Assembly: GCA_014860575.1 (NCBI GenBank)
Contig: JACZJK010000028.1
Location: 62,001 to 126,000, forward strand
Origin: Bacteroidales bacterium
Lineage (GTDB): Bacteria > Bacteroidota > Bacteroidia > Bacteroidales > JAAYJT01
Length of the DNA: 64,000 bases
Direction of reading: 5' to 3'
Below, one piece after another: positions 1 to 64,000 of this stretch. A program made the position numbers and the translations under genes. Position 1 is the first letter of the stretch. Every line of letters starts with the position of its first letter. A model generated the notes under the pieces. The model did not search any database, was not told where the DNA came from, and was given only the letters and a program-made list of their open reading frames with translations.

Positions 1-2100
1 CGCACCAATGCTGGTTATGGGGAGTTTAACAAACATGGACAAGATTCCTGGGTGCATCCGCAAAGAAGTATTGATTTTGTGATGCGTGATGAAATGGGAT
101 ACAATCACGCCCTGCAGGAAAAACTGTTCACCCTCTCTGAGCGCGAAGAATTCCAGCGTATAATCATAAGGGCGGAAGGCGATGACAACTACCCGGGCAT
201 TGACACATCTGCGCATATGCGGGATGTGCTGATACAAAATCTGGCTCAAAAATCTGGTATGAACCTCGACGTAAGGAAAGGGTCAAAAGCTGTTGTGTAT
301 GCCAACGGGCAATATTGGGGAGTTTATTCCATCCGCGAAAAGGTTGATGATCACGATTTCACCAACTATTATTATAATCAGGACAAATTCAACATTCAAT
401 TTCTAAAATACTGGGGTTCGCTTTGGGCAGAATACGGCGGCGACAAAGCCCTGGATGACTGGTTCGAGTTCAGGAATCTGATGTTGAGCGGAGATGTGAA
501 TAATCCGCTTACTTTCGGTTTTATCAAAGCAAATTACGATTATACAAGCCTGGTAGATTATGTGATCATTAACTCATTTGTAGTATGTTCCGACTGGCTT
601 AATTGGAATGTTGGCTGGTGGCGTGGATTAAGCCCTGATGGATCGCACCATAAATGGGCCTATATTCTTTGGGATGAAGATGCAACATTTGGTCACTATA
701 TAAATTATACCGGAATTCCCGGGCAGCATCCTTACGTTTCGCCTTGCTATCCCGAGTACCTTTCCAGTTGGTCCGATCCCCAAAAACACATTGAAATTCT
801 AAATAAGCTCAGGCAAAATCCGGAAGTAGAACAATACTACATTTCACGCTACCTTGACTTGAAAAATACAGCTTTTGTCAAGGAAGATCTTTTGCAGTAT
901 GTTGACAGTATGGCTGCCCTTGTGTCGCCAGAAATGACCAGGCATGCCACAAGGTGGGGTGGGAGCTTCCAGCAATGGGAAGACAATGTGCAGAAATTGA
1001 GAAATTTCATAGCCAACCGTTGCGATTATCTTGGATCAGGCCTGATGAGTTGCTATGATCTTGATGGCCCTTTCGATTTTACGATTAATGCCGAACCAGC
1101 AGGTGTTGGAATGGTTAAACTGAATTCTCTGATGCTGGAAAACTTTCCGTGGAGCGGCGAGTACTATGGCGGGGTGGATATGAAACTTACAGCCATCGCT
1201 ACAAATACTAGTTATGAATTCGACTACTGGGAACTGGTCAATCATTCCGCTTCACCCGACACCACTGCTGAAGCAATCACAATCAGCCCATCAAACTGGG
1301 AAAACATTGTTGCACATTTTAAGCCTAAGTCATTTGCAGATTCTTTGGTAATTAATGAAATCAACTACAGATCATCAAGCAGTTTTGATTCAGAAGATTG
1401 GGTTGAATTTTATAATCCTCAGGAATATACGCTTGACATAAGCGGTTGGGTTTTCAAAGATGATGATGATGCCCACTCATTTATTTTTCCGGCATCAACA
1501 TTTATTGAACCGTTTGGCTACCTCGTGCTTTGCCGCGATACAATCAAATTCAAAGACAGGTATCCGCAAGTAAGTAATTATATTGGAGATATGGGTTTTG
1601 GTTTCAGCAGCGATGGAGAACTGATCAGGTTGTATAACCAAGACCAGGTTATTATAGACACGGTTCATTATTTGAATTATATTCCCTGGCCACCGGAAGC
1701 AAATGGCGGCGGTTTCACACTTGAGCTGATCCATCCTTCGCTTGACAATGCCCTGCCCGAAAGCTGGATGGCATCACCTTTGCAAGGAACACCCGGCGCA
1801 ATGAACAGCTTCTTGACTTACGTACCCAATCAACCCGAACCATTTAAAAAAGCATCTTTTGCAGTGATACCAAATCCGGCAACAGACAAGGCTGTTATCT
1901 TGATCGAAGCTGACGAACCGATTATACGGGGAAGCCTGAAGTTAATCAACTCTCAGGGTGTTGAAGTACTGCAAATAGATAATATAAGCACGCAGCTAGT
2001 TCATATCAACGCCCACAATCTTGCCAGGGGATTATATCTTTTCAGGTTCGTTGACGAACACAGTAAACTGATTGGAAACGGGAAAATAGTATTTCATTAG
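1..2100 (+). CDS. CotH kinase / lamin-tail secreted protein, 5' end cut by window
   Basis: The reading frame is open from base 1, and the residues before the GTG at 52 (GYGEFNKHGQDSW) look like authentic CotH-family sequence, so the gene begins upstream of the window. Visible order: a CotH-like spore-coat kinase domain (first ~350 codons, with HPQRSIDFVMRDEMGY and the acidic motif ILWDEDATFGHYI), a linker of repeat-like beta sequence, a lamin-tail domain (LVINEINYRSS through GFTLELIHP) and a C-terminal type IX secretion sorting domain (starting FAVIPNPATDKAV). Inference: a large exported, surface-anchored or secreted protein. The CotH fold is an atypical protein kinase in some bacteria, but the substrate here is unknown. 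The 3' end lies 30 bp from the convergent tyrS stop. Confidence 0.85.
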   Translation, partial: RTNAGYGEFNKHGQDSWVHPQRSIDFVMRDEMGYNHALQEKLFTLSEREEFQRIIIRAEGDDNYPGIDTSAHMRDVLIQNLAQKSGMNLDVRKGSKAVVYANGQYWGVYSIREKVDDHDFTNYYYNQDKFNIQFLKYWGSLWAEYGGDKALDDWFEFRNLMLSGDVNNPLTFGFIKANYDYTSLVDYVIINSFVVCSDWLNWNVGWWRGLSPDGSHHKWAYILWDEDATFGHYINYTGIPGQHPYVSPCYPEYLSSWSDPQKHIEILNKLRQNPEVEQYYISRYLDLKNTAFVKEDLLQYVDSMAALVSPEMTRHATRWGGSFQQWEDNVQKLRNFIANRCDYLGSGLMSCYDLDGPFDFTINAEPAGVGMVKLNSLMLENFPWSGEYYGGVDMKLTAIATNTSYEFDYWELVNHSASPDTTAEAITISPSNWENIVAHFKPKSFADSLVINEINYRSSSSFDSEDWVEFYNPQEYTLDISGWVFKDDDDAHSFIFPASTFIEPFGYLVLCRDTIKFKDRYPQVSNYIGDMGFGFSSDGELIRLYNQDQVIIDTVHYLNYIPWPPEANGGGFTLELIHPSLDNALPESWMASPLQGTPGAMNSFLTYVPNQPEPFKKASFAVIPNPATDKAVILIEADEPIIRGSLKLINSQGVEVLQIDNISTQLVHINAHNLARGLYLFRFVDEHSKLIGNGKIVFH

Positions 2101-2130
2101 AAGCCTGGCAAAAGCCTGTCTTAAGCTTGC

Positions 2131-3420
2131 TTATACTGCGATCACAAGGAAATAATTCTTTTTCCCTTTCTGAACCAACAGATAGCGATTGCTAAGCAGC
2201 CCATCTGTGGAAATCATGTGCTGTTCTGAAACTTTTTCCTTGTTGATCATCACACCGCCATCTTTCACCATTCTACGTGCTTCGCCACGGGATGGGAAAA
2301 TTCCGGTTTTGTCAGCCAGAAACTCAAGTACCTGCACACCGGATTCAATTTCTGATTTCTGAACCTCGCAGGTAGGAACACCTTCAAATACCGATAACAG
2401 TGTCTTTTCATCCAGGTTCCTAAGCGTTTCAGTGGTGCCTTTCCCGAAAAGGATTTCAGATGCTTCCACAGCTGCATTGTAGTCTGCTTCGGAATGAACC
2501 CTGATGGTGAGATCACGGGCGAGTTCCTTTTGCAGGAAGCGCAAGTGTGGCGCTTCAAGATGTCTTGCGGTCATGGTTTCCACTTCTTCCTTGCTGAAAA
2601 GGGTGAAAATTTTCATATACTTTGCCGCATCGGCATCGGAAGTGTTGAGCCAGAATTGGTAAAACTGATACGGAGAAGTTTTTTCCGGATCGAGCCAAAC
2701 ATTGCCGCTTTCGGTTTTTCCGAACTTTCCACCGTCAGCTTTGGTAATCAGCGGACAGGTAAGCGCAAAGGCTTCGCCTCCATCAATGCGGCGGATAAGT
2801 TCGGTGCCTGTTGTAATATTGCCCCATTGGTCGCTGCCGCCCATTTGCAAATGGCAGTTTTTAGAGCGGGACAAGTATAGAAAGTCGTATCCCTGAACCA
2901 GTTGATACGTGAACTCCGTAAATGATAAACCCGTTGCAGCCTCACCTTCCACGCGCTTTTTAACAGAATCTTTGGCCAGCATGTAGTTGATGGTAATGTG
3001 CTTGCCAATATCACGGATAAAATCCAGGAAAGTATAATCCTTCATCCAATCGTAGTTGTTCACCATTTCAGCGCTGTTGGGAAGGCTGGGGTCGAAATCA
3101 AGGAATTTCTTCAACTGGTTTTTCAGGCATTCCTGGTTATGGCGCAGTGCGGCTTCGTCAAGCAGGTTGCGTTCCTGCGATTTACCTGATGGATCGCCAA
3201 TCATGCCCGTTGCGCCACCCACCAGTGCAAGCGGTTTATGGCCGCAGCGCTGAAAATGTTTTAACATCATCACACCCACCAAATGCCCGATATGAAGGGA
3301 ATCGGCTGTGGGGTCAATGCCCACATAAGCAGTTCCCACCGCTTTTGAAAGGTATTCTTCGGTTCCCGGCATCATGTCGTGGATCATGCCACGCCAGCGT
3401 AGTTCTTCAACAAAGTTCAT
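2131..3420 (-). CDS. tyrS: Tyrosyl-tRNA synthetase
   Basis: Charges tRNA-Tyr with tyrosine in the cytoplasm. It is a class I synthetase of 429 residues, the usual bacterial length. The HIGH-type motif is in [14 protein letters not shown] near residue 45 and the KMSKS equivalent is KFGKTESG near residue 235. The C terminus carries an S4-like RNA-binding domain ([16 protein letters not shown]). The gene stands alone. A TATCTTTG box at 3435-3442 sits 14 nt before the ATG. It is divergent from the epimerase gene at 3551, with which it shares a ~130-bp promoter region. Confidence 0.97.
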
Positions 3421-3434
3421 AGAGAAAATTTTTG

Positions 3435-3442
3435 CAAAGATA
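3435..3442 (-). promoter_or_regulatory. Candidate -7 box of tyrS
   Basis: The minus strand reads TATCTTTG, a perfect match to the Bacteroidota TAnnTTTG box, 14 nt upstream of the tyrS ATG. I see no strong TTTG -33 element. Confidence 0.55.
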
Positions 3443-3443
3443 G

Positions 3444-3485
3444 AATTTGAATTTACGATTGACGATTTTGGATTTACGATTTATC
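3444..3485. repeat. Short-period word-like repeat in tyrS/epimerase spacer
   Basis: Degenerate direct repeats of GATTTACGATT / GATTGACGATT fill the space between the two divergent promoters. It belongs to the class of low-complexity spacer repeats seen across this window. Confidence 0.5.
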
Positions 3486-3522
3486 CGAACCTGCCACTAA
3501 CATCTTTACATTCACACTTTCC

Positions 3523-3530
3523 TATCTTTG
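3523..3530 (+). promoter_or_regulatory. Candidate -7 box of the epimerase gene
   Basis: TATCTTTG on the plus strand, 20 nt upstream of the ATG at 3551, matches the TAnnTTTG consensus of Bacteroidota primary sigma promoters. Confidence 0.55.
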
Positions 3531-3550
3531 TGCTCACAAAAAATTGAATT

Positions 3551-4561
3551 ATGATCCTTGTTACTGGTGGTACCGGCCTTGTTGGAATCCGATTATTGTT
3601 TGATCTTGTTGCAGGTCGAAAACAGGTGAGGGCTATAAAAAGAAAATCTTCTTCACTAGTTATGCTTGAGAAGATATTTCATGTGCTAAGCGATCGCGCC
3701 GATGAGATGCTTCAACAAATCGAATGGGTGAATGGTGATGTGCAGGATTACCTTTCGCTTGAAGCTGCCTTGCAGGGCGTTGAACAGGTGTATCATTGCG
3801 CGGCGGTGGTTTCTTTCGACCCGAAGGACAAGCCCATGATGATGGGCATCAATGTAGGTGGAACTGCCAACGTCGTAAATGCTTCTCTTGCTGCCGGAAT
3901 TGAGAAATTGGTTTTTGTTAGCTCAGTTGCTGCCCTGGGCCGTGCTGAAGAAAACATCATGATTGACGAAAATGGCGATTGGAGTGATTCAAAAGAAAAC
4001 TCAGCCTACGCAAAAAGCAAATATGCTGCCGAGCGTGAAGTATGGCGGGGTATGGCCGAAGGTCTTAATGTAGTTATTGTAAACCCTTCCATCATACTAG
4101 GACCGGGTGATCCTCATAAAAGCTCGGCAAAACTTCTTTCGACTGCTATAAAGGGCAACCTATTTTATACCGAAGGTGTGAATGCTTTTGTGGATGTACG
4201 CGATGTGAGTCGTGCGATGATAGCGTTAATGGAAAGTAATCTTGCGAACGAGCGCTTCATCATCAACCAGGGTAATTATTCGTACCGCCACATTTTCAAC
4301 CTCATGGCAGAAGGTTTCGGGAAAAAGCATCCCCGCATCGAAGTTAAACCCTGGATGTTTGAAATACTTTGGCGAGTGGATAAATTTCGAAGTGTGATTT
4401 CCGGAACATCTCCTTTGATTACCCGCGAAACAGCCCGAACTTCAAGCAAAAAGTATCTTTACAGCAATGAGAAAATACGCAAGGCGCTGAATTTTAGCTT
4501 CATTTCTATTGAAGAAAGCATTAGAGAAAATTGCAACTGGTTCAGACAAATCAGTTCCTGA
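3551..4561 (+). CDS. NAD-dependent epimerase/dehydratase (extended SDR)
   Basis: A 336-residue extended short-chain dehydrogenase/reductase. The N terminus has the Rossmann glycine motif VTGGTGLVG. Residues near 145-160 carry the catalytic Y-x3-K in SAYAKSKYAAE, preceded by FVSSVAALG. Members act on nucleotide sugars, sterols or dihydroflavonol-like substrates; nothing in this sequence fixes the substrate. It has its own promoter box at 3523. Its stop overlaps the 3' end of the convergent MltF-like gene by 11 bp. Confidence 0.9.
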   Translation: MILVTGGTGLVGIRLLFDLVAGRKQVRAIKRKSSSLVMLEKIFHVLSDRADEMLQQIEWVNGDVQDYLSLEAALQGVEQVYHCAAVVSFDPKDKPMMMGINVGGTANVVNASLAAGIEKLVFVSSVAALGRAEENIMIDENGDWSDSKENSAYAKSKYAAEREVWRGMAEGLNVVIVNPSIILGPGDPHKSSAKLLSTAIKGNLFYTEGVNAFVDVRDVSRAMIALMESNLANERFIINQGNYSYRHIFNLMAEGFGKKHPRIEVKPWMFEILWRVDKFRSVISGTSPLITRETARTSSKKYLYSNEKIRKALNFSFISIEESIRENCNWFRQISS

Positions 4562-5996
4562 TTGCTGTGCGGTAGTGCCCGTAACGGTTCAGAATTTCTG
4601 TTACATATTTATATGGTTCCTCGCCTCGGCAATAGCCATACTGAACCACCTCGTCAAGATAATATTCCGGTTTTGATTTGTTCCGCAAGTAATAATCAAC
4701 ATTATTCTCCCAAATGTTGGGATTTTTGTTGTTCTTAATGGCCAGGCGACGGGCATCAAATACGTGGGCAATACCTGCATTGTATGCGGCCAGCACAAAC
4801 TTCTGCCTTTCAACAGGATCGGAAATATCCTCTATGAATTGCTTATCAAGCCATCGGAGGTATTTGACGCCTGCTGCAATATGCTCAATGGCGGTTGAGG
4901 CTGAATCAATGCCCAATTCAATTGCCGTTGCAGGCATCATCTGCATGATACCAAAAGCTCCGGCATGAGAAGTTACTTCATGGCTAAATTTTGATTCCTG
5001 GTAGATCAGCGAAGCAAGTAAACGCCAGTCCCACTCTAATAATTTGCTGTATTTTCGGATAACATCGTCATAATGAGAAATGCGCCCGCCTTTGCGGGAA
5101 TGAAATTCAAGCTGGCCGGCATGCAATCCGAGCGGATTGTTGAAATAGCGTTCGTACAGCAAACTGGCGTGTGCACTTTTTGCAAATTCAGCCCACCATG
5201 CATTGAGTGTATCCAAAAGGTCGTCGTTCGCTCGTCTAACGGCCCATCCGGTATTTTGCGAAAGCCCCAGCGGTGTTTGAACATCCAGGTCGGGATAATA
5301 TTTGCCACTTACCATTGCAAGATTCTCGTTGCTCATTGTGTATTCGATCTCGCCCCTTGCCACCATTGCAACAAGGTCTTCGGTGTCTTTGTCAGCAACT
5401 TCTATCACATTGATATGAATGCCAATTTCTTTTTGCAAATTGACGAGGCGGTCATAAAATGCAGTATTCCGCTGTAAATAAATGGTTTTGCCATCAAGGT
5501 CAATGGGGCTGCGGATAAGTTCTTTTTCAACTGCCTCCCAGGTGCGCATTTGCCGCCAGTTGGCAGGTTTGCGCTGCACCAGAACCTGGCGGGTTTCCAT
5601 CATTGGGTCGGAAAATGCTACCTTATCTTTGCGATCGTGAGTTACAAATAAACTTTTGGCCACCAAATCATACTGCCCTGCATTGAGCTTCTGAATTGAG
5701 ATTTCGGGATCACTTTCCACGTGTATTTCAAGCTCAACACCCAAATGCCTTGCAAAAGATTGCAGCAACTCATATTGGTAGCCCATTGGCTCGCCCCGGT
5801 AAATAAAATAACTGGTTGACCCTAAATCAGTAACAGCAATTAGCTTACCTCTTTCAAGGATAGCGCTAAGTCCAGATTTTTCAACAACAAGGGCAGGGTT
5901 TGTATTCCGGGAATTATTTGAGCAGGAAAGTAGGATCACAAAGGTGAGTAAGATACTCAGAAATGTTGTCCTGCCTGATTTCCATTTTTCAATCAT
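4551..5996 (-). CDS. MltF-like lytic transglycosylase with solute-binding domain
   Basis: A 481-residue lipoprotein precursor: N-terminal hydrophobic stretch followed by a lipobox-like LLSC. Residues ~45-290 form a periplasmic solute-binding domain of family 3 (ERGKLIAVTDLGSTSYFIYRG), and ~305-470 form an SLT transglycosylase domain with the catalytic glutamate in LIYQESKFS and the downstream GAFGIMQMMPATA motif. This matches the architecture of MltF, which cleaves peptidoglycan glycan strands to 1,6-anhydro ends; the binding domain is thought to be regulatory. It is convergent with the epimerase gene (11 bp overlap). A long leader region lies upstream. Confidence 0.92.
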   Translation of the reverse strand: MIEKWKSGRTTFLSILLTFVILLSCSNNSRNTNPALVVEKSGLSAILERGKLIAVTDLGSTSYFIYRGEPMGYQYELLQSFARHLGVELEIHVESDPEISIQKLNAGQYDLVAKSLFVTHDRKDKVAFSDPMMETRQVLVQRKPANWRQMRTWEAVEKELIRSPIDLDGKTIYLQRNTAFYDRLVNLQKEIGIHINVIEVADKDTEDLVAMVARGEIEYTMSNENLAMVSGKYYPDLDVQTPLGLSQNTGWAVRRANDDLLDTLNAWWAEFAKSAHASLLYERYFNNPLGLHAGQLEFHSRKGGRISHYDDVIRKYSKLLEWDWRLLASLIYQESKFSHEVTSHAGAFGIMQMMPATAIELGIDSASTAIEHIAAGVKYLRWLDKQFIEDISDPVERQKFVLAAYNAGIAHVFDARRLAIKNNKNPNIWENNVDYYLRNKSKPEYYLDEVVQYGYCRGEEPYKYVTEILNRYGHYRTAIRN

Positions 5997-6326
5997 TATT
6001 TTGTTTTTGGTTCAACAATGCTTACCGGATTTGATCGATCTTTACTGTTATCTGTCTGTGTTTCGATCCGATAAGCCTGAACTGACTCTAACTAACAACA
6101 TGTATTTGTTAATGTTCACAATGTTTTCAGTAGGTCAGAAAAACGGCTGCAAAGGTACAACTATTATATTTAATGCAATTTTTATGCTTATCCACTCATT
6201 ACCAGGCTGATATAAAAGATTGAATTTTTTAGTCCTGAATAAATTAGTATGTTGAACAAAAATAATCAGGGGCGATGAAGCAGAAAACTGCTTCATCGCC
6301 CCTGACTGTCTGAGTGCTTTGATGCT
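5997..6326. other. Intergenic region, 330 bp
   Basis: This gap lies between the start of the MltF-like gene and the stop of the DUF2147 gene. It holds the terminator hairpin at 6267-6304 and AT-rich upstream sequence of the transglycosylase gene. I see no supported ORF or RNA gene. Confidence 0.5.
6267..6304 (-). terminator. Rho-independent terminator of the DUF2147 gene
   Basis: A perfect 17-bp stem (6267-6283 with 6288-6304) closes an AAAA loop. On the minus strand it is followed by ATTATTTTTGTT. It lies 22 nt after the stop of the 6327-6803 gene. Confidence 0.85.
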
Positions 6327-6803
6327 CTATTTTCTCAAATCTGCTTCCTTTGTCCAATAAACTGTTTTACCGAGCCCCATCCATGAACTGCCTATATAAC
6401 CTCTCACTTTAAGTTTGCCGTCGGGTTCGAACGACATGTAGCATTTATAGGTTTTACCGGTTTTGGGGCTGTAAATCGTTCCGCCACTCCACTCGTTGTC
6501 ACCTTTGTCGTAAGTAAAATCATTCAGTATGCGAAGCCCCATAATTTTGCGGGTGTGCATTTTTGTATCGGGGTTTTTATCATCAACTTTTTGAGTACCG
6601 TCGTCGTTCAAAGGATCTTTTAACCAGACAATTTCTCCATAATACTTTCCATTGGATGATTTGAAGATTTTTACCTGCGAATTTGGATTGTCTTCATCAT
6701 CAACTGCAAGGTAGATGCCAACAATTTTGTCGGCCTGTGCTTTAACTTCTGTGGCCACTGCGAACAGCATTGCCAAGGCGATGAGGGTGATTGCTTTTTT
6801 CAT
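6327..6803 (-). CDS. DUF2147 family exported protein
   Basis: A 158-residue protein with a cleavable signal peptide (MKKAITLIALAMLFAVATEVKAQ). The rest matches the DUF2147 pattern: an opening IVGIYLAVDDE (usually 'GxW'), a GKYYGEIVWLKDP segment, and a closing WSGGTIYSPKTGKTYKC and GLGKTVYWTK. The family is periplasmic or secreted and of unknown function; some structures show a small beta-barrel. It ends at a strong terminator and probably forms a single-gene unit or the end of a unit with the DUF4837 gene upstream. Confidence 0.88.
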   Translation of the reverse strand: MKKAITLIALAMLFAVATEVKAQADKIVGIYLAVDDEDNPNSQVKIFKSSNGKYYGEIVWLKDPLNDDGTQKVDDKNPDTKMHTRKIMGLRILNDFTYDKGDNEWSGGTIYSPKTGKTYKCYMSFEPDGKLKVRGYIGSSWMGLGKTVYWTKEADLRK

Positions 6804-6871
6804 TTTAAGTCGGTTTTGTTAGAGGACGAAAGTAATGAACTTTTCAATGCGGGCGAACAATAATGACTAAA

Positions 6872-7867
6872 TCAATTCTTTGCAGGTTCGTAAGTGTAAA
6901 TAATGGCTTCAAGCTGTCGTACGAGATCGCGTTTTCTCTCATTGGGGGCGTATACATAGGCATCAAGTGCCACAATTTTGTTTCCTGCTTCGTTCACTAA
7001 AGTGTAGTTGATGAATGGCCCACCCATAAAATCGCCTTTGATTTCCCAAAGGCCACGGGTTTCGACTGCGAAACGGCCATTAAAATCAATTCGCTGTGAA
7101 ACCGGAACGATAAAATCTCCGGCAACGGACATATAAGTTCCTTCAAAAGTGCCCGGCACATGTTGTTTGGTAAAAAAGTCTCGAGTGCCCAGAACCGGCC
7201 TCTGCTTAAAATCAGCCGTGTCTTTATAGTCGTAGGTATAAATGAGCAGTGCCTGGCTAAACTCTAAGGTTTCCCGTCGGATCCACATAAAATCCTGCGA
7301 CTTTTTGGCAATATAAAACCCCGATGGAACAGTGAGTGAAAATCCAAAATTTTCAACCATCTCATTCTTGATGGTATGTTCAGTAACCGAACTGTAAGCC
7401 TTTTGTATGCGCTCCCTCTCGGCCTGATCGTACAATTTCAGGAAAGAATTTTTGTGTTCGTGAAACAAGCGCAAAAAAGCCGAATCGGAGGCGGCATTTA
7501 TTTTTATGACCCGCTGTGGTTTTGCCCACAGGTCGCGTTTGGTTTCAATATAAGGTTGGGTGTGTTCAGGCCGGATGCTTGCGATAAAAATATTGCGGTG
7601 TACCTGAAAGATGGAAGAAAAATCGGCTTCCGGAATAGTGTAAAAATTAAACAAGGCTTCGGGTTGGGGAAGGCCTTCCATATCTTGTCCAAAAAAAGCC
7701 TTTATTTCGTTTCCAACGGCCCCGTTCCAATGTTGTTTTTCGATCACAACAAGCATTTCTGACGATTTGCCTGTTGAGTTAGCAATGATCCGTTCTTCTG
7801 AATTGCACGAAGACAAAACCAGAAAAGTGATAAAAATGAAAGGAATATTCTTGATCCGCTTCATCAT
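6872..7867 (-). CDS. DUF4837 family lipoprotein
   Basis: A 331-residue lipoprotein precursor: MMKRIKNIPFIFITFLVLSSC with the lipobox cysteine at residue 21. The body (STGKSSEMLVVIEKQHWNG, TRGLWEIKGDFMGGPF) resembles DUF4837, a family found almost only in Bacteroidota and of unknown role. It sits 32 bp downstream of the MltD-like transglycosylase gene on the same strand, so co-transcription and an envelope function are likely inferences. Confidence 0.82.
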   Translation of the reverse strand: MMKRIKNIPFIFITFLVLSSCNSEERIIANSTGKSSEMLVVIEKQHWNGAVGNEIKAFFGQDMEGLPQPEALFNFYTIPEADFSSIFQVHRNIFIASIRPEHTQPYIETKRDLWAKPQRVIKINAASDSAFLRLFHEHKNSFLKLYDQAERERIQKAYSSVTEHTIKNEMVENFGFSLTVPSGFYIAKKSQDFMWIRRETLEFSQALLIYTYDYKDTADFKQRPVLGTRDFFTKQHVPGTFEGTYMSVAGDFIVPVSQRIDFNGRFAVETRGLWEIKGDFMGGPFINYTLVNEAGNKIVALDAYVYAPNERKRDLVRQLEAIIYTYEPAKN

Positions 7868-7899
7868 TTCAGCATATTTGGTGACTCGTAAAGAAACTG

Positions 7900-9666
7900 C
7901 TACCCGGCAATGCCAACTTTGATTTTCTGACCGGGTTTCAAGCGATGGGCATTGGTGATATTATTCCAGGATTTAATTTGCTCAACCGTAACACCATCAT
8001 ACTTTTTTGCAATATCCCATAATGTATCACCTTGCTGCACCGTGTAATAAACGAATTTAGCATTTTGACCCGGGTTGTTTTTTGCAATTACTTCAGTTTG
8101 CCGTGCTTTTCCTGGATCTGAAACAATCAATTTCTGGTTTACATGAATTGTATTGCTTTTTAGGTTATTCCAACTCTTCAAATCAGTGATGGAACATTTA
8201 TATTTTCCTGCTATCAAACCAAGATTTTCACCACGTTTTACGGTATGATAAGCCGCCCCTTCTGACGAATTGGCCGCCGTTTCCGTTTTGGCAGAAGGCG
8301 CCTTATAATTACTTCCGGTATAAACCATTAGCCGTTGTCCTGGATGGATCGTATTATTTTTTAGATTGTTCCAGGTTTTAAGATTGTTTACTGAAACCTT
8401 ATAACGGCTGGCAATTCCACCGAGGGTCTCACCACTTTTTACACGGTGGTATTGTTCTTCTTTTATATTGGCCATTTTAGCTACGAGGCTTTCGCGCTCA
8501 ATGCCTTTTTGGGTCTTATACGTATAAAGAGCTTGTTCATGGTTGAAAAACTCAGTAATGTATCGCTTTGGTAGTCGTAACACATAATCCTTTCCGGTAG
8601 TTGCTGGTATAATTCCATGACGGTAAGCAGGGTTCAGGAAGCTAAGCTGTTCCATTGGGATCGCAAGTTTTTCTGAAATTTGCTCAAAAGAAAGAACATC
8701 CTTAACCATTACAGTGTCAATATCATAATGCATAAAAGCAGGGGTAACCGGGTAAAGGTTATGCTCAGCAGCATGGTTCATGACATATACTACGGCAATA
8801 AATGCAGGAACATAACCACGTGTTTCGCGTGGCAGGTAAGGGCTGATTTCCCAGAAATTCATTTTGCCACCTGAACGGCGTATAGCTCGGTTTACATTGC
8901 CGGCTCCACTATTGTATGCTGCCAGCGCAAGCAGCCAGTCGTTGTAAAGTTTATACAGATCCCGCAGATGCTCTGCTGCCGCCACAGTTGATTTGTAAGG
9001 ATCGCTGCGATCGTCAACAAAAGAGCTTACATTAAGGCCATACATTTTCCCGGTTCCGTACATGAATTGCCAAAGGCCGGTGGCTCCGGCACGGGAGCGG
9101 GCATTGGGTATAAGCGCAGACTCAACGACAGCCAGGTATTTCAGCTCTAGCGGCAGGTTCAAACGGTCAAGGTGCTCCTCAAACAAAGGAAAGTAAAGTT
9201 CTGCCAGGCCAAGAATTCTCGAACTGAGTTCCCTTCTGTTAACGGCATACAGGTTGATGAAGTTTTTGACATGCCAGTTGAACGTTAACTCAATAGGCGT
9301 AAGGGCATTCAACCTGCTGATACGGTCAAAATAAACAGAGTCGGGATATGTTGGGACTTCGTTTGCTTTGAAGCCGTATATATTCAGTGCAGCGGTATCG
9401 GCAGTGAAACCATTTCCGGCAAACAGAATTGAATGAAACAAACTGTCGAGCATATCAAGGATAGGCCCGTCTTTTAATAATTCAGCATTTGGAATAGTGT
9501 CGGGAAAAGTAAGGGTATCGGTACTAAAAGCTTCATCAGCTGATAAGAACTCTGCCTCAAATTCACTTACGCCTTTCAAAGTATCATTAACTGGTTCAAT
9601 TTCCTGGCCTTTTGCGACTGTAAAACCAAGTAGGAATATAAGGACTAGAAGTTTGAATTTGCACAT
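7900..9666 (-). CDS. MltD-like lytic transglycosylase with three LysM domains
   Basis: A 588-residue exported protein (signal peptide MCKFKLLVLIFLLGFTVAKGQ). Residues ~150-300 are an SLT domain with the catalytic glutamate in LAVVESALIPNARS and the motif GATGLWQFMYGTGK. Three LysM repeats follow at about 405-448, 474-520 and 540-586, each with a YHRVKSGETL-type start; they bind peptidoglycan. The organisation is that of membrane-bound lytic transglycosylase D. It appears first in a minus-strand unit that continues with the DUF4837 gene. A candidate promoter box is at 9740-9747. Confidence 0.93.
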   Translation of the reverse strand: MCKFKLLVLIFLLGFTVAKGQEIEPVNDTLKGVSEFEAEFLSADEAFSTDTLTFPDTIPNAELLKDGPILDMLDSLFHSILFAGNGFTADTAALNIYGFKANEVPTYPDSVYFDRISRLNALTPIELTFNWHVKNFINLYAVNRRELSSRILGLAELYFPLFEEHLDRLNLPLELKYLAVVESALIPNARSRAGATGLWQFMYGTGKMYGLNVSSFVDDRSDPYKSTVAAAEHLRDLYKLYNDWLLALAAYNSGAGNVNRAIRRSGGKMNFWEISPYLPRETRGYVPAFIAVVYVMNHAAEHNLYPVTPAFMHYDIDTVMVKDVLSFEQISEKLAIPMEQLSFLNPAYRHGIIPATTGKDYVLRLPKRYITEFFNHEQALYTYKTQKGIERESLVAKMANIKEEQYHRVKSGETLGGIASRYKVSVNNLKTWNNLKNNTIHPGQRLMVYTGSNYKAPSAKTETAANSSEGAAYHTVKRGENLGLIAGKYKCSITDLKSWNNLKSNTIHVNQKLIVSDPGKARQTEVIAKNNPGQNAKFVYYTVQQGDTLWDIAKKYDGVTVEQIKSWNNITNAHRLKPGQKIKVGIAG

Positions 9667-9985
9667 AACCGATCAAAATAAAATTAAAAGCGATGTTCTA
9701 ATAACTGCGATTCTCTCCGCAATGTTGTATAAATATCTGCAAAAATAAGTCATTTAAACCTGAATGTTTGACCGCATGAACAGAATTCATCAACAGAGCC
9801 ATGTTAATTATTCATAACCAAAATAGTATGAGGTGCCGTAACCTATTGCCAGTGCGATCATCAGAAAAGCGGCGCCCTACATTTTTTTAGGATTGCAGAC
9901 AATTGGTAAATGCCTGATCAAGAATTCAAAACATTGTAAGAGTTTCTATTGTTAATTACCAGAGTTAAACCTAAACAAAAGCAAA
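9667..9985. other. Divergent intergenic region, 319 bp
   Basis: Upstream region shared by the MltD-like gene (minus) and the F420-reductase-like gene (plus). It holds a candidate -7 box for the former. No ORF or structured RNA could be supported. Confidence 0.45.
9740..9747 (-). promoter_or_regulatory. Candidate -7 box of the MltD-like gene
   Basis: The minus strand reads TATTTTTG, fitting TAnnTTTG, about 73 nt upstream of the start codon. AT-rich context makes chance occurrence fairly likely. Confidence 0.35.
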
Positions 9986-10627
9986 ATGAAAAAAATTGGA
10001 ATCCTTGGATCTGGTGATGTTGCCAAGGCGCTGGCAGCCGGATTTATAAAGTATGGTTATGATGTGATGCTTGGTTCGCGAGATGCCTCTAAATTGGATG
10101 AATGGCAGAAGCAAAGCGGTGGTAAAACAGGTACTTTTGCTGATGCTGCTGCATTTGCGAATATCCTTGTTCTTGCGGTAAAGGGCGGGGCTGCGATTTC
10201 AGCGCTTCAACTTGCCGGATCGGACAATCTGAAACGTAAAACCATTATTGATGCCACCAATCCTATTGCCGATGCAGCTCCGGTAAATGGTGTATTGCAG
10301 TTTAGTACTTCTTTGTCTGAATCGCTGATGGAAAAGTTGCAGCAAAGTTTCCCGGAAGCAAATTTTGTGAAAGCCTTTAACAGCGTCGGTAGTCACTTAA
10401 TGGTGAACCCAAACTTTCCCGGAATAATGCCAAGCATGTTTATCTGTGGCAACAATGCACAGGCAAAAGAAGATGTAACGTCAATACTAGACCTCTTTGG
10501 CTGGGAAACAGAAGACATGGGTACGGTTGAAGCAGCGCGTGCAATTGAACCGCTATGCATGCTTTGGTGCATTCCGGGTTTTAACCGGAACCAATGGATT
10601 CATGCATTCAAACTATTAAAAGCCTGA
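9986..10627 (+). CDS. NADPH-dependent F420 reductase-like oxidoreductase
   Basis: A 213-residue Rossmann-fold protein opening with KKIGILGSGDVAKALAAGF, the NADP-binding motif of the NPD/F420-reductase family, followed by YDVMLGSRDASKLDEW. The segment VKAFNSVGSHLMVNPNFPG is also family-typical. F420 itself is not expected in Bacteroidota, so the true cofactor and substrate are unknown. It sits 27 bp ahead of an NmrA-like gene on the same strand, and the two are probably co-transcribed. Confidence 0.85.
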   Translation: MKKIGILGSGDVAKALAAGFIKYGYDVMLGSRDASKLDEWQKQSGGKTGTFADAAAFANILVLAVKGGAAISALQLAGSDNLKRKTIIDATNPIADAAPVNGVLQFSTSLSESLMEKLQQSFPEANFVKAFNSVGSHLMVNPNFPGIMPSMFICGNNAQAKEDVTSILDLFGWETEDMGTVEAARAIEPLCMLWCIPGFNRNQWIHAFKLLKA

Positions 10628-10654
10628 TTACTTTACACACAAAATATTGAGATT

Positions 10655-11554
10655 ATGAAAACTTATGTGATAACTGGCGCTACCGGAAATACCGGAAAGC
10701 ACATAGCAATGGGATTATTGGAAAAAGGGCAAAAAGTTCGCATCATCAGCCGCAATGCCGAAAAAGCTAAAGAGCTCACGGATCAAGGTGCTGAATTGTT
10801 CCTGGGCGACACAACCAACAAGGAATTGCTTTTAAAAGCGTTCAAAGGTGCTGATGCTGTTTATGCCATGATCCCTTTTGACATGAACGCAATAGATTAT
10901 ACGGAAATGCAATTGAGTCATGGCAGAACTATTGCCGAAGCAATCAAAGAAGCCGGAGTTAAGTACGTTGTGTTCCTGAGCAGTGTTGGGGCGCACCTGA
11001 TTGAGGGCGCAGGTGTTGTGCAAGGTCTGGAGCGAACCGAAAGATTGCTCAACTCCATCACCGGATTGAATACAATGCATTTACGTGCTGCATATTTTAT
11101 GGAAAATACAATGGCACAAATTGGAGCGATAAAATATATGGGAATGATGGCCTCACCGGTGCCTGGTGATCTGGAAGTTCCAATGGTTGCCACCAAAGAT
11201 ATTGCACAGGTGGCATTGAATCATTTGCTGAATCTTGATTTTAAAGGAACTAATCATAAGTATGTGCTCGGACAACGTGATGTTTCCTACGACGAAGTAG
11301 CCCGGCTGTTTGGCAATGCCATTGGCATGCCCGATCTGAAATATAATGCCGTAAGCATTGCTGAAGGAAAAGCGGCAATGATGCAAATGGGTATGGGCGA
11401 AAGTGCAACAGACAGTCTCCTGGAATTTGTTTCAGCCCTGAATGATGGCCGGGTTCTGGAAGATGCCAGACGCGATGAGCACAATACAACCCCCACTTCA
11501 ATCGAAGATTTTGCCCACACTTTTGCTTATGTATACAATATGAAGCAGGAATAA
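10655..11554 (+). CDS. NmrA-like / atypical SDR NAD(P)-binding protein
   Basis: A 299-residue atypical short-chain dehydrogenase of the NmrA/HSCARG type: TYVITGATGNTGKHIAMGLL at the N terminus, VKYVVFLSSVGAHL near residue 105, and no clear catalytic Y-x3-K. Family members act as redox sensors or NAD(P)H:quinone reductases. It follows the F420-reductase-like gene by 27 bp and ends at the bidirectional terminator 11591-11624. Confidence 0.85.
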   Translation: MKTYVITGATGNTGKHIAMGLLEKGQKVRIISRNAEKAKELTDQGAELFLGDTTNKELLLKAFKGADAVYAMIPFDMNAIDYTEMQLSHGRTIAEAIKEAGVKYVVFLSSVGAHLIEGAGVVQGLERTERLLNSITGLNTMHLRAAYFMENTMAQIGAIKYMGMMASPVPGDLEVPMVATKDIAQVALNHLLNLDFKGTNHKYVLGQRDVSYDEVARLFGNAIGMPDLKYNAVSIAEGKAAMMQMGMGESATDSLLEFVSALNDGRVLEDARRDEHNTTPTSIEDFAHTFAYVYNMKQE

Positions 11555-11590
11555 AATCCTGGCATTAGCAAAAATATTTATGATAAAATA

Positions 11591-11624
11591 AAAGCAGTAC
11601 AACCCGTTGAGGATGTACTGCTTT
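11591..11624. terminator. Bidirectional terminator between NmrA-like gene and tatA
   Basis: A perfect 10-bp stem (11591-11600 with 11615-11624) with a 14-nt loop lies between two convergent genes. T-rich sequence follows on both strands (ATATTTTC on plus, TTATTTTATC on minus). Confidence 0.75.
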
Positions 11625-11649
11625 ATATTTTCTGAACGCCGTAAGCTGA

Positions 11650-11841
11650 TTACTCCTTCGTTCTTGTTTCCTTCTCTTCTTCGTCGGGGTTGTTCATGCC
11701 TTCTTTGAAGTTGCGGATGCCTTTTCCAAGACCTTTCATCAATTCAGGGATTTTTTTTCCGCCGAATAATAGCAACACAATGGCAAGGATCAAAACAATT
11801 TGCCAGGGGCCTAACACTCCAAGAAATATTAATCCGTTCAT
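11650..11841 (-). CDS. tatA: Sec-independent translocase TatA/E subunit
   Basis: A 63-residue protein from the ATG at 11841 (a TTG at 11850 would add three residues). It has one N-terminal membrane helix ([27 protein letters not shown]) followed by an amphipathic helix ([18 protein letters not shown]) and a charged tail. This is the TatA pattern, including the FGGKKIPE hinge. TatA oligomers form the pore of the twin-arginine pathway for folded proteins; tatC is not in this window. A TATCTTTG box lies at 11867-11874. Confidence 0.93.
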
Positions 11842-11866
11842 AAAGTTCAATTATCTGTTTAGAACA

Positions 11867-11874
11867 CAAAGATA
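11867..11874 (-). promoter_or_regulatory. Candidate -7 box of tatA
   Basis: The minus strand reads TATCTTTG, a perfect TAnnTTTG box, 25 nt upstream of the ATG at 11841. It suggests tatA has its own promoter despite following a same-strand run of genes. Confidence 0.55.
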
Positions 11875-11948
11875 TTAAAAACGTCGGATCAGTACATCAA
11901 ATTCACGGAATGACTTTCACACAAGTCAAAAATGGGTTCACATCTCTA

Positions 11949-13235
11949 TCATTGTAACGCGGAACTCTTTGCGATCCAAAATTCCGGGTTTTGAAGTTCT
12001 TTTCCTTTCCAGATTTCAAAGTGGAGTCTGGTACGGGCTTCGTTTGTATCGGTATGAATTACTCCCAGGCGTTGCCTGAGCGCTATTTTATCGCCAGGTT
12101 TTACAAAAAGCTGATCGAGGTTGGAGTAAACGGTAAGGAATTCGCCATGCTTTATGATCACTACATTGTTAAGGCTCGGAATGCTAAGCACATTGCTTAC
12201 AACACCCTCAAAAACTGCCCTGGCTTCCGCTCCTTCGTGGGTAATTATATCAATTCCATTGTTGCGGGTTTTGATCCCTTTGAGCACAGGATGTGGATGC
12301 TCGCCAAAGGTTCCCGCAATGATTCCCCTTTCAGATGGCCAGGGAAGCTTACCCTGATTGGCGGCAAAATTATTTGAGATCAAAACTTCTTCGGGTGTGA
12401 GCGCAAAACTTTCGGGAGCTGTTTTGCCTTCTTTTTTGGCGGCTTCACGAGCAAGCCGGATCTCCTCTGCAATGATATCTTCAATGGCTTTTTGCAGGCG
12501 ATTTAAGGCGCGCTCATTTTCACGCAGGGTTGCAAGCAGTTCTTTCTCCTTTTTTGACAGGTTCTGAACGCTTTGGTTCTGCTTGCTATGTTGTTGTGAA
12601 AGTTCATTTTTTTCACGCTCCGAGGCAATTCGGAGGTTTAGTTTCTCGGCTCTTTGCAATTCGAGCTGGGTAACTTTTTGGGTCAGCTCAAGCTGTGTCT
12701 GTTGAATTTTATCGGCTTGTGCCCTTCGATATGCACTGTATTGCTGAAGGTATTTGATCCGCTTGTAAGCCTGGTTAAAGTCGTTGGACGAAAAAACAAA
12801 CATAAGCTTCTGCTGCGCATTGCTGTGCTTGTGGGCAGCAACAATCATGCGGGCATATTCATTTTTAAAACGTTGCAATTCGTTTTTGAGAAACTTGATT
12901 GTATCACTTGATTGATTGATTTGCTTTTCGAGGTTGGCTACCGTTGCATCAATGTTTCCCAGCAGTTCTTCACGTTGCCTGATTTGCTTGTTCAGCAAGG
13001 TTAGCTGGTTTAAAGATGTTTGCCTTGTTTGTTGTGTTTCAGACAATAATTTGTTGGTGTACTCTATTTCCTGTTCAATCCTAATTTTATCTCTTTGAAG
13101 CCGTTCTTTTTCGCTTTGCTGGGCTCCAAGATTGAATGGGAGCAGGATTGCTAGCAGAACGCAAATAAGTCCTGTCCCTGCTATTTGTCTAATGCGAGTT
13201 TTTGTGATTGGTGCAACTGATCTGTTTATGGACAT
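11949..13235 (-). CDS. EnvC-like murein hydrolase activator, degenerate LytM domain
   Basis: A 428-residue exported protein: signal peptide to about residue 38 (LLPFNLGAQQ), a long coiled coil (~40-270, two stretches rich in E/K/Q/L) and a C-terminal LytM/M23 domain (~300-425). The zinc ligands of active M23 peptidases look altered: the expected H-x3-D reads NNGIDI, and the expected HxH reads RLHFEIW. This is the EnvC pattern, in which the LytM domain activates an amidase instead of cutting peptidoglycan. It is the last of a tight trio with DUF4292 (3 bp) and TPR genes. Confidence 0.9.
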   Translation of the reverse strand: MSINRSVAPITKTRIRQIAGTGLICVLLAILLPFNLGAQQSEKERLQRDKIRIEQEIEYTNKLLSETQQTRQTSLNQLTLLNKQIRQREELLGNIDATVANLEKQINQSSDTIKFLKNELQRFKNEYARMIVAAHKHSNAQQKLMFVFSSNDFNQAYKRIKYLQQYSAYRRAQADKIQQTQLELTQKVTQLELQRAEKLNLRIASEREKNELSQQHSKQNQSVQNLSKKEKELLATLRENERALNRLQKAIEDIIAEEIRLAREAAKKEGKTAPESFALTPEEVLISNNFAANQGKLPWPSERGIIAGTFGEHPHPVLKGIKTRNNGIDIITHEGAEARAVFEGVVSNVLSIPSLNNVVIIKHGEFLTVYSNLDQLFVKPGDKIALRQRLGVIHTDTNEARTRLHFEIWKGKELQNPEFWIAKSSALQ

Positions 13236-13238
13236 TTG

Positions 13239-14099
13239 CTACTTGATTGAAACGTATTTCTCAGGAATTGTGAACGGGAAACTGCTTGTTTCAGGTGTAT
13301 CAGTCCGGCTAAATGTGATGTTTAGGTTAAGTTTGTTGCCTCCGCCCTGGATATCGTAATGCTGTTGAGAAGCGAATAAAGATGAATTCATCTCAACAAA
13401 CCGCTGGTAATTAACATCTATCTTGGCATCCTTGTCTTGCAAATCCCTGATTGAAAACTTTGTTATACGAAAGCTTAGCGGGTCAAGCCAAATGCTTTGC
13501 ATTGGAATAGCTTCCGGAATATCATCTTCCTTTAGTTGCCGTTTAAGGTTGCGGCGATGCGAAACTGTGAGTTTGTATTCCCGGTTGTCAATATTGCTTT
13601 TGAACTGGGTGTTGTCGTATAAGGTGAGATCGTTACCAAGTATAAGTGATTGCAGCAGATCAAACTCCAGCAACGGATGGACCATACCAGCCAGATGTTC
13701 AGTTGTAGAGATCAGAAAATTATTTTCCAGACGGTTCATCCATTTTATTGAATCGTTTGTAATAACAAGGCGCCCCATTTCAATGCCAAGTGCAGGGGAG
13801 AGGGTCATCCAGATGATGCTGTCTTTTTTAACCCGGATTTGCCCATTAAATAACATTTTTTCCTTGTTTTTTGTAAGCTCGGCGGAGAATCTCGCGGTGA
13901 AGTAACCAGCCCTGATTTCCTTTGCCTTCATTTGCTCAAGCAGGTAATCAGTTCCATGAGCTTTCATGGGTTCTTTGATGGTTTTGCGATACGATGTACA
14001 TGAGGTAATTGCCAGAACCAGCATCAATATGATTATCATATTGAAAGCCTGTGTAGGATTGTGTTGTGGAAGTACGAACATTTTGCTGAAATTGATCAT
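13239..14099 (-). CDS. DUF4292 family lipoprotein
   Basis: A 286-residue protein with a lipobox at LAITSC. The ATG at 14099 gives a long pre-sequence; an internal ATG at 14039 directly before the hydrophobic stretch (MIIILMLVLAITSC) is an alternative start. The body resembles DUF4292 (AGYFTARFSAELTKNKEKML; LSPALGIEMGRLVITNDSIKWM), a Bacteroidota family related by fold to LolA/LolB-like lipoprotein carriers. It lies 3 bp from both the TPR gene upstream and the EnvC-like gene downstream, so all three are surely co-transcribed. Confidence 0.85.
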   Translation of the reverse strand: MINFSKMFVLPQHNPTQAFNMIIILMLVLAITSCTSYRKTIKEPMKAHGTDYLLEQMKAKEIRAGYFTARFSAELTKNKEKMLFNGQIRVKKDSIIWMTLSPALGIEMGRLVITNDSIKWMNRLENNFLISTTEHLAGMVHPLLEFDLLQSLILGNDLTLYDNTQFKSNIDNREYKLTVSHRRNLKRQLKEDDIPEAIPMQSIWLDPLSFRITKFSIRDLQDKDAKIDVNYQRFVEMNSSLFASQQHYDIQGGGNKLNLNITFSRTDTPETSSFPFTIPEKYVSIK

Positions 14100-14102
14100 T
14101 CC

Positions 14103-15842
14103 CTATTCGTAAAGAATACCATCCGTTACTTTCTTTTCAAGAAATTCAGTGATTTCGCCACCCAGATCAAGCGCTTGTTTCCAGTACCTGAGAGCATCGT
14201 CTTTCATACCAAGTTTATAATAAACATCGCCAAGGTGTTCCAGTACTACTGCATCTTCGGTGGCGTTGTTTTCCAGCGCCTTTTCTATCCAAACCCTGGC
14301 TTCTTCATAATTTCCCATTTGATAAAGGATCCAACCATAAGTGTCGAGATAATGTTTGTTGCCTGGAGAGATTTCAAGCGATTTGGCCGACATTTCTTTT
14401 GCCTTTTCCAGCTGCTCTTTTCTCAGAGATAGGTAGTAGCTGTAATTGTTAAGCACATAAGGGTTTTCGGCATCCAGGTCCAGGGCCTGATCAAAAGCAG
14501 CGTCCGATGATTCATGCTGTTTCATTTTTGAGTAGGAGTCTCCTAAGTGCATGTAAAACTCAACAAGAAGCTCATCATCATCAACCACAAGGTCTTTGCC
14601 GGCGTAAAACATTTTAATTGCTTCATCGTAATTGCCCAACTGGTAATAAGCCAGACCAGCAAATTGATATGGCAATGGCTGGAGGGGAAAGAGCTGTATT
14701 GCTTCCAAACTTTCGGTAATCAATGCTTCATTGTCCTGTAACATAGCATCAAGCCTGAGCAGGGTTTCCCAGAAAAAATACTGGCTGTTGTCAATTTCAA
14801 GTACCTGGCGGAATATTTGGCGTGCTTCTTCATATTTCTCTTCTCTTATCAGAAGATCTGCTTTCAACGAAAGAGGCCGGGCATCGGTTGGATGAGCTAT
14901 GATAAGAATTTCAGAAAGTTCAGTTACCTGGTCTTCATAGTCGTTATGAATGTCTTCGTCAGTGTAATACGTGAACAAAACCTGGAATTTAATTTCAACA
15001 TCCAGGTTGGGATTGGCAAATCCTTGCTTTAGCTCGGTATAAGCCTGTCCACGATCTCCTGTTTTAAAATAATATTCGGCCAGGGTGATATGGATGTAAG
15101 GGTTTTGAGGATCAAGCTCGCGGATTTTTTCAAGGCTCTCGATGGCTTTGGGATAGTTGTCCATATCGAGATAGAGTTCGGAAAGGAGCGCATAATAACG
15201 GCTCTCGCCGGGATACATGGCAATTAACTTTTCTATTTCGGCTACAGCTTTATCCGGCTCATTATTCATCAGATAAAGTTTTTGTTTCTGCATCAGAATA
15301 TCTTCATCGGAGCCTGTTATGTTTTCAATTTTATCATACACCTTAATGGCATCGGCTAACCTGTTTTCTTTCAGGTAAAGCATTGCCGTTTGGTGCAGAA
15401 ATTCAATTTCGTTAGGTTTTGCCGACTGCAGACGCTCAAAGATTAAGATGGCCTTTGGCACCTGACCCGATTGTTCATACAATGAAGCCAGCATCAGATT
15501 GTACCATTTGTTATCAGGATCAATTTCCACTGATTTCTCAGAAAAACCAAGGGCTTCATTAAAATTGCCCTGCATGCGGAATAGCCTGGCCATTTCATAC
15601 ATTGATGGTGCATGGTTTGGATCAATACTCAGGCATTGCTGGTACAAAGTCATCGCTTGCCTGAAGTTGCCAAGTAATTTTTCTTTGTTGGCATCAATAA
15701 AAATTGCTGTGACCTTTTCCGCCTGGCGCGGATCGGTTATGGCGGATTGCGTTTTGGGTTCAACAACTGAAGTCTTTGAGGCTCCACATGCTGAAAGCAT
15801 CAGGATGCCGAAAAGCAAAAGTATATATTGGGTTCTGCTCAT
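14103..15842 (-). CDS. Tetratricopeptide repeat lipoprotein
   Basis: A 579-residue protein: signal sequence with lipobox LMLSACGASKT, then at least ten degenerate TPR units (for example AMTLYQQCLSIDPNHAPSMY, ALGFSEKSVEIDPDNKWYN, AIESLEKIRELDPQNPYIH, SDAAFDQALDLDAENPYVL). TPR arrays are protein-protein scaffolds. Position between dut and the DUF4292/EnvC pair suggests a role in outer-membrane or peptidoglycan assembly, but this is inference. Its stop is 3 bp from the DUF4292 start. Confidence 0.88.
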   Translation of the reverse strand: MSRTQYILLLFGILMLSACGASKTSVVEPKTQSAITDPRQAEKVTAIFIDANKEKLLGNFRQAMTLYQQCLSIDPNHAPSMYEMARLFRMQGNFNEALGFSEKSVEIDPDNKWYNLMLASLYEQSGQVPKAILIFERLQSAKPNEIEFLHQTAMLYLKENRLADAIKVYDKIENITGSDEDILMQKQKLYLMNNEPDKAVAEIEKLIAMYPGESRYYALLSELYLDMDNYPKAIESLEKIRELDPQNPYIHITLAEYYFKTGDRGQAYTELKQGFANPNLDVEIKFQVLFTYYTDEDIHNDYEDQVTELSEILIIAHPTDARPLSLKADLLIREEKYEEARQIFRQVLEIDNSQYFFWETLLRLDAMLQDNEALITESLEAIQLFPLQPLPYQFAGLAYYQLGNYDEAIKMFYAGKDLVVDDDELLVEFYMHLGDSYSKMKQHESSDAAFDQALDLDAENPYVLNNYSYYLSLRKEQLEKAKEMSAKSLEISPGNKHYLDTYGWILYQMGNYEEARVWIEKALENNATEDAVVLEHLGDVYYKLGMKDDALRYWKQALDLGGEITEFLEKKVTDGILYE

Positions 15843-15935
15843 TAAGGTTTTAATTTGATTTTATGCTTTGATGAGGACATGTTAAATCAAAACGGTAAAA
15901 ATCCTCATTTGTTGAAGAATAAGATGTTTATAAAA

Positions 15936-16370
15936 TTATTTAACGCCTGTGTGGCCAAAACCGCCACTTCCCCTTTTTGTTACGGCCAATTGATCAACCT
16001 GCTCCCATTGGGCTTGTTCATGCCTGCTGATGATCATTTGTGCGATCCTGTCGCCGTCAACAATTTCCTGAACTTCTCCGGATAAATTAATTACGATCAC
16101 TTTTACTTCGCCACGATAATCGCTGTCAATGGTTCCCGGGGAATTCAACACCGTAATTCCCTTTTTAATGGCCAATCCACTTCTGGACCTAACCTGTGCT
16201 TCGTAGCCTTGTGGAATTTCAATAAATACTCCTGTTGGGATCAAAGCCCGCTCAAGAGGGTTTAAAACAATACCTTGTGATAAAAAGGCGCGTATGTCCA
16301 TTCCCGCTGAGTAATCTGTTTCATAAGCCGGTAGGGGATGATGAGAGTGGTTTACTATTTTAACCTTCAT
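15936..16370 (-). CDS. dut: dUTP pyrophosphatase
   Basis: Hydrolyses dUTP to dUMP and pyrophosphate, keeping uracil out of DNA and feeding dTMP synthesis. It is a homotrimeric-type dUTPase of 144 residues, the normal length. Conserved motifs are visible: AGMDIRAF (motif 1), [10 protein letters not shown] (2), [10 protein letters not shown] (3), DRIAQMI (4) and the C-terminal [10 protein letters not shown] (5) that closes the active site. A TAATTTTG box at 16388-16395 precedes it by 17 nt. It is followed by the TPR-DUF4292-EnvC genes. Confidence 0.97.
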
Positions 16371-16387
16371 TGGTAAATGATTTGCGC

Positions 16388-16395
16388 CAAAATTA
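16388..16395 (-). promoter_or_regulatory. Candidate -7 box of dut
   Basis: The minus strand reads TAATTTTG (TAnnTTTG), 17 nt before the dut ATG. Confidence 0.45.
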
Positions 16396-16407
16396 GTTAA
16401 AAATTTT

Positions 16408-16447
16408 GAGGCTGAGGCTGAGGCTAAGACTGAGGCTAAGGTTAAGG
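16408..16447. repeat. GAGGCT 6-bp tandem repeat
   Basis: About six degenerate hexamer units (GAGGCT / AAGACT / AAGGTT) in the spacer between the permease stop and the dut promoter. Confidence 0.7.
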
Positions 16448-16488
16448 AGAGGAAGGTCAGGATAATTGGAGATCAGATTTGGAGCTGG

Positions 16489-17721
16489 TCATCCAAGCTT
16501 CTGTTCAAAGTACTTTTTTTTGATCTGGTGAATGGGGTACCAAACTGCCGGCAAACCGATTCCGATCACCATAAGTAAAACATAAACAAAGTCAATAAAT
16601 TGGAGTTCAACCGGGTAAGCCTCTACCACAAATGAACCTCCTCCTGAATGCAATGGCACAACTCCAAATTGGATTTGAACCCAGCAAATCAGTGCGCCGA
16701 GAATCATACCCAGGATGGCGCCTGAAAAAGTAATTAAAAATCCCTCGGCGAAAAAGATTCGTTTTATCAGCGTTTCGTTTGCTCCCATGCTGTGCAACAC
16801 TGCAATATCCTTTTTTTTGTCGAGGATAAGCATGGATAAAGTCCCAATAATATTAAACGTGGCGATAAAAAGAATGAAACCAAGGATCACGAAAATGGCC
16901 AGTTTTTCCGATTTCATGATCTTATAAAGCATTTCCTGTTGTTCGTAACGATCTTTGACGCTGAAACGATTGCCGGCAATTTTTTTTATTTCTTCTTTGA
17001 TCCGCGCAATATTCGCATTCTCTTGCAAGGTAATTTCCACGGCTGTAGTTTCGGATTCGAACCCAAAAAGGTTTTGGGCAAATCGTATTGGTACAATTAC
17101 ATAACGTGTATCAAAATCCTGCTGGACAGAAAAAATGCCCGATGGAAAAATTGTTTTGCTGATAAAAGCCTGTTCGGGCAAGGTGCCGGTAAAACCACTA
17201 CGTTTTGGTGCATACATGGCAATGGGGTTCAGAAAATCATTCAGGTTTGCCCCTAATTGAAAAGCCACACCATAACCCAGAATAATATAATCCAGTTCAT
17301 CGCGCTGCAAAGTGAAGCTTCCACTTACAATCATCGAGTCCAGGCCACTGAAATCCTCAAAGTATTCAGCAACGCCTTTGACAGTAACCAGCGCTTGGCG
17401 ATCCATGTATTTCAACAAAGCGGTTTCTTCAAGCACCCCGGTGTATTGTATCACTCCTTGTAGATTTCTGATCTGGTCTCCTGAAAGATCATCAGGCAAA
17501 AAGGTTTTTCCTTCCACCAATGTAATTTTCAGATCCGGGTCAAAAGTGTTGAACAAGGATTTAACCAACGTTTCAAAACCATTAAACACTGAAAGCACAA
17601 TTACCATAGCCATAGTTCCAACCAAAACACCCACCACCGAAATGATTGAGATGATATTAACAATGTTATGGCTCTTTTTCGAAACCAGGTATCGCTTGGC
17701 TATGTAAAGGGAAAGGTTCAT
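16489..17721 (-). CDS. LolC/LolE-like ABC transporter permease (FtsX family)
   Basis: A 410-residue inner-membrane protein with the FtsX/MacB topology: one N-terminal helix (NIVNIISIISVVGVLVGTMAMVIV), a periplasmic domain (~50-265), then three C-terminal helices (FVILGFILFIATFNIIGTLSMLIL; a second around residue 320; a third around 375). The opening LSLYIAKRYLVSKKSHN and VSVVG segment match lipoprotein-releasing system permeases, which extract lipoproteins from the inner membrane for LolA. No ATPase partner is adjacent, which is common in Bacteroidota. It lies in the rbfA-to-tatA minus-strand run. Confidence 0.88.
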   Translation of the reverse strand: MNLSLYIAKRYLVSKKSHNIVNIISIISVVGVLVGTMAMVIVLSVFNGFETLVKSLFNTFDPDLKITLVEGKTFLPDDLSGDQIRNLQGVIQYTGVLEETALLKYMDRQALVTVKGVAEYFEDFSGLDSMIVSGSFTLQRDELDYIILGYGVAFQLGANLNDFLNPIAMYAPKRSGFTGTLPEQAFISKTIFPSGIFSVQQDFDTRYVIVPIRFAQNLFGFESETTAVEITLQENANIARIKEEIKKIAGNRFSVKDRYEQQEMLYKIMKSEKLAIFVILGFILFIATFNIIGTLSMLILDKKKDIAVLHSMGANETLIKRIFFAEGFLITFSGAILGMILGALICWVQIQFGVVPLHSGGGSFVVEAYPVELQFIDFVYVLLMVIGIGLPAVWYPIHQIKKKYFEQKLG

Positions 17722-17747
17722 GGGTTGTGATGCAGTGATGCCGTATG

Positions 17748-17865
17748 TTCTTGATGCTTGATTCTTGTTGCTGGTTTCTAGTTGCTGGTCTCTTCGTCCC
17801 TCGTCCCAGTTTCTTACCTCATGTCTCTTGATTCTTGTGTCTTGTCTCTTGTTTCTTGTCTCTTA
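17748..17865. repeat. CTTG-rich word-like spacer repeat
   Basis: Direct degenerate repeats of TCTTGTTTCTTG, TTGATTCTTG, TTGCTGGTTTC and CGTCCCTCGTCCC fill the gap between the methyltransferase stop and the permease start. The reverse complement of the CGTCCC part recurs downstream of trpS. Confidence 0.6.
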
Positions 17866-17873
17866 AAACCTCC

Positions 17874-18680
17874 CTACTTCCACGCCTTAACTATCAGTCC
17901 TGTCCCAGTTTTATGATTCATTCTTACATCGGCAAAGTTAAGTATGAAGCAAAAAGGAAAGACCAGCAGGTAGTAAAACGGCAACAAGACGAAGAACAAT
18001 TTAGAAGCACCTAACATTTTGATTGGGTATTTCATCGAAAGTCTCCATGAGATTTTTCCTGGTAAGCCATATTGATATTTAGCTGCGGTATACTTAAACC
18101 CCGCATTTGCTAATTTTTCCTGGATTTCCAGCTTATTATATCCATCCCTCACATGCTCTTCAATAAACGATGCGTCGTCCTTGCCATGTACATCCGAACC
18201 ACCCTGATCAGAAGGAGTGGATATCAGCAACAAGCCTCCTGGTTTCAATGAATTATAGAAATTGCGGAAAACAGCATTGTCGTCTTCTATATGTTCCATC
18301 ACATCAACCGACAGAATGAGATCGAAAGTATCGGGATCATTGTATTGCGTGAGATCACCAACTTCAAACTGTGCATTCTTCCTTCCGGCCTTCGAAAAAA
18401 AGGCGTTGCAATCATCAACCTGTTCTTTTTTTACATCAATGCCTGTTATTGACCAGCTTTTGAATTTCCGCGCCAACCAATAGGAATATTGTCCGAACCC
18501 GGAGCCTGCATCCAATGCCTTAAGAATTGGCTGCTGGTTTTGAGACCATTTTTTTAGTTCATGTTTAATGTGCCAGGTTCGTAAAAGAAGCAGATCCAGT
18601 GTGAAGTAAAATAGCTTCCGGGCAAAAAGCTTCCGGCCAATTACACTGCCAAGGGATTTTTTAATGGGGTCGTAATGCAT
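17874..18680 (-). CDS. Class I SAM-dependent methyltransferase
   Basis: A 268-residue protein with SAM-binding motif I in LDAGSGFGQYSYWLARKF (~residue 55), an acidic motif II in SITGIDVKKEQV, and DLILSVDVMEHIEDD (~105), the usual post-I region of small-molecule/lipid methyltransferases. The C terminus holds a hydrophobic stretch (LFFVLLPFYYLLVFPFCFIL), suggesting membrane association. The substrate cannot be deduced. It lies between rbfA (24 bp upstream) and the LolC/E-like permease. Confidence 0.85.
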   Translation of the reverse strand: MHYDPIKKSLGSVIGRKLFARKLFYFTLDLLLLRTWHIKHELKKWSQNQQPILKALDAGSGFGQYSYWLARKFKSWSITGIDVKKEQVDDCNAFFSKAGRKNAQFEVGDLTQYNDPDTFDLILSVDVMEHIEDDNAVFRNFYNSLKPGGLLLISTPSDQGGSDVHGKDDASFIEEHVRDGYNKLEIQEKLANAGFKYTAAKYQYGLPGKISWRLSMKYPIKMLGASKLFFVLLPFYYLLVFPFCFILNFADVRMNHKTGTGLIVKAWK

Positions 18681-18704
18681 GCTGAATCAGTAGGTAGGAA
18701 GCAA

Positions 18705-19043
18705 CTAATCGTTCAACAACTCTTCAATGTGGTCAATATAATCCAGCGAATCATCCATGTAAAAGTGCAATTCAGGAATAATCCTAACCTGGTTTTTGAT
18801 CCGTATGGCGAGGTAATGCCTTATTTCCTTAACCTGTGATGAAATCCTCTTCAATTGTGCTTCTTTGTTTTTTGAAGCAAAGATGCTCAGATATATCCTT
18901 GCAGTTGAAAGGTCGGGGCTGACACGCACTTTGGTAACGGTAATCATGGCGCCTTCAAGAAAATGGCGGGCTTCGTTGATAAAGATATCACCCAGGTCTC
19001 GTTGCAGCAGCCGGGCTACCTTGCTTTGTCGTAGAGTTTCCAT
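18705..19043 (-). CDS. rbfA: Ribosome-binding factor A
   Basis: Assists late 30S subunit maturation by binding near 16S helix 1. It is 112 residues long, with the family start METLRQSKVARLLQRDLGDIF, then VTVTKVRVSPDLSTARIYLSIF and RIIPELHFYMDDSLDYIDHIEELL; the KH-type fold and length are as expected. The TACCTTTG box at 19048-19055 lies only 4 nt before the ATG, so the transcript may be almost leaderless. It heads the minus-strand run that continues with the methyltransferase. Confidence 0.96.
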   Translation of the reverse strand: METLRQSKVARLLQRDLGDIFINEARHFLEGAMITVTKVRVSPDLSTARIYLSIFASKNKEAQLKRISSQVKEIRHYLAIRIKNQVRIIPELHFYMDDSLDYIDHIEELLND

Positions 19044-19047
19044 GTGG

Positions 19048-19055
19048 CAAAGGTA
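19048..19055 (-). promoter_or_regulatory. Candidate -7 box of rbfA, 4 nt from ATG
   Basis: The minus strand reads TACCTTTG. If used, transcription would begin at or next to the ATG. Confidence 0.5.
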
Positions 19056-19127
19056 CGATTAATAAGAACAATTGATTCAATAGAGAGAGTTTTGAGTAAA
19101 GAGGCCAATTGGCAGAAAATACAATAG

Positions 19128-19255
19128 CAGTCAACGCACTGATCGAAAAAGCCTAAAACAGTCAATGCATTGATTGAAATTCCCCAGAAGTATTCAATGC
19201 GGTTAAAGAATATTTCTACAAACTGTCAATACGGTGAAGACATCGGTGATACTGC
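19128..19255. repeat. Degenerate ~32-bp tandem repeat, four units
   Basis: Units anchored on CAGTCAACGCACTGA, CAGTCAATGCATTGA, TATTCAATGCGGTTA and CTGTCAATACGGTGA begin near 19128, 19159, 19191 and 19223. The shared TCAAyrC cores are spaced 31, 32 and 32 bp. The rest of each unit is strongly diverged. It lies in the gap between rbfA and the M20 gene. Confidence 0.6.
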
Positions 19256-19503
19256 TATAATTCAATCCCTACAGGATTGAGGTGTAGGAGTCACTTTCAC
19301 TAACTACAATAACTTATGCCTTACAGGCATATGGGATCCCACAAAAGTCACTGTAATTCTGATCCCTATCACCCCAGCTAATTTTCCGCTTGACGGGTAC
19401 ATCTTGGATGCAATTCTGGCACGATTTACTTCAACAGGTTTTCCGCGTAGCGGATATATTATTGTAGAACAACCCGGTAATGACGAACCAAATCCCTGTA
19501 GGG
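19254..19503. repeat. Palindrome-rich interspersed repeat, copy 1
   Basis: This ~250-bp stretch carries a series of short palindromic words spaced about 50-75 bp apart: AATCCCTACAGGATT, ATGCCTTACAGGCAT, TTCCGCGTAGCGGA and AATCCCTGTAGGGGATT. The first three recur in the same order in copy 2. No ORF is supported. Confidence 0.75.
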
Positions 19504-19533
19504 GATTCATTTAAAGCAGGTTTGTGCCAAGTT

Positions 19534-19690
19534 ATAATTCAATCCCTACAGGATTGTGATTTATCCGCCCATTTCATTAGCTACAATAGTTGATGCCCTA
19601 TAGGCATATGGATTCACATAAAGTCTATGCTATTCTGATCCACATTGTACTCCATCAGGTATTCCGCGTATCGGATACATTATGTAGTAC
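19534..19690. repeat. Palindrome-rich interspersed repeat, copy 2
   Basis: It begins with the same TTATAATTCAATCCCTACAG as copy 1 and repeats ATGCCCTATAGGCAT and TTCCGCGTATCGGATA in the same order, with shorter spacing. The connecting text (CTACAATAgTTgATGCC; TATTCTGATCC) is also shared with copy 1. Confidence 0.75.
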
Positions 19691-19788
19691 CTAGATTATC
19701 GTTCAAATATCTTCAATTATTCCACTATGGTAATTAATCCCTAATTTTGTTACCGCTTCTAACGCTTAAACAGCAAACGAAACACCTT

Positions 19789-20988
19789 ATGCACCAACTC
19801 AGAAGTAAAACTTTAAACCTTGCCCGTGAAATCCATGCTAAGATAGTAGAATATCGCCGCCATTTTCATGCCCACCCCGAACTTTCCATGCAGGAATTTG
19901 AAACTGCATCCTACATTGCAGAAAGGTTGAAAGAATGGAATATTCCGTTCAAGAGTGGGATCGCAAAAACAGGGATTGTGGCTACCATTAAGGGTAAAAA
20001 TCCCGGCAAAGATCTGATTGCCCTGCGGGCCGATATGGATGCATTACCTATAAAAGAGGTCAGCCCTGTGCCATACAAATCGCAAAACGAAGGTGTGATG
20101 CATGCATGCGGCCATGATGTGCATATGGCTTCTTTGCTTGGCACAGTGTATATTTTGAACCAACTTAAAGACGAGTGGGAGGGAAGCGTCCGTGTTATTT
20201 TTCAGCCATCCGAAGAAGCTTATCCCGGTGGTGCTTCATTGATGATCAAAGAAGGCGTGCTTGAAAACCCACAACCGCGTTGCATTTTCGGGCAGCATGT
20301 TTTTCCGAACCTTGATACTGGCATGTTTGGGTTCAGACCAGGGCCTTCTATGGCATCAACTGATGAAGTTTACATTACTGTAAAAGGCAAAGGCGGCCAC
20401 GGTGCTACCCCGGAACTGAACATTGATCCGGTTGTGGCGGCAGCGAACATACTCATTGCTTTGCAGCAACTTGTAAGCCGTAACGCGCCCCCACTTGTTC
20501 CTACTGTGCTATCATTTGGCCGATTCATTGCCGACGGTAAAATGAACATCATTCCCAACGAGGTAACACTGGATGGAACCATCAGAACTTACGATGAAGA
20601 ATGGCGAAAAGCGGCTCACGAGAAAATCACACAAATTGCTGAAAAAACCGCTGAGGCCCATGGTGCGACCTGTGATGTTCGCATTGTACATGGCTATCCA
20701 AGCTTGCTGAACGATAAAGAAGTAACCGAACGGGCTATGAAACATGCCGCGGAGTTATTGGGTCAGGAAATGGTTCAGGAAATTGAACCCCGCATGACCG
20801 CCGAAGATTTTGCTTATTACTCCCGCATAGTGCCTGCATGTTTTTATCGCATTGGGATCCAAAATACAGAACAAGGTATCACGGCCAACCTTCACACCCC
20901 AGATTTTGATATTGATGAAAACGCTTTGCTCACAGGCCCGGCTTTGATGGCCTGGCTGGCGATCAGGGAATTGCAAAACGGCATTTAG
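19789..20988 (+). CDS. M20 family amidohydrolase
   Basis: A 399-residue zinc peptidase/amidohydrolase of the M20D (hippurate hydrolase / IAA-amino-acid hydrolase) type. The start chosen is the ATG at 19789; a TTG at 19747 would add 14 unlikely residues. Motifs: RRHFHAHPELSMQEFETA, ALRADMDALPIKE, MHACGHDVHMASLLG (metal ligands Cys/His), VIFQPSEEAYPGGASLM with catalytic glutamates, and RMTAEDFAYYS near the C terminus. It probably cleaves N-acyl amino acids or peptides in the cytoplasm. A second M20 enzyme is encoded at 37563-38708. Confidence 0.93.
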   Translation: MHQLRSKTLNLAREIHAKIVEYRRHFHAHPELSMQEFETASYIAERLKEWNIPFKSGIAKTGIVATIKGKNPGKDLIALRADMDALPIKEVSPVPYKSQNEGVMHACGHDVHMASLLGTVYILNQLKDEWEGSVRVIFQPSEEAYPGGASLMIKEGVLENPQPRCIFGQHVFPNLDTGMFGFRPGPSMASTDEVYITVKGKGGHGATPELNIDPVVAAANILIALQQLVSRNAPPLVPTVLSFGRFIADGKMNIIPNEVTLDGTIRTYDEEWRKAAHEKITQIAEKTAEAHGATCDVRIVHGYPSLLNDKEVTERAMKHAAELLGQEMVQEIEPRMTAEDFAYYSRIVPACFYRIGIQNTEQGITANLHTPDFDIDENALLTGPALMAWLAIRELQNGI

Positions 20989-21027
20989 TGTAATTATAAA
21001 GTTGGCTACCATATAAACACGCACATA

Positions 21028-21651
21028 ATGGCACGAGAATCAATAACAGCGATTTTGATAATTTTAACTCTACTTGGATGTTCCTATAGTTCGGGGTCCC
21101 ACTCAAATGCAAATAAATCAGACACGACAGAAATAAATAGTATTAATTTCAGAGACTTTGTTGAAAATATGCCCAGTAAAAACTTACCATTGACTATTGA
21201 GTGTGGCTTTCAAACTGCATTAAATGAAAAGGACTTCAATAAGACGTATCAACAATTTATTCCTGAAGGTTTTGAAGTTGTAGGAAACCTTAATGTAAAC
21301 AAAGACATGAGTCTTATTTTATTTGCAAGAATTGGAGATATCCTTTATCCATATTTGTTTTCGTATGATAATGACGGTCAAAAAATCGACTCAATTTATT
21401 TACATATAAGTACATGTGCTGGAGACCCTTACCTTGAATTATCAACATGGTCTGTTATTGACAAAAACATCACTATAAACATGACCGATACAGCCAAATT
21501 CTTTTATTATCATGAAAATGAAACTGAATATTTTAGAAGGTTGGACTCAACGATTGTAACGAAAAGGATTATGCAAATGGATAATACAGGAAGATTTATC
21601 AAGATAACTGAAAAAAAGAAAAAGAATGAAATAGTCGCCAAAATGGTATAG
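21028..21651 (+). CDS. Hypothetical AT-rich lipoprotein
   Basis: 207 residues with a lipoprotein signal (ITAILIILTLLGCSYSS, lipobox Cys near 18). I recognise no domain; the middle (GFEVVGNLNVNKDMSLILFARIGDILYPYLFSYDNDGQ) looks like a small beta-rich soluble domain. The gene is visibly more AT-rich than its neighbours, and it is bracketed by GTTGGCT (21001-21007) and AGCCAAC (21650-21656), with a structured repeat directly after the stop. Together these suggest acquisition as a cassette-like unit. Function unknown. Confidence 0.75.
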   Translation: MARESITAILIILTLLGCSYSSGSHSNANKSDTTEINSINFRDFVENMPSKNLPLTIECGFQTALNEKDFNKTYQQFIPEGFEVVGNLNVNKDMSLILFARIGDILYPYLFSYDNDGQKIDSIYLHISTCAGDPYLELSTWSVIDKNITINMTDTAKFFYYHENETEYFRRLDSTIVTKRIMQMDNTGRFIKITEKKKKNEIVAKMV

Positions 21652-21776
21652 CCAACGATAACGAGGCTTGGTGGTCGTTTTGCGGTCGCTGCTCCGCTTA
21701 GGCTTTTGTAGCGGTGGATACTGACTAAACCCGTAAATCAGCTAATGTGGATATATCAGGAACGTTATAGTCGTTG
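21650..21776. repeat. attC-like imperfect inverted-repeat element after lipoprotein gene
   Basis: The ends are CAACGATAACG (21653-21663) and CGTTATAGTCGTTG (21763-21776), which pair with a 3-nt bulge. The ~100 bp between are GC-richer (GGTGGTCG..GCGGTCGCTGCTCCGC..TAGCGGTGG). The size and end-pairing resemble recombination sites found after gene cassettes. No integrase is visible. Confidence 0.5.
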
Positions 21777-21867
21777 TTAAAACGGCGTTATTGGGATGAA
21801 TTGAACAGTTAAAGAAATAATCCTGTGCATGTAACCCCCGTCGCAAACCTGCGTCAAACTCACAGGT

Positions 21868-22446
21868 ATGGCTCAAATGGATGATAATATGATTATCGCC
21901 AGGATTCTTGAAGGAGAAACGGCGGCTTTCGAACACCTTGTTAATCGTTACAAAGACATGGCGTTTTCGATTGCACGTCGTGTGTGCGCTAGCTCTGAGG
22001 ATGCTGAGGAAGTTGCACAGGACGCTTTCTTGAAGGCTTATCAGGCGCTGGATAAATTTAAGCAGGAGTCGAAGTTTTCAACATGGCTTTACAGGATCGT
22101 AACCAACACTGCGATTTCTTCGACCCGCAAAAAGAAAATTGCCATGGCATCGTTGGATGAATCATTGGTAGAAAGCTTCTCGGAAGATGAAGTGAAAGAA
22201 AACCTGGACCATTTCAGTTCAGAGGAGCAAAGCCGCTATGTGAAAGAAGCCATGCAGCAGCTTCACCCAAAGGATGCCTTGCTCATAAACATGTTTTATA
22301 CCGATGAACTGAGCATAGAAGAGGTATCGGAAGTTACGGGTCTGAGCCAGGCAAATGTGAAAGTAAAGCTGCATAGGATCAGGAAGAAATTATACGTTCT
22401 GCTTGACGACATGTTTAAGAAACCAAATCTGTCGGTAGTTCGTTAA
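21868..22446 (+). CDS. ECF-type RNA polymerase sigma factor
   Basis: A 192-residue sigma-70 family factor of the extracytoplasmic-function group. Region 2 is residues ~15-80 (FEHLVNRYKDMAFSIARRV and EDAEEVAQDAFLKAYQALDKF, STWLYRIVTNTAISSTRKKK). Region 4 is ~125-180 with the helix-turn-helix ELSIEEVSEVTGLSQANVKVKLHRIRKKL. Region 3 is absent, as expected. It is followed after 11 bp by a small two-helix membrane protein that could be its anti-sigma or partner. The target regulon is unknown. Confidence 0.93.
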   Translation: MAQMDDNMIIARILEGETAAFEHLVNRYKDMAFSIARRVCASSEDAEEVAQDAFLKAYQALDKFKQESKFSTWLYRIVTNTAISSTRKKKIAMASLDESLVESFSEDEVKENLDHFSSEEQSRYVKEAMQQLHPKDALLINMFYTDELSIEEVSEVTGLSQANVKVKLHRIRKKLYVLLDDMFKKPNLSVVR

Positions 22447-22457
22447 AAATATATGTT

Positions 22458-22895
22458 ATGGAAAAAGAACAATTAAAAGATGATTTTTTGGGAAGTCTGT
22501 TAAAATCAAGTCAGACAGAGAAACCAAGCTTCAATTTCACTGCAAATGTCATGAGTGACATCCAGCAACTTGAAGCTGAAAAAGCGCGCAATCCTTTATT
22601 TTCAATTGGAAATATCCTGCTGGCAATTGGAGGCATCATTGCATTGGTATTGGTTTATTTTGTTGTTTGGCCTTTCCTGGGCGATTTTGGCCTTTTCACA
22701 CAAGGTTTGAACCCGGAGCGCTACGGCAATTATTTGAATACGATCATGAGTTCTTTCCAGGGCCTGCTGTCGGTGATTGAGTATTTAAAAGGTTCATCAA
22801 TAACCCTTATTGTATTGTTTGTGATCCCGGCGTTGGTAATTCTCGACAGGGTTCTTAAGCGGGTGACCAGCCGGACATACTTATTCCTCTTTTAA
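22458..22895 (+). CDS. Small two-helix membrane protein beside the sigma factor
   Basis: 145 residues: a soluble N-terminal part (~1-50, with FLGSLLKSSQTEKPSFNFTANVMSDI) followed by two membrane segments (NILLAIGGIIALVLVYFVVW and SITLIVLFVIPALVILDRVL). The N-terminal pattern resembles cytoplasmic segments of some anti-sigma factors, but no zinc-binding H-x3-C-x2-C is present. Tight linkage to the ECF sigma gene (11 bp) suggests co-transcription and perhaps sigma control; this is inference. Confidence 0.75.
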   Translation: MEKEQLKDDFLGSLLKSSQTEKPSFNFTANVMSDIQQLEAEKARNPLFSIGNILLAIGGIIALVLVYFVVWPFLGDFGLFTQGLNPERYGNYLNTIMSSFQGLLSVIEYLKGSSITLIVLFVIPALVILDRVLKRVTSRTYLFLF

Positions 22896-23002
22896 CTATT
22901 GTTGCCACTGATTCACGGATAAATGTGGAATGATTAGAAACATCCTTGAATCCGCCCCGGCGGACAGGTCCGTGGCAACGTATTTCTCAATCCTATTAAC
23001 CA

Positions 23003-23881
23003 ATGATCCCGGAACTTCTTCTGTCAGATATCCAGCAAACAATCAATGCAATTACGGGAACCCCGACAAAGGTAATATCCTTAGATGCTGTTTCCGGCGG
23101 AGATATCAACCAGGCGTTCCGGGTTCGAACACAAAGCGGTTTATATTTTCTGAAATACAATGACGCGGTTCGCTTTCCCGGCATGTTCGAAACCGAAGCC
23201 CTGGGGTTGAAGCTACTGAAAAGACTGAACGCTCCACGCGTTCCGAAAGCGCTGGCACATGGAGAAAGCGAAAATCACAGTTGGCTCTTGCTCGAATTCA
23301 TTGAACAGGGCAGCTATGGCAAAAATTTCTGGGATGGTTTTGGATTATTGCTGGCGCAACTGCACAAAAACAGCAACGAATCCTTCGGGCTTGATCACGA
23401 TAATTATATTGGTTCATTGCCGCAATCCAATAAAAAGCATACAACCTGGAACGAGTTTTTCATTGAGGAGCGCCTTGAAAAACAACTGGAAATGGCAAGA
23501 AACAAAGGCCTTGTGGATAACAACCTGATGCGAAGTTTCAATAGGCTGTTCAAAGAAATTCCATCCATTTTTCCGTCCGAACCACCAGCGTTGGTGCATG
23601 GCGATTTATGGAGTGGCAATTTTATGTGCGATGCCAACGGAAATCCCTGCATCATTGATCCGGCAGTGTATTTCGGCTTTCGCGAAATGGACATTGCCAT
23701 GAGCAAACTTTTCAGCGGTTTTGAAAGTCATTTTTATGAAGCATATCATGATGCATTTCCAATGGCGCCGGGCTGGCAGTCCCGCATCGAAATCTGCAAT
23801 CTTTACCCCTTGCTGGTGCATGTAAATCTTTTTGGCGGGGGTTATCTTGGATCGGTTAAGTCTGTAGTAACAAGATATTAA
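23003..23881 (+). CDS. Fructosamine kinase family protein
   Basis: A 292-residue member of the fructosamine-3-kinase / aminoglycoside-phosphotransferase-like fold. Motifs: VSGGDINQAFRV (N lobe), FLKYNDAVRFPGMFETEALGL, the Brenner-type catalytic loop VHGDLWSGNFMCDANG and the metal-binding DPAVYFGFREMDIAM. Bacterial members phosphorylate ketosamines such as ribulosamines or fructosamines and so help remove glycation adducts. The length is normal and the C-terminal GGGYLGSVKSVVTRY is intact. Its TAA stop shares TTAA with the stop of the convergent histidine kinase. Confidence 0.92.
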   Translation: MIPELLLSDIQQTINAITGTPTKVISLDAVSGGDINQAFRVRTQSGLYFLKYNDAVRFPGMFETEALGLKLLKRLNAPRVPKALAHGESENHSWLLLEFIEQGSYGKNFWDGFGLLLAQLHKNSNESFGLDHDNYIGSLPQSNKKHTTWNEFFIEERLEKQLEMARNKGLVDNNLMRSFNRLFKEIPSIFPSEPPALVHGDLWSGNFMCDANGNPCIIDPAVYFGFREMDIAMSKLFSGFESHFYEAYHDAFPMAPGWQSRIEICNLYPLLVHVNLFGGGYLGSVKSVVTRY

Positions 23882-26800
23882 ATTTCAGTAAAGCTGCTTC
23901 TGGTTTTCATACGATCGAAATTCTTCTCGAAGAGATTTCTGATCTTTTCTTTTGTAAAAGGTTTAGTAATATAATCATCAAAAACATCCTGAAATTTCTC
24001 TATCTCCGTTTGTGCTGCATGAGCTGTTTGTGCTATGATGGGGAGTTGAGGTTTGAACTCCCTGATAAGCCTGGCCGCTGCATAGCCATCCATCTTTGGC
24101 ATTTTAATGTCCATGAGTACAATGTCAACCGGTTCTTTCCTGCATATATCAACGGCGTGTTGTCCGTTTACGGCACGCAATACTTTATAGTTTAGCTTCT
24201 TAAGCAAAATTGACAGATACAGAAAATTTGTCTCTTCATCTTCAGCTACAAGTACCGTTGAATTTGTAACCTGCTGACGAAATAGCTTATCAATGTCATC
24301 AGTTTGTATTGCCGGATTATATGGAATGGTAAAGTAGAATATTGAGCCATTTCCCGGTTCTGAGTCCACCCAGATTTCTCCACCAATGAGTTCTACAAAA
24401 CCTTTGCAGATTGAAAGTCCCAAGCCGGTACCACCAAAGTTTTGTCTGATACTGTCATCTGCCTGCGCAAAGCGTTCAAAAATAATCTGCTGTTTGCTTT
24501 TATCAATACCCAAACCTGTATCCCTTACATAAAATTCGAGCATATTGTCTTTTAATTGGCATCCAAGTTCTATTTCTCCTTCCCGGGTGAATTTAAGTGC
24601 ATTGGTAAACAGGTTGTTAAGGATCTGACCGATTTTAGTCTTATCAGTGTAAATCATGGCATCATCTTCACGGAATGGCAAGTTAAATTTAAGCTGAATG
24701 CCTTTGGATATAGCCTGCCCAGAAAAAACAGCAAGTTGATCGCGCATCAGTTTGTTGATATTGATCTTGTCAATAAACAATTCCTCCTGTTTTGTTTCCA
24801 GGGCCGAAATGGTAAGCACATCATTGATGATAGCTGTAAGTTGCCAACCTCTATCAATAATTATATCCGTAAAGGTTCTTCTGTCCTCAGGAGTAAGTTC
24901 CGGATCGTTGATAAATTCAGAGAATCCGATAATTCCATTGAGCGGTGTACGGATTTCATGCGACAGATTCTGAAGGAATGCTGTTTTCAGATTGTTGCTT
25001 TCTTCCGCTTTTTCTTTAGCGATAATGAGCTCATCAAGCATCATTTGACGTTCAAGGTAAATCCCTGTTTCGTGGGCAACCATTTCAAATAAGGCGATAT
25101 TCGATTCATGATATGCATCCGGATTCGTATAGTGCTGTACCACCATCACACCTGCCACTTTATTACGTATAAAGATCGGAACGCCAAGCCAGCATGCTGA
25201 ATTGGTACCTAAAGCATCAATATTGTGACTTTTACAGAAATCGCACATTTCGTCACCTCTCAGGAAAACAGTTTCACCTGATTTTACCACATGACCCGAA
25301 ATGGAGTGGGTTGCATCCCATTCGTCGAAACCATCAATTTCATCACGAAATATAAGTTGCTTTAAAGTGTCAGTTTCAGGGTTATATTTGGCTACAAAAA
25401 AGTTAGTTGTGTCAAACAGCAGCCCAAGTTCCTGCCTCACGATCTCAAGCAAATTTTCAACGCTGCTGGCATTATGTATGGAGCGTGCAATATTAAACTG
25501 GATTTTCTGGGAGGTTTCCGCTTTTTTGCGACGGCTAATATCCCGTGCGGTGGCCAAAAGGCATTCTTTTCCGAAATACGTTGCTTTATTAACGATCACT
25601 TCTTTTGGAAAAATTTCACCAGTTTTTCGCACGCCCCAAAACTCTATGCTTTGTGAGACGCCGGTCAGTGAAACTTCCTGATGTACCTTTTCCAAAGCAC
25701 CAAGATCATTTAGACCGGTTGCCGAAACAGCAGCAGGACTTTTTCTTGTCATTTCCTCTTTCGGGTAACCATACATAAGCTCGGCTCCGCGGTTTATATC
25801 TATAAAGTTCCCGCTTTCATCAATCACGTATATTGCTTCCGAAACCGAGTTAAATATGCTCTCGTATGTATCTTTGGTTATCCTGATCTTTTCCTGTGCG
25901 TTTTTTCGTTCGGTGATATCAATTACCGTTGACATTGAACCTATTATGTTGCCGTTTCTATCCTTATCAGGAACCGCATGAAACCAAAAAGTTCTCAGTT
26001 CGCCAGATTTCATAAAGATATCCATTTCATATTGCTCACTAATGTTTTTACTGCGTTTTGTATCCCGATTTCGCATAATTTCTATATCAGCAGGTTTTAG
26101 CAAAATATCATAGCCTGATTTGCCAATAAGCTCATTTGCTGCATAACCCGTTAATTCACAAAGCATGGGATTTACAAATTGAATCACACCCCTGAGGTCG
26201 GCAACCACCAGACCTTCCTGCATTTGTTCAACAAGTCTGCGGTGTTTTTCTTCGCTTTCCAGCAATGCACGTTCTGCTTGCTTGCGTTCGGCAATATGCT
26301 CTTCAAGCTTAGCCGCATGTTTCGTCAAATCCTCGAAATTGCGATTATTGTCTATAATATGGGCAGTCTGGTTGGCAAATCCCAGAAGCAGGCGTATTTC
26401 TTCATCAGTAAAATGATGGGGTTTACCAATTGAAGACAGAATTAGGGTACCAATAGTTTTCTCTCTCAGGCGAATAGGCAAATATAAATTAGACCGTAAG
26501 TTCCTTAAACGGATGATTTCCTGTTCCGGAGCTGTGAGATTTACTTTTTGGGTATCGGGCATGATTACATGATTTCCCGTCTTAAAAACCTGTTCTACAT
26601 GGGGATGGTCACTCAGTGATGTAATCCTGAGTGTTTCAGGAAAACCTTCAGGTAAGGCAGGCGCTGTGGCCGCCAGTTTTATACTTTCCTGATCCTGCAG
26701 TAGATAGACGGCGCCGCTTCCTAAACCCAGGATACTTGTTGCATTGTCCACAATCATTTGTATAATCTGTCCCTGCCCTGAGGTTAAAGCCATTTTCTGG

Positions 26801-27795
26801 CTGATCTGCAGAAAGGATTCAAGCCGGGAATTGCTTTCCTGAAGAGCCAATTCAACACGCTTTCGGCTGCTAATGTCCCGGAGGATGCAAAGAATTCCTT
26901 CAGGAACAGGATCCACGTTCGCCTCGTACCATGCTTTGCGGCCATCCTCAAAAGTATATTCATTGGAAACTATATCTGATTCACGGGTTTTCATAACTTT
27001 TTTAAAGACCTTGAAAAACTCGGTTTTCTCAACACCCGGAAAGAGGTCAGTGAGTTTGTTCCCCAGCAAATGCTCACGGGTCATGTCTGCAAACCGTGTG
27101 GATGCTTCATTGGTCAGGATAATCCTGTAATCTTTATCGAGAACGCTAACACTATCAGAGATGGATTCCAGTAAGGCACTGTATTGTCGTTCAGTCTTAT
27201 TCAGCGCTTCCTCTGTTTTATGTTTTTTGATGAAAATGCTTACCTGGTTTACAAAAGCCTCAATCAGTTCTGCGTTGAATTCAAGGCTTTTTTGGTCTAC
27301 TGCAATAGTGATGTTTCCAAATGTCTGTTTGTCCTGCTTAAAGGCAATGCAATACAGCTTTTCAATTGAAAGTAATTTTTTAACAGTTTTTTCTACGGCA
27401 TCCGAAACCCTGTTGTTGAATAAACCTGGGAAGTCAAACTCCAGTTCTACAAGTTTTCCGCTAATAATTTGATTGTAATATTTTGTGCTGATCTCTCCCT
27501 CCAGATTCCTCATATCAAAACCAAAAACCCTGCTTAAACCGCTTATCTTTTTGCCGACACCCTCAATATGTTGCATCTTCCACCTGTTAGCCTCATGATT
27601 GTACTCCACAATGGCAACAATGCTCTTATTTTCTAATAAGACATGTAATTTACGGGCCGTATAGGCATACAGATCTTTGATGGAAGTGATTCCAACCAAC
27701 TCATTGACTGTCTGAGCCAGAAATGCATAACGCTTTTCGCTTTCCTTCAAAACCTGCTCTGCATTCTTGAGGATTGGATCGTTTGTAATATCCAT
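23878..27795 (-). CDS. Hybrid sensor histidine kinase with PAS/GAF domains and receiver
   Basis: A 1305-residue cytoplasmic hybrid kinase without membrane segments. Order by eye: GAF-like (~35-195), PAS (~205-315), GAF (~345-485), short coiled coil, PAS (~515-640), PAS (~645-770), GAF (~780-930), HisKA with LSHEIRTPLNGIIGF (~955), HATPase with an N box (LNNLFTNALKF) and GGTGLGLSICKG (~1145), then a receiver domain with the phospho-acceptor in VLMDIKMPKMDGYAAA (~1230). No output domain and no adjacent partner regulator are present, so phosphotransfer to a distant protein is probable. Confidence 0.93.
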   Translation of the reverse strand: MDITNDPILKNAEQVLKESEKRYAFLAQTVNELVGITSIKDLYAYTARKLHVLLENKSIVAIVEYNHEANRWKMQHIEGVGKKISGLSRVFGFDMRNLEGEISTKYYNQIISGKLVELEFDFPGLFNNRVSDAVEKTVKKLLSIEKLYCIAFKQDKQTFGNITIAVDQKSLEFNAELIEAFVNQVSIFIKKHKTEEALNKTERQYSALLESISDSVSVLDKDYRIILTNEASTRFADMTREHLLGNKLTDLFPGVEKTEFFKVFKKVMKTRESDIVSNEYTFEDGRKAWYEANVDPVPEGILCILRDISSRKRVELALQESNSRLESFLQISQKMALTSGQGQIIQMIVDNATSILGLGSGAVYLLQDQESIKLAATAPALPEGFPETLRITSLSDHPHVEQVFKTGNHVIMPDTQKVNLTAPEQEIIRLRNLRSNLYLPIRLREKTIGTLILSSIGKPHHFTDEEIRLLLGFANQTAHIIDNNRNFEDLTKHAAKLEEHIAERKQAERALLESEEKHRRLVEQMQEGLVVADLRGVIQFVNPMLCELTGYAANELIGKSGYDILLKPADIEIMRNRDTKRSKNISEQYEMDIFMKSGELRTFWFHAVPDKDRNGNIIGSMSTVIDITERKNAQEKIRITKDTYESIFNSVSEAIYVIDESGNFIDINRGAELMYGYPKEEMTRKSPAAVSATGLNDLGALEKVHQEVSLTGVSQSIEFWGVRKTGEIFPKEVIVNKATYFGKECLLATARDISRRKKAETSQKIQFNIARSIHNASSVENLLEIVRQELGLLFDTTNFFVAKYNPETDTLKQLIFRDEIDGFDEWDATHSISGHVVKSGETVFLRGDEMCDFCKSHNIDALGTNSACWLGVPIFIRNKVAGVMVVQHYTNPDAYHESNIALFEMVAHETGIYLERQMMLDELIIAKEKAEESNNLKTAFLQNLSHEIRTPLNGIIGFSEFINDPELTPEDRRTFTDIIIDRGWQLTAIINDVLTISALETKQEELFIDKININKLMRDQLAVFSGQAISKGIQLKFNLPFREDDAMIYTDKTKIGQILNNLFTNALKFTREGEIELGCQLKDNMLEFYVRDTGLGIDKSKQQIIFERFAQADDSIRQNFGGTGLGLSICKGFVELIGGEIWVDSEPGNGSIFYFTIPYNPAIQTDDIDKLFRQQVTNSTVLVAEDEETNFLYLSILLKKLNYKVLRAVNGQHAVDICRKEPVDIVLMDIKMPKMDGYAAARLIREFKPQLPIIAQTAHAAQTEIEKFQDVFDDYITKPFTKEKIRNLFEKNFDRMKTRSSFTEI

Positions 27796-28167
27796 AATGA
27801 TGGGTTCGAAAATTCTAGTTCATACTGGTGATGGTATGCCCTTGAGGCAGCCTAATAACATTTCGCTGGAAGCCACGAAAATACAAACAATTTTTTCTTA
27901 ATTTCTAGTGATAAAGTATTGAATGACTATTTTGCATGAAATTTTTACATTTCCTGAAAAGAATCTTGCACAGATTAAGCCCGCTATGTCGTATTTCCGA
28001 TGTCCACCTGCTGGCATTCATGCATCTAAAACTACAAGCTTTATCATTGATTGATGCAAATATGCTTTTTGAAGGCGATAATCTCATTTCGGTGAAGGCG
28101 GGTATTGTATTATTGCAGAACTTTGAATTTTGAACCGCTTGCACTACATGCCCAACAGCCGTTAACC
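27796..28167. other. Divergent intergenic region, ~370 bp
   Basis: This region lies between the hybrid kinase start and the radical SAM gene. An ATG-started frame of 65 codons (27936-28133) has no recognisable features and overlaps the probable radical SAM start region; I do not call it a gene. ACTATTTTGC near 27926 is one base short of a TAnnTTTG box. Confidence 0.4.
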
Positions 28168-29262
28168 TTGAACCTAAAACACTTCACCATTCCTCTTTTT
28201 ATCCCCATGCAGGGCTGCCCTTTTGATTGCGTGTTCTGCAACCAGCGGAATATTACCGGGCAACAGCATGTTATGAGTGATGATGAAATTGGTTCAAAAA
28301 TTGAAAGCCACCTCAGTACTTTACCTAAAGAAAATAGCATCATCGAAATCGGATTTTTTGGCGGAAGCTTTACTGGACTTCCAATTGATGAGCAAAAGCA
28401 TTATCTGAAGCTGGTTCAACCTTGGATTGAAAGCGGGGAGGTGACGGGAATCCGTTTATCCACACGGCCGGATTATATTAATGCTGAAATACTTGCCATA
28501 CTGAAAGACAACGGTGTGAAAACCATCGAATTGGGTGTACAAAGCATGGATGATGAGATGCTGAGGAAAGCGGGGCGAGGACATACGGCTGAAGATATAC
28601 AACAAGCCGCTACCCTGATTAAAGAAAGCGGCTTTTCATTGGGTTTGCAGATGATGATTGGTCTGCCCGGCGATACAATCGAAAAATCAATGCAAACAGC
28701 GCAGGAAATCATAAAACTTGAAGCTGATTCCACACGCATTTACCCAACGCTGGTGATCAGACACACAGGGCTTGAATCGCTTCACAAGCAGGGCAAATTT
28801 GAACCACTTTCGCTGGAGGAAGCTGTAAATTGGTGTAGCAAGATTGTCCCTCTGTTTGAAGAGGCTGGGGTGAATATCCTACGTTTGGGTTTACACCCAT
28901 CCGAAGGCATCCTGCGCGGTGATGAACTGGTTGCAGGCCCATTCCATGTTGCGTTTGGTGAAATGGTGTATTCAAAGATCTGGAAAAACATTCTCAGAGA
29001 ACTGAAATCTGAGCCCAGTGCCGAAATCACGATTTTTATGAACCCCAAGCAGATCAACCATGCCATCGGGCACAAAGGAATGAACAGGAAAATGCTGGAG
29101 CTTAGGTTTGGAAAGGTAAATTTCAGGGGAGATGATAATTTGGTGGGTAGACGTTTTGTAAAGACCCAAATTCCAAGCTCCAAATTCCAAGCTCCAAGTC
29201 AAAAATCAAAAGCTCAAACAGTAGAATTCCAACCTAACCCAATTAACCTTTTATCAAATTGA
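28168..29262 (+). CDS. Radical SAM protein (Elp3/HemN-like, no acetyltransferase domain)
   Basis: About 364 residues with the [4Fe-4S] motif C-x3-C-x2-C in QGCPFDCVFCNQRNITG, a glycine-rich FFGGSFTGLP, and GVQSMDDEMLRKAGRGHT, all typical of the Elp3-like radical SAM branch. Product unknown. The start is uncertain: TTG at 28168 gives the family-like opening LKHFTIPLFIP about 13 residues before the first Cys, while TTG at 28105 would add 21 residues. The last ~27 codons (IPSSKFQAPSQKSK...) are encoded by a word-like spacer repeat, so the C terminus seems to be an accidental extension. Confidence 0.85.
   Translation: MNLKHFTIPLFIPMQGCPFDCVFCNQRNITGQQHVMSDDEIGSKIESHLSTLPKENSIIEIGFFGGSFTGLPIDEQKHYLKLVQPWIESGEVTGIRLSTRPDYINAEILAILKDNGVKTIELGVQSMDDEMLRKAGRGHTAEDIQQAATLIKESGFSLGLQMMIGLPGDTIEKSMQTAQEIIKLEADSTRIYPTLVIRHTGLESLHKQGKFEPLSLEEAVNWCSKIVPLFEEAGVNILRLGLHPSEGILRGDELVAGPFHVAFGEMVYSKIWKNILRELKSEPSAEITIFMNPKQINHAIGHKGMNRKMLELRFGKVNFRGDDNLVGRRFVKTQIPSSKFQAPSQKSKAQTVEFQPNPINLLSN
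29168..29220. repeat. TTCCAAGCTCCAAA word repeat inside a CDS 3' end
   Basis: Units of TTCCAAGCTCCAAA and variants. The same word family appears in spacers at 56612 and 58337. Here it is translated as the C terminus of the radical SAM protein. Confidence 0.65.
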
Positions 29263-29269
29263 CTAATCG

Positions 29270-29348
29270 ACATTCCATCACTCCATCACTCCATCACTCC
29301 ATTACTCCAATTAAACAGCATTACTGTATAACTGCATAACTGCAACAC
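29270..29348. repeat. ACTCCATC spacer repeat
   Basis: Tandem CATCACTCC/CATTACTCC units grading into TAACTGCA units, in the spacer before the DUF6873-like gene. Confidence 0.65.
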
Positions 29349-29357
29349 AATAAAAAA

Positions 29358-30041
29358 GTGATAATCATTGACAAAAAGATGCCTGAAACGGCAAAGGAAA
29401 AACTGACAGTTTTCGGTGGGTTGCTGGAACTGGAAACCTCCGGCATAACTTACCCGGCGATTTCGGGGCATCCGGATATTTTCTTTTGCCAAACGCCGGC
29501 TGGTTTGATCGTGGCTCCGAATTTGCCAGAAGAATATTTCAGCTTGCCGGATCAGTACAAAATAATCTATAAGAAAGGTGAGAAGGCTGTGGGAAAGACT
29601 TATCCGCACACGGCTCCTTACAATGCTGTGGTCACATCAGAATATATCATCCACAACTTGAAATATACGGATCCGATATTGCTGGAAGCTTGCGAAGGAT
29701 TAACACCAATCCATGTGAACCAGGCTTATACCCGCTGCAATCTGCTTGCGCTGAATGAAAACCTGTTTATTACTTCTGATAAAGGAATTTGTAATTCGCT
29801 ATTGGATCATGGCTTAAACTGCCATTATTTTCCACCTGACGAAATCAGGCTAGAAGGTTTCCCCAATGGTTTTCTTGGCGGTGCCTGCGGAATATGGGAT
29901 CAGAAACTATTTATCTGCGGAAGCCTGAGACATCATTCCTGGGGCAATGAGTTCAGGAAAATTGTTGAAGCGGAAGGGTTTGAAATTATTGAGTTGGTGG
30001 ATGGAACATTAACGGATGTTGGGAGTATTTTTTTTGAATAA
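29358..30041 (+). CDS. DUF6873-like (GME-fold) protein
   Basis: A 227-residue soluble protein. The opening IIDKKMPETAKEKLTVFGG, the segment SGHPDIFFCQTPAGLIVAPN and the later LLEACEGLTPIHVNQAYTRCN and GGACGIWDQKLFICGSLRHH resemble the DUF6873 family, whose fold is guanidino-group-modifying-enzyme-like. No catalytic role is established that I know of, and the family call is from memory of its pattern. It lies 95 bp after the radical SAM gene; the intervening repeat makes co-transcription uncertain. Confidence 0.7.
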   Translation: MIIIDKKMPETAKEKLTVFGGLLELETSGITYPAISGHPDIFFCQTPAGLIVAPNLPEEYFSLPDQYKIIYKKGEKAVGKTYPHTAPYNAVVTSEYIIHNLKYTDPILLEACEGLTPIHVNQAYTRCNLLALNENLFITSDKGICNSLLDHGLNCHYFPPDEIRLEGFPNGFLGGACGIWDQKLFICGSLRHHSWGNEFRKIVEAEGFEIIELVDGTLTDVGSIFFE

Positions 30042-30159
30042 TAGAAGAATTGAACATTAGAACAATAGAGCAAATGAATTTTGAATTTCCTAATCCTTAT
30101 ATAACACCACGCACGGGCAGATAGCGAAATCTCCGGAGTGAAACTATTCGGTGTCTGCA

Positions 30160-30233
30160 TCACCCCATTACTCCATCACCCCATTACTCCATTACTGCAC
30201 AGTAACACTGCATCACTGTATAACTGAATCACA
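30160..30233. repeat. ATTACTCC spacer repeat
   Basis: CACCCCATTACTCC, CATTACTGCAC and CACTGTATAACTG units between the DUF6873-like gene and the convergent response regulator. Confidence 0.65.
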
Positions 30234-30234
30234 A

Positions 30235-30936
30235 CTATAAATTCGTAATAAGCTTAAACCCCGATCCATGTACGTTGATCAGTTCTACCGTTGGGTCTTG
30301 CTTCAGGTACTTACGCAATTTGGCGATGTACACGTCCATACTGCGGGCGTTGAAGTAGCTGTCGTCGTTCCAGATTTTATGCAGTGCAATTTTACGGTCG
30401 AGTACGTTATTCATGCTGTCGCATAAAAGTTTCAGCAATTCAGTTTCCTTCGATGTAAGTTTCTGGGCTTTATCGGCAAAAGTTAAGGTTTGTCGGTTAT
30501 AATCAAATGTATATCCGCCTATTTCAAAAGTGGTAATATTCTCCCCTGGCAATGAGCCTTGGATGGAACGGCGCAACACCGCTTTCATCCTCACCAGCAA
30601 CTCTTCCATACTGAAAGGTTTCGTAATGTAATCATCGGCGCCAAGTTCAAATCCTTTGATCTTGTCTTCCTGTAACGATTTGGCGGTCAGAAAAAGAATA
30701 GGAATGTTTTTATTGTCGAGGCGGATTTCCTTGGCCAGGCTGAACCCGTCCATCACGGGCATCATCACATCAATGATACATACATCAAACTTGTTTTTGG
30801 CATAAGCCTGAAGCGCTTCTTGTCCGTTCACACACAAAGTGGTTTCATACGTCTTTGCTTCCAGGTATGATTTAAGAATGTTCCCGAGATTCCGGTCGTC
30901 CTCAGCCAAAAGGACTCTTAGTTTTTCTTCGTCCAT
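30235..30936 (-). CDS. OmpR-family response regulator, RprY-like
   Basis: A 233-residue regulator. The receiver domain (1-120) has acidic DD near residue 13-14, the phospho-acceptor in DVCIIDVMMPVMDGF (~55) and the conserved Lys in YITKPFS. The C-terminal winged helix (~135-230) carries LTSKETELLKLLCD and DVYIAKLRKYLKQDP. It pairs with the sensor kinase encoded directly upstream (31098-32630), the arrangement of RprX/RprY in Bacteroides, but orthology is not proven here. Two copies of spacer repeat flank it. Confidence 0.92.
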   Translation of the reverse strand: MDEEKLRVLLAEDDRNLGNILKSYLEAKTYETTLCVNGQEALQAYAKNKFDVCIIDVMMPVMDGFSLAKEIRLDNKNIPILFLTAKSLQEDKIKGFELGADDYITKPFSMEELLVRMKAVLRRSIQGSLPGENITTFEIGGYTFDYNRQTLTFADKAQKLTSKETELLKLLCDSMNNVLDRKIALHKIWNDDSYFNARSMDVYIAKLRKYLKQDPTVELINVHGSGFKLITNL

Positions 30937-31004
30937 GTTGTATCCCTTCTTGTAAATAGAATGTTAATAAACATATTATCAGTTAATTCATCCCCAGTAA
31001 CGTA

Positions 31005-31059
31005 GTGTTGGAGTAATGGTAATTAATACCACAACACTCCATTACTCCATCACTCCAGC
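31005..31059. repeat. Spacer repeat with 10-bp inverted arms
   Basis: GGAGTAATGG (31010-31019) and CCATTACTCC (31039-31048) are reverse complements inside an ACTCCATT-type repeat. It lies between the kinase stop and the response regulator start and could form a weak hairpin in the transcript. Confidence 0.55.
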
Positions 31060-31097
31060 TTTATGTTCTGCCAATCACACCATAAATATAAGTTTCG

Positions 31098-32630
31098 TCA
31101 ATCACCAAACGGCAATAAAATCCTGAACCTCGTTCCCTGTCCCTGCTCACTCTCTACGGTTATACTACCCTTATGTTTGTCCACAATAAATTTTACATAA
31201 CTCAGTCCCAACCCATAGCCTTTCACATTATGAATATTACCAGTTGGAACGCGGTATAATTTCTCAAAAACTTTAGTCTGGTTGCTTTTGCTGATGCCTA
31301 CACCATTGTCAGAAACCGCAATAACAATTCCGTTATCAACATTGCTGGTACTTACTACAATACGTGGTTTGCTGGGAGTGTACTTGTTGGCATTGTCGAG
31401 CAGGTTCGTAATTATATTTGTAATGTGAACCTTGTCGGCCATCAATTTGCTTTGTGAGGCTTGCAGATCAGTCAGTATTTGCCCGTCGCGGATTTCCACC
31501 TGTATACTCATGGTTTTTACAACATCGCGGATGATATCATGCACATCGAAAAGTTCGGGTCGTAATTTCAACTCGCCTTTTTCTAGAATTGCGGTTTGAA
31601 GAATTTTCTCGGCCATTACACCCAAACGGCGATTTTCCTCACTGATGATGCTGATGTAATTTTTATACAAACTTTCTGACTTCTGAATGTCTTTATCGCC
31701 CAGGGCTTCGCAGGCAAGTGCAACAGTTGATATTGGCGTTTTGAACTCATGGGTCATATTATTAATGAAATCGGTTTTCATCAGCGATAGTTTTTTCTGC
31801 TGAATGATGGTGTGGATCGCATAATAGAAAGCACCAATAAGGATCAATACAATGAGAATGGAAACAGCCAGCATACCCGTAAGCTGGATAAGCATAAAAC
31901 GCATTTGTTTCGGAAAATACAGCACAAGGTAATCAGAACCCGAAAACAGATTGCCGGGGGCCAGGGGATACACGAAACCTTCGTCAAGCAAGGCCTGAGT
32001 GAAATCACTGGTTTTCTCAATCAGCAGGCGATTTTGCATTGAACTGAAAATACCGAATTCATAATCAGTACGCAGACCTGCATGAGATAATTCAACACCA
32101 ATCATCGAATCAAGACTTGCCTTGTCATAGCGTTCGTGGCTGCGGCCAGGATTTTGGGCAATGATCATTTCCTCAAAAAGCTCACTAAGCATTTCGGTTT
32201 GCTGCCGGTAATTACTTTCAATAGAGCTTGGATCTGAACCCGGAGCTTTTTCTGAAAAACTAATTGTATCACGTTGTCTGACGGTTTCCCAATGATCATC
32301 TCTAAACACATCCACCTGCTCATATTGCCTTGACCAGGAATACTCTGATGGATTTATCGAATCGTTAAGCTTTTGGGAATAGTATGCATAACTCAATGAA
32401 TCAAGCGAACGCAGGATCTGGTCGCTGCGCTGACGGAGATTGAAATCCCGCGCCAGTTCCATCTTCTGCAATTTATTGGCGATGTTGCCTGCAACTTCAT
32501 TTACCCTGCGATGGAAATGGCTTTCCTCCACCTTAATGGCGCTGTTGATCCAATACAATTGTATGGCCACCAATGTAACAAGTGCCACGGTAACAAGAAG
32601 GATAATGAGTATTATTCGTCGGCGGTTCAC
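31098..32630 (-). CDS. Membrane sensor histidine kinase, RprX-like
   Basis: About 510 residues from a GTG at 32630 (NRRRIILIILLVTVALV follows directly, a good membrane-insertion start). An upstream GTG at 32678 would add 16 residues. Two membrane helices (~5-27 and ~255-280) flank a ~225-residue periplasmic sensor domain. Then come HisKA with FINNMTHEFKTPISTV, and HATPase with NLLDNANKYTP, VSDNGVGI and GYGLGLSYVKFIV. Its response regulator lies downstream after a repeat-containing spacer. The signal is unknown. Confidence 0.9.
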   Translation of the reverse strand: MNRRRIILIILLVTVALVTLVAIQLYWINSAIKVEESHFHRRVNEVAGNIANKLQKMELARDFNLRQRSDQILRSLDSLSYAYYSQKLNDSINPSEYSWSRQYEQVDVFRDDHWETVRQRDTISFSEKAPGSDPSSIESNYRQQTEMLSELFEEMIIAQNPGRSHERYDKASLDSMIGVELSHAGLRTDYEFGIFSSMQNRLLIEKTSDFTQALLDEGFVYPLAPGNLFSGSDYLVLYFPKQMRFMLIQLTGMLAVSILIVLILIGAFYYAIHTIIQQKKLSLMKTDFINNMTHEFKTPISTVALACEALGDKDIQKSESLYKNYISIISEENRRLGVMAEKILQTAILEKGELKLRPELFDVHDIIRDVVKTMSIQVEIRDGQILTDLQASQSKLMADKVHITNIITNLLDNANKYTPSKPRIVVSTSNVDNGIVIAVSDNGVGISKSNQTKVFEKLYRVPTGNIHNVKGYGLGLSYVKFIVDKHKGSITVESEQGQGTRFRILLPFGD

Positions 32631-32837
32631 AACAACAAAAGTACTGCAAGGCAAAGGATTACAACAGGAGCTTAACACTTTTTAACGTTTCTTCGGTTTT
32701 GTTAACACTTTAAGGCTGTTGACTGTTATATTTTTGCGATATAATTTTTCTCATAACCTCAAACAGATTACTTTTTGGTTTTATGTTAGGTGTGGTAAAA
32801 AGCCCTGAAGTAACTTGATTTTTGTTGTTTGTTTTGG

Positions 32838-32866
32838 AGTGCGGCCGCTAGGCCGCACTTTTTTTA
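32838..32866 (+). terminator. Orphan plus-strand terminator before pgi
   Basis: A perfect 9-bp GC-rich stem (32838-32846 with 32851-32859), GCTA loop, then seven T. It lies 37 nt before the pgi start and in the same direction, yet no plus-strand gene precedes it: the neighbour is the start of the minus-strand kinase. It may end a small RNA or act as an attenuator in the pgi leader. Confidence 0.8.
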
Positions 32867-32903
32867 TAATTTTACCCATTACGAAATTTAAGACAATACT
32901 CAC

Positions 32904-34262
32904 ATGAACATGCTGAAAGTAGATATCCGCTCAATTGAGAAATTTATTGATCCTGAAGACATTAAGAAATTAGAAACCGACCTGAAAATCCATCATCACG
33001 ATCTGGTAAGCGGAACAGGTGCCGGCAGTGAATTTACAGGATGGGTTAGACTTCCCTCTTCCACTTCGAAGGAATTGCTTGACGATATCATGCTGGAAGC
33101 CCAACGCCTGAAAGAAAAATCAGAAGTGGTTGTGGTGGTCGGTATAGGCGGTTCATACCTTGGAAGCAGAGCGGTAATCGAAGCTTTGCAGCATCAGTTT
33201 GCAGGAATGCTGCCTGCTTTTAAGCGTCCGGGGCCTCTGGTGCTGTTTGCAGGTAATAACATTAGCGAAGATTATCATTCCGATTTGCTTGAGGTGCTTC
33301 AAAAAGTGAACTGGTCGCTGATTGTGATCTCAAAGTCGGGAACCACCACAGAGCCTGCCATCGCTTTCAGGATTCTGAAACAACATCTTGTCAGGAAATA
33401 CAGCGTGGGCGAAGCGCGCAAACGCATCATAGCCATCACGGATAAATCAAAGGGAGCCTTAAAAAGCCTTGCCGATGAAGAAGGATACAAAACTTATATT
33501 GTGCCCGATGATGTAGGCGGTCGTTATTCTGTATTAACCCCGGTTGGTTTATTACCAATTGCGGTTGCTGGGTTCGATATACACAAACTTATGCAAGGTG
33601 CCGCGGAAATGGAGAATATCACTTTAGCTTCGCACCTGATTGAAAAAAATCCTGCCGCGCTTTATGCTGCTGCCCGTAATGCTTTGTATCGCAAAGGAAA
33701 ACCGGTTGAGATCATGGTCAATTATCAGCCGAACCTGGTGTTTTTTACCGAATGGTGGAAGCAACTCTATGGTGAAAGTGAAGGCAAAATGCAACGCGGC
33801 ATTTTCCCCGCAGGCGTGACTTTTACCGCTGATTTGCACAGCATGGGTCAGTACATACAGGAAGGCCTGCGCATTATTTTTGAAACAGTGCTTTCAGTTG
33901 AACAAAGCAACAAGGAACTCCATATTCCACTTCTTGACAATGATGCCGATGGGCTGAATTATATTGCAGGCAAACAACTTCATGAAGTGAACCGGATGGC
34001 AGAGTTGGGAACCTTGCTTGCACATATTGACGGCGGCGTTCCTAACATCAGGATCAGCATTCCCGCTATTGATGAATACAATATTGGCAGTTTGATCTAT
34101 TTCTTTGAGTTTGCCTGCGCCCTCAGTGGTTATACCCTTGCTGTGAACCCATTCGATCAGCCAGGCGTTGAAGCGTATAAGAAGAATATGTTTGCATTAC
34201 TTGGAAAGACTGGTTTTGAGGCGGAAGGGCAGATATTGAAGAAAAGGCTTGGAGATGTTTAA
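32904..34262 (+). CDS. pgi: Glucose-6-phosphate isomerase
   Basis: Interconverts glucose 6-phosphate and fructose 6-phosphate in the cytoplasm. The 452 residues match the shorter bacterial (Bacillus/Bacteroides) type. Two SIS folds are visible, with VVGIGGSYLGSRAVIEAL and VISKSGTTTEPAIAFR binding phosphate. The catalytic-site segments TEWWKQLYGESEGK and FPAGVTFTADLHSMGQY follow. It has a terminator-like hairpin in its upstream region, suggesting either a separate small RNA or attenuation. Confidence 0.96.
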   Translation: MNMLKVDIRSIEKFIDPEDIKKLETDLKIHHHDLVSGTGAGSEFTGWVRLPSSTSKELLDDIMLEAQRLKEKSEVVVVVGIGGSYLGSRAVIEALQHQFAGMLPAFKRPGPLVLFAGNNISEDYHSDLLEVLQKVNWSLIVISKSGTTTEPAIAFRILKQHLVRKYSVGEARKRIIAITDKSKGALKSLADEEGYKTYIVPDDVGGRYSVLTPVGLLPIAVAGFDIHKLMQGAAEMENITLASHLIEKNPAALYAAARNALYRKGKPVEIMVNYQPNLVFFTEWWKQLYGESEGKMQRGIFPAGVTFTADLHSMGQYIQEGLRIIFETVLSVEQSNKELHIPLLDNDADGLNYIAGKQLHEVNRMAELGTLLAHIDGGVPNIRISIPAIDEYNIGSLIYFFEFACALSGYTLAVNPFDQPGVEAYKKNMFALLGKTGFEAEGQILKKRLGDV

Positions 34263-34327
34263 GACTTGGAGAGTTGGAGAATGCGGGACAAGAAGAAAAT
34301 GGAAATAACATCTAACACTGCGATAAA

Positions 34328-34882
34328 TTGAATTTTAGCGAACTAATAGTAATCCGTCAAAGCGTAAGGCGTTACGAACCACGGCCTGTTGAAAAGGAAA
34401 AACTTATGCAATGCCTCGAGGCTGCGCGTCTGGCGCCATCTGCAAGTAATTCTCAGCCCTGGTATTTTGTAGTGGTGGATGAACCTGAACTTAAAGACAA
34501 AGTAGCCAGAGCCACTTTTGATTCTGTACTTACATTCAACAAGTTTGCATTGCAGGCTCCTGTCATCATTGTACTGGTGTCTGAAAAAGCAGGCCTGATC
34601 ACCCGCCTTGCAGCTAAGATAAAGAAAAGAAATTGGAGCCAGGTTGATACAGGAATTGCTGCCGAACACTTCTGCCTGCAGGCTGCTGAACTGGGTTTGG
34701 GAACATGCATGTTAGGCTGGTTCTATGAAGACAAGGTGAAAAAACTATTGAACATCCCCAAAGATAAATTCATTGGTTTGCTCATCACCCTGGGATATCC
34801 GTCCGAAGACTATCGCCTGCGCGAAAAAACACGCAAACCTTACGATGAGGTAATCGGGTTTAATGGGTATCACAGGAAATAG
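34328..34882 (+). CDS. Nitroreductase family protein
   Basis: A 184-residue FMN-dependent nitroreductase-fold protein. The start is a TTG at 34328, giving MNFSELIVIRQSVRRYEPRPV, the typical family opening (R-x-S-x-R). Also present are LAPSASNSQPWYFVVV, which contacts FMN, and LGTCMLGWFYEDKVKKLLNIP. Possible activities include NAD(P)H-dependent reduction of nitroaromatics, quinones or enones. It follows pgi by 65 bp on the same strand. Confidence 0.9.
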   Translation: MNFSELIVIRQSVRRYEPRPVEKEKLMQCLEAARLAPSASNSQPWYFVVVDEPELKDKVARATFDSVLTFNKFALQAPVIIVLVSEKAGLITRLAAKIKKRNWSQVDTGIAAEHFCLQAAELGLGTCMLGWFYEDKVKKLLNIPKDKFIGLLITLGYPSEDYRLREKTRKPYDEVIGFNGYHRK

Positions 34883-34924
34883 CCTTATTTTTGCCTGCAA
34901 CTAACGAGTAGCACTGATAATTTC

Positions 34925-36322
34925 ATGAGAATTGAGAATATTTTTTTTGTTGGATTGCTGATCGGAACATTTCTATCAGGTTCTGACCTCAATGCCCAAA
35001 CACCGGAACTGAACTTCGAAAAATACCAGGCGTATCGTAAGCGACTGTTGAATGATTTCATGGTTTCCAGCAGTGGCGATGAACTGGGAACCAACATTCC
35101 CGCCTCCATCAGGAATAAAAAAACCAGGCAAATTCGGTGGGGTGATGCGACAATAAATCTCAGTAATTATATGGCAGTGTTGGCAACAGAATATGCACTT
35201 TTCAAAGCAAACAATATTCCGGTTGATGAAACACTTTTAGAACTCCACAATGCCTTGTTAGCTATGGAAAGACTTGATGTAAGCGCGGGTATTTTCTATT
35301 CCGACCGCAATGCTCAGCCTACTCCCAATGGCTTTTTCATCAGGGATGATATACCTGCAAATTTCACAAGGGACTGGGAATGGAAGAATCCATCGTTTGC
35401 GGATTATCACTGGGTGAAATCGGATTACATTGATCAGAATATAAGCCTGAATGAAATGAGCCAGGATCAGGTTTGGCACCTTATAGTTGGCCTTGCCCTC
35501 ATCAGCCACCTGGTTGACGATACTACGGGATGGAGCGTGCCTCAATACCACGGCCCCCTCAGGTTCACTCTTTCACAGCGGGCTATGGTTGCAGGCTACC
35601 GGATTATCGAAATCATGCGTAGCAGAAGTTGCCTGATTAACTCAAAAAAAGGCAATGGTTACCTTTTTGTTAATTACTGGCATTTGAAAAATCCTGCAAC
35701 CGGAAAAAGAGTTAAAAGAGGGGCAAATCCCAATTTCCTGAAATATGGATTTGCAGAATCGGGGAACTTCATATCGCAAATGGCTTTTGGGGACTTGCAT
35801 TGGGGTAATTCACGACGCGGGGGAATCTGGTACAACCTCTCAAAAACTTTCCAGTACCTGCAGCGGTTCACTGCTTCAGGAAATTTTGAATACCTGTATT
35901 ACCTGGGTTCAACAGCAACGGTTGGAAATGTGTGGAGCACCCGCGATTTGATCTGCATGTTTAACCGCCACCAAAAACTACCCTTTATCCCGAACCCACA
36001 ATACGAGCACTTTGCTCTTATTTCCTGCCTGCTGCATGACGATTGCCCAAAGATGCTGCAAAAGGAAAAATCATTGTATGAAACCCTTCTTGACAAAGCC
36101 CCTGCGGAGGGTCCGTTTAATTATGGATACGACTCCGACAATCTGTATGAATATGAGTGGTCGTCAATCCATCGTTTTGTATGGCCCGAAAGAAGAGGTT
36201 CGGGAACTGGCGAACACCACCAGGGTGATTACAACGGTTTGGACTATATGATGCTGTACAATCTTTATTACTTGGTTTATAACCCTGGCGGTTTAAAAGG
36301 GTATGATTTCAAAGGGTTTTAA
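34925..36322 (+). CDS. Uncharacterised secreted helical protein
   Basis: A 465-residue protein with a signal peptide (MRIENIFFVGLLIGTFLSGSDLNAQ). I do not recognise the family. The mature part is rich in aromatic residues and apparently alpha-helical (NYMAVLATEYALFKAN, DQVWHLIVGLALISHLVDDT, ALISCLLHDDCPKML), with conserved-looking WSSIHRFVWPERRGSGTGEHHQGDYNGLDYMMLYNLYYL at the C terminus. The repeated short helical pairs would suit an alpha/alpha barrel such as those of carbohydrate-active enzymes, but that is a guess. It stands alone, convergent with alr. Confidence 0.8.
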   Translation: MRIENIFFVGLLIGTFLSGSDLNAQTPELNFEKYQAYRKRLLNDFMVSSSGDELGTNIPASIRNKKTRQIRWGDATINLSNYMAVLATEYALFKANNIPVDETLLELHNALLAMERLDVSAGIFYSDRNAQPTPNGFFIRDDIPANFTRDWEWKNPSFADYHWVKSDYIDQNISLNEMSQDQVWHLIVGLALISHLVDDTTGWSVPQYHGPLRFTLSQRAMVAGYRIIEIMRSRSCLINSKKGNGYLFVNYWHLKNPATGKRVKRGANPNFLKYGFAESGNFISQMAFGDLHWGNSRRGGIWYNLSKTFQYLQRFTASGNFEYLYYLGSTATVGNVWSTRDLICMFNRHQKLPFIPNPQYEHFALISCLLHDDCPKMLQKEKSLYETLLDKAPAEGPFNYGYDSDNLYEYEWSSIHRFVWPERRGSGTGEHHQGDYNGLDYMMLYNLYYLVYNPGGLKGYDFKGF

Positions 36323-36352
36323 GTTGTAAAAGGCTGTTAAGTTTGTTCTGGC

Positions 36353-37513
36353 TCAATCTACAATTACCCGTGGTATAGATTTTGGCAATCGTGCCAGCAA
36401 TTCATAATTCAATTGTTTGTTAAAGTCGCCAAAGCTTGCAACAGTTATTTCAGCTTCCTGTTGTCGCCCTATCAAGGTTACTTCATCACCGGGCATTACA
36501 CCGGGAAGTGAGGTAACATCCACCAGGAGCATGTTCATGTTTACCAATCCAATAACTGCAACCCTGCTTCCCTGTATGAGCACCCTTCCCTGATTGCTAA
36601 GGCTGCGGCTGAATCCACTGGAATACCCCACCGGGATCACAGCAATGCGCGTATTTTCCTGTGCAAGGTAAGCAGTGCCATAACTTATAAATTCTCCGGC
36701 AGGTATATCTTTCAATGTCATTACCTGGCTTTTCCATGAAAGGACCCGGCGAAGCGGATCATTTTTTCTGGCTCTATGGCCTATGTATTGGATAAAAGTT
36801 TCACGGGTTGGCCAAAAACCATATTGCAGGATTCCGACCCTCACCATATCCATGCGGGTACGCGGGTAACTTAAGGCGGCTGCAGAACAGGCGGTGTGCC
36901 TTGTTTCTGCTTCGATACCTTCCCTGAAGAGTAAAGCGCTTAAATGATCAAACTTCTTGATCTGTCGCTGTATCCGGTAATAATTGGCAATGCTTTCAGC
37001 ACCTGCATAATGTGTGCATAATCCTTTAATTTCCAGATGTAAGATGTTTTGCCTGATAAAAGCTGAGATCTCCTTGAGTTCCTGCTCAGAAAATCCTGTT
37101 CGGTTCAGACCGGTTTCCAGTTCAATGTGAATTTTTGCTTTGATACCAAGGGTAGAAGCTATCTGTGCAGCTTCACGGAGGCGTAGAGAGTCAAAAACAT
37201 AAAACTCGATTCCATTGCTGATTACCCATTCAAGATCGTTGGGATCAATCCAGCCCATAATCATAATTCTTGATTCCTGGCAACAGACTTCCTTAATCCT
37301 TGCTGCCTCGTGCGCGCTGAATACACTGAAATGGTCAATTCCAAACTCTTCAGCCATGGGAACAAAAATCTCAATACCGTGACCATAAGCATTGGCCTTT
37401 ACTACTGAAGAAATACTGGTTTTACCACCAAAGCATTTTCGCATGAAAGCAATGTTGTTTTTTAATGCGCTTTTGCTAATTTCAATGATAGCCGGGTGTT
37501 TAATGTTTATCAT
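36353..37513 (-). CDS. alr: Alanine racemase
   Basis: Makes D-alanine for peptidoglycan, using pyridoxal phosphate. It has 386 residues, full length. The PLP lysine is K39 in VVKANAYGHG; the substrate-side tyrosine is in the C-terminal domain (SYGTAYLAQ, as GxxxYG-type), and the C-terminal barrel carries MVRVGILQYGFWP and VNMNMLLVDVTSLPGVMPGDEV. In Bacteroides alr is often fused to murF; here it is a free-standing protein. It follows the M20 gene (37563-38708) by 49 bp on the same strand. Confidence 0.94.
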   Translation of the reverse strand: MINIKHPAIIEISKSALKNNIAFMRKCFGGKTSISSVVKANAYGHGIEIFVPMAEEFGIDHFSVFSAHEAARIKEVCCQESRIMIMGWIDPNDLEWVISNGIEFYVFDSLRLREAAQIASTLGIKAKIHIELETGLNRTGFSEQELKEISAFIRQNILHLEIKGLCTHYAGAESIANYYRIQRQIKKFDHLSALLFREGIEAETRHTACSAAALSYPRTRMDMVRVGILQYGFWPTRETFIQYIGHRARKNDPLRRVLSWKSQVMTLKDIPAGEFISYGTAYLAQENTRIAVIPVGYSSGFSRSLSNQGRVLIQGSRVAVIGLVNMNMLLVDVTSLPGVMPGDEVTLIGRQQEAEITVASFGDFNKQLNYELLARLPKSIPRVIVD

Positions 37514-37562
37514 TTATTTTTGTTTTCAGGTGGTATTTATGTTTCAAATTAATCTGATTCAG

Positions 37563-38708
37563 TTACAAAACCCCCGCCTTCCTGCAGATTTCAGTGATCA
37601 AACGAACCCCGGTTGGGATCAGTTCATCCGGAAAATCATAATTGGAATTATGCAAGGCAGGATGATCTTCACCCGAACCCAGGCCAATCAATGCACCTTT
37701 GAACTTCGAAGTAAAATGCCCGAAATCTTCTGTCCATTTAAATGGTTCCGTTAAGTTATGCACATCCAGTTCTGATGTTTTGGCCGCACTTTTAACAAGA
37801 TCTGCAGCTTCGGGGTGGTTCACTGTAGCGGGGAAAGATTCGGTGTAAGTTATTTCGAATTCCAGATTTTCGGACCTTGCGATGAGTTCAATAATCTCTT
37901 TAGCGGCTACCGAAAGTTTTTTGAGGTCTTCGTCTTCATAAGCCCTGAGTGTTGCCATTACTACGGCATCGCCAGGCGTGGTTCCAAAAGCTACATCACC
38001 TATTTTAGTATGAATGATAGTAAGTAAAGAAAATGCTTTGAGGTTTTGCATTTCACCGGGCAAGGCTTCCAGTTTATCAAGGATCTTTGACACTGCTTGC
38101 ACAGGACTGCGCCCTTTTCCGGGTTCAGCAGCATGTGAGGTGCGACCCTGAAGCCTGAGGATCATTCCGGTGGAAGCAGCAGCAAAACGCTGGTCGCTTG
38201 TAATAACCTGGTGCATCGGAAGCCCTGGCAGGTTATGAATTGAAAACACAAAATCCGGCTGAAGGGTAATAAAATTTGGATCGTTGATCGCCTTCAAGGC
38301 TCCCATTCCGGTTTCTTCAGCAGGCTGGAACAATAAAACTATTTTCCCTTGTTTCAGACGTTGAACGCTCAGATGTTCAGCCAATCCCAGCAGGAATGTC
38401 ATATGCCCGTCGTGCCCGCACAGATGTGCAACCTGTGATTCGTTTGATCGGTATTCAAAGATATTGCCTTCTTTCAATGGCAATGCATCCAACTCGGCAC
38501 GGAACATTATTACCGGTCCTTCAATATTACTGGAATAAATTGCAGCTAGCCCATAGCCTCCCAGGCCGGTAATGATATTGTCAGGTTTATACGGCTTAAG
38601 CCATGATAAAATTCGAATGGCCGTTTCCTTTTCTTCTCCGGAAATCTCAGGATGCCGGTGAAGCTCATGACGTATTTTGATCAGGTGCTCTAAACTTTGT
38701 TTTTTCAT
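37563..38708 (-). CDS. M20 family amidohydrolase (second copy)
   Basis: A 381-residue zinc amidohydrolase: RHELHRHPEISGEEKETA, FRAELDALPLKEG, AHLCGHDGHMTFLLG with metal ligands, VLLFQPAEETGMGAL with catalytic glutamates, and KWTEDFGHFTSKFKGALIGLGSG at the end. The family hydrolyses N-acyl amino acids or peptides. It is well diverged from the M20 protein at 19789-20988, so this is not a recent duplicate. It is co-directional with alr, and a TATCTTTG box lies 67 nt upstream. Confidence 0.93.
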   Translation of the reverse strand: MKKQSLEHLIKIRHELHRHPEISGEEKETAIRILSWLKPYKPDNIITGLGGYGLAAIYSSNIEGPVIMFRAELDALPLKEGNIFEYRSNESQVAHLCGHDGHMTFLLGLAEHLSVQRLKQGKIVLLFQPAEETGMGALKAINDPNFITLQPDFVFSIHNLPGLPMHQVITSDQRFAAASTGMILRLQGRTSHAAEPGKGRSPVQAVSKILDKLEALPGEMQNLKAFSLLTIIHTKIGDVAFGTTPGDAVVMATLRAYEDEDLKKLSVAAKEIIELIARSENLEFEITYTESFPATVNHPEAADLVKSAAKTSELDVHNLTEPFKWTEDFGHFTSKFKGALIGLGSGEDHPALHNSNYDFPDELIPTGVRLITEICRKAGVL

Positions 38709-38775
38709 CAGCTTACTACTTTAGTAGACCCCAAGTTACATCTTGGTTCGTAAAGAATTAAAGTACAATTATATA

Positions 38776-38783
38776 CAAAGATA
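38776..38783 (-). promoter_or_regulatory. Candidate -7 box of the M20 gene
   Basis: The minus strand reads TATCTTTG, 67 nt upstream of the M20 start at 38708. Confidence 0.5.
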
Positions 38784-38985
38784 ATGTATTTAGTGATAAC
38801 GATATTTTAAGCCTGATAAGTATTATCCGCCAGCTACTTTGAAAGTCATAATGAGGTTTTCATACACACAAATCAGTCATTTACATAATCAAATCGGCCA
38901 CTCACCTGTTTTCATTTTTTATATTAATGTAACTATTAGAACCTTTGTTGGTCTAATCTTAAAATCAGGCGCCTTTTTAAAAAAG

Positions 38986-39022
38986 TGTACAATATCGTTC
39001 ATAAGCTGTTTAATATCGAACA
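38986..39022 (+). promoter_or_regulatory. Paired palindromic activator sites upstream of the export operon
   Basis: Two 16-bp imperfect palindromes, TGTACAATATCGTTCA (38986-39001) and TGTTTAATATCGAACA (39007-39022), share the AATATC core and 13 of 16 positions. Their starts are 21 bp apart, two helical turns, so bound proteins would sit on the same face. They lie ~55-90 bp upstream of the -24/-12 motif. Confidence 0.65.
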
Positions 39023-39076
39023 ATTTAGATTTAAACCGGGCGTTTTAATTCATTGACCTTAAAGCCCATGAGAACC

Positions 39077-39093
39077 TGGCATCAGATATGTTT
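39077..39093 (+). promoter_or_regulatory. Candidate sigma-54 (-24/-12) promoter of the export operon
   Basis: TGGCATCAGATATGTTT has TGGCA at -24 and TGT at -12, with the first G of GG exactly 12 nt from the G of the -12 element, as in sigma-54 promoters. The -12 dinucleotide is GT instead of GC. The predicted start is ~37 nt before the ATG at 39140. Confidence 0.5.
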
Positions 39094-39139
39094 AGGCATA
39101 AAAATCTGACAAGAATAATAGTAAGCAAAAATTCCAGCG

Positions 39140-39886
39140 ATGATACATCTCAATAATATCCACAAAACATACATGACCGGAAGCAACAGCCTGCATGTAC
39201 TTAAGGGAATAGATTTAGAAATTAAGGCCGGCGAAATGGTTTCTATCATGGGCTCTTCCGGATCCGGTAAATCAACACTTTTAAACATTATCGGCATGCT
39301 CGACTCGCATGAGAAAGGCGATTACCATCTGGATGGCAAGCTGATCAGGGATTTGAGTGAAACCAAGGCTGCGATATTGCGTAACCGATACATTGGGTTC
39401 GTATTCCAGTCCTTTAATCTGATCTCCTTCAAGAATGCAATGGAGAATGTTGCATTGCCGCTTTATTACCAGAACGTTGGGCGCCGCTTGAGAAATAAAA
39501 TTGCAATGGAATATCTTGAGAAAATGGGGCTCGCAGAATGGGCAGAACATCACCCCAACGAACTTTCGGGCGGGCAAAAACAACGCCTTGCAATAGCACG
39601 CGCCATGATTGCCAAACCTAAAGTGATTCTTGCTGATGAGCCTACCGGCGCCCTCGACAGCACAACATCCATGGAAGTCATGGATCTTTTTGACCAGATC
39701 AACAAAGAAGGGATCACAATAATAATCGTTACCCACGAACGCGACATTGCCCAACGCACCCGACGCATCATACGCTTACGTGATGGACTAATCGAAAACG
39801 ACCACAATAATCATGTTGAGAATGGGTATGGGATGAGTGAGAATCTTAAAACAGAAAAAAATACTGTAAGCAGTGATACCAGATAA
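39140..39886 (+). CDS. MacB/LolD-type ABC transporter ATP-binding protein
   Basis: A 248-residue ATPase with Walker A GSSGSGKSTLLNIIG, Q-loop VFQSFNLI, signature LSGGQKQRLAIARAM, Walker B VILADEPTGALD and switch histidine in VTHERD. It is the motor of a tripartite export system with the two permeases and the adaptor that follow. Family members (MacB, LolD) move substrates from the periplasm outward by a mechanotransmission mechanism. It is the first gene of the operon and probably controlled by the sigma-54-like promoter upstream. Confidence 0.95.
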   Translation: MIHLNNIHKTYMTGSNSLHVLKGIDLEIKAGEMVSIMGSSGSGKSTLLNIIGMLDSHEKGDYHLDGKLIRDLSETKAAILRNRYIGFVFQSFNLISFKNAMENVALPLYYQNVGRRLRNKIAMEYLEKMGLAEWAEHHPNELSGGQKQRLAIARAMIAKPKVILADEPTGALDSTTSMEVMDLFDQINKEGITIIIVTHERDIAQRTRRIIRLRDGLIENDHNNHVENGYGMSENLKTEKNTVSSDTR

Positions 39887-39951
39887 CAGTAACTTGTATC
39901 TAACCAGCAAAAATTAACCTTAAGTACCCCAACGCTTTTAACACATTCAAA

Positions 39952-41184
39952 ATGTTCGACCTCGACAAATGGCAGGAAATCTTCAGTACCATCAAAAAAA
40001 ACAAGATGCGTACATTTCTCACGGGATTCAGCGTGGCATGGGGGATTTTTATGCTCATCATCCTCTTAGGTTCTGGCAAAGGTTTGCAAAATGGAGTTGA
40101 GCAGCAATTTGCATCTTCGGCTACAAATGCAATTTGGTTCTGGACCGGCCAAACCAGTATGCCTTATAAAGGAATGCAGCCGGGTCGTACAGTGAGATTG
40201 CGGAACGAAGATTATCAATTGATTGAAAACCGGATTGATAATATTGAATATGGATCTCCACGTTATGATATGTGGAATGTTACAATCAGTTTCAGGAATC
40301 AGTCTTCCAATTTCAGGCTGCGGGGCATTTTCCCTGAATTTTTCCAGATTGAGAAGTTAACAATGGTGGATGGACGTTTTGTGAACCAAACAGATTATGA
40401 TCAATACCGGAAATCTGCGGTGATCAGCACCCTGGTTAGCGAAGCCTTGTTTAAAGACCCGGCAGACGAAGTGCTGGGAAGTTACATCAATGTAAATGGG
40501 GTTCCTTTTAAAATTGTTGGCATTTTCACCGACGATAACAGCCGTGACGAAAACATGCGCATGATTTACATCCCCATCAGCACTGCGCAACGCGTTTTTG
40601 GTGGAGCAAACCGTATTCACCAGTTTTCAATTACCGTTGATGGCGATGCCGCAACGAGTGTAAATATTGAAAAATCCATTCGTGCTGAGATGGCAAGGGC
40701 TCATCGTTTCGATGTGGAGGATAAACGGGCCATGGGAAGTTGGAACACGTTGGAGCAATACACCAAATTTCAGCAGCTTTTTGCAGGAATCAGACTTTTT
40801 ATCTGGATTATTGGGATCGGAACCATCATTGCCGGCATTGTTGGTGTAAGCAATATCATGATGATAGTAGTAAAGGATCGCACCCGCGAGATTGGTATTC
40901 GCAAATCAATGGGAGCTACTCCCTGGTCAATTATTAGTCTCATTTTACAGGAATCAATTTTGATAACCGCTTTTGCAGGATATATTGGACTTGTACTTGG
41001 AGTTGGGCTGCTTGAAATGGTATCCGGACAGATAGATTCAGAGTTTTTTAAGAACCCTGAAGCGGATTTTTACACAGCCGTTAGCGCCACGATTGTGCTT
41101 GTTGTTTCCGGCGCCATTGCAGGTTTCATTCCCGCACGCAGGGCAGCTGCGATCAAGCCGATCGAGGCATTGAGGGATGAATAA
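39952..41184 (+). CDS. MacB-like ABC permease, first paralog
   Basis: A 410-residue permease with FtsX/MacB topology: helix 1 (GFSVAWGIFMLIILLGSG), a large periplasmic domain (~45-280), then three C-terminal helices (LFIWIIGIGTIIAGIVGVSNIMMIVV; around 345; around 380) and the closing IPARRAAAIKPIEALRDE. It begins with MFDLDKWQEIFSTIKKNKMRTFLT, nearly identical to the next permease, so the two are tandem paralogs that could form a heterodimer on the ATPase. Confidence 0.93.
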   Translation: MFDLDKWQEIFSTIKKNKMRTFLTGFSVAWGIFMLIILLGSGKGLQNGVEQQFASSATNAIWFWTGQTSMPYKGMQPGRTVRLRNEDYQLIENRIDNIEYGSPRYDMWNVTISFRNQSSNFRLRGIFPEFFQIEKLTMVDGRFVNQTDYDQYRKSAVISTLVSEALFKDPADEVLGSYINVNGVPFKIVGIFTDDNSRDENMRMIYIPISTAQRVFGGANRIHQFSITVDGDAATSVNIEKSIRAEMARAHRFDVEDKRAMGSWNTLEQYTKFQQLFAGIRLFIWIIGIGTIIAGIVGVSNIMMIVVKDRTREIGIRKSMGATPWSIISLILQESILITAFAGYIGLVLGVGLLEMVSGQIDSEFFKNPEADFYTAVSATIVLVVSGAIAGFIPARRAAAIKPIEALRDE

Positions 41185-41204
41185 CTTGTGGTCAGAACCA
41201 GGAA

Positions 41205-41325
41205 AGAAGGGGAGAACGGGAGATGGGGAGAAATGGTGAAATGGGGAAATGGAGTATTGGAGTAGTGAATGGTTGATAGGTTAAATGGTGAACTTTGAAC
41301 TTTGAACCCGGAACTTTGAACCCGG
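41205..41325. repeat. Spacer repeat between the two permease genes
   Basis: It begins with GGGGAGA/AATGG units, passes through GGAGTATTGGAGTAG, and ends in TTTGAACCCGGAACTTTGAA units. The last part is almost identical to the spacer after the second permease. Confidence 0.65.
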
Positions 41326-41364
41326 AATAATAAACGATTAAATAACAACTTGACAGAGTAAAGC

Positions 41365-42630
41365 ATGTTCGATCTCGATAAATGGCAGGAAATTTTCAGC
41401 GCAATTAAAAAGAACAAAATGCGCACTTTTCTCACAGCCTTTGGTGTGTTCTGGGGTATTTTCATGCTGATAATCATGCTTGGTTCGGGAAATGGATTAA
41501 AAAACGGGGTGACCAGAGGTTTTGGCGATTTTGCCACAAATAGCATTTTTATGTGGACCCGCAACACAACCGAGCCTTATAAAGGGTTGCCCCGCGGTCG
41601 CCGCTGGAATTTCCGCAATGCAGATATTCAGGCGTTGAGAAACAACATCAGCGAAATAGAATACATCGCTCCCCGCATACAGGCCTGGGGTAGCGAAGGC
41701 GCAAATAATGTGGTCAGAAACCAAAACACAGGAGCATTCTTCATTTATGGCGATTATCCCGAATGGAACCTGATTGACCCCGTTGAAATGGTGAGTGGCC
41801 GCTTCCTCAACCACTCTGACATTGATCAGACCAGAAAGGTGGCAGTGATCGGAACAAGGGTGAGCGAGGTTTTGTTTGAATCTGATGAAGACCCGATTGG
41901 ACAGTATATTAAAATACAAGATGTTTTCTTTCAGGTTATTGGTGTGTTTAAGCCGCGCAGCACCGAAGTGAACTTTGGAGGTGATAAAACCCAAAGTATA
42001 CATATCCCCTTTACAACCCTGCAGAGAGTGTATAATTATGGAGATATTGTAGGCTGGTTTGCCTTCACTTCACAACCGGACGTACCGGTTAGCCAGGTAG
42101 AAAACAAGGCTATTTCCCTGCTTAAACGGCGGCATACTATTTCACCCGATGATAAGCAAGCCGTTGGGTTTTTCAACATGGAAGAGCAATACAAGAAAAT
42201 GATGGGATTATTTATGGGCATCAATGTGTTGATCTGGATTGTTGGAACCGGAACCTTATTTGCCGGGGTAATCGGGATCAGCAATATTATGCTCGTTATT
42301 GTTAAAGAGCGGACCAGGGAAATTGGAATTCAACGCGCCATCGGAGCTTCGCCCTTCAAAATTGTAAGCCAGATTATTACCGAATCTGTTTTTCTAACAA
42401 CATTGGCAGGATATATTGGTCTGGTGCTTGGAGTGGCCCTGGTTGAACTCATCAATTTTGCTTTATCACAAGGCGGTGGCGAAGGCAATATGATCCACAA
42501 CCCACAGGTTGATTTCAATGTAGCCATCAATGCTTTGATCATTTTGGTTGTATCAGGAGCCATTGCCGGATTTATCCCGGCCCGCAAAGCCATTAGTATA
42601 AAGCCAATTGATGCACTTAGGTATGAGTGA
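41365..42630 (+). CDS. MacB-like ABC permease, second paralog
   Basis: A 421-residue permease with the same start (MFDLDKWQEIFSAIKKNKMRTFLT) and topology as its upstream neighbour: helix 1 (FGVFWGIFMLIIMLGSG), a periplasmic core, then NVLIWIVGTGTLFAGVIGISNIMLVIV and two further C-terminal helices, closing with IPARKAISIKPIDALRYE. The periplasmic domains have diverged, suggesting that the pair works as a heterodimer. The substrate is unknown. Confidence 0.93.
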   Translation: MFDLDKWQEIFSAIKKNKMRTFLTAFGVFWGIFMLIIMLGSGNGLKNGVTRGFGDFATNSIFMWTRNTTEPYKGLPRGRRWNFRNADIQALRNNISEIEYIAPRIQAWGSEGANNVVRNQNTGAFFIYGDYPEWNLIDPVEMVSGRFLNHSDIDQTRKVAVIGTRVSEVLFESDEDPIGQYIKIQDVFFQVIGVFKPRSTEVNFGGDKTQSIHIPFTTLQRVYNYGDIVGWFAFTSQPDVPVSQVENKAISLLKRRHTISPDDKQAVGFFNMEEQYKKMMGLFMGINVLIWIVGTGTLFAGVIGISNIMLVIVKERTREIGIQRAIGASPFKIVSQIITESVFLTTLAGYIGLVLGVALVELINFALSQGGGEGNMIHNPQVDFNVAINALIILVVSGAIAGFIPARKAISIKPIDALRYE

Positions 42631-42631
42631 C

Positions 42632-42740
42632 AAGGAGAAGAGGAGACAAGGGGACGAAGGACGAAGGGAAAAGGAAACCCGAAACGCCGAACACCAAACT
42701 TGAAACCTTGAACCTTGAACCCGGAACTTTGAACCCAGAA
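42632..42740. repeat. Spacer repeat after the second permease gene
   Basis: GGACGAAGGACGAAGG units followed by CCTTGAACCTTGAACCCGG and ACTTTGAACCC units, a near copy of the end of the spacer at 41205-41325. Confidence 0.65.
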
Positions 42741-42778
42741 CAACGAAATAAAAACAATAATCCATAAACACAGTAGTC

Positions 42779-43873
42779 ATGAAAGCGTTTTTTAGAATTT
42801 TACTCATCGTTATCATTGTAGGAATTTTTGGAGGAACCATTTATTACCTCTACAGCAAATCAAGGCAAAAACCGGTTGTATTTGAAACTACCACGGCGTT
42901 TCAAACCGATATCATTAAGAAAACGGTTGCCACTGGGAAAGTAGTTCCCCGCCAGGAAATTGATGTCAAACCCCAGGTTTCTGGAATCATTGAGCAGATT
43001 TATGTTGAACCCGGCCAACAGATAAAATCCGGCGATCTGATTGCCAGGGTGAAAATTATTCCCAATATGCTTAATCTTGCCAATGCTGAGTCGCGTGTGA
43101 AACGTGCCGAAATAAGTCAGCAGGATACCAAGCGTGCTTTCGAGCGCCAGAAGGATTTGTTTGAAACAGGTGTTGTTGCTGAAGTCGAGTTCCAGCAATA
43201 CGAAATGGCTTACCTGAATGCACTTGAAGAATTGCAGGCAGCCGAAAACAGTTTGCAGCTCATCCGCGATGGTGTTGCAAAAAGCCAGGGCGAATCTTCG
43301 AACACGCTAATTCGTTCAACCATCAGTGGTATGATCCTAAAAGTTCCTGTCGAAGTTGGCAATTCTGTGATTGAAACAAACAATTTCAATGAAGGAACCA
43401 CCATTGCCACCATTGCCGATATGACTGAAATGATTTTTAAGGGAAAAGTAGATGAATCGGAAGTTGGCAATATACATGAAGGAATGAACCTTATTCTTAC
43501 AATTGGCGCTATTGATACGATGAAGTTCGATGCCCGGCTTGAGCATATTTCCCCACGTGGTTTGGAAGAAAGCGGCGCGGTTCAGTTTGAAATACGCGCA
43601 GCTGTTACGCTGGCTGAAGGAGTTTTCATCAGGGCAGGCTATAGCGCCAATGCCGACATTGTTCTCGACAGCCGTAAGGATGTGCTTGCATTAAAAGAAA
43701 GCCTGCTGATTTTTGAGAGCGACAGCGTTTTTGTTGAGGTTGAAAAGGAACCACAGGTTTTTGAACGCCAGGAAGTAAAGCTTGGATTATCCGATGGACT
43801 GAATGTGGAAATCCTCTCAGGCCTTACAACTGAAGACAAAGTAAAGGTTCAGAACGGAAAGACTGATGTATAA
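42779..43873 (+). CDS. MacA-like periplasmic adaptor (membrane fusion) protein
   Basis: A 364-residue HlyD/MacA-type adaptor: an N-terminal membrane anchor (ILLIVIIVGIFGGTIYYLY), a biotinyl-lipoyl-like hairpin (PRQEIDVKPQVSGIIEQIYVEPGQQIKSGDLIA), an alpha-helical hairpin (~100-160, AESRVKRAEISQQDTKRAFERQKDLF), then beta-barrel domains (IRSTISGMILKVPVEVGNSVIE). It would link the inner-membrane permeases to an outer-membrane channel; no TolC-like gene is in this operon. Last gene of the export operon. Confidence 0.93.
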   Translation: MKAFFRILLIVIIVGIFGGTIYYLYSKSRQKPVVFETTTAFQTDIIKKTVATGKVVPRQEIDVKPQVSGIIEQIYVEPGQQIKSGDLIARVKIIPNMLNLANAESRVKRAEISQQDTKRAFERQKDLFETGVVAEVEFQQYEMAYLNALEELQAAENSLQLIRDGVAKSQGESSNTLIRSTISGMILKVPVEVGNSVIETNNFNEGTTIATIADMTEMIFKGKVDESEVGNIHEGMNLILTIGAIDTMKFDARLEHISPRGLEESGAVQFEIRAAVTLAEGVFIRAGYSANADIVLDSRKDVLALKESLLIFESDSVFVEVEKEPQVFERQEVKLGLSDGLNVEILSGLTTEDKVKVQNGKTDV

Positions 43874-43951
43874 AGGGAAAGCCTGTGATTTGAAACCAAA
43901 AGCCTTTGGCCTAATCACGCTCTCTTTGCCCGCAAGTTAATCAAAGGGCAT

Positions 43952-44626
43952 TTAATAGGGTCGCACGAGAATGCCAACTGTAATTGGCGACATTTCCGGG
44001 CCAAAGTTGTCGTCAAACAAATTGGTAAGGCCATAATAGGCTGTAAGATTGATCCATTTGTATCCAATCATGGCATAAGTACCGAGCCGGTAATTCATTA
44101 TATTCGGGTTATTAAACACTTTCATTTTGACCTCGGTTTCAGCATCACTTGTAAAGTCATTGCCTTTATATTTGGTTTTGTCCGAAATCAGGTATCCGGC
44201 TTTTGCGCCCAGGGCAAAAGTAAGATGGCTTTTGGTTTTGTAACTGAATTCAAGGGGTAATTCTACCCAGTTGAGGTTAAGCTTATATTTTTGATGTGTA
44301 ATTGTATCAAGGATATAACTGAATTCTGAAACCCCAGCAGTGTTGGTTGTCAGCACGGCATTCTTCGTATACATATTTTGCGTAGCCAATACCAGCCCGC
44401 TTGAAATTCCGAACCCCGACTCACCAAACTGATGGTAATAAAGAAGGGAAATATTTGCACCCCGGTTGATAGTCCGAAGTTCAAGTTCAGCAGGCGTATT
44501 AAGCCAAATGTCGGAATTGAGCTCTAATCCAAAACGGATATTTCTAACTGAATATGGGCTGACACCCTGTGCCATTGTAATTGTTGCAATAAATACCAAG
44601 GCTGCAAATACCAATGCTTTTTTCAT
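43952..44626 (-). CDS. Outer-membrane beta-barrel protein (PorT-like fold)
   Basis: 224 residues from the ATG at 44626, where a clean signal peptide begins (MKKALVFAALVFIATITMAQ); a frame extension to 44701 would add 25 implausible residues. The mature part alternates beta-strand patterns ending in aromatic residues (GISSGLVLATQNMYTK, LNWVELPLEFSYKTKSHLTFALGAKAGYLIS, LGTYAMIGYKWINLTAYYGLTNLF), a small outer-membrane barrel. It belongs to the OMP_b-brl_2-like group of unknown function. Convergent with the adaptor gene. Confidence 0.85.
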   Translation of the reverse strand: MKKALVFAALVFIATITMAQGVSPYSVRNIRFGLELNSDIWLNTPAELELRTINRGANISLLYYHQFGESGFGISSGLVLATQNMYTKNAVLTTNTAGVSEFSYILDTITHQKYKLNLNWVELPLEFSYKTKSHLTFALGAKAGYLISDKTKYKGNDFTSDAETEVKMKVFNNPNIMNYRLGTYAMIGYKWINLTAYYGLTNLFDDNFGPEMSPITVGILVRPY

Positions 44627-44809
44627 GAATATTGTATTAAATGAGGGTTCAAAACTACAAAGAAATTTTCTAGTCAAGGAAATTGGTATAAAGGATGTCA
44701 ATCATGCTACCTTTAATCTCAGCGGTTTTTAGTAGTTACAAGCCGAAGATTGAATGATAACGATGGTGCATAACAATTTGTTTTGTACAAAGTATACTGC
44801 TAAAAAAGA

Positions 44810-44840
44810 AACCCTGACAAATAAGGAATCTGACAGGGTT
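44810..44840 (-). terminator. Terminator of the tRNA gene
   Basis: The minus strand forms AACCCTG/CAGGGTT plus an inner CA/TG pair across a T-T mismatch, followed by TCTTTTTTAG. It lies just downstream of the tRNA 3' end. Confidence 0.75.
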
Positions 44841-44848
44841 GATCTTTG

Positions 44849-44922
44849 TGCGCCCACCTGGACTTGAACCAGGGACCTACTGATTATGAGTCAGTTGCTC
44901 TAACCAACTGAGCTATAGGCGC
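44849..44922 (-). tRNA. tRNA with CAU anticodon, probably tRNA-Ile2 (lysidine type)
   Basis: A 74-nt cloverleaf: acceptor GCGCCTA with TGGGCGC (one G-U pair), D arm GCTC/GAGC, anticodon stem ACTGA/TCAGT with loop CTCATAA, T arm CCTGG/CCAGG with TTCAAGT, discriminator A, and no encoded CCA. CAU can be elongator Met or Ile2. The C4-G69 and C5-G68 pairs in the acceptor match known TilS identity elements of tRNA-Ile2, so I lean to Ile2, but Met remains possible. Confidence 0.92.
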
Positions 44923-45105
44923 TTGTTTGTGCGATCCTTTAACCAGGTTCGCAAAAACAGGGTTGCAAATTTACATAAATGTGTTAATTAACCAATAAAT
45001 GCTGTGGCTTTTTGTTTCTGGTTGATGAAAGGCATATCGAAAGGCAAAAGTGGGTTTGAATTAGCAGGTCGTACAAGCGGCTGTTACCAGTTGAAGTTCT
45101 TTCCA

Positions 45106-45948
45106 TCATTGTCTCACAAGTTTATATTTGACTTTGTCGAGATGTAAAAGTTCGCCTTCTTCTTCGTTGCCAATAGTGCTATATAAATAAGTAGTATCGT
45201 TTTGTATTATGAATGCAAACAACATTGCATTCCTTTCGTTGGCATTAAAAAATATTTCATCCAAGATTGTCTTAGGCCCACCTAAAAAGTCAGTAGCTAC
45301 ATTGTAAGTTTTGAAACCAGAATATCCAGTAATTGTGCCATCGCTTTTCAAAGTAACCTTTGTCCAATTGTTTGTGCTGTCAAGAAGCAAATAGTCACCG
45401 GAAAAAAGTTTTTCATTCACCATGTATTGAAGACCCCACGCCGCATCATCGCTATTTTGTTTGTCTGATACTTTAGCAAACATTCTTTTATCAATAAGTT
45501 TATCGGAGCTGTTATAACGATAAAGAGCTAATAAAACTTTATTGTTTATTTTTTCGTAGCCAAGTTCGAAATAGTTCGTTTTGACATCAAAGTCTGGAAG
45601 ATTGGTTTTTAAATTAGTCGTTTCTTGTCCAGATTCAAAAAAAGCCATGAAATTAAAACCTTCATGATTGTTCCAGCTAACTCCAATATCTATACTGTCA
45701 GATTGAAATGTTGCGTCAATAACCATTGTCACAACACCTTCTAACCTGTCCGAAGACTTTAAGGGTGACTTAGTTTTTTCAATTTCGTTTATATAGTCTG
45801 TCAATACCCAGACACCATTTAAAATTGAAATGAAATTATTATTCAATCTGTCAGTTTGGTTTACTTTATTGTCACCGGCAGAAGTATTGTCATTTGAGCA
45901 ACTTGTCAAAATGATAAAAGTCAAAAATGTGATTGTTAATTGTCTCAT
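45106..45948 (-). CDS. Hypothetical AT-rich lipoprotein
   Basis: 280 residues with a lipobox (MRQLTITFLTFIILTSCSNDNTS, Cys ~17). I recognise no family. The body has a beta-rich look (GVWVLTDYINEIEKTKSP, LYRYNSSDKLIDKRMFAKV, YLLLDSTNNWTKVTLKSDGTITGYSGF), reminiscent of lipocalin-like or META-type small domains. Base composition is visibly lower in GC than dusB/mutY or the export operon, as in the lipoprotein gene at 21028. It lies on its own between the tRNA and the NtrC-type regulator gene. Confidence 0.75.
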   Translation of the reverse strand: MRQLTITFLTFIILTSCSNDNTSAGDNKVNQTDRLNNNFISILNGVWVLTDYINEIEKTKSPLKSSDRLEGVVTMVIDATFQSDSIDIGVSWNNHEGFNFMAFFESGQETTNLKTNLPDFDVKTNYFELGYEKINNKVLLALYRYNSSDKLIDKRMFAKVSDKQNSDDAAWGLQYMVNEKLFSGDYLLLDSTNNWTKVTLKSDGTITGYSGFKTYNVATDFLGGPKTILDEIFFNANERNAMLFAFIIQNDTTYLYSTIGNEEEGELLHLDKVKYKLVRQ

Positions 45949-45986
45949 TTCTGGTCATTCCAAGATTAATGGTAACTAAATAACAT

Positions 45987-47330
45987 CTACAACTTTTCCT
46001 CCTGCATCATCCTGTAAATAGTGGTTTTGCCAACGCCTAGCTTATCGGCTACAAGGCGAACCTTGTTCTCATATTTCTCAAGGAAGTGTTTTATTATTTT
46101 CCGGTTATACTCGTCCAGCGTTGTTTCTTGCTGGAGAAAATCATTCAGCACCCCGGTTGAACTGAATTTTATGTCTATATCAGAAATGGTATCACTGTCA
46201 GCCATTACCGCGGCCAGTTCAATAATAGCCTTGAGTTCACGTACATTGCCAGGAAAATGATATTTCCCGAGTTTCTCAAATGCCTCTGGTGATATAGCCA
46301 GCTTTTTCATTTTGTTTTTGGCACAAAACTCTTCAACAAAGTGCCTGGCCAATAAAAACACATCGCTTTTTCTGTCGCGTAACGGGGGCAATTCGATGGG
46401 TAAACCAAGCAAACGGTAATAAAGGTCTTCGCGGAAATTGCCTTTTTTAACCTCCTCCAACAGATTTTTATGGGTTGCACAAATTACACGCACATCAAGT
46501 TTTACAACTGCGTTGCCGCCAATACGTGTGACTTCTTCTTCCTGCAGCACCCGCAATAGCTTGGATTGCATGTTGAGATCCATATCACCGATTTCATCAA
46601 GAAAAATAGTTCCTTTTTGCGCCTCTTCAAACTTTCCGATCCTGCGGTTCATAGCTCCTGTAAATGCACCTTTCTCGTGACCAAACATCTCGGCTTCCAT
46701 CAGTTCTTTCGGAATTGCTGATACATTGACGGCTACAAACGGGTGATGGGATCGCGCAGAATGAAAATGTATAGATTTGGCAACCAATTCCTTTCCTGTT
46801 CCGGTTTCGCCGGTAATGGATACGGTAATACCAGTACGAGCCGCTTTTTCAATCAACTGAAAAACACGTTCAATCGCGTTGCTGTTTCCCTTGATTATGT
46901 TGCCAAATTCGTATTTTTTAACAACTTCCTGTTCAAGAACCGAGACTTTTTGCTTGAGTTTGTCAGTCTCGCGCAGGTTCTTAATTATATTCCATAAACG
47001 ATCCTTTGTGTCCTGATCCTTGAGTACATAGTCATAAGCTCCTTTTTTTAACAGCTCTACCGCAGTTGATATTTCCTGTTGTCCTGAAACAATGATAACA
47101 GGAAGATCGGGGTTAAACTCCTTGATTTTGGTAAGAATTTCAAGGCCGGTCATTCCCGGAAGGTTGTAATCAAGTGTGATGACCGAAGGATTTCGATAAA
47201 GATTGCCAAGTAATTGCTTGCCATTTGCAAAAATCTCGACCTCATAATCAGGGTTCAGAGATAAATGATGCGCAATAATTCTGGCAAAAATTGCCTCATC
47301 TTCAACTATAAAAATTTTGTAAGTATCCAC
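45987..47330 (-). CDS. NtrC-family sigma-54-dependent response regulator
   Basis: A 447-residue enhancer-binding protein: receiver domain (1-120) with VITLDYNLPGMTGLEIL, AAA+ domain (~150-380) with Walker A GETGTGKELVAKS, the sigma-54 contact loop GAFTGA, and Walker B GTIFLDEIGDMDL, then a Fis-type HTH (~400-445, VRLVADKLGVGKTTIYRMM). It would activate sigma-54 promoters after phosphorylation. No sensor kinase gene is adjacent. It is a natural candidate activator for the -24/-12 promoter at 39077, ~7 kb away, but that link is inference. Confidence 0.95.
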   Translation of the reverse strand: MDTYKIFIVEDEAIFARIIAHHLSLNPDYEVEIFANGKQLLGNLYRNPSVITLDYNLPGMTGLEILTKIKEFNPDLPVIIVSGQQEISTAVELLKKGAYDYVLKDQDTKDRLWNIIKNLRETDKLKQKVSVLEQEVVKKYEFGNIIKGNSNAIERVFQLIEKAARTGITVSITGETGTGKELVAKSIHFHSARSHHPFVAVNVSAIPKELMEAEMFGHEKGAFTGAMNRRIGKFEEAQKGTIFLDEIGDMDLNMQSKLLRVLQEEEVTRIGGNAVVKLDVRVICATHKNLLEEVKKGNFREDLYYRLLGLPIELPPLRDRKSDVFLLARHFVEEFCAKNKMKKLAISPEAFEKLGKYHFPGNVRELKAIIELAAVMADSDTISDIDIKFSSTGVLNDFLQQETTLDEYNRKIIKHFLEKYENKVRLVADKLGVGKTTIYRMMQEEKL

Positions 47331-47398
47331 TCGCTTATCTTATAGGGTTAACTGTGCGGCTAAAATACAAAGAAAGAAACTCTGACAAAATTAATCTC

Positions 47399-48391
47399 CT
47401 ATTCAAGGGAATAAGCGTTTGTAATGGAGCGTATTAAATTGGCGAACACTACTTCAACCTCAGCCAATGAACTGCTTGTTAACAATTGGAGCCTGTGCTC
47501 TTTAAAATGTGGCAAAGCTCTGAAATATCCCGAATAATGTTTTCTCATTTCCAGGATGGCTCTTCTCTCACCCTTCAATGCAATTGCATGAAGAAGATGC
47601 TCTTTACAAACTGCTATCCGGGTTCTCAAATCTGGGCCTTCAGTGCGAACGCCATCATTAAGGAAATTTCTTATCTGCTCAAACAACCAGGGATTGCCAA
47701 TGGCTGCCCTGCCTATCATGATGCCATCAACACCATAATTATCAAACATCAGTTTTGCAGTTTCGGGACTACCAATATCACCGTTTCCGATCACAGGGAT
47801 ATGCATCGCCGGATTGTTTTTAACTTCAGCAATCAAAGTCCAGTCGGCTGCTCCTTTATACATTTGAGCCCTTGTACGGCCATGAATGGTTATGGCGGAA
47901 ATGCCGCAATCCTGCAAGCGTTCTGCAATTTTAACAATATTTTTTGATCCTTCATCCCATCCCAGCCGGGTTTTCACAGTTACCGGCAGTTTTGTAGCAT
48001 TCACCACGGCTTTCGTAATATTGATCATTCGCGGAACATCCCTTAAAAGATCGGCGCCGCCGCCTTTATTGATAACTTTCCTTACAGGGCATCCGAAGTT
48101 GATGTCAATGATTTCAGGATTGGCTTCTTCGGCCAATAAAGCAGCCTGTCGCATAGCTTCAGGATCATGGCCAAAGATTTGAATTGCAATAGGACGTTCA
48201 GATTCTTTGAATATGAGTTTATTCTGACTTTTTGCGGCGTCCCGGATCAAACCCTCGGAGGAGATAAACTCCGTAACAACCATGTCGGCGCCAAACTTCT
48301 TGCAAACCAGCCGGAAAGCTGAATCTGTAACGTCTTCAAGAGGCGCTAGCACCAGCGGTTTTTCGCCCAGATCAATATTGCCTATTTTCAT
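47399..48391 (-). CDS. dusB: tRNA-dihydrouridine synthase B
   Basis: Reduces specific uridines in the tRNA D loop to dihydrouridine with FMN and NADPH. The 330 residues are normal. Motifs: LVLAPLEDVTDSAFR, the catalytic cysteine in INFGCPVRKVINKGGGADLL, LPVTVKTRLGWD, AITIHGRTRAQMYKG and VIGNGDIGSPETA / GVDGIMIGRAAIGNPWLF. The start overlaps the mutY stop by 4 bp, so the two genes are co-translated from one mRNA. Confidence 0.96.
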   Translation of the reverse strand: MKIGNIDLGEKPLVLAPLEDVTDSAFRLVCKKFGADMVVTEFISSEGLIRDAAKSQNKLIFKESERPIAIQIFGHDPEAMRQAALLAEEANPEIIDINFGCPVRKVINKGGGADLLRDVPRMINITKAVVNATKLPVTVKTRLGWDEGSKNIVKIAERLQDCGISAITIHGRTRAQMYKGAADWTLIAEVKNNPAMHIPVIGNGDIGSPETAKLMFDNYGVDGIMIGRAAIGNPWLFEQIRNFLNDGVRTEGPDLRTRIAVCKEHLLHAIALKGERRAILEMRKHYSGYFRALPHFKEHRLQLLTSSSLAEVEVVFANLIRSITNAYSLE

Positions 48392-49485
48392 GGCATCAGA
48401 TTTAGTAGCGTTTTCAAATCCTGCTCTTCAATAAATTTTTTGATCAATACCGGCATCGGAAAATGAGTGGGATTATTAGTGCTTATATAACCATCGGGGA
48501 GGCGGAGTGAATCATTCTTCCCAAGCAAAATCTTAAAAAAGCGGGCATGAATAATTCTATGTGTCAGCAAATGCCTGTACGATCCGGGATAAACATCTGT
48601 TACCGGGTCTGAACCGTCAAACAGTTTCATGAATTCGTCATGGCTGCGTAGTTGATCAATGCTTAACAGTTTGTTGGTTTCAATAAGCGGAAAGTCATAC
48701 AAATGTTTCCAGATGTCGCCATGGTTTCTATGCCTGAGCACAATGCCGGGAAAATCGTTAAAATAATGCTGGACAACCAGGTAATTGAAAAACCTGGCCG
48801 TAACCCCGGTTTTCTTTTCTTTATAAGGAATCACAGCAACCTTTTCTTCTTTGTACGCTTTACAATCATTGGCAAAAGGACATTTATTACAATCCGGCTT
48901 GACCGGCACACATTGCAAGGCTCCAAATTCCATCATGGCCTGGTTGAATAATCCCGGCGAATCAGCGCTGATCAATTCATTTACGTGACTACTAATATTG
49001 TTAATAGTCTTTCCAGAATCTATCGGTTGTGATATTCCCAAATACCGGGAAACAAACCTGAGGACATTGCCATCAACAACTGCCACAGGCTTGTTGAAAG
49101 CAATTGAGGCAATAGCGGCTGCAGTATATTTACCTATTCCCTTTAGTTTTTCAAGTTCTTTAAAGTCTTCCGGAAAATTCCCGTTATGGCTCTCAACCAA
49201 AAACCTGGCAGTTGCATGCATATTGCGTGCCCTCGAATAATAACCCAGCCCTTCCCACGTTTTCAGCACAAGTTCCTCGGATGCATTTGCAAGACTTTGA
49301 ATGTCAGGAAAGCGTGAAATAAAGCGGTGATAATAAGCTAAACCCTGGTTCACACGGGTCTGTTGTAATATGATTTCCGAAACCCAAATGGCATAAGGAT
49401 CGTTAGTCGTCCTCCAAGGGAGTGGACGACAATTTTCTAAATACCAATTTACCAGTGTGTTGCGAAAAAGAATTTCCTCCGTCAT
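48388..49485 (-). CDS. mutY: A/G-specific adenine DNA glycosylase
   Basis: Removes adenine mispaired with 8-oxoguanine. 365 residues: catalytic-site segment VSEIILQQTRVNQGLAYY, the HhH motif LKGIGKYTAAAIASIAF, the [4Fe-4S] ligands in CVPVKPDCNKCPFANDC (C-x6-C-x2-C-x5-C) and a C-terminal NUDIX-like 8-oxoG sensor. I take the ATG at 49485; the TTG at 49494 overlaps the -7 box TACCTTTG (49492-49499). That box is only 6 nt before the ATG, hinting at a near-leaderless transcript. First gene of the mutY-dusB pair. Confidence 0.95.
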   Translation of the reverse strand: MTEEILFRNTLVNWYLENCRPLPWRTTNDPYAIWVSEIILQQTRVNQGLAYYHRFISRFPDIQSLANASEELVLKTWEGLGYYSRARNMHATARFLVESHNGNFPEDFKELEKLKGIGKYTAAAIASIAFNKPVAVVDGNVLRFVSRYLGISQPIDSGKTINNISSHVNELISADSPGLFNQAMMEFGALQCVPVKPDCNKCPFANDCKAYKEEKVAVIPYKEKKTGVTARFFNYLVVQHYFNDFPGIVLRHRNHGDIWKHLYDFPLIETNKLLSIDQLRSHDEFMKLFDGSDPVTDVYPGSYRHLLTHRIIHARFFKILLGKNDSLRLPDGYISTNNPTHFPMPVLIKKFIEEQDLKTLLNLMP

Positions 49486-49491
49486 GAAGCG

Positions 49492-49499
49492 CAAAGGTA
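49492..49499 (-). promoter_or_regulatory. Candidate -7 box of mutY, 6 nt from ATG
   Basis: The minus strand reads TACCTTTG, the same box and nearly the same spacing as for rbfA. Confidence 0.5.
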
Positions 49500-49553
49500 A
49501 ATGAAGTTGGGAAATAAAAATTCTTAGAATTTCTCTCGTTTATGAAAATATTA

Positions 49554-49561
49554 TATCTTTG
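49554..49561 (+). promoter_or_regulatory. Candidate -7 box of the HU gene
   Basis: TATCTTTG, 49 nt upstream of the HU ATG. Confidence 0.55.
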
Positions 49562-49610
49562 CAGCCCTCATTAAAAAATTTATTATCAAATCATTAAAAA
49601 CTAAAAGACT

Positions 49611-49895
49611 ATGACAAAGGCAGAAATTGTAGCAGAAATTGCTAATAAAACTGGAATTGAAAAAGTGGCCGTTCAGGCAACAGTTGAAGCTTTCATGGAA
49701 GCCGTTAAAAGTTCACTTGCAAACGGAGATAACGTGTATCTGCGCGGTTTCGGTAGCTTTATTGTTAAAAAGAGAGCAGAGAAAACAGGAAGGAACATTT
49801 CAAAGAACACTACCATCATTATTCCGGCACACAACATTCCTTCATTCAAACCAGCCAAAACCTTTGTTAGCGAAGTTAAAAACAAGGTTAATTAA
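49611..49895 (+). CDS. HU/IHF-family DNA-binding protein
   Basis: A 94-residue nucleoid protein. It begins MTKAEIVAEIANKTGIEKVAV, has the body VEAFMEAVKSSLANGDNVYLRGFGSFIVKKR, and the DNA-binding arm with the conserved proline in IIIPAHNIPSFKPAKTF, as in HU. It bends and wraps DNA as a dimer. Its own promoter box is at 49554. The next gene, 28 bp downstream, is a tiny basic protein. Confidence 0.95.
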   Translation: MTKAEIVAEIANKTGIEKVAVQATVEAFMEAVKSSLANGDNVYLRGFGSFIVKKRAEKTGRNISKNTTIIIPAHNIPSFKPAKTFVSEVKNKVN

Positions 49896-49923
49896 GAAAC
49901 GGTAATTTTTAAACCATACTATT

Positions 49924-50013
49924 ATGCCCAGCGGAAAGAAAAGAAAAAGGCACAAGATGGCGACCCACAAGCGCAAAAAACGCTTGAGAAAGAATCGCCA
50001 TAAGAAGAAATAA
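49924..50013 (+). CDS. AURKAIP1/COX24-like 29-residue basic protein
   Basis: A 29-codon ORF, ATG to TAA: MPSGKKRKRHKMATHKRKKR followed by LRKNRHKKK. It matches the AURKAIP1/COX24 domain (mitochondrial mS38; mycobacterial bS22), a short basic peptide that sits on the small ribosomal subunit. More than half of the residues are Lys or Arg. It lies between the HU gene (28 bp) and a strong terminator 15 bp after its stop, so HU and this gene may form one transcript. Assignment as a ribosomal protein is by resemblance. Confidence 0.85.
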   Translation: MPSGKKRKRHKMATHKRKKRLRKNRHKKK

Positions 50014-50027
50014 GAGCAAGGAAGTGT

Positions 50028-50068
50028 GAGTTACAGTTTATTACATACTGTAACTCGCCCCTTTTTTT
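50028..50068 (+). terminator. Terminator after the HU/COX24-like genes
   Basis: A perfect 10-bp stem (50028-50037 with 50047-50056), 9-nt loop, then GCCCCTTTTTTT. Confidence 0.88.
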
Positions 50069-50155
50069 ATTCTTTTCCATCCCTACTCATTTACCGTTTG
50101 ATTTGTGGAGTTGGTCTGTTCCAATGCAGGTAGATATTAACACACTATATAAGTA

Positions 50156-51706
50156 GTGAACAAGGAATTAGTTATTGATTCGGAATCGTCCGAGGTCAGC
50201 ATTGCATTACTTGAGGACAAGGTATTAGTAGAACTCAACAAGGAAAGAAGCAACAACAACTATGCAGTTGGAGATGTGTACCTTGGCCGGGTTCGGAAAA
50301 TAATGCCTGGCCTCAATGCTGCATTTGTAGATGTTGGCTACGAAAAAGACGCTTTCCTTCATTACCTCGATCTTGGCCCCCAGGTTAACTCCCTTAATAA
50401 ATTTGTGAAACTTGCACTTTCAGGCAAGGTTCAGGACGGCTCGCTCGCCAAGTTTGAGATGGAGCCGGATATTGATAAAAGCGGCAGGATTTCCGCTGTT
50501 CTCAGCCCGAACCAATTGGTTGTGGTTCAGATTGCAAAAGAACCTATTTCAACCAAAGGTCCCCGTATTACTTCTGAACTGGCGTTTGCCGGACGGTACC
50601 TTGTTATGGTTCCCTTTTCGACCCGGATTTCGGTATCTCAGAAAATTAAAAGCCCCGAAGAACGCAACAGGCTTAAAAGACTGATTCAAAGCATAAGACC
50701 AAAAAATTGCGGCATCATCATCCGAACCGTTGCCGAAAACAAAATGGTTGCCGACCTTGATGCGGATCTCAGGAATTTGACCCAGAAATGGGAAAACACT
50801 GCAATTAAATTAAATGGTTCGCAGCCACCGCAAAAAATAATCAGCGAAATTGACCGTACATCGGCCATTCTACGCGATATACTCAGCGAGTCGTTCAACA
50901 ACATTTATGTAAATGATTCGGTTGTTTACGACGAAACCAGGAATTACATTAAGAAAATATTTCCCGATAAGGTTGATATTGTAAAGCTGTACAAAGGTAA
51001 GATCCCGATTTTCGAACATTACGGGATTGATAAACAGATCAAGAATGCTTTTGGGAAAATCGTAACCATAAAAAGTGGTGTGTATCTCATTATTGAACAC
51101 ACCGAAGCGTTGCATGTGATTGATATCAACAGCGGCCACCGGGTTAACTCCGATAATTCGCAGGAAACCAATGCACTTGCTGTAAACAAAGAAGCGGCTA
51201 TTGAAGTGGCGAGGCAATTACGACTGCGTGATATGGGCGGCATCATCGTGGTGGATTTCATTGATATGCACCAACCGGGGCACCGCCGCGATCTTTTCCA
51301 GAAACTAAAGGATGAGATGGCGAAAGACCGTGCCAAGCATGCCATTCTGCCTCCGAGCAAGTTTGGTTTGGTTCAGATCACAAGGCAACGGGTCAGACCC
51401 GAAATGACGGTGCAGGTGCTTGAAAAATGCCCTTCATGTGATGGTACCGGTAAGGTGAAATCGAGCATCATGCTTATTGATGAGATCGAAAATAACATTC
51501 ACTACCTGATAAAGGATCAAAACGAAAAGTTCCTGAAGCTTACCGTTCACCCTTATGTGTATGCTTTTTTGATAAAGGGCATGCCATCCCTGAGGATGAA
51601 ATGGTACTTCAAATACGGTAAGTGGATAAAACTGAAACCAATGGCTGCTTATCATATTCTTGAATATCACTTTTTTAACAAGAACGACGACGAGATAATC
51701 CTATGA
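50156..51706 (+). CDS. rng: Ribonuclease G/E
   Basis: An endoribonuclease of the RNase E/G family, which cuts single-stranded A/U-rich RNA and helps mature rRNA. 516 residues, starting at a GTG (50156). S1 domain ~30-120 (VYLGRVRKIMPGLNAAFVDVGYEKDAFLH); 5' sensor/RNase H-like core; catalytic aspartates in VIDINSGHR and GGIIVVDFIDM; the zinc-link-like CPSCDGTGKV is at ~430. Length is of the short RNase G form without the RNase E scaffold. A terminator follows immediately. Confidence 0.95.
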   Translation: MNKELVIDSESSEVSIALLEDKVLVELNKERSNNNYAVGDVYLGRVRKIMPGLNAAFVDVGYEKDAFLHYLDLGPQVNSLNKFVKLALSGKVQDGSLAKFEMEPDIDKSGRISAVLSPNQLVVVQIAKEPISTKGPRITSELAFAGRYLVMVPFSTRISVSQKIKSPEERNRLKRLIQSIRPKNCGIIIRTVAENKMVADLDADLRNLTQKWENTAIKLNGSQPPQKIISEIDRTSAILRDILSESFNNIYVNDSVVYDETRNYIKKIFPDKVDIVKLYKGKIPIFEHYGIDKQIKNAFGKIVTIKSGVYLIIEHTEALHVIDINSGHRVNSDNSQETNALAVNKEAAIEVARQLRLRDMGGIIVVDFIDMHQPGHRRDLFQKLKDEMAKDRAKHAILPPSKFGLVQITRQRVRPEMTVQVLEKCPSCDGTGKVKSSIMLIDEIENNIHYLIKDQNEKFLKLTVHPYVYAFLIKGMPSLRMKWYFKYGKWIKLKPMAAYHILEYHFFNKNDDEIIL

Positions 51707-51707
51707 C

Positions 51708-51734
51708 AAGTGCTCCGGAAAGGGCACTTTTTTT
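51708..51734 (+). terminator. Terminator of rng
   Basis: An 8-bp stem (AAGTGCTC with GGGCACTT, one G-U pair), CGGAAA loop, and a run of T, directly after the rng stop. Confidence 0.88.
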
Positions 51735-51771
51735 GTAATTTCGCGCCTCATTTTTAACAATAAATTAAACG

Positions 51772-52767
51772 ATGGATATTGTTGTAAGCGGCATCAGGCC
51801 TACCGGAAACCTCCACCTTGGTAATTATTTTGGAGCGGTTCAGAATTTTATAAGGATGCAGGAAGAGCACCAGTGCTATTTTTTCATCGCCGATTATCAT
51901 TCGCTCACCACTCACCCAACACCTGCCGATTTGCACGGCAATGTTAAAAATGTGCTGGTTAATTTCCTGGCCGCCGGCATGGATCCTGAAAAAGCTATCT
52001 TGTACATTCAAAGCGATGTTCCTGAAGTTACAGAGCTTTATCTGCTGCTAAACATGAATGCCTATTTGGGTGAATTGGAAAGGGTGGCGTCATTCAAGGA
52101 AAAAGTGCGAACCCAACCCAATAACATCAACGCCGGTTTGCTCACCTATCCCACCTTGATGGCGGCTGATGTTATGATCCACAAAGCTGCCAAGGTTCCC
52201 GTAGGAAAAGACCAGGAACAACACCTTGAAATGATGCGCAATTTTGCGAACCGTTTCAATCGTATGTATAATGTGGAATATTTCCCTGCCCCTGTGGCTT
52301 TTAACTTCGGAGAGGAACTGATTAAAATTCCCGGGCTGGATGGCAGCACCAAAATGAGCAAATCAGATGGCGATCAAAACGCCATTTATTTATCTGACGA
52401 ACCCGAAGCCATCCGCAAAAAAGTCATGCGCGCCGTAACCGATGCCGGTCCAACTGAAGAAAACCAGCCCAAACCCCAGCCCATCGAAAATATTTTCCAG
52501 TTAATGAAGGCGCTTTCCTCACAGGAGGTTTATGAGCACTACAGCAAGCTTTACAATTCCTGCCAGATCCGATACGGCGATATGAAGAAGCAATTGGCTG
52601 AAGATGCTATAGCCTTCACAGCTCCCTTCCGTGAAAAGATCAAGGAATTGAATTCCGACAATAACCATCTGCATAAAGTCGCCAGCCTTGGCGCAGCAAA
52701 AGCCCGTGAAAGCGCCTCCCGCACCATCCTCGAAGTGAGGGAGATTATTGGGTTTAAGGCATTTTAG
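51772..52767 (+). CDS. trpS: Tryptophanyl-tRNA synthetase
   Basis: Charges tRNA-Trp. A class I synthetase of 331 residues; HIGH motif in PTGNLHLGNYFGAV and KMSKS motif in GSTKMSKSDGDQN (~200). The final segment RTILEVREIIGFKAF is repeated, with three changes, as the C-terminal tail of the TlpA-like protein downstream, and the 70 or so bp around the stop are duplicated there. The gene itself seems complete and functional. TAATTTCG (51736-51743), directly after the rng terminator, is a weak -7 box candidate. Confidence 0.96.
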   Translation: MDIVVSGIRPTGNLHLGNYFGAVQNFIRMQEEHQCYFFIADYHSLTTHPTPADLHGNVKNVLVNFLAAGMDPEKAILYIQSDVPEVTELYLLLNMNAYLGELERVASFKEKVRTQPNNINAGLLTYPTLMAADVMIHKAAKVPVGKDQEQHLEMMRNFANRFNRMYNVEYFPAPVAFNFGEELIKIPGLDGSTKMSKSDGDQNAIYLSDEPEAIRKKVMRAVTDAGPTEENQPKPQPIENIFQLMKALSSQEVYEHYSKLYNSCQIRYGDMKKQLAEDAIAFTAPFREKIKELNSDNNHLHKVASLGAAKARESASRTILEVREIIGFKAF

Positions 52768-52791
52768 AGGGACGAAGTGACGAGGGACGAA
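52719..52791 (+). repeat. Direct repeat copy A: trpS 3' end
   Basis: The last 49 bases of trpS plus ~24 bases of the GAGGGACGA spacer. Copy B at 54255-54327 matches at 43 of 49 coding positions and stays in frame. Confidence 0.85.
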
Positions 52792-52896
52792 AGGAGGCTT
52801 GGTAAATTGAAGATGTTGACATGCTTCAAAAATATGTTTTGCTTTTTGAATCTTATCGCACACTATAATTCTTCTGTGCCAGGTACATTTTTAAAT

Positions 52897-54303
52897 ATGA
52901 GACGGTTGCAAGTTTTTTATTTATTAGTTTTCATTGCGCTTATCGGATGTAATCATAATCAATATGCAATCATTGTTCTTGAGGGTCATACAAACATTGC
53001 TGATACTCTTACAATCCGAGAGATAAGTACAGAAAAAGTCATCGCACAAATACCATTGATCAAAGGACAATCGGAATTCAGGTTTAAGCTTGACGAAATA
53101 ATTATCGCTTCGATTGAACTGAACGGGGTCGGTAATGAAAATATTTATGTTATTGATCCAAAGATTAAAAAAGTAATCAATATTGATTCTGCCGTATTGA
53201 TAAAAACAAATTCTGTGGCTGATTCGCTCTTGAAATACTTTTGGCGATCCCAAAACGAAATGTTTGAAAAACATAATGATTTGTTCTGGAATGAGAACAA
53301 TCCGGAGAAAGTGCTCATTGTGTTTGATAGCTTGATTTCTTTCAGGGATCAACAAATCACCCAGATGATGTCCAGATTAAGCAAGGATGAGAAACAGCTA
53401 TTGCGATCCCGAAACAAAGGATTGGCGTATAACTTTCTGTTTTATTACGGGAGAGTGATTAGAGAATATCCTTGTGAAACCAAATATTATGAATTTATTA
53501 CCAACATTGATCACGATCACATTTTGGTCAAATCAATGCCAGATATTGTGCTCTATAAATACGAAGTGGAGATTTTAAGGGCGATAGATACTATTCCGGG
53601 AATTGATCATTTTTTAACCCACATTGATAAACAGGATATTTCTCAGGACTTGAGGGACTTTTTAAAAGCAATTTACTTGCAACGGATTATTGATAGACCA
53701 TCATATTGGAAGAAACATCAATATTTTATTACAAAAGCTGCTTTTGAGAGCGCCCTTGAACGAGAGCAAGCCAACGATTATTTGCATCTCTTTAAAGGTT
53801 TGGCGAATTCTTTTATATCGTCCAGGGAAGGAGAAAGGGCATTTGATTTTTCTGCAATCGCAAACAATGGTAATACTGTTAAATTATCTGACTTTAAAGG
53901 CAAACTTGTAGTGATAGGTGTTTGGGCAACATGGTGTGCCCCTTGCCTGGACGAACGTCCACACTTAGTGGAAATTGCAGATAAATACGCCGGTAATTCC
54001 GATGTTGTAATATTATTGATTTCAGTGGATCAATCCGTAAAAAGCTGGAAAACATTCCTTAATAAAGAAATCAGAGCACATAAGGGGATTGACGTGATAA
54101 TTCCGGATGGGATGAAAACGGAGTTCGGAGAAAAGTATTTGATTAAAATTATTCCGAAATACATCATGATCAACGAAAATGGGCTGATCATTGATGTTGA
54201 CCTACCAAAGCCCTCATCGTCACTTGACATGAGAATTGAGGAGGAGTTAAGATTCCGCAGCATCCGCGAAATAAGAGAGATTATTGGGTTTAAGGCTTTT
54301 TAG
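52897..54303 (+). CDS. TlpA-like thioredoxin-fold lipoprotein with trpS-derived tail
   Basis: 468 residues from the ATG at 52897, which starts a lipoprotein signal (MRRLQVFYLLVFIALIGC); the frame is open back to 52777 but encodes unlikely sequence. An N-terminal DUF4369-like beta region (~25-110) and a helical middle precede a TlpA/ResA thioredoxin domain (~330-455) with GVWATWCAPCLDERPHL, giving a CAPC redox centre. It probably reduces or isomerises disulfides in the periplasm. The gene is visibly AT-rich. The last ~15 residues (SIREIREIIGFKAF) copy the end of TrpS, so the natural C terminus was probably near LRF. Confidence 0.88.
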   Translation: MRRLQVFYLLVFIALIGCNHNQYAIIVLEGHTNIADTLTIREISTEKVIAQIPLIKGQSEFRFKLDEIIIASIELNGVGNENIYVIDPKIKKVINIDSAVLIKTNSVADSLLKYFWRSQNEMFEKHNDLFWNENNPEKVLIVFDSLISFRDQQITQMMSRLSKDEKQLLRSRNKGLAYNFLFYYGRVIREYPCETKYYEFITNIDHDHILVKSMPDIVLYKYEVEILRAIDTIPGIDHFLTHIDKQDISQDLRDFLKAIYLQRIIDRPSYWKKHQYFITKAAFESALEREQANDYLHLFKGLANSFISSREGERAFDFSAIANNGNTVKLSDFKGKLVVIGVWATWCAPCLDERPHLVEIADKYAGNSDVVILLISVDQSVKSWKTFLNKEIRAHKGIDVIIPDGMKTEFGEKYLIKIIPKYIMINENGLIIDVDLPKPSSSLDMRIEEELRFRSIREIREIIGFKAF

Positions 54304-54327
54304 AGGGACGAGGGACGAGGGACGAAG
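54255..54327 (+). repeat. Direct repeat copy B: displaced trpS 3' end fused to TlpA-like gene
   Basis: Matches copy A at 52719-52791, offset by 1536 bp, including the stop codon and the following GAGGGACGA units. Five of the six coding differences are upstream of GAGATTATTGGGTTTAAGGC, which is identical in both copies. Confidence 0.85.
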
Positions 54328-54450
54328 TGCGATTCCCATTCCCATTCCTCCATTCCTCCAACACTCCATTACTCCACCAGTTGACCAATTGACTAATCAA
54401 CCAATTGACCACTCCACTACTGCAACACTGCACCACTGCATCACAAAAAA
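54304..54450. repeat. Mixed spacer repeats before the biotin carboxylase gene
   Basis: In order: GAGGGACGAGGGACGAAG, CATTCCCATTCC, ACTCCATTACTCC, TTGACCAATTGAC and ACTGCAACACTGCACC units. This is the longest concentration of word-like repeats in the window. Confidence 0.65.
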
Positions 54451-54507
54451 TAAACCTTTTCCACTAGCTTTTGTTTAAGTTCCAAGATTTAACCAAGCTG
54501 ATTTCAA

Positions 54508-56010
54508 ATGATTAAAAAGGTTTTGGTCGCTAACCGCGGCGAAATAGCCGTCAGGGTTATGCGATCCTGTCGTGAGATGGGCATCCTCACCACCGCCGTT
54601 TTCTCCGATGCCGACCGCAAATCCCTGCATGTGCGTTATGCTGACGAAGCTTACCACATTGGCCCTTCACCATCGGTTCAAAGTTATCTGAACATTGAAA
54701 AGATCATTGAAGTTGCCAAAAAATGTGGCGCCGATGCCATTCATCCCGGCTATGGTTTTCTTTCAGAAAATGAAAAATTCGCACAACGCTGTGCTGATGA
54801 AGGAATAATTTTCATTGGCCCCTCGCCTTATGCCATCTCAGCCATGGGCGACAAGATTACCGCGCGCAAACACATGTCGAAGGCTGGCGTTCCGGTGGTT
54901 CCGGGAACCCAGGATAAAATCACTGACGACAAGGAAGCAATAAAGATCATCAAAGAAATCGGTTTGCCGGTGATGATCAAAGCTTCGGCAGGCGGCGGTG
55001 GAAAAGGCATGCGTTTGGTTCGCAAGGAAAGTGAAATTATTGCCGGAATACGTGCTGCGCGCTCGGAAGCTGCTTCTGCTTTTGGCGATGATGCCGTTTA
55101 TATTGAAAAATATATTGATTCGCCCCATCACATCGAGTTCCAGATACTGGCCGATCAGCACGGGCATACTATTCATCTTTTTGAGCGCGAATGTTCGGTG
55201 CAGCGCCGCCACCAGAAAGTGATCGAGGAAACACCTTCGCCACTACTCACTCCTGAAATCCGTGAGGAAATGGGCCGTTATGCCGTAGCAGCAGCAAAAG
55301 CCGTAAATTATCATGGTGCAGGCACCATTGAGTTTATTGTTGATGACAACCTCAACTATTACTTCCTTGAAATGAACACACGCCTGCAGGTAGAACACCC
55401 TATCACCGAGCGGGTTGTGGGCGTTGATTTGGTAAAAGAGCAAATTCACATTGCCAACGGCGAACACCTGAAATTGAAGCAGGAAGATTTGCGCCAGTTC
55501 GGCCATGCCATTGAATGCCGGATTTATGCCGAAGACACCAACAACAACTTTATGCCTAGTCCGGGTCTGATCCGTCACATTACCGAACCTCTTGGTTTGG
55601 GTGTGAGGCATGATGGCTATGTGTACGAAGGTTATGAGATTCCTATTTATTACGACCCGATGATCTCCAAGCTGATTGTTTGGGCGCAAACCCGCGGGGA
55701 AGCCATCTGGCGAATGCGCAGGGCCTTGTATGAATACAAGATCACAGGTGTGAAAACGTCCATCAAATTCCTGGAAAGGATTATGGATGCACCGGCATTT
55801 AAAAGCGGAAACTACAACACCCATTTTATTCAGGACAATATGGATTTCCTGATGCAGGACCCTTATTGTGGCGACCGCTGCGAAACCCTTGCCATCATTG
55901 CAACTTATATTGATTACCTGGACAAACTCGGGTCAGAACCGAGCGCGAAGGTTTCGCAAAACGGAACAAGCAGATGGAAAGAACGTAGCCGACAAACGCT
56001 AAGGAGGTAA
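54508..56010 (+). CDS. accC: Biotin carboxylase subunit of acyl-CoA carboxylase
   Basis: ATP-dependent carboxylation of biotin on its carrier protein. 500 residues, a full biotin carboxylase: KVLVANRGEIAVRVMRSCREMG, DAIHPGYGFLSENEKFA, ATP-grasp glycine-rich loop KASAGGGGKGMRLV, and ECSVQRRHQKVIEETPSP and FLEMNTRLQVEHPITE with metal ligands. With the carrier and carboxyltransferase that follow, it forms a propionyl-/acetyl-CoA-type carboxylase. The C terminus has a short basic tail (SRWKERSRQTLRR) not typical of the family core. Confidence 0.94.
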   Translation: MIKKVLVANRGEIAVRVMRSCREMGILTTAVFSDADRKSLHVRYADEAYHIGPSPSVQSYLNIEKIIEVAKKCGADAIHPGYGFLSENEKFAQRCADEGIIFIGPSPYAISAMGDKITARKHMSKAGVPVVPGTQDKITDDKEAIKIIKEIGLPVMIKASAGGGGKGMRLVRKESEIIAGIRAARSEAASAFGDDAVYIEKYIDSPHHIEFQILADQHGHTIHLFERECSVQRRHQKVIEETPSPLLTPEIREEMGRYAVAAAKAVNYHGAGTIEFIVDDNLNYYFLEMNTRLQVEHPITERVVGVDLVKEQIHIANGEHLKLKQEDLRQFGHAIECRIYAEDTNNNFMPSPGLIRHITEPLGLGVRHDGYVYEGYEIPIYYDPMISKLIVWAQTRGEAIWRMRRALYEYKITGVKTSIKFLERIMDAPAFKSGNYNTHFIQDNMDFLMQDPYCGDRCETLAIIATYIDYLDKLGSEPSAKVSQNGTSRWKERSRQTLRR

Positions 56011-56015
56011 ATATT

Positions 56016-56098
56016 AATTATTCCAAATTCCAAATTTCAGATTCCTCAAATGATCATAGTTTGCTCCTTAATTTTGAATATTGAATCTTGAATCAGTC
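56016..56098. repeat. Word-like spacer repeat between biotin carboxylase and carrier genes
   Basis: ATTCCAAATTCCAAATTTCAGATTCC and TTGAATATTGAATCTTGAATC units. Confidence 0.55.
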
Positions 56099-56101
56099 AA
56101 A

Positions 56102-56611
56102 ATGAAAACAGAGATAAACATAAACGGTCGTACAGCAGAAGTTGAACTGCTGCATCGCGAAGGCCACCAGGTGAAGGTGAGCGTTGATGGTGAGATCATT
56201 GAACTGGATCTGGCAAAACTGGGAGAAGGTATTTACTCAGCTTTGCTCAACGCTAAATCCTATAATATCGAAATGGTGAATACCAGTAGCAAACGCCATT
56301 ATACTGTCAACACCTTTTACAACAGCTACGATATTGAGGTGATTGACCCGCAGGCCAGGTACCTGAAAAATCGTTCGGGCGCCGGACAACAAGCCAGTGG
56401 TGATACAATCATAAGCCCCATGCCAGGTAAAGTTGTAAAGATATTGGTGAAAGAAGGCGACGAAGTAGAAGCCGGCCAAACCGTGATGACCATCTCGGCC
56501 ATGAAAATGGAAAGCGAATTCAAAGCTCCCCGCGATGCCAAAGTGAAAAAAATCAATATTGCCGAAGGCGATGTAGTGGATGGAAACCAGGTGATGATGG
56601 TTTTTGAGTAA
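56102..56611 (+). CDS. Biotin carboxyl carrier protein subunit
   Basis: 169 residues from the ATG at 56102 (a TTG at 56081 lies in spacer repeat). The C-terminal biotinyl domain (~100-169) holds the biotin lysine in ISAMKMESEF and ends DGNQVMMVFE. The N-terminal half (MKTEININGRTAEVELLHREG) is a beta-rich adaptor like that of OadA/MmdC-type carriers. A linker with GAGQQASGDTIISPMPGK precedes the biotinyl domain. It sits between the biotin carboxylase and carboxyltransferase genes, separated by unusually long repeat-filled spacers. Confidence 0.92.
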   Translation: MKTEININGRTAEVELLHREGHQVKVSVDGEIIELDLAKLGEGIYSALLNAKSYNIEMVNTSSKRHYTVNTFYNSYDIEVIDPQARYLKNRSGAGQQASGDTIISPMPGKVVKILVKEGDEVEAGQTVMTISAMKMESEFKAPRDAKVKKINIAEGDVVDGNQVMMVFE

Positions 56612-56785
56612 GATCCAAGCTCCAAATTCCAAATCCCAAGGCTAAAAATCCAAAGCTTAAAGTTTAAAATTCAAAGTTCAAACAGCCCAATCCCAATATA
56701 CTTCTAACTATTTAACCAATTAACCAATCAAACCTTCCATCACTCCATTACTCCATTACTCCAACACTCCACCATAACAGCATCA
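56612..56785. repeat. Spacer repeats before the carboxyltransferase gene
   Basis: CCAAGCTCCAAATTCCAAATCCCAAGG units, AAAGTTTAAAATTCAAAGTTCAAAC units, then CATCACTCCATTACTCC units. Confidence 0.65.
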
Positions 56786-56800
56786 CAAAACAACAAACCA

Positions 56801-58336
56801 ATGAACACAAAGGAAGACGTCTACAAACGCTTTGAAGAAAAGAATGCCGAAGCCCTGCTGGGCGGCGGAATTGAAAGAATAGAAAAACTTCACCTTACAG
56901 GCCGTAAAACAGCACGCGAACGCCTTGAAATATTGCTCGATCCCGGCAGCTTTGTTGAACTCGATAAGTTCATGACCCACCGCACTTCTGATTTCGGCAT
57001 GGACAAACAGAAAATCTCCGGCGATGGCGTAGTGAGCGGCTACGGAAAAATTGATGGCCGCCTGGTATATGTGTTCGCACAGGATTTCACGGTTTTTGGC
57101 GGAACCCTGAGCCGTGCCAATGCCGATAAAATTGTGAAAGTCATGGACCTCGCCATGAAAATGGGCGCTCCGGTCATTGGATTGAACGACTCCGGCGGGG
57201 CGCGCATTCAGGAAGGAGTACAAAGCCTTGCCGGCTATGCCGATATCTTTTACCGCAACGTGAAAAGTTCCGGTGTAATACCACAAATCTCTGCCATACT
57301 TGGGGCATGTGCCGGTGGCGCTGTGTATTCGCCTGCCATCACCGATTTTATTTTCATGGTAAAGGATACCAGCTACATGTTCGTAACCGGCCCCGATGTG
57401 ATCAAAACCGTTACCCACGAAGAGGTTACCAAAGATGAATTGGGCGGCGCCATGACCCACAATGCCAAAAGCGGCGTGGCACATTTTATGGCTTCCGATG
57501 ATGAACAATGCTTGATGATGATCCGCGAGCTGATGGGTTTCCTGCCTTCGAACAACATGGAAGACCCGCCTGTAGCACCAAGTATTGACGACCCCAACCG
57601 CGAGGATGAAAAGCTTGAACAATTGGTTCCTGCCGATCCCAACAAGCCTTACGACATGAAAGAACTCATCCACAGCGTGGTGGACGACAGCAACTTTCTC
57701 GAGGTAATGCCGCATTATGCACAAAATATGCTTACCGGCTTCGCCCGCCTGGATGGGAAACCTGTGGGCATTGTGGCCAACCAGCCTGCATTTCTGGCGG
57801 GTGTACTGGATATCAACTCCTCAGTAAAAGCTGCGCGTTTTGTGCGTTTCTGCGATGCCTTCAACATTCCCCTTATCACCTTCGTGGATGTGCCAGGGTT
57901 TTTACCGGGAACCAACCAGGAGTTTGGCGGCATCATTAAACATGGTGCAAAACTGTTGTATGCTTTTGCCGAAGCCACGGTTCCCAAAATAACAATAATT
58001 ACCCGCAAGGCGTATGGCGGGGCTTACGATGTGATGTCGAGCAAGCATATAGGCGCGGATGTGAATTACGCGTTTCCTACCGCCGAGATTGCCGTGATGG
58101 GCCCCGACGGCGCTGTAAACATCCTTTACCGCCAACTTGACGAAGAGCAGAAAAAAGAAGCCGTTAACAATTACCGTGAAGCCTTTGCGAACCCATACAA
58201 AGCCGCCGAATTGGGCTATATTGATGAGATCATTTATCCCCGCTATACACGCCGCAAACTGATACAGGCGCTGGAAATGACCCAGAACAAAAGCGAGGCA
58301 AGTCCGGCGAAGAAGCATGGGAATATTCCGTTGTAG
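56801..58336 (+). CDS. Acyl-CoA carboxylase carboxyltransferase beta (PccB/MmdA type)
   Basis: 511 residues with both crotonase-like halves: [47 protein letters not shown] (acyl-CoA oxyanion hole), [21 protein letters not shown], then [47 protein letters not shown] and [16 protein letters not shown]. It transfers carboxyl from biotin to propionyl-CoA or removes it from methylmalonyl-CoA. Direction cannot be told from sequence. In Bacteroidota it would fit the propionate/methylmalonyl-CoA branch. No membrane decarboxylase subunit is adjacent. Confidence 0.94.
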
Positions 58337-58420
58337 GGAAGACCCAGGTCCAAAGCCCCAAATTCAAAATTCCAAGTCCCAAGAACCAAGAAGCAAGACA
58401 CAAGAGCCAAGACATAGGAG
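58337..58420. repeat. Spacer repeat after the carboxyltransferase gene
   Basis: AGACCCAGGTCCAAAGCCCC, AAATTCCAAGTCCC and AAGAACCAAGAAGCAAGAC units. Confidence 0.6.
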
Positions 58421-58433
58421 TCATGCTTGCTTT

Positions 58434-58578
58434 CCGTCCGACCGCTCCAAGCGGTCTGACGGATATTGGTGACAGGGTTTTTACCCATCCGATCGCTGGG
58501 AGCGATAGGATGGGGCTAATGCACCACAAACTTCTCCCTGCCCACCGGTCCGTCAGACCGCTGGGAGCGGTCGGACGG
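58434..58578. repeat. Three-hairpin inverted-repeat element
   Basis: Outer arms 58434-58462 and 58550-58578 (29 bp each) are reverse complements with one mismatch. Each arm is itself nearly palindromic around GACCGCTCC..GCGGTC. Between them, 58485-58513 forms a third imperfect hairpin (CCATCC.ATCGCT with AGCGAT.GGATGG). The element lies 9 bp from the purN stop and could act as a terminator or be a REP/MITE-like repeat. Confidence 0.8.
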
Positions 58579-58587
58579 TGCGCCAAG

Positions 58588-59160
58588 CTACAGTGAAGCA
58601 AGCAGTTTCTCAATCACTTCAGGATAATGCCGGTGCTCCAGTGCATGAATGCGCTGTGCAAGGGTTTCGGGAGTATCGTTTGGTAAAACCGGGCAGCGTG
58701 CCTGGAAAATGATGTCGCCTTCATCATACTTCTCATTTACGTAATGAATGCTGATGCCGCTTTCCTTTTCAGCGGCGGCAATTACTGCTTCGTGCACTTT
58801 TGAACCGTACATGCCCCTGCCTCCATACTTTGGCAGCAGGGCAGGATGAATATTTATGATTTGCCTTGTGAAATTCCGGATAATATTATCGGGCATTAGC
58901 CAGAGAAAACCGGCCAAAACAATCAATGACGGATTCTCTGCTTTTAGCCGGTTCAGCACCAGATCGGTTTCGTATAGTTCGGTTCGGGAAAAACAATTTG
59001 CGGGAATGTTCAGTTTTTTAGCTCTCTCCAGCACATAAGCATCGCAGCGGTTGCTCATTATCAGCGTAACCTTTGCGTTCGCACCAGGCTCAAAATACCT
59101 GGCAATGGCTTCAGCATTTGTTCCGCTTCCAGATGCCAGTATCACTATACGTTTGCTCAT
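58588..59160 (-). CDS. purN: Phosphoribosylglycinamide formyltransferase
   Basis: Transfers formyl from 10-formyl-THF to GAR in purine synthesis. 190 residues from the ATG at 59160 (MSKRIVILASGSGTNAEAI); an upstream frame extension to 59181 is less likely. Motifs: GSGTNAEA binding phosphate, LVLAGFLWLMPDNIIRNF, INIHPALLPKYGGRGMYG with the catalytic His, and GISIHYVNEKYDEGDIIFQ with the catalytic Asp. Full length. It stands alone, with a multi-hairpin element right after its stop. Confidence 0.95.
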   Translation of the reverse strand: MSKRIVILASGSGTNAEAIARYFEPGANAKVTLIMSNRCDAYVLERAKKLNIPANCFSRTELYETDLVLNRLKAENPSLIVLAGFLWLMPDNIIRNFTRQIINIHPALLPKYGGRGMYGSKVHEAVIAAAEKESGISIHYVNEKYDEGDIIFQARCPVLPNDTPETLAQRIHALEHRHYPEVIEKLLASL

Positions 59161-59386
59161 AAGTGTGTTCAGAAAGCGCAAATATCAGAAAAATTCAGCC
59201 ATTCTCAGAATATCTTTTACTAGCTGTTTTACAGTAAGATGCTAAAATATACCTTTTTAGGCTCTGAATCAATAATGCTGATAAACAAATAATTAAGCTT
59301 CTCACATCTAAAAAAAGCAATTTACTTTTTTGTTATGATCGTTTTTATCTTTTACTTTGCAGGCTCAAATCAAAAAAGGAGAAAAA

Positions 59387-59623
59387 ATGTCAGAAATTGC
59401 AGCAAAAGTAAAAGCTATCATCGTTGATAAGCTTGGAGTTGACGAAAGTGAAGTAACACCTGAAGCAAGCTTCACCAACGATCTGGGTGCAGACTCTCTC
59501 GACACCGTTGAACTCATCATGGAGTTCGAAAAAGAATTCAACATGGCCATTCCCGATGAGCAAGCCGAAAAAATTGGCACCGTTGGCGAAGCCATCGCTT
59601 ACATTGAAAACATTGTTAAGTAA
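59387..59623 (+). CDS. acpP: Acyl carrier protein
   Basis: 78 residues from the ATG at 59387, preceded by a good AAAGGAG ribosome binding site, one of the few clear ones here. The phosphopantetheine serine is S37 in [18 protein letters not shown]. It carries growing fatty acyl chains. It is followed by fabF after 12 bp and rnc after that, the standard fatty-acid cluster. Confidence 0.97.
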
Positions 59624-59635
59624 TTTCATTATTTA

Positions 59636-60889
59636 ATGAAGTTAAAGCGAGTTGTAGTTACCGGCTTAGGCGCACTGACTCCAATAGGCAACAACACCCA
59701 TGACTATTGGAATAGTTTGATTAATGGAGTCAGTGGCGCTGATGCTATTACACGTTTTGATGCCTCCAAACACAAAACACAGTTTGCCTGCGAGTTGAAA
59801 GGTTTTGATGCAGCCGATCATTTCGATCGCAAAGAAGCCCGGAAATATGACAGGTATGCCCAATACGGGCTGGTGTGCAGCGACGAGGCAATCAAAGACG
59901 CTGGCATTGATGCATCAGAGATTGACCGCGACAGGGTGGGGGTAATCTGGTCGAGCGGTATTGGTGGAATTGACACCTTCGCTGAAGAATTGATCAATTT
60001 CGCTCATGGCGATGGAACCCCGCGTTTTAACCCGTTTTTTATTCCTAAAATGATTGCTGATATTGCCGCAGGCCATATCTCAATCAGGCATGGGTTTATG
60101 GGTCCCAATTTCGCAACTGTCTCAGCCTGTGCTTCCTCAGCCAACGCTATTGTTGACGCCTTTTATTATATAGGGCTTGGCAAGGCCGATGCCTTTGTTT
60201 GCGGAGGCAGTGAAGCAAGTATAAGCCCAACCGGAGTAGGTGGTTTTAATGCCATGCATGCTATATCAACCCGTAATGACGATCCCAAAACTGCCTCGAG
60301 GCCGTTTGATAAGGACCGCGATGGATTTGTTATGGGCGAAGGCGGAGGAGCATTGATACTTGAAGAACTTGAACATGCCCTGAAGCGTGGAGCAAAAATT
60401 TATGCAGAAGTGGCCGGTGCAGGCCTTTCGGCCGATGCCTACCATATTACAGGCCCGCATCCCGAAGGCGAAGGCGCACGTAAATCAATGAAATATGCTT
60501 TGCTGGAAGCCGGCTTTGCATTGAATGAGGTTGATCATATCAATACGCATGGAACCAGCACACCTCTGGGAGATATTTCAGAACCCAGAGCCATTGTTAA
60601 TTTGTTTGGAGAAGATGCTTACAAAATAAGCATTAACTCAACCAAATCAATGACTGGCCATTTACTTGGCGCCGCTGGAGCAGTTGAAGCAATTGCCACC
60701 ATACTTGCGGTTCAGAATGATATTATTCCTCCAACAATCAATCATTTTACTGATGACCCTGATATTGACAACCGCCTTGATTTCACTTTCCATAAGGCGA
60801 AGAAAAGGGTTGTAAATGTGGCATTGACAAATACATTTGGGTTCGGAGGGCATAACGTAAGTATCGTTGTTAAGAAGTTTACACGTTAA
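59636..60889 (+). CDS. fabF: Beta-ketoacyl-ACP synthase II
   Basis: Condenses malonyl-ACP with acyl-ACP in fatty acid elongation. 417 residues, starting RVVVTGLGALTPIGNN. Catalytic Cys165 in TVSACASSANA, catalytic histidines in NTHGTSTPLGD (~305) and KSMTGHLLGAAG (~342), and a closing TNTFGFGGHNVSIV. Its stop is 3 bp from the rnc start and its start 12 bp from the acpP stop, so acpP-fabF-rnc is an operon. Confidence 0.97.
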   Translation: MKLKRVVVTGLGALTPIGNNTHDYWNSLINGVSGADAITRFDASKHKTQFACELKGFDAADHFDRKEARKYDRYAQYGLVCSDEAIKDAGIDASEIDRDRVGVIWSSGIGGIDTFAEELINFAHGDGTPRFNPFFIPKMIADIAAGHISIRHGFMGPNFATVSACASSANAIVDAFYYIGLGKADAFVCGGSEASISPTGVGGFNAMHAISTRNDDPKTASRPFDKDRDGFVMGEGGGALILEELEHALKRGAKIYAEVAGAGLSADAYHITGPHPEGEGARKSMKYALLEAGFALNEVDHINTHGTSTPLGDISEPRAIVNLFGEDAYKISINSTKSMTGHLLGAAGAVEAIATILAVQNDIIPPTINHFTDDPDIDNRLDFTFHKAKKRVVNVALTNTFGFGGHNVSIVVKKFTR

Positions 60890-60892
60890 GCT

Positions 60893-61636
60893 GTGCATTT
60901 CTTTAAACCAGGCTTTTTCAGAGCCATTCTATCAACTGACAGAAAACTTTATTTCAAACTCAGAAATATTTTCGGGTTTTATCCCGGAAATATTTCGTTA
61001 TACCAGTTGGCTTTCAGGCATAAGTCGCTGGCTATAAAACAAAGTAACGGCGCCAGGATTTCAAATGAGCGGCTCGAATTTCTTGGCGATACGATCCTGG
61101 ATTCTATCATTGCCGATTACCTGTTTAAGCTATTCCCATTCAAGGATGAAGGCTTCCTTACAAAAATGAAGTCTAAAATAGTAAGTCGCGCACATCTGAA
61201 CAAACTTTCGGCAAAGCTGGGAATTGATAATCTAATCCAATGTTCACAGGAATGTGGGCCGCATTACAAGTCAATGAAAGGGGATGCATTTGAAGCCTTC
61301 ATCGGGGCGCTTTATCTCGATAAAGGCTTTGATTTCACTAGGAAGATCGTGGTAGACCGCATCATCCGCCTCCATATCAACATGGATGAATTGCTTTCAA
61401 TTGACCTCAATTATAAAAGTAAGTTACTCGAATGGGTTCAGCGCGAAAGAAAAATACTTGAATTCAAGGTTGTTCAGGAAGTCGGAAGCGGTTACAACAA
61501 ACAATATATCGTGGAGTCGCTGATTGACCAGACTGTTTATGGGCATGGTCAGGACTTCTCTATCAAGGCTGCCGAACAACAGGCTGCTGAAAGGGCGCTC
61601 GAACTGATTACTCAGAAAGAATTGGAAAAAAATTGA
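60893..61636 (+). CDS. rnc: Ribonuclease III
   Basis: Cuts double-stranded RNA, maturing rRNA and controlling mRNAs. 247 residues from a GTG at 60893, 3 bp after the fabF stop. The catalytic signature is NERLEFLGDTILDSIIADYLF; the second metal-site segment is GDAFEAFIGALYLDKGF. A C-terminal double-stranded RNA-binding domain follows (~170-240: NYKSKLLEWVQRERKILEFKVV ... AAEQQAAERALELI). Linkage to acpP-fabF is the usual arrangement in Bacteroidota. Confidence 0.95.
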   Translation: MHFFKPGFFRAILSTDRKLYFKLRNIFGFYPGNISLYQLAFRHKSLAIKQSNGARISNERLEFLGDTILDSIIADYLFKLFPFKDEGFLTKMKSKIVSRAHLNKLSAKLGIDNLIQCSQECGPHYKSMKGDAFEAFIGALYLDKGFDFTRKIVVDRIIRLHINMDELLSIDLNYKSKLLEWVQRERKILEFKVVQEVGSGYNKQYIVESLIDQTVYGHGQDFSIKAAEQQAAERALELITQKELEKN

Positions 61637-61702
61637 GTAACTGAATTGTTACAGTAAATAAGATTCCGGGGCACTTTTCGCAGCAAGCAAAAAAAACTCC
61701 GC

Positions 61703-61710
61703 TAACTTTG
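61703..61710 (+). promoter_or_regulatory. Candidate -7 box of the IPExxxVDY gene
   Basis: TAACTTTG (TAnnTTTG), 21 nt upstream of the ATG at 61732. Confidence 0.5.
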
Positions 61711-61731
61711 TTGCTTTAAATCATTTCACTC

Positions 61732-62199
61732 ATGGCTAAGAAGCATCGGCTCCAGGTCGCTAATGGTGATGAATATTCCGTTATTGGAATTGCAACACAG
61801 CTGAAGGATTTTAAGATGTGCTTTTTCCTGAACCAGGCTCTGGGAACCAGGCTTGTAAGGGATGGGGAAATGCAGGTAAGTAATTCGGGTAACCAGACAT
61901 CAGCTTTTCCATTTTTCCGATATTTTGATGCGCCCAACAAAATCAACTGGTACTTTGTGGCTAACAGGAACCATGAGCAACAATTAATGATCAGCGAGCT
62001 AAAACAACTAAGCTATTTTCTGATTAACGATGGCATTCCACCCTTCATGAGCCTGGATGATTTTATTGCTTCTGTGAGTAAAATCAATAACGTCCAGCTT
62101 GCACATGAAATCTTACCTCAACGTTATAAAGAACTGGTTTTTATACTGCAGGATCTTGAGATGCATGTTCTTGAACTTGATAGAAGCAACAAGCCCTGA
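61732..62199 (+). CDS. IPExxxVDY family protein
   Basis: A 155-residue cytoplasmic protein with the opening KKHRLQVANGDEYSVIGIATQLKDFKMCFFLNQAL and later YFDAPNKINWYFVANRN, resembling the Bacteroidota-specific IPExxxVDY family, which usually lies next to rnc. I do not see the namesake motif clearly, so the call rests on overall pattern and on location just after rnc. Function unknown. It has its own -7 box candidate. Confidence 0.72.
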   Translation: MAKKHRLQVANGDEYSVIGIATQLKDFKMCFFLNQALGTRLVRDGEMQVSNSGNQTSAFPFFRYFDAPNKINWYFVANRNHEQQLMISELKQLSYFLINDGIPPFMSLDDFIASVSKINNVQLAHEILPQRYKELVFILQDLEMHVLELDRSNKP

Positions 62200-62271
62200 G
62201 GCCACTTCGTGAAAAAGTTGGCAATTGGCAGTTGGCAAAAAAATCCAAAGAACAAAATCCAAAATCCAAAG

Positions 62272-62417
62272 TTGAGTCCACTCCGAAAAGTCACAAATTG
62301 CTGATTTTTACCGTTTTTAGCCCCTGACCCCTAAAGGGGAAACGCTAAAAATCAGCAATTTGTAGAAGTCCCCTTTAGGGGATTTAGGGGCGGATTGACT
62401 TTTCGGAGTGGACTCAA
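62272..62417. repeat. Nested inverted-repeat element with perfect 22-bp ends
   Basis: Terminal arms 62272-62293 and 62396-62417 are perfect reverse complements of 22 bp. A second perfect 18-bp pair lies inside (62293-62310 with 62346-62363). The centre carries CCCCTAAAGGGG and CCCCTTTAGGGG dyads. At 146 bp with no ORF it looks like a MITE-like or cruciform-forming repeat. Confidence 0.85.
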
Positions 62418-62640
62418 AGTTCAAAATCCAAATAGCTGTCATTTGTAGATTTCTGAATCCTAAATCTGGAATTTTGAATTAATAATTCCATCCGCCACCA
62501 ACCCACATTCCCGTGCTTTAGGCGGACAAGTCACTCCAGGCTTCGACCCCGAAGGATCGGGACAAGCAAGCTTAGCCACCGCATTACTTCAACACTGTAT
62601 CGCAAAAAATTGTCGTTGGCGCAGGTTCAGATAAAATTGT

Positions 62641-62648
62641 TAATTTTG
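62641..62648 (+). promoter_or_regulatory. Candidate -7 box of sufB
   Basis: TAATTTTG, 46 nt upstream of the sufB ATG. Confidence 0.4.
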
Positions 62649-62694
62649 TTAACTTTAATTAATCTTAATAAGAGCCTGCAAAATTCAAGATATA

Positions 62695-64000
62695 ATGACA
62701 AATAATCAGCAAAACATATTGGAAGAGGTTACCAGCCAGGATTACAAGTATGGCTTTTTTACCGACCTCGACATGGATGTATTCCCCAAAGGGCTGAGTG
62801 AGGATACCGTACGGGCAATCTCTGCAAAAAAGAATGAACCGGCATTTATGCTCGAATTCCGCCTGAAAGCCTACCGGAAATGGCTGGAAATGAAAGAACC
62901 CACATGGGCACATATCAAATATCCGATTATCAATTACCAGGATATTATTTACTATGCCGCTCCCAAAAAGAAACCGGAACTAGAAAGCCTTGACCAGGTT
63001 GACCCGGAGTTGATTGAAACCTTCAATAAACTTGGAATTTCTCTGGACGAGCAAAAGCGCCTCTCTGGAGTAGCCGTAGATGCGGTGATTGACAGCGTTT
63101 CAGTAAAAACTACTTTCAGCGACACATTATCAAAGCACGGTATTATATTCTGCTCCTTCAGCGAGGCAGTGCAAAAACATCCGGAACTGGTTCAGAAATA
63201 TATGGCCACAGTTGTCCCACACGATGATAATTACTTTGCCGCCCTTAACTCTGCCGTTTTCTCGGATGGCTCATTCTGTTACATTCCAAAAGGTGTTCGT
63301 TGTCCCATGGAACTTTCTACCTATTTCCGTATCAATGCTGCTAATACCGGCCAGTTTGAGCGTACCTTGATCATTGCCGAAGAAGGCAGTTACGTGAGTT
63401 ACATGGAAGGTTGCACCGCACCTTCCCGTTCCGAAAACCAACTGCATGCTGCTATCGTTGAGATCATAGCCCTGAAAGATGCAGAGGTCAAGTATTCAAC
63501 GGTTCAAAACTGGTATCCAGGCAACAAGAAAGGCGAAGGAGGGGTTTATAACTTTGTTACCAAGCGCGGCATCTGCAAAGGCAATAACTCTAAAATTTCC
63601 TGGACACAAGTTGAAACCGGTTCTGCCATTACATGGAAATACCCAAGTGTAGTATTGATGGGCGATAATTCGATCGGCGAGTTTTATTCAGTTGCGGTGA
63701 CCAACCATCATCAACAAGCCGATACCGGCACCAAAATGATCCACCTGGGTAAGAACACGCGCAGCACTATTATTTCGAAAGGAATTTCTGCCGGCGTAAG
63801 CAACAACAGTTACCGTGGCCTCGTAAAAGTGATCAAGCGCGCTGTGAACTCAAGGAATTTTACCCAATGCGATTCGCTTTTGCTTGGCGATAAATGCGGG
63901 GCACATACATTTCCCTACATTCATAATGAAAACGCTTCTTCTATTGTAGAACACGAAGCCACAACATCTAAAATCTCGGAAGATCAGTTATTTTATTGCA
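62695..64000 (+). CDS. sufB: Fe-S cluster assembly scaffold SufB, 3' end cut by window
   Basis: An open frame of 435 codons running off the window end. It starts [21 protein letters not shown], then [14 protein letters not shown]-like [89 protein letters not shown] and [16 protein letters not shown] at the edge. This is the SufB beta-helix core with the conserved cysteine region reached at the end. SufB builds [4Fe-4S] clusters with SufC and SufD; the rest of the suf operon presumably follows. Confidence 0.96.

Follow-up and report, generated by a model that had tools for sequence, protein, structure and literature searches.

In the stretch of 64,000 nucleotides analyzed here (the window), an AT-rich fragment carrying a gene for a TlpA-like lipoprotein lies between the intact trpS gene and a second copy of the trpS 3′ end, and this copy is read in frame by the TlpA-like gene. 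The layout is probably the outcome of an insertion with long target duplication, a foreign AT-rich fragment having been captured at the trpS 3′ end after the split from the congeners, and the route was probably illegitimate recombination of incoming DNA. Two further cases, at mnmA in the same genome (G000) and at trpS of a distant member of the order (G217), are alike in that an intact resident gene is followed by a single unrelated cargo gene (doubled at mnmA) and then by a copy of the resident 3′ end, with no visible recombinase. The comparison rests on one draft genome per species and on three events, one of them without a clean empty site.

All features of the locus lie on the plus strand. 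The trpS gene (51772–52767; tryptophanyl-tRNA synthetase, 331 amino acids, intact) was identified as an ORF matching the Pfam family tRNA-synt_1b (E = 9.2e-64), and its counterparts were matched in 57 out of 60 genomes searched, its own included. Its final 49 nucleotides, together with 24 nucleotides of a heptamer-type repeat, form repeat copy A (52719–52791), delimited by repeat search and alignment. It is followed by 1.46 kb of inserted AT-rich DNA (52792–54254) that is absent from the trpS–accC gap in both congeners and has a GC content of 0.36 vs. 0.47 in trpS and 0.48 in accC. The TlpA-like lipoprotein gene (52897–54303, 468 amino acids), delimited by Pfam matches, the ends of homologues and alignment A1, likely starts at the ATG at 52897; the 508-amino-acid ORF from the GTG at 52777 is a mechanical ORF listing. 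Repeat copy B (54255–54326), comprising a trpS-like 3′ end and a heptamer repeat, adjoins the native downstream DNA; within it, 15 codons (RSIREIREIIGFKAF) and a stop (54256–54303) are read by the TlpA-like ORF, according to its translation and alignment A1, and are followed by about 3.3 units of a GGGACGA heptamer array (54304–54326). The native right-hand neighbor of trpS is accC (54508–56010), encoding biotin carboxylase (Pfam Biotin_carb_N, 5.6e-50; Biotin_carb_C, 2e-40; CPSase_L_D2, 1.3e-78).

The repeat of the trpS end is real and far above chance. According to the first-pass annotation, the last 49 nucleotides of the gene and about 24 beyond it recur 1536 bp downstream, and both repeat search and alignment confirm this. 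The repeat search of the window yields a pair of segments, 52719–52775 and 54255–54311 (57 nt, 89% identity, spacing 1536, same orientation), and with one 1-nt gap allowed the match extends to 52791 and 54326, giving a repeat length of 72–73 nt. The observed 51 matches out of 57 compare with a best of 34 out of 57 in 500 first-order Markov sequences modeled on the downstream 6 kb, and a query of 80 nt from the trpS end, run against its own genome, gives E-values of 7.9e-36 for copy A, 2.9e-20 for copy B, and 1.6e-4 for the next match. The longest exact match between the copies is 20 nt (GAGATTATTGGGTTTAAGGC). Over the coding part, 43 out of 49 bases and 12 out of 15 residues are identical, the differences being T/S, L/R, V/I (two bases), and two silent changes; hence the description of these differences as mostly silent or conservative holds for the identity counts and the silent changes, but not for L/R. 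That copy B is in the frame of the TlpA-like gene and provides the stop codon, shared by both, is borne out by the ORF translation. The approximately 24 shared bases past the stop consist mostly of the dispersed GGGACGA heptamer repeat, into which 13 out of 18 own-genome matches of the 80-nt query (E ≤ 10) fall, and because the heptamer is dispersed, these bases alone are of little weight.

In both congeners considered (G001 and G002; loci L010 and L011, gene order read by eye), trpS is located directly before accC with no insert, so that the empty site, which the first-pass annotation proposed to look for in relatives, is present in each of them. No second copy of the trpS end was found in the 3.0 and 0.5 kb examined after trpS in G001 and G002. 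Since both congeners have the empty site, the 1.5-kb stretch is an insertion in the lineage of the studied species; alternatively, and less simply, it would have been lost twice. Over the 49 bases, copies A and B differ at six positions, vs. 17 between A and G001 and 20 between B and G001, and by these sequence distances the duplication is younger than the split from the congeners. An origin of copy A in another lineage, or a match of copy B to the trpS of another lineage, is not indicated by the same distances (A–B 6/49 vs. A–G001 17/49 and B–G001 20/49, respectively), which would still be compatible with a very close donor of copy A. The displacement of the old end downstream agrees with the layout, as trpS keeps a complete end and the second end adjoins native downstream DNA.

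To polarize the differences between the copies, 23 out of 29 outgroup trpS loci were used, and six were left out for differing ends. Two residues of copy B are derived, namely S (T in all 23 outgroups) and I (V in 19 out of 23), and one of copy A, L, which is found in none of the 23 outgroup ends. Copy B is farther than copy A from 17 outgroups out of 23, nearer to two, and equidistant from four, these comparisons not being independent. The pattern fits selection having kept copy A as part of trpS, with copy B drifting.

The cargo protein matches Redoxin (2.9e-16), AhpC-TSA (3.7e-13), and Thioredoxin_8 (9.1e-13); its thioredoxin-fold domain, at about residues 311–453, has a WCAPC motif that is invariant in alignment A1, and its N-terminus, judged by eye, has a signal peptide and an LIGC lipobox. 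It has no close relative in the data searched: the ten matches with the best non-self E-values in 99 genomes are partial, with 28–38% identity, the best match in its own genome has 31%, and the best by E-value among the best 80 matches of a GTDB scan has 41% identity over residues 311–442. Twelve distant TlpA-like loci were also found in viral contigs. The GC content of the insert ORF (0.36) lies within the lowest 2.4% of 4106 sampled windows. Judging from sequence, the cargo looks foreign in origin.

The end of this gene is defined by its homologues. Of 33 homologous loci, one ran off its locus, and 26 out of the remaining 32 end at query-equivalent positions 447–458, ten of them exactly at 453, while the trpS-derived tail starts at 454; of the six exceptions, three have alignments that pass through stop codons, one has an ORF that continues, and two finish at 461. 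In alignment A1 the 15-residue tail is an extension beyond the homologues. Most homologues thus end about where the tail begins, and therefore the right junction lies close to where the gene would naturally stop, its stop having been swapped for a borrowed one. Entry in the trpS frame had a one-in-three chance, and either of the other frames of copy B also yields a short tail. In an AlphaFold2 model built from six alignment rows (mean pLDDT 57.8), the last helix, residues 443–463, continues into the tail with pLDDT of 68 in this block and 43 after it, values too weak to interpret. Most likely, the tail is a tolerated by-product.

A similar arrangement is found at mnmA in the same genome (C16:63123–64187, minus strand, tRNA_Me_trans families). 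The whole array (C16:60665–64187; L184:665–4187) consists of, in order, mnmA, a gene for 302 amino acids, a copy of the mnmA end (84 nt, 86%), another one (57 nt, 81%), a gene for a 320-amino-acid paralogue, and a third copy (75 nt, 81%). All copies of the mnmA end are degenerate, and the repeat length is about 81 nt. The two cargo genes are paralogous, with 27% identity, and both products are probably exported, judging by eye from their N-termini; beyond this neighbor, no relative of the 302-amino-acid protein was found in 60 genomes. A 207-nt match (86%) links the two units, and therefore the unit together with its end copy has been duplicated in tandem, which blurs the first step. Each congener has one mnmA end, and the neighborhood differs between them, with an AAA-ATPase-like gene in G002 and other neighbors in G001, so that there is no clean empty site. 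A search with the 28-amino-acid mnmA tail matched 162 out of 295 genomes of the order, many of them weakly; the studied genome has three matches, and a second or third match is present in 17 further genomes, none near the first among those for which places are listed. Hairpins of the GCCACGAATGCACGAATG type are located behind each mnmA-locus unit.

In G217 (L178:4712–8061), an intact trpS is followed by a gene for 539 amino acids, a decayed part of trpS, and a native esterase gene, while a congener of G217 (G120) has the empty site at trpS. The second copy comprises a 95-nt piece of the front part of trpS (89%) and 302 nt of its end (96%), has an internal deletion, and may be what is left of a duplication that was once larger. 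Repeat lengths in the three events are thus about 72, about 81, and at least 302 nt. The cargoes at mnmA and in G217 are unrelated to each other by sequence comparison and match no Pfam family, and none of the four cargoes (one at trpS, two at mnmA, one in G217) has a match among PADLOC defense systems. Their GC content is 0.33–0.38 vs. 0.46–0.48 in the resident genes, and all of them have a signal-peptide-like start (by eye).

Searching with a 24-amino-acid trpS tail, we obtained matches in 252 out of 295 genomes of the order, with two matches in four genomes (G000, G201, G217, and G237). The extra matches in G201 and G237 are located on other contigs, with E-values no better than chance (1.65 and 0.35, respectively), leaving a nearby second trpS end in two out of 252 genomes, a count in which the peptide query misses decayed copies (copy B itself has E = 0.018). 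The proposed search for similar tails thus did find a nearby second copy, but in these two genomes only, and the cargo of G217 is unrelated. No other cargo between the same trpS repeats was seen. The trpS 3′ end as a frequented site was rejected on the same count.

We also scanned gene ends in 1.22 out of 4.41 Mb of the studied genome, considering ORFs of at least 100 amino acids and a flank of 6 kb, in total 861 3′ ends (575 + 286 in two batches) and 860 5′ ends (576 + 284); a single match of low complexity and the tandem paralogues recognized by tblastn were removed. Two 3′ ends, those of trpS and mnmA, and no 5′ end were retained; a less strict scan, covering 913 ends, recovered these two loci again, along with tandem paralogues and ORFs rich in repeats. 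The sample from G217 yielded one 3′ end out of 264, that of trpS, another 3′ match going back to a two-gene unit that was duplicated in tandem and has since decayed. No bracketed ends were found in G134 (0/310 3′ ends, 0/310 5′ ends) or, after removal of paralogues, in Escherichia coli (0/262 and 0/260, respectively). Most sampled gene ends thus have no bracket of this kind, and three loci at 3′ ends vs. zero or one at 5′ ends are too few to claim a preference; selection against broken genes could be a source of a 3′ bias.

The one 5′ match, at a doubtful 100-amino-acid ORF of G217, is an intergenic 69-nt direct repeat (86%) around a 389-amino-acid gene, AAA-ATPase-like by eye (C15, about 236682–238119; L234), with a 47-nt repeat nearby in swapped order. 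Its interpretation as a dispersed repeat was dropped, since it occurs only twice in 416 kb of G217, and it may represent another such insertion, at a distance from gene ends. On the same contig (L241, about 16245–17798), there are tandem near-identical copies of a 120-amino-acid gene and a 105-amino-acid gene, GIY-YIG-like by eye. In the window, a 421-amino-acid ORF (41365–42630, start MFDLDKWQEIFSAIKK) seems to belong to a run of tandem paralogues, its start being found again about 1.4 kb upstream.

By the mechanism we consider probable, an AT-rich fragment with the TlpA-like lipoprotein gene would have been captured by the lineage of the studied species at the 3′ end of trpS, the join leaving trpS complete upstream and the last approximately 72 bases being re-made beyond the fragment, beside native DNA. 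As the far junction would lie close to where the TlpA-like gene naturally ends, the frame of this gene would continue into the trpS copy for 15 residues and a stop, and later copy A would be selected as trpS, while copy B drifts. The joining may have been illegitimate, with one end perhaps anchored by the dispersed GGGACGA repeat, or else a replicative template switch may have returned upstream of its departure point. The single step, the outside source of the DNA, and the molecular route are all what we infer from the layout. The same final structure would also result from two steps, first a short tandem duplication at the end of trpS and then a separate entry of the TlpA-like gene between its two copies, and the sampled genomes contain many tandem duplications of genes or gene pairs. 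We regard this as rather unlikely, as it would take two events at the same place, repeated at mnmA and once more in G217, and among the end-scan matches, though these are not a dedicated test, there is no cargo-free end copy. More plausible, if still clearly short of probable, is a homology-facilitated or Campbell-type integration, which would lead to the layout of the preferred explanation by a more narrowly defined route: incoming DNA with a trpS end or a GGGACGA array would have recombined with the resident trpS end. The layout fits, the heptamer is dispersed (13 further places, E ≤ 10) and present at the left junction of the insert, the genome encodes a ComEC-family protein, and for T6SS/Rhs loci a displacement of older 3′ regions through recombination of this type has been proposed (PMC5361080). 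On the other hand, a donor of the trpS end would have had to be a very close relative (six differences out of 49), no donor with the same cargo was found in 99 genomes or among the best 80 matches of the GTDB scan, and ComEC, also matched in ten out of 14 control genomes, is no proof of competence.

Integrative elements residing at 3′ ends of tRNA and protein genes rebuild and duplicate the gene end. A site-specific element with the trpS 3′ end as its attachment site, carrying a replacement end, would accordingly explain the empty site, the complete gene end, the second end downstream, and the identical 20-nt core, and trpS is hit in G217 as well. At trpS, unlike in such elements, no recombinase was found, the site is not frequented (a nearby second end in two out of 252 genomes, decayed copies being missed), and the repeat length varies among the events. 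No recombinase family was matched by Pfam in the four ORFs of the insert, in line with the first-pass remark that no integrase is visible; of ten places with tyrosine integrases (PF00589) in the genome only one is on this contig, about 82 kb away; and no resolvase-family serine recombinase (PF00239) was found in the genome, these two families being the ones for which it was searched. The exact core is absent from viral contigs. Hallmarks of a transposon are lacking too, with none of six inverted pairs located at the insert ends (at a minimum of 16 nt, shorter ones being missed) and a duplication that, at 72 nt, is not short. Hence, of the originally suggested mobile unit entering at the trpS 3′ end, the entry of a unit stands, as seen from the empty site in both congeners, whereas its site-specific mobility is not supported and in our view very improbable. 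An assembly chimera is hardly credible: the genome is a draft of 66 contigs, but the flanks retain the congeneric order trpS–accC, the longest exact match between the copies is 20 nt, the ORF openly crosses the right junction, and the G217 case comes from a separate assembly.

Insertion with long target duplication was reportedly described by Nobusato and coauthors in 2000 and by Furuta and coauthors in 2010 for restriction-modification genes of Helicobacter pylori. In the parts of the relevant papers available, a gene unit lies between direct repeats of the target, the duplications are long and variable, and the process is suggested by comparison of related genomes (PMC1643837, PMC3154945, PMC3031569, PMC4978471), while tandem amplification through the flanking repeats is expected (PMC3031569). 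The loci studied here resemble this class in having one repeat copy at the empty site of relatives, long flanking target repeats of variable length, and, at mnmA, tandem amplification. They differ in the cargo, which is a TlpA-like lipoprotein gene at trpS and other exported orphans elsewhere, whereas the H. pylori class is tied to restriction-modification; as far as the available part of one source goes, the latter is its usual association rather than its definition (PMC1643837). They also differ in the host, another bacterium, and in the in-frame fusion created by the trpS duplication. By analogy, the trpS insert would belong to the class already known from H. pylori, with the fusion as its instructive feature.

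Partial likenesses exist to other systems, compared here with the available passages of the respective papers. In homology-facilitated illegitimate recombination at T6SS/Rhs loci, a module likewise lies upstream and the old 3′ region downstream with no recombinase, but there the resident effector receives a different end, while trpS keeps an equivalent end (PMC5361080). In merodiploids of Streptococcus pneumoniae made by transformation, incoming DNA gives duplications around a cassette, but these are about 100–900 kb and require chromosomal repeats (PMC3784515). Transposed genes of Arabidopsis are single genes between direct repeats of more than 30 bp with one copy in a relative, but the host is a plant and recombination through circles is favored there (PMC2869330). 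Such a layout in Bacteroidetes was not found in our literature search, which is no proof of its absence from print.

It follows from the preferred explanation that a single foreign gene may settle behind an essential gene with no harm to the resident and no recombinase of its own, and that such a capture event can give a protein a new tail. A more general, and for now doubtful, proposal is that in this order AT-rich genes of exported proteins are captured behind housekeeping genes in a recombinase-free manner, the 3′ end being copied to the far side and the resident left intact, with flanking repeats that allow for amplification and an occasional housekeeping-derived C-terminal tail. Should the layout turn out to be common across the order, direct repeats of gene 3′ ends could serve as an easy marker of recent gene capture, and the mechanism of insertion with long target duplication would be testable outside Helicobacter.

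As for short repeats, GGGACGA repeats occur in the window at 17794–17807, 42651–42664, 52777–52790, and 54305–54325 (five matches vs. 0.16 expected). Octamer arrays of the CCATTACT/TCCATCAC type are located at 29274, 30158, 54342, and 56736, and a dispersed short inverted-repeat sequence of the CCCCCTTTGAAAAAGGGGG type is present on contigs C16, C28, C43, and C56 of the same genome.
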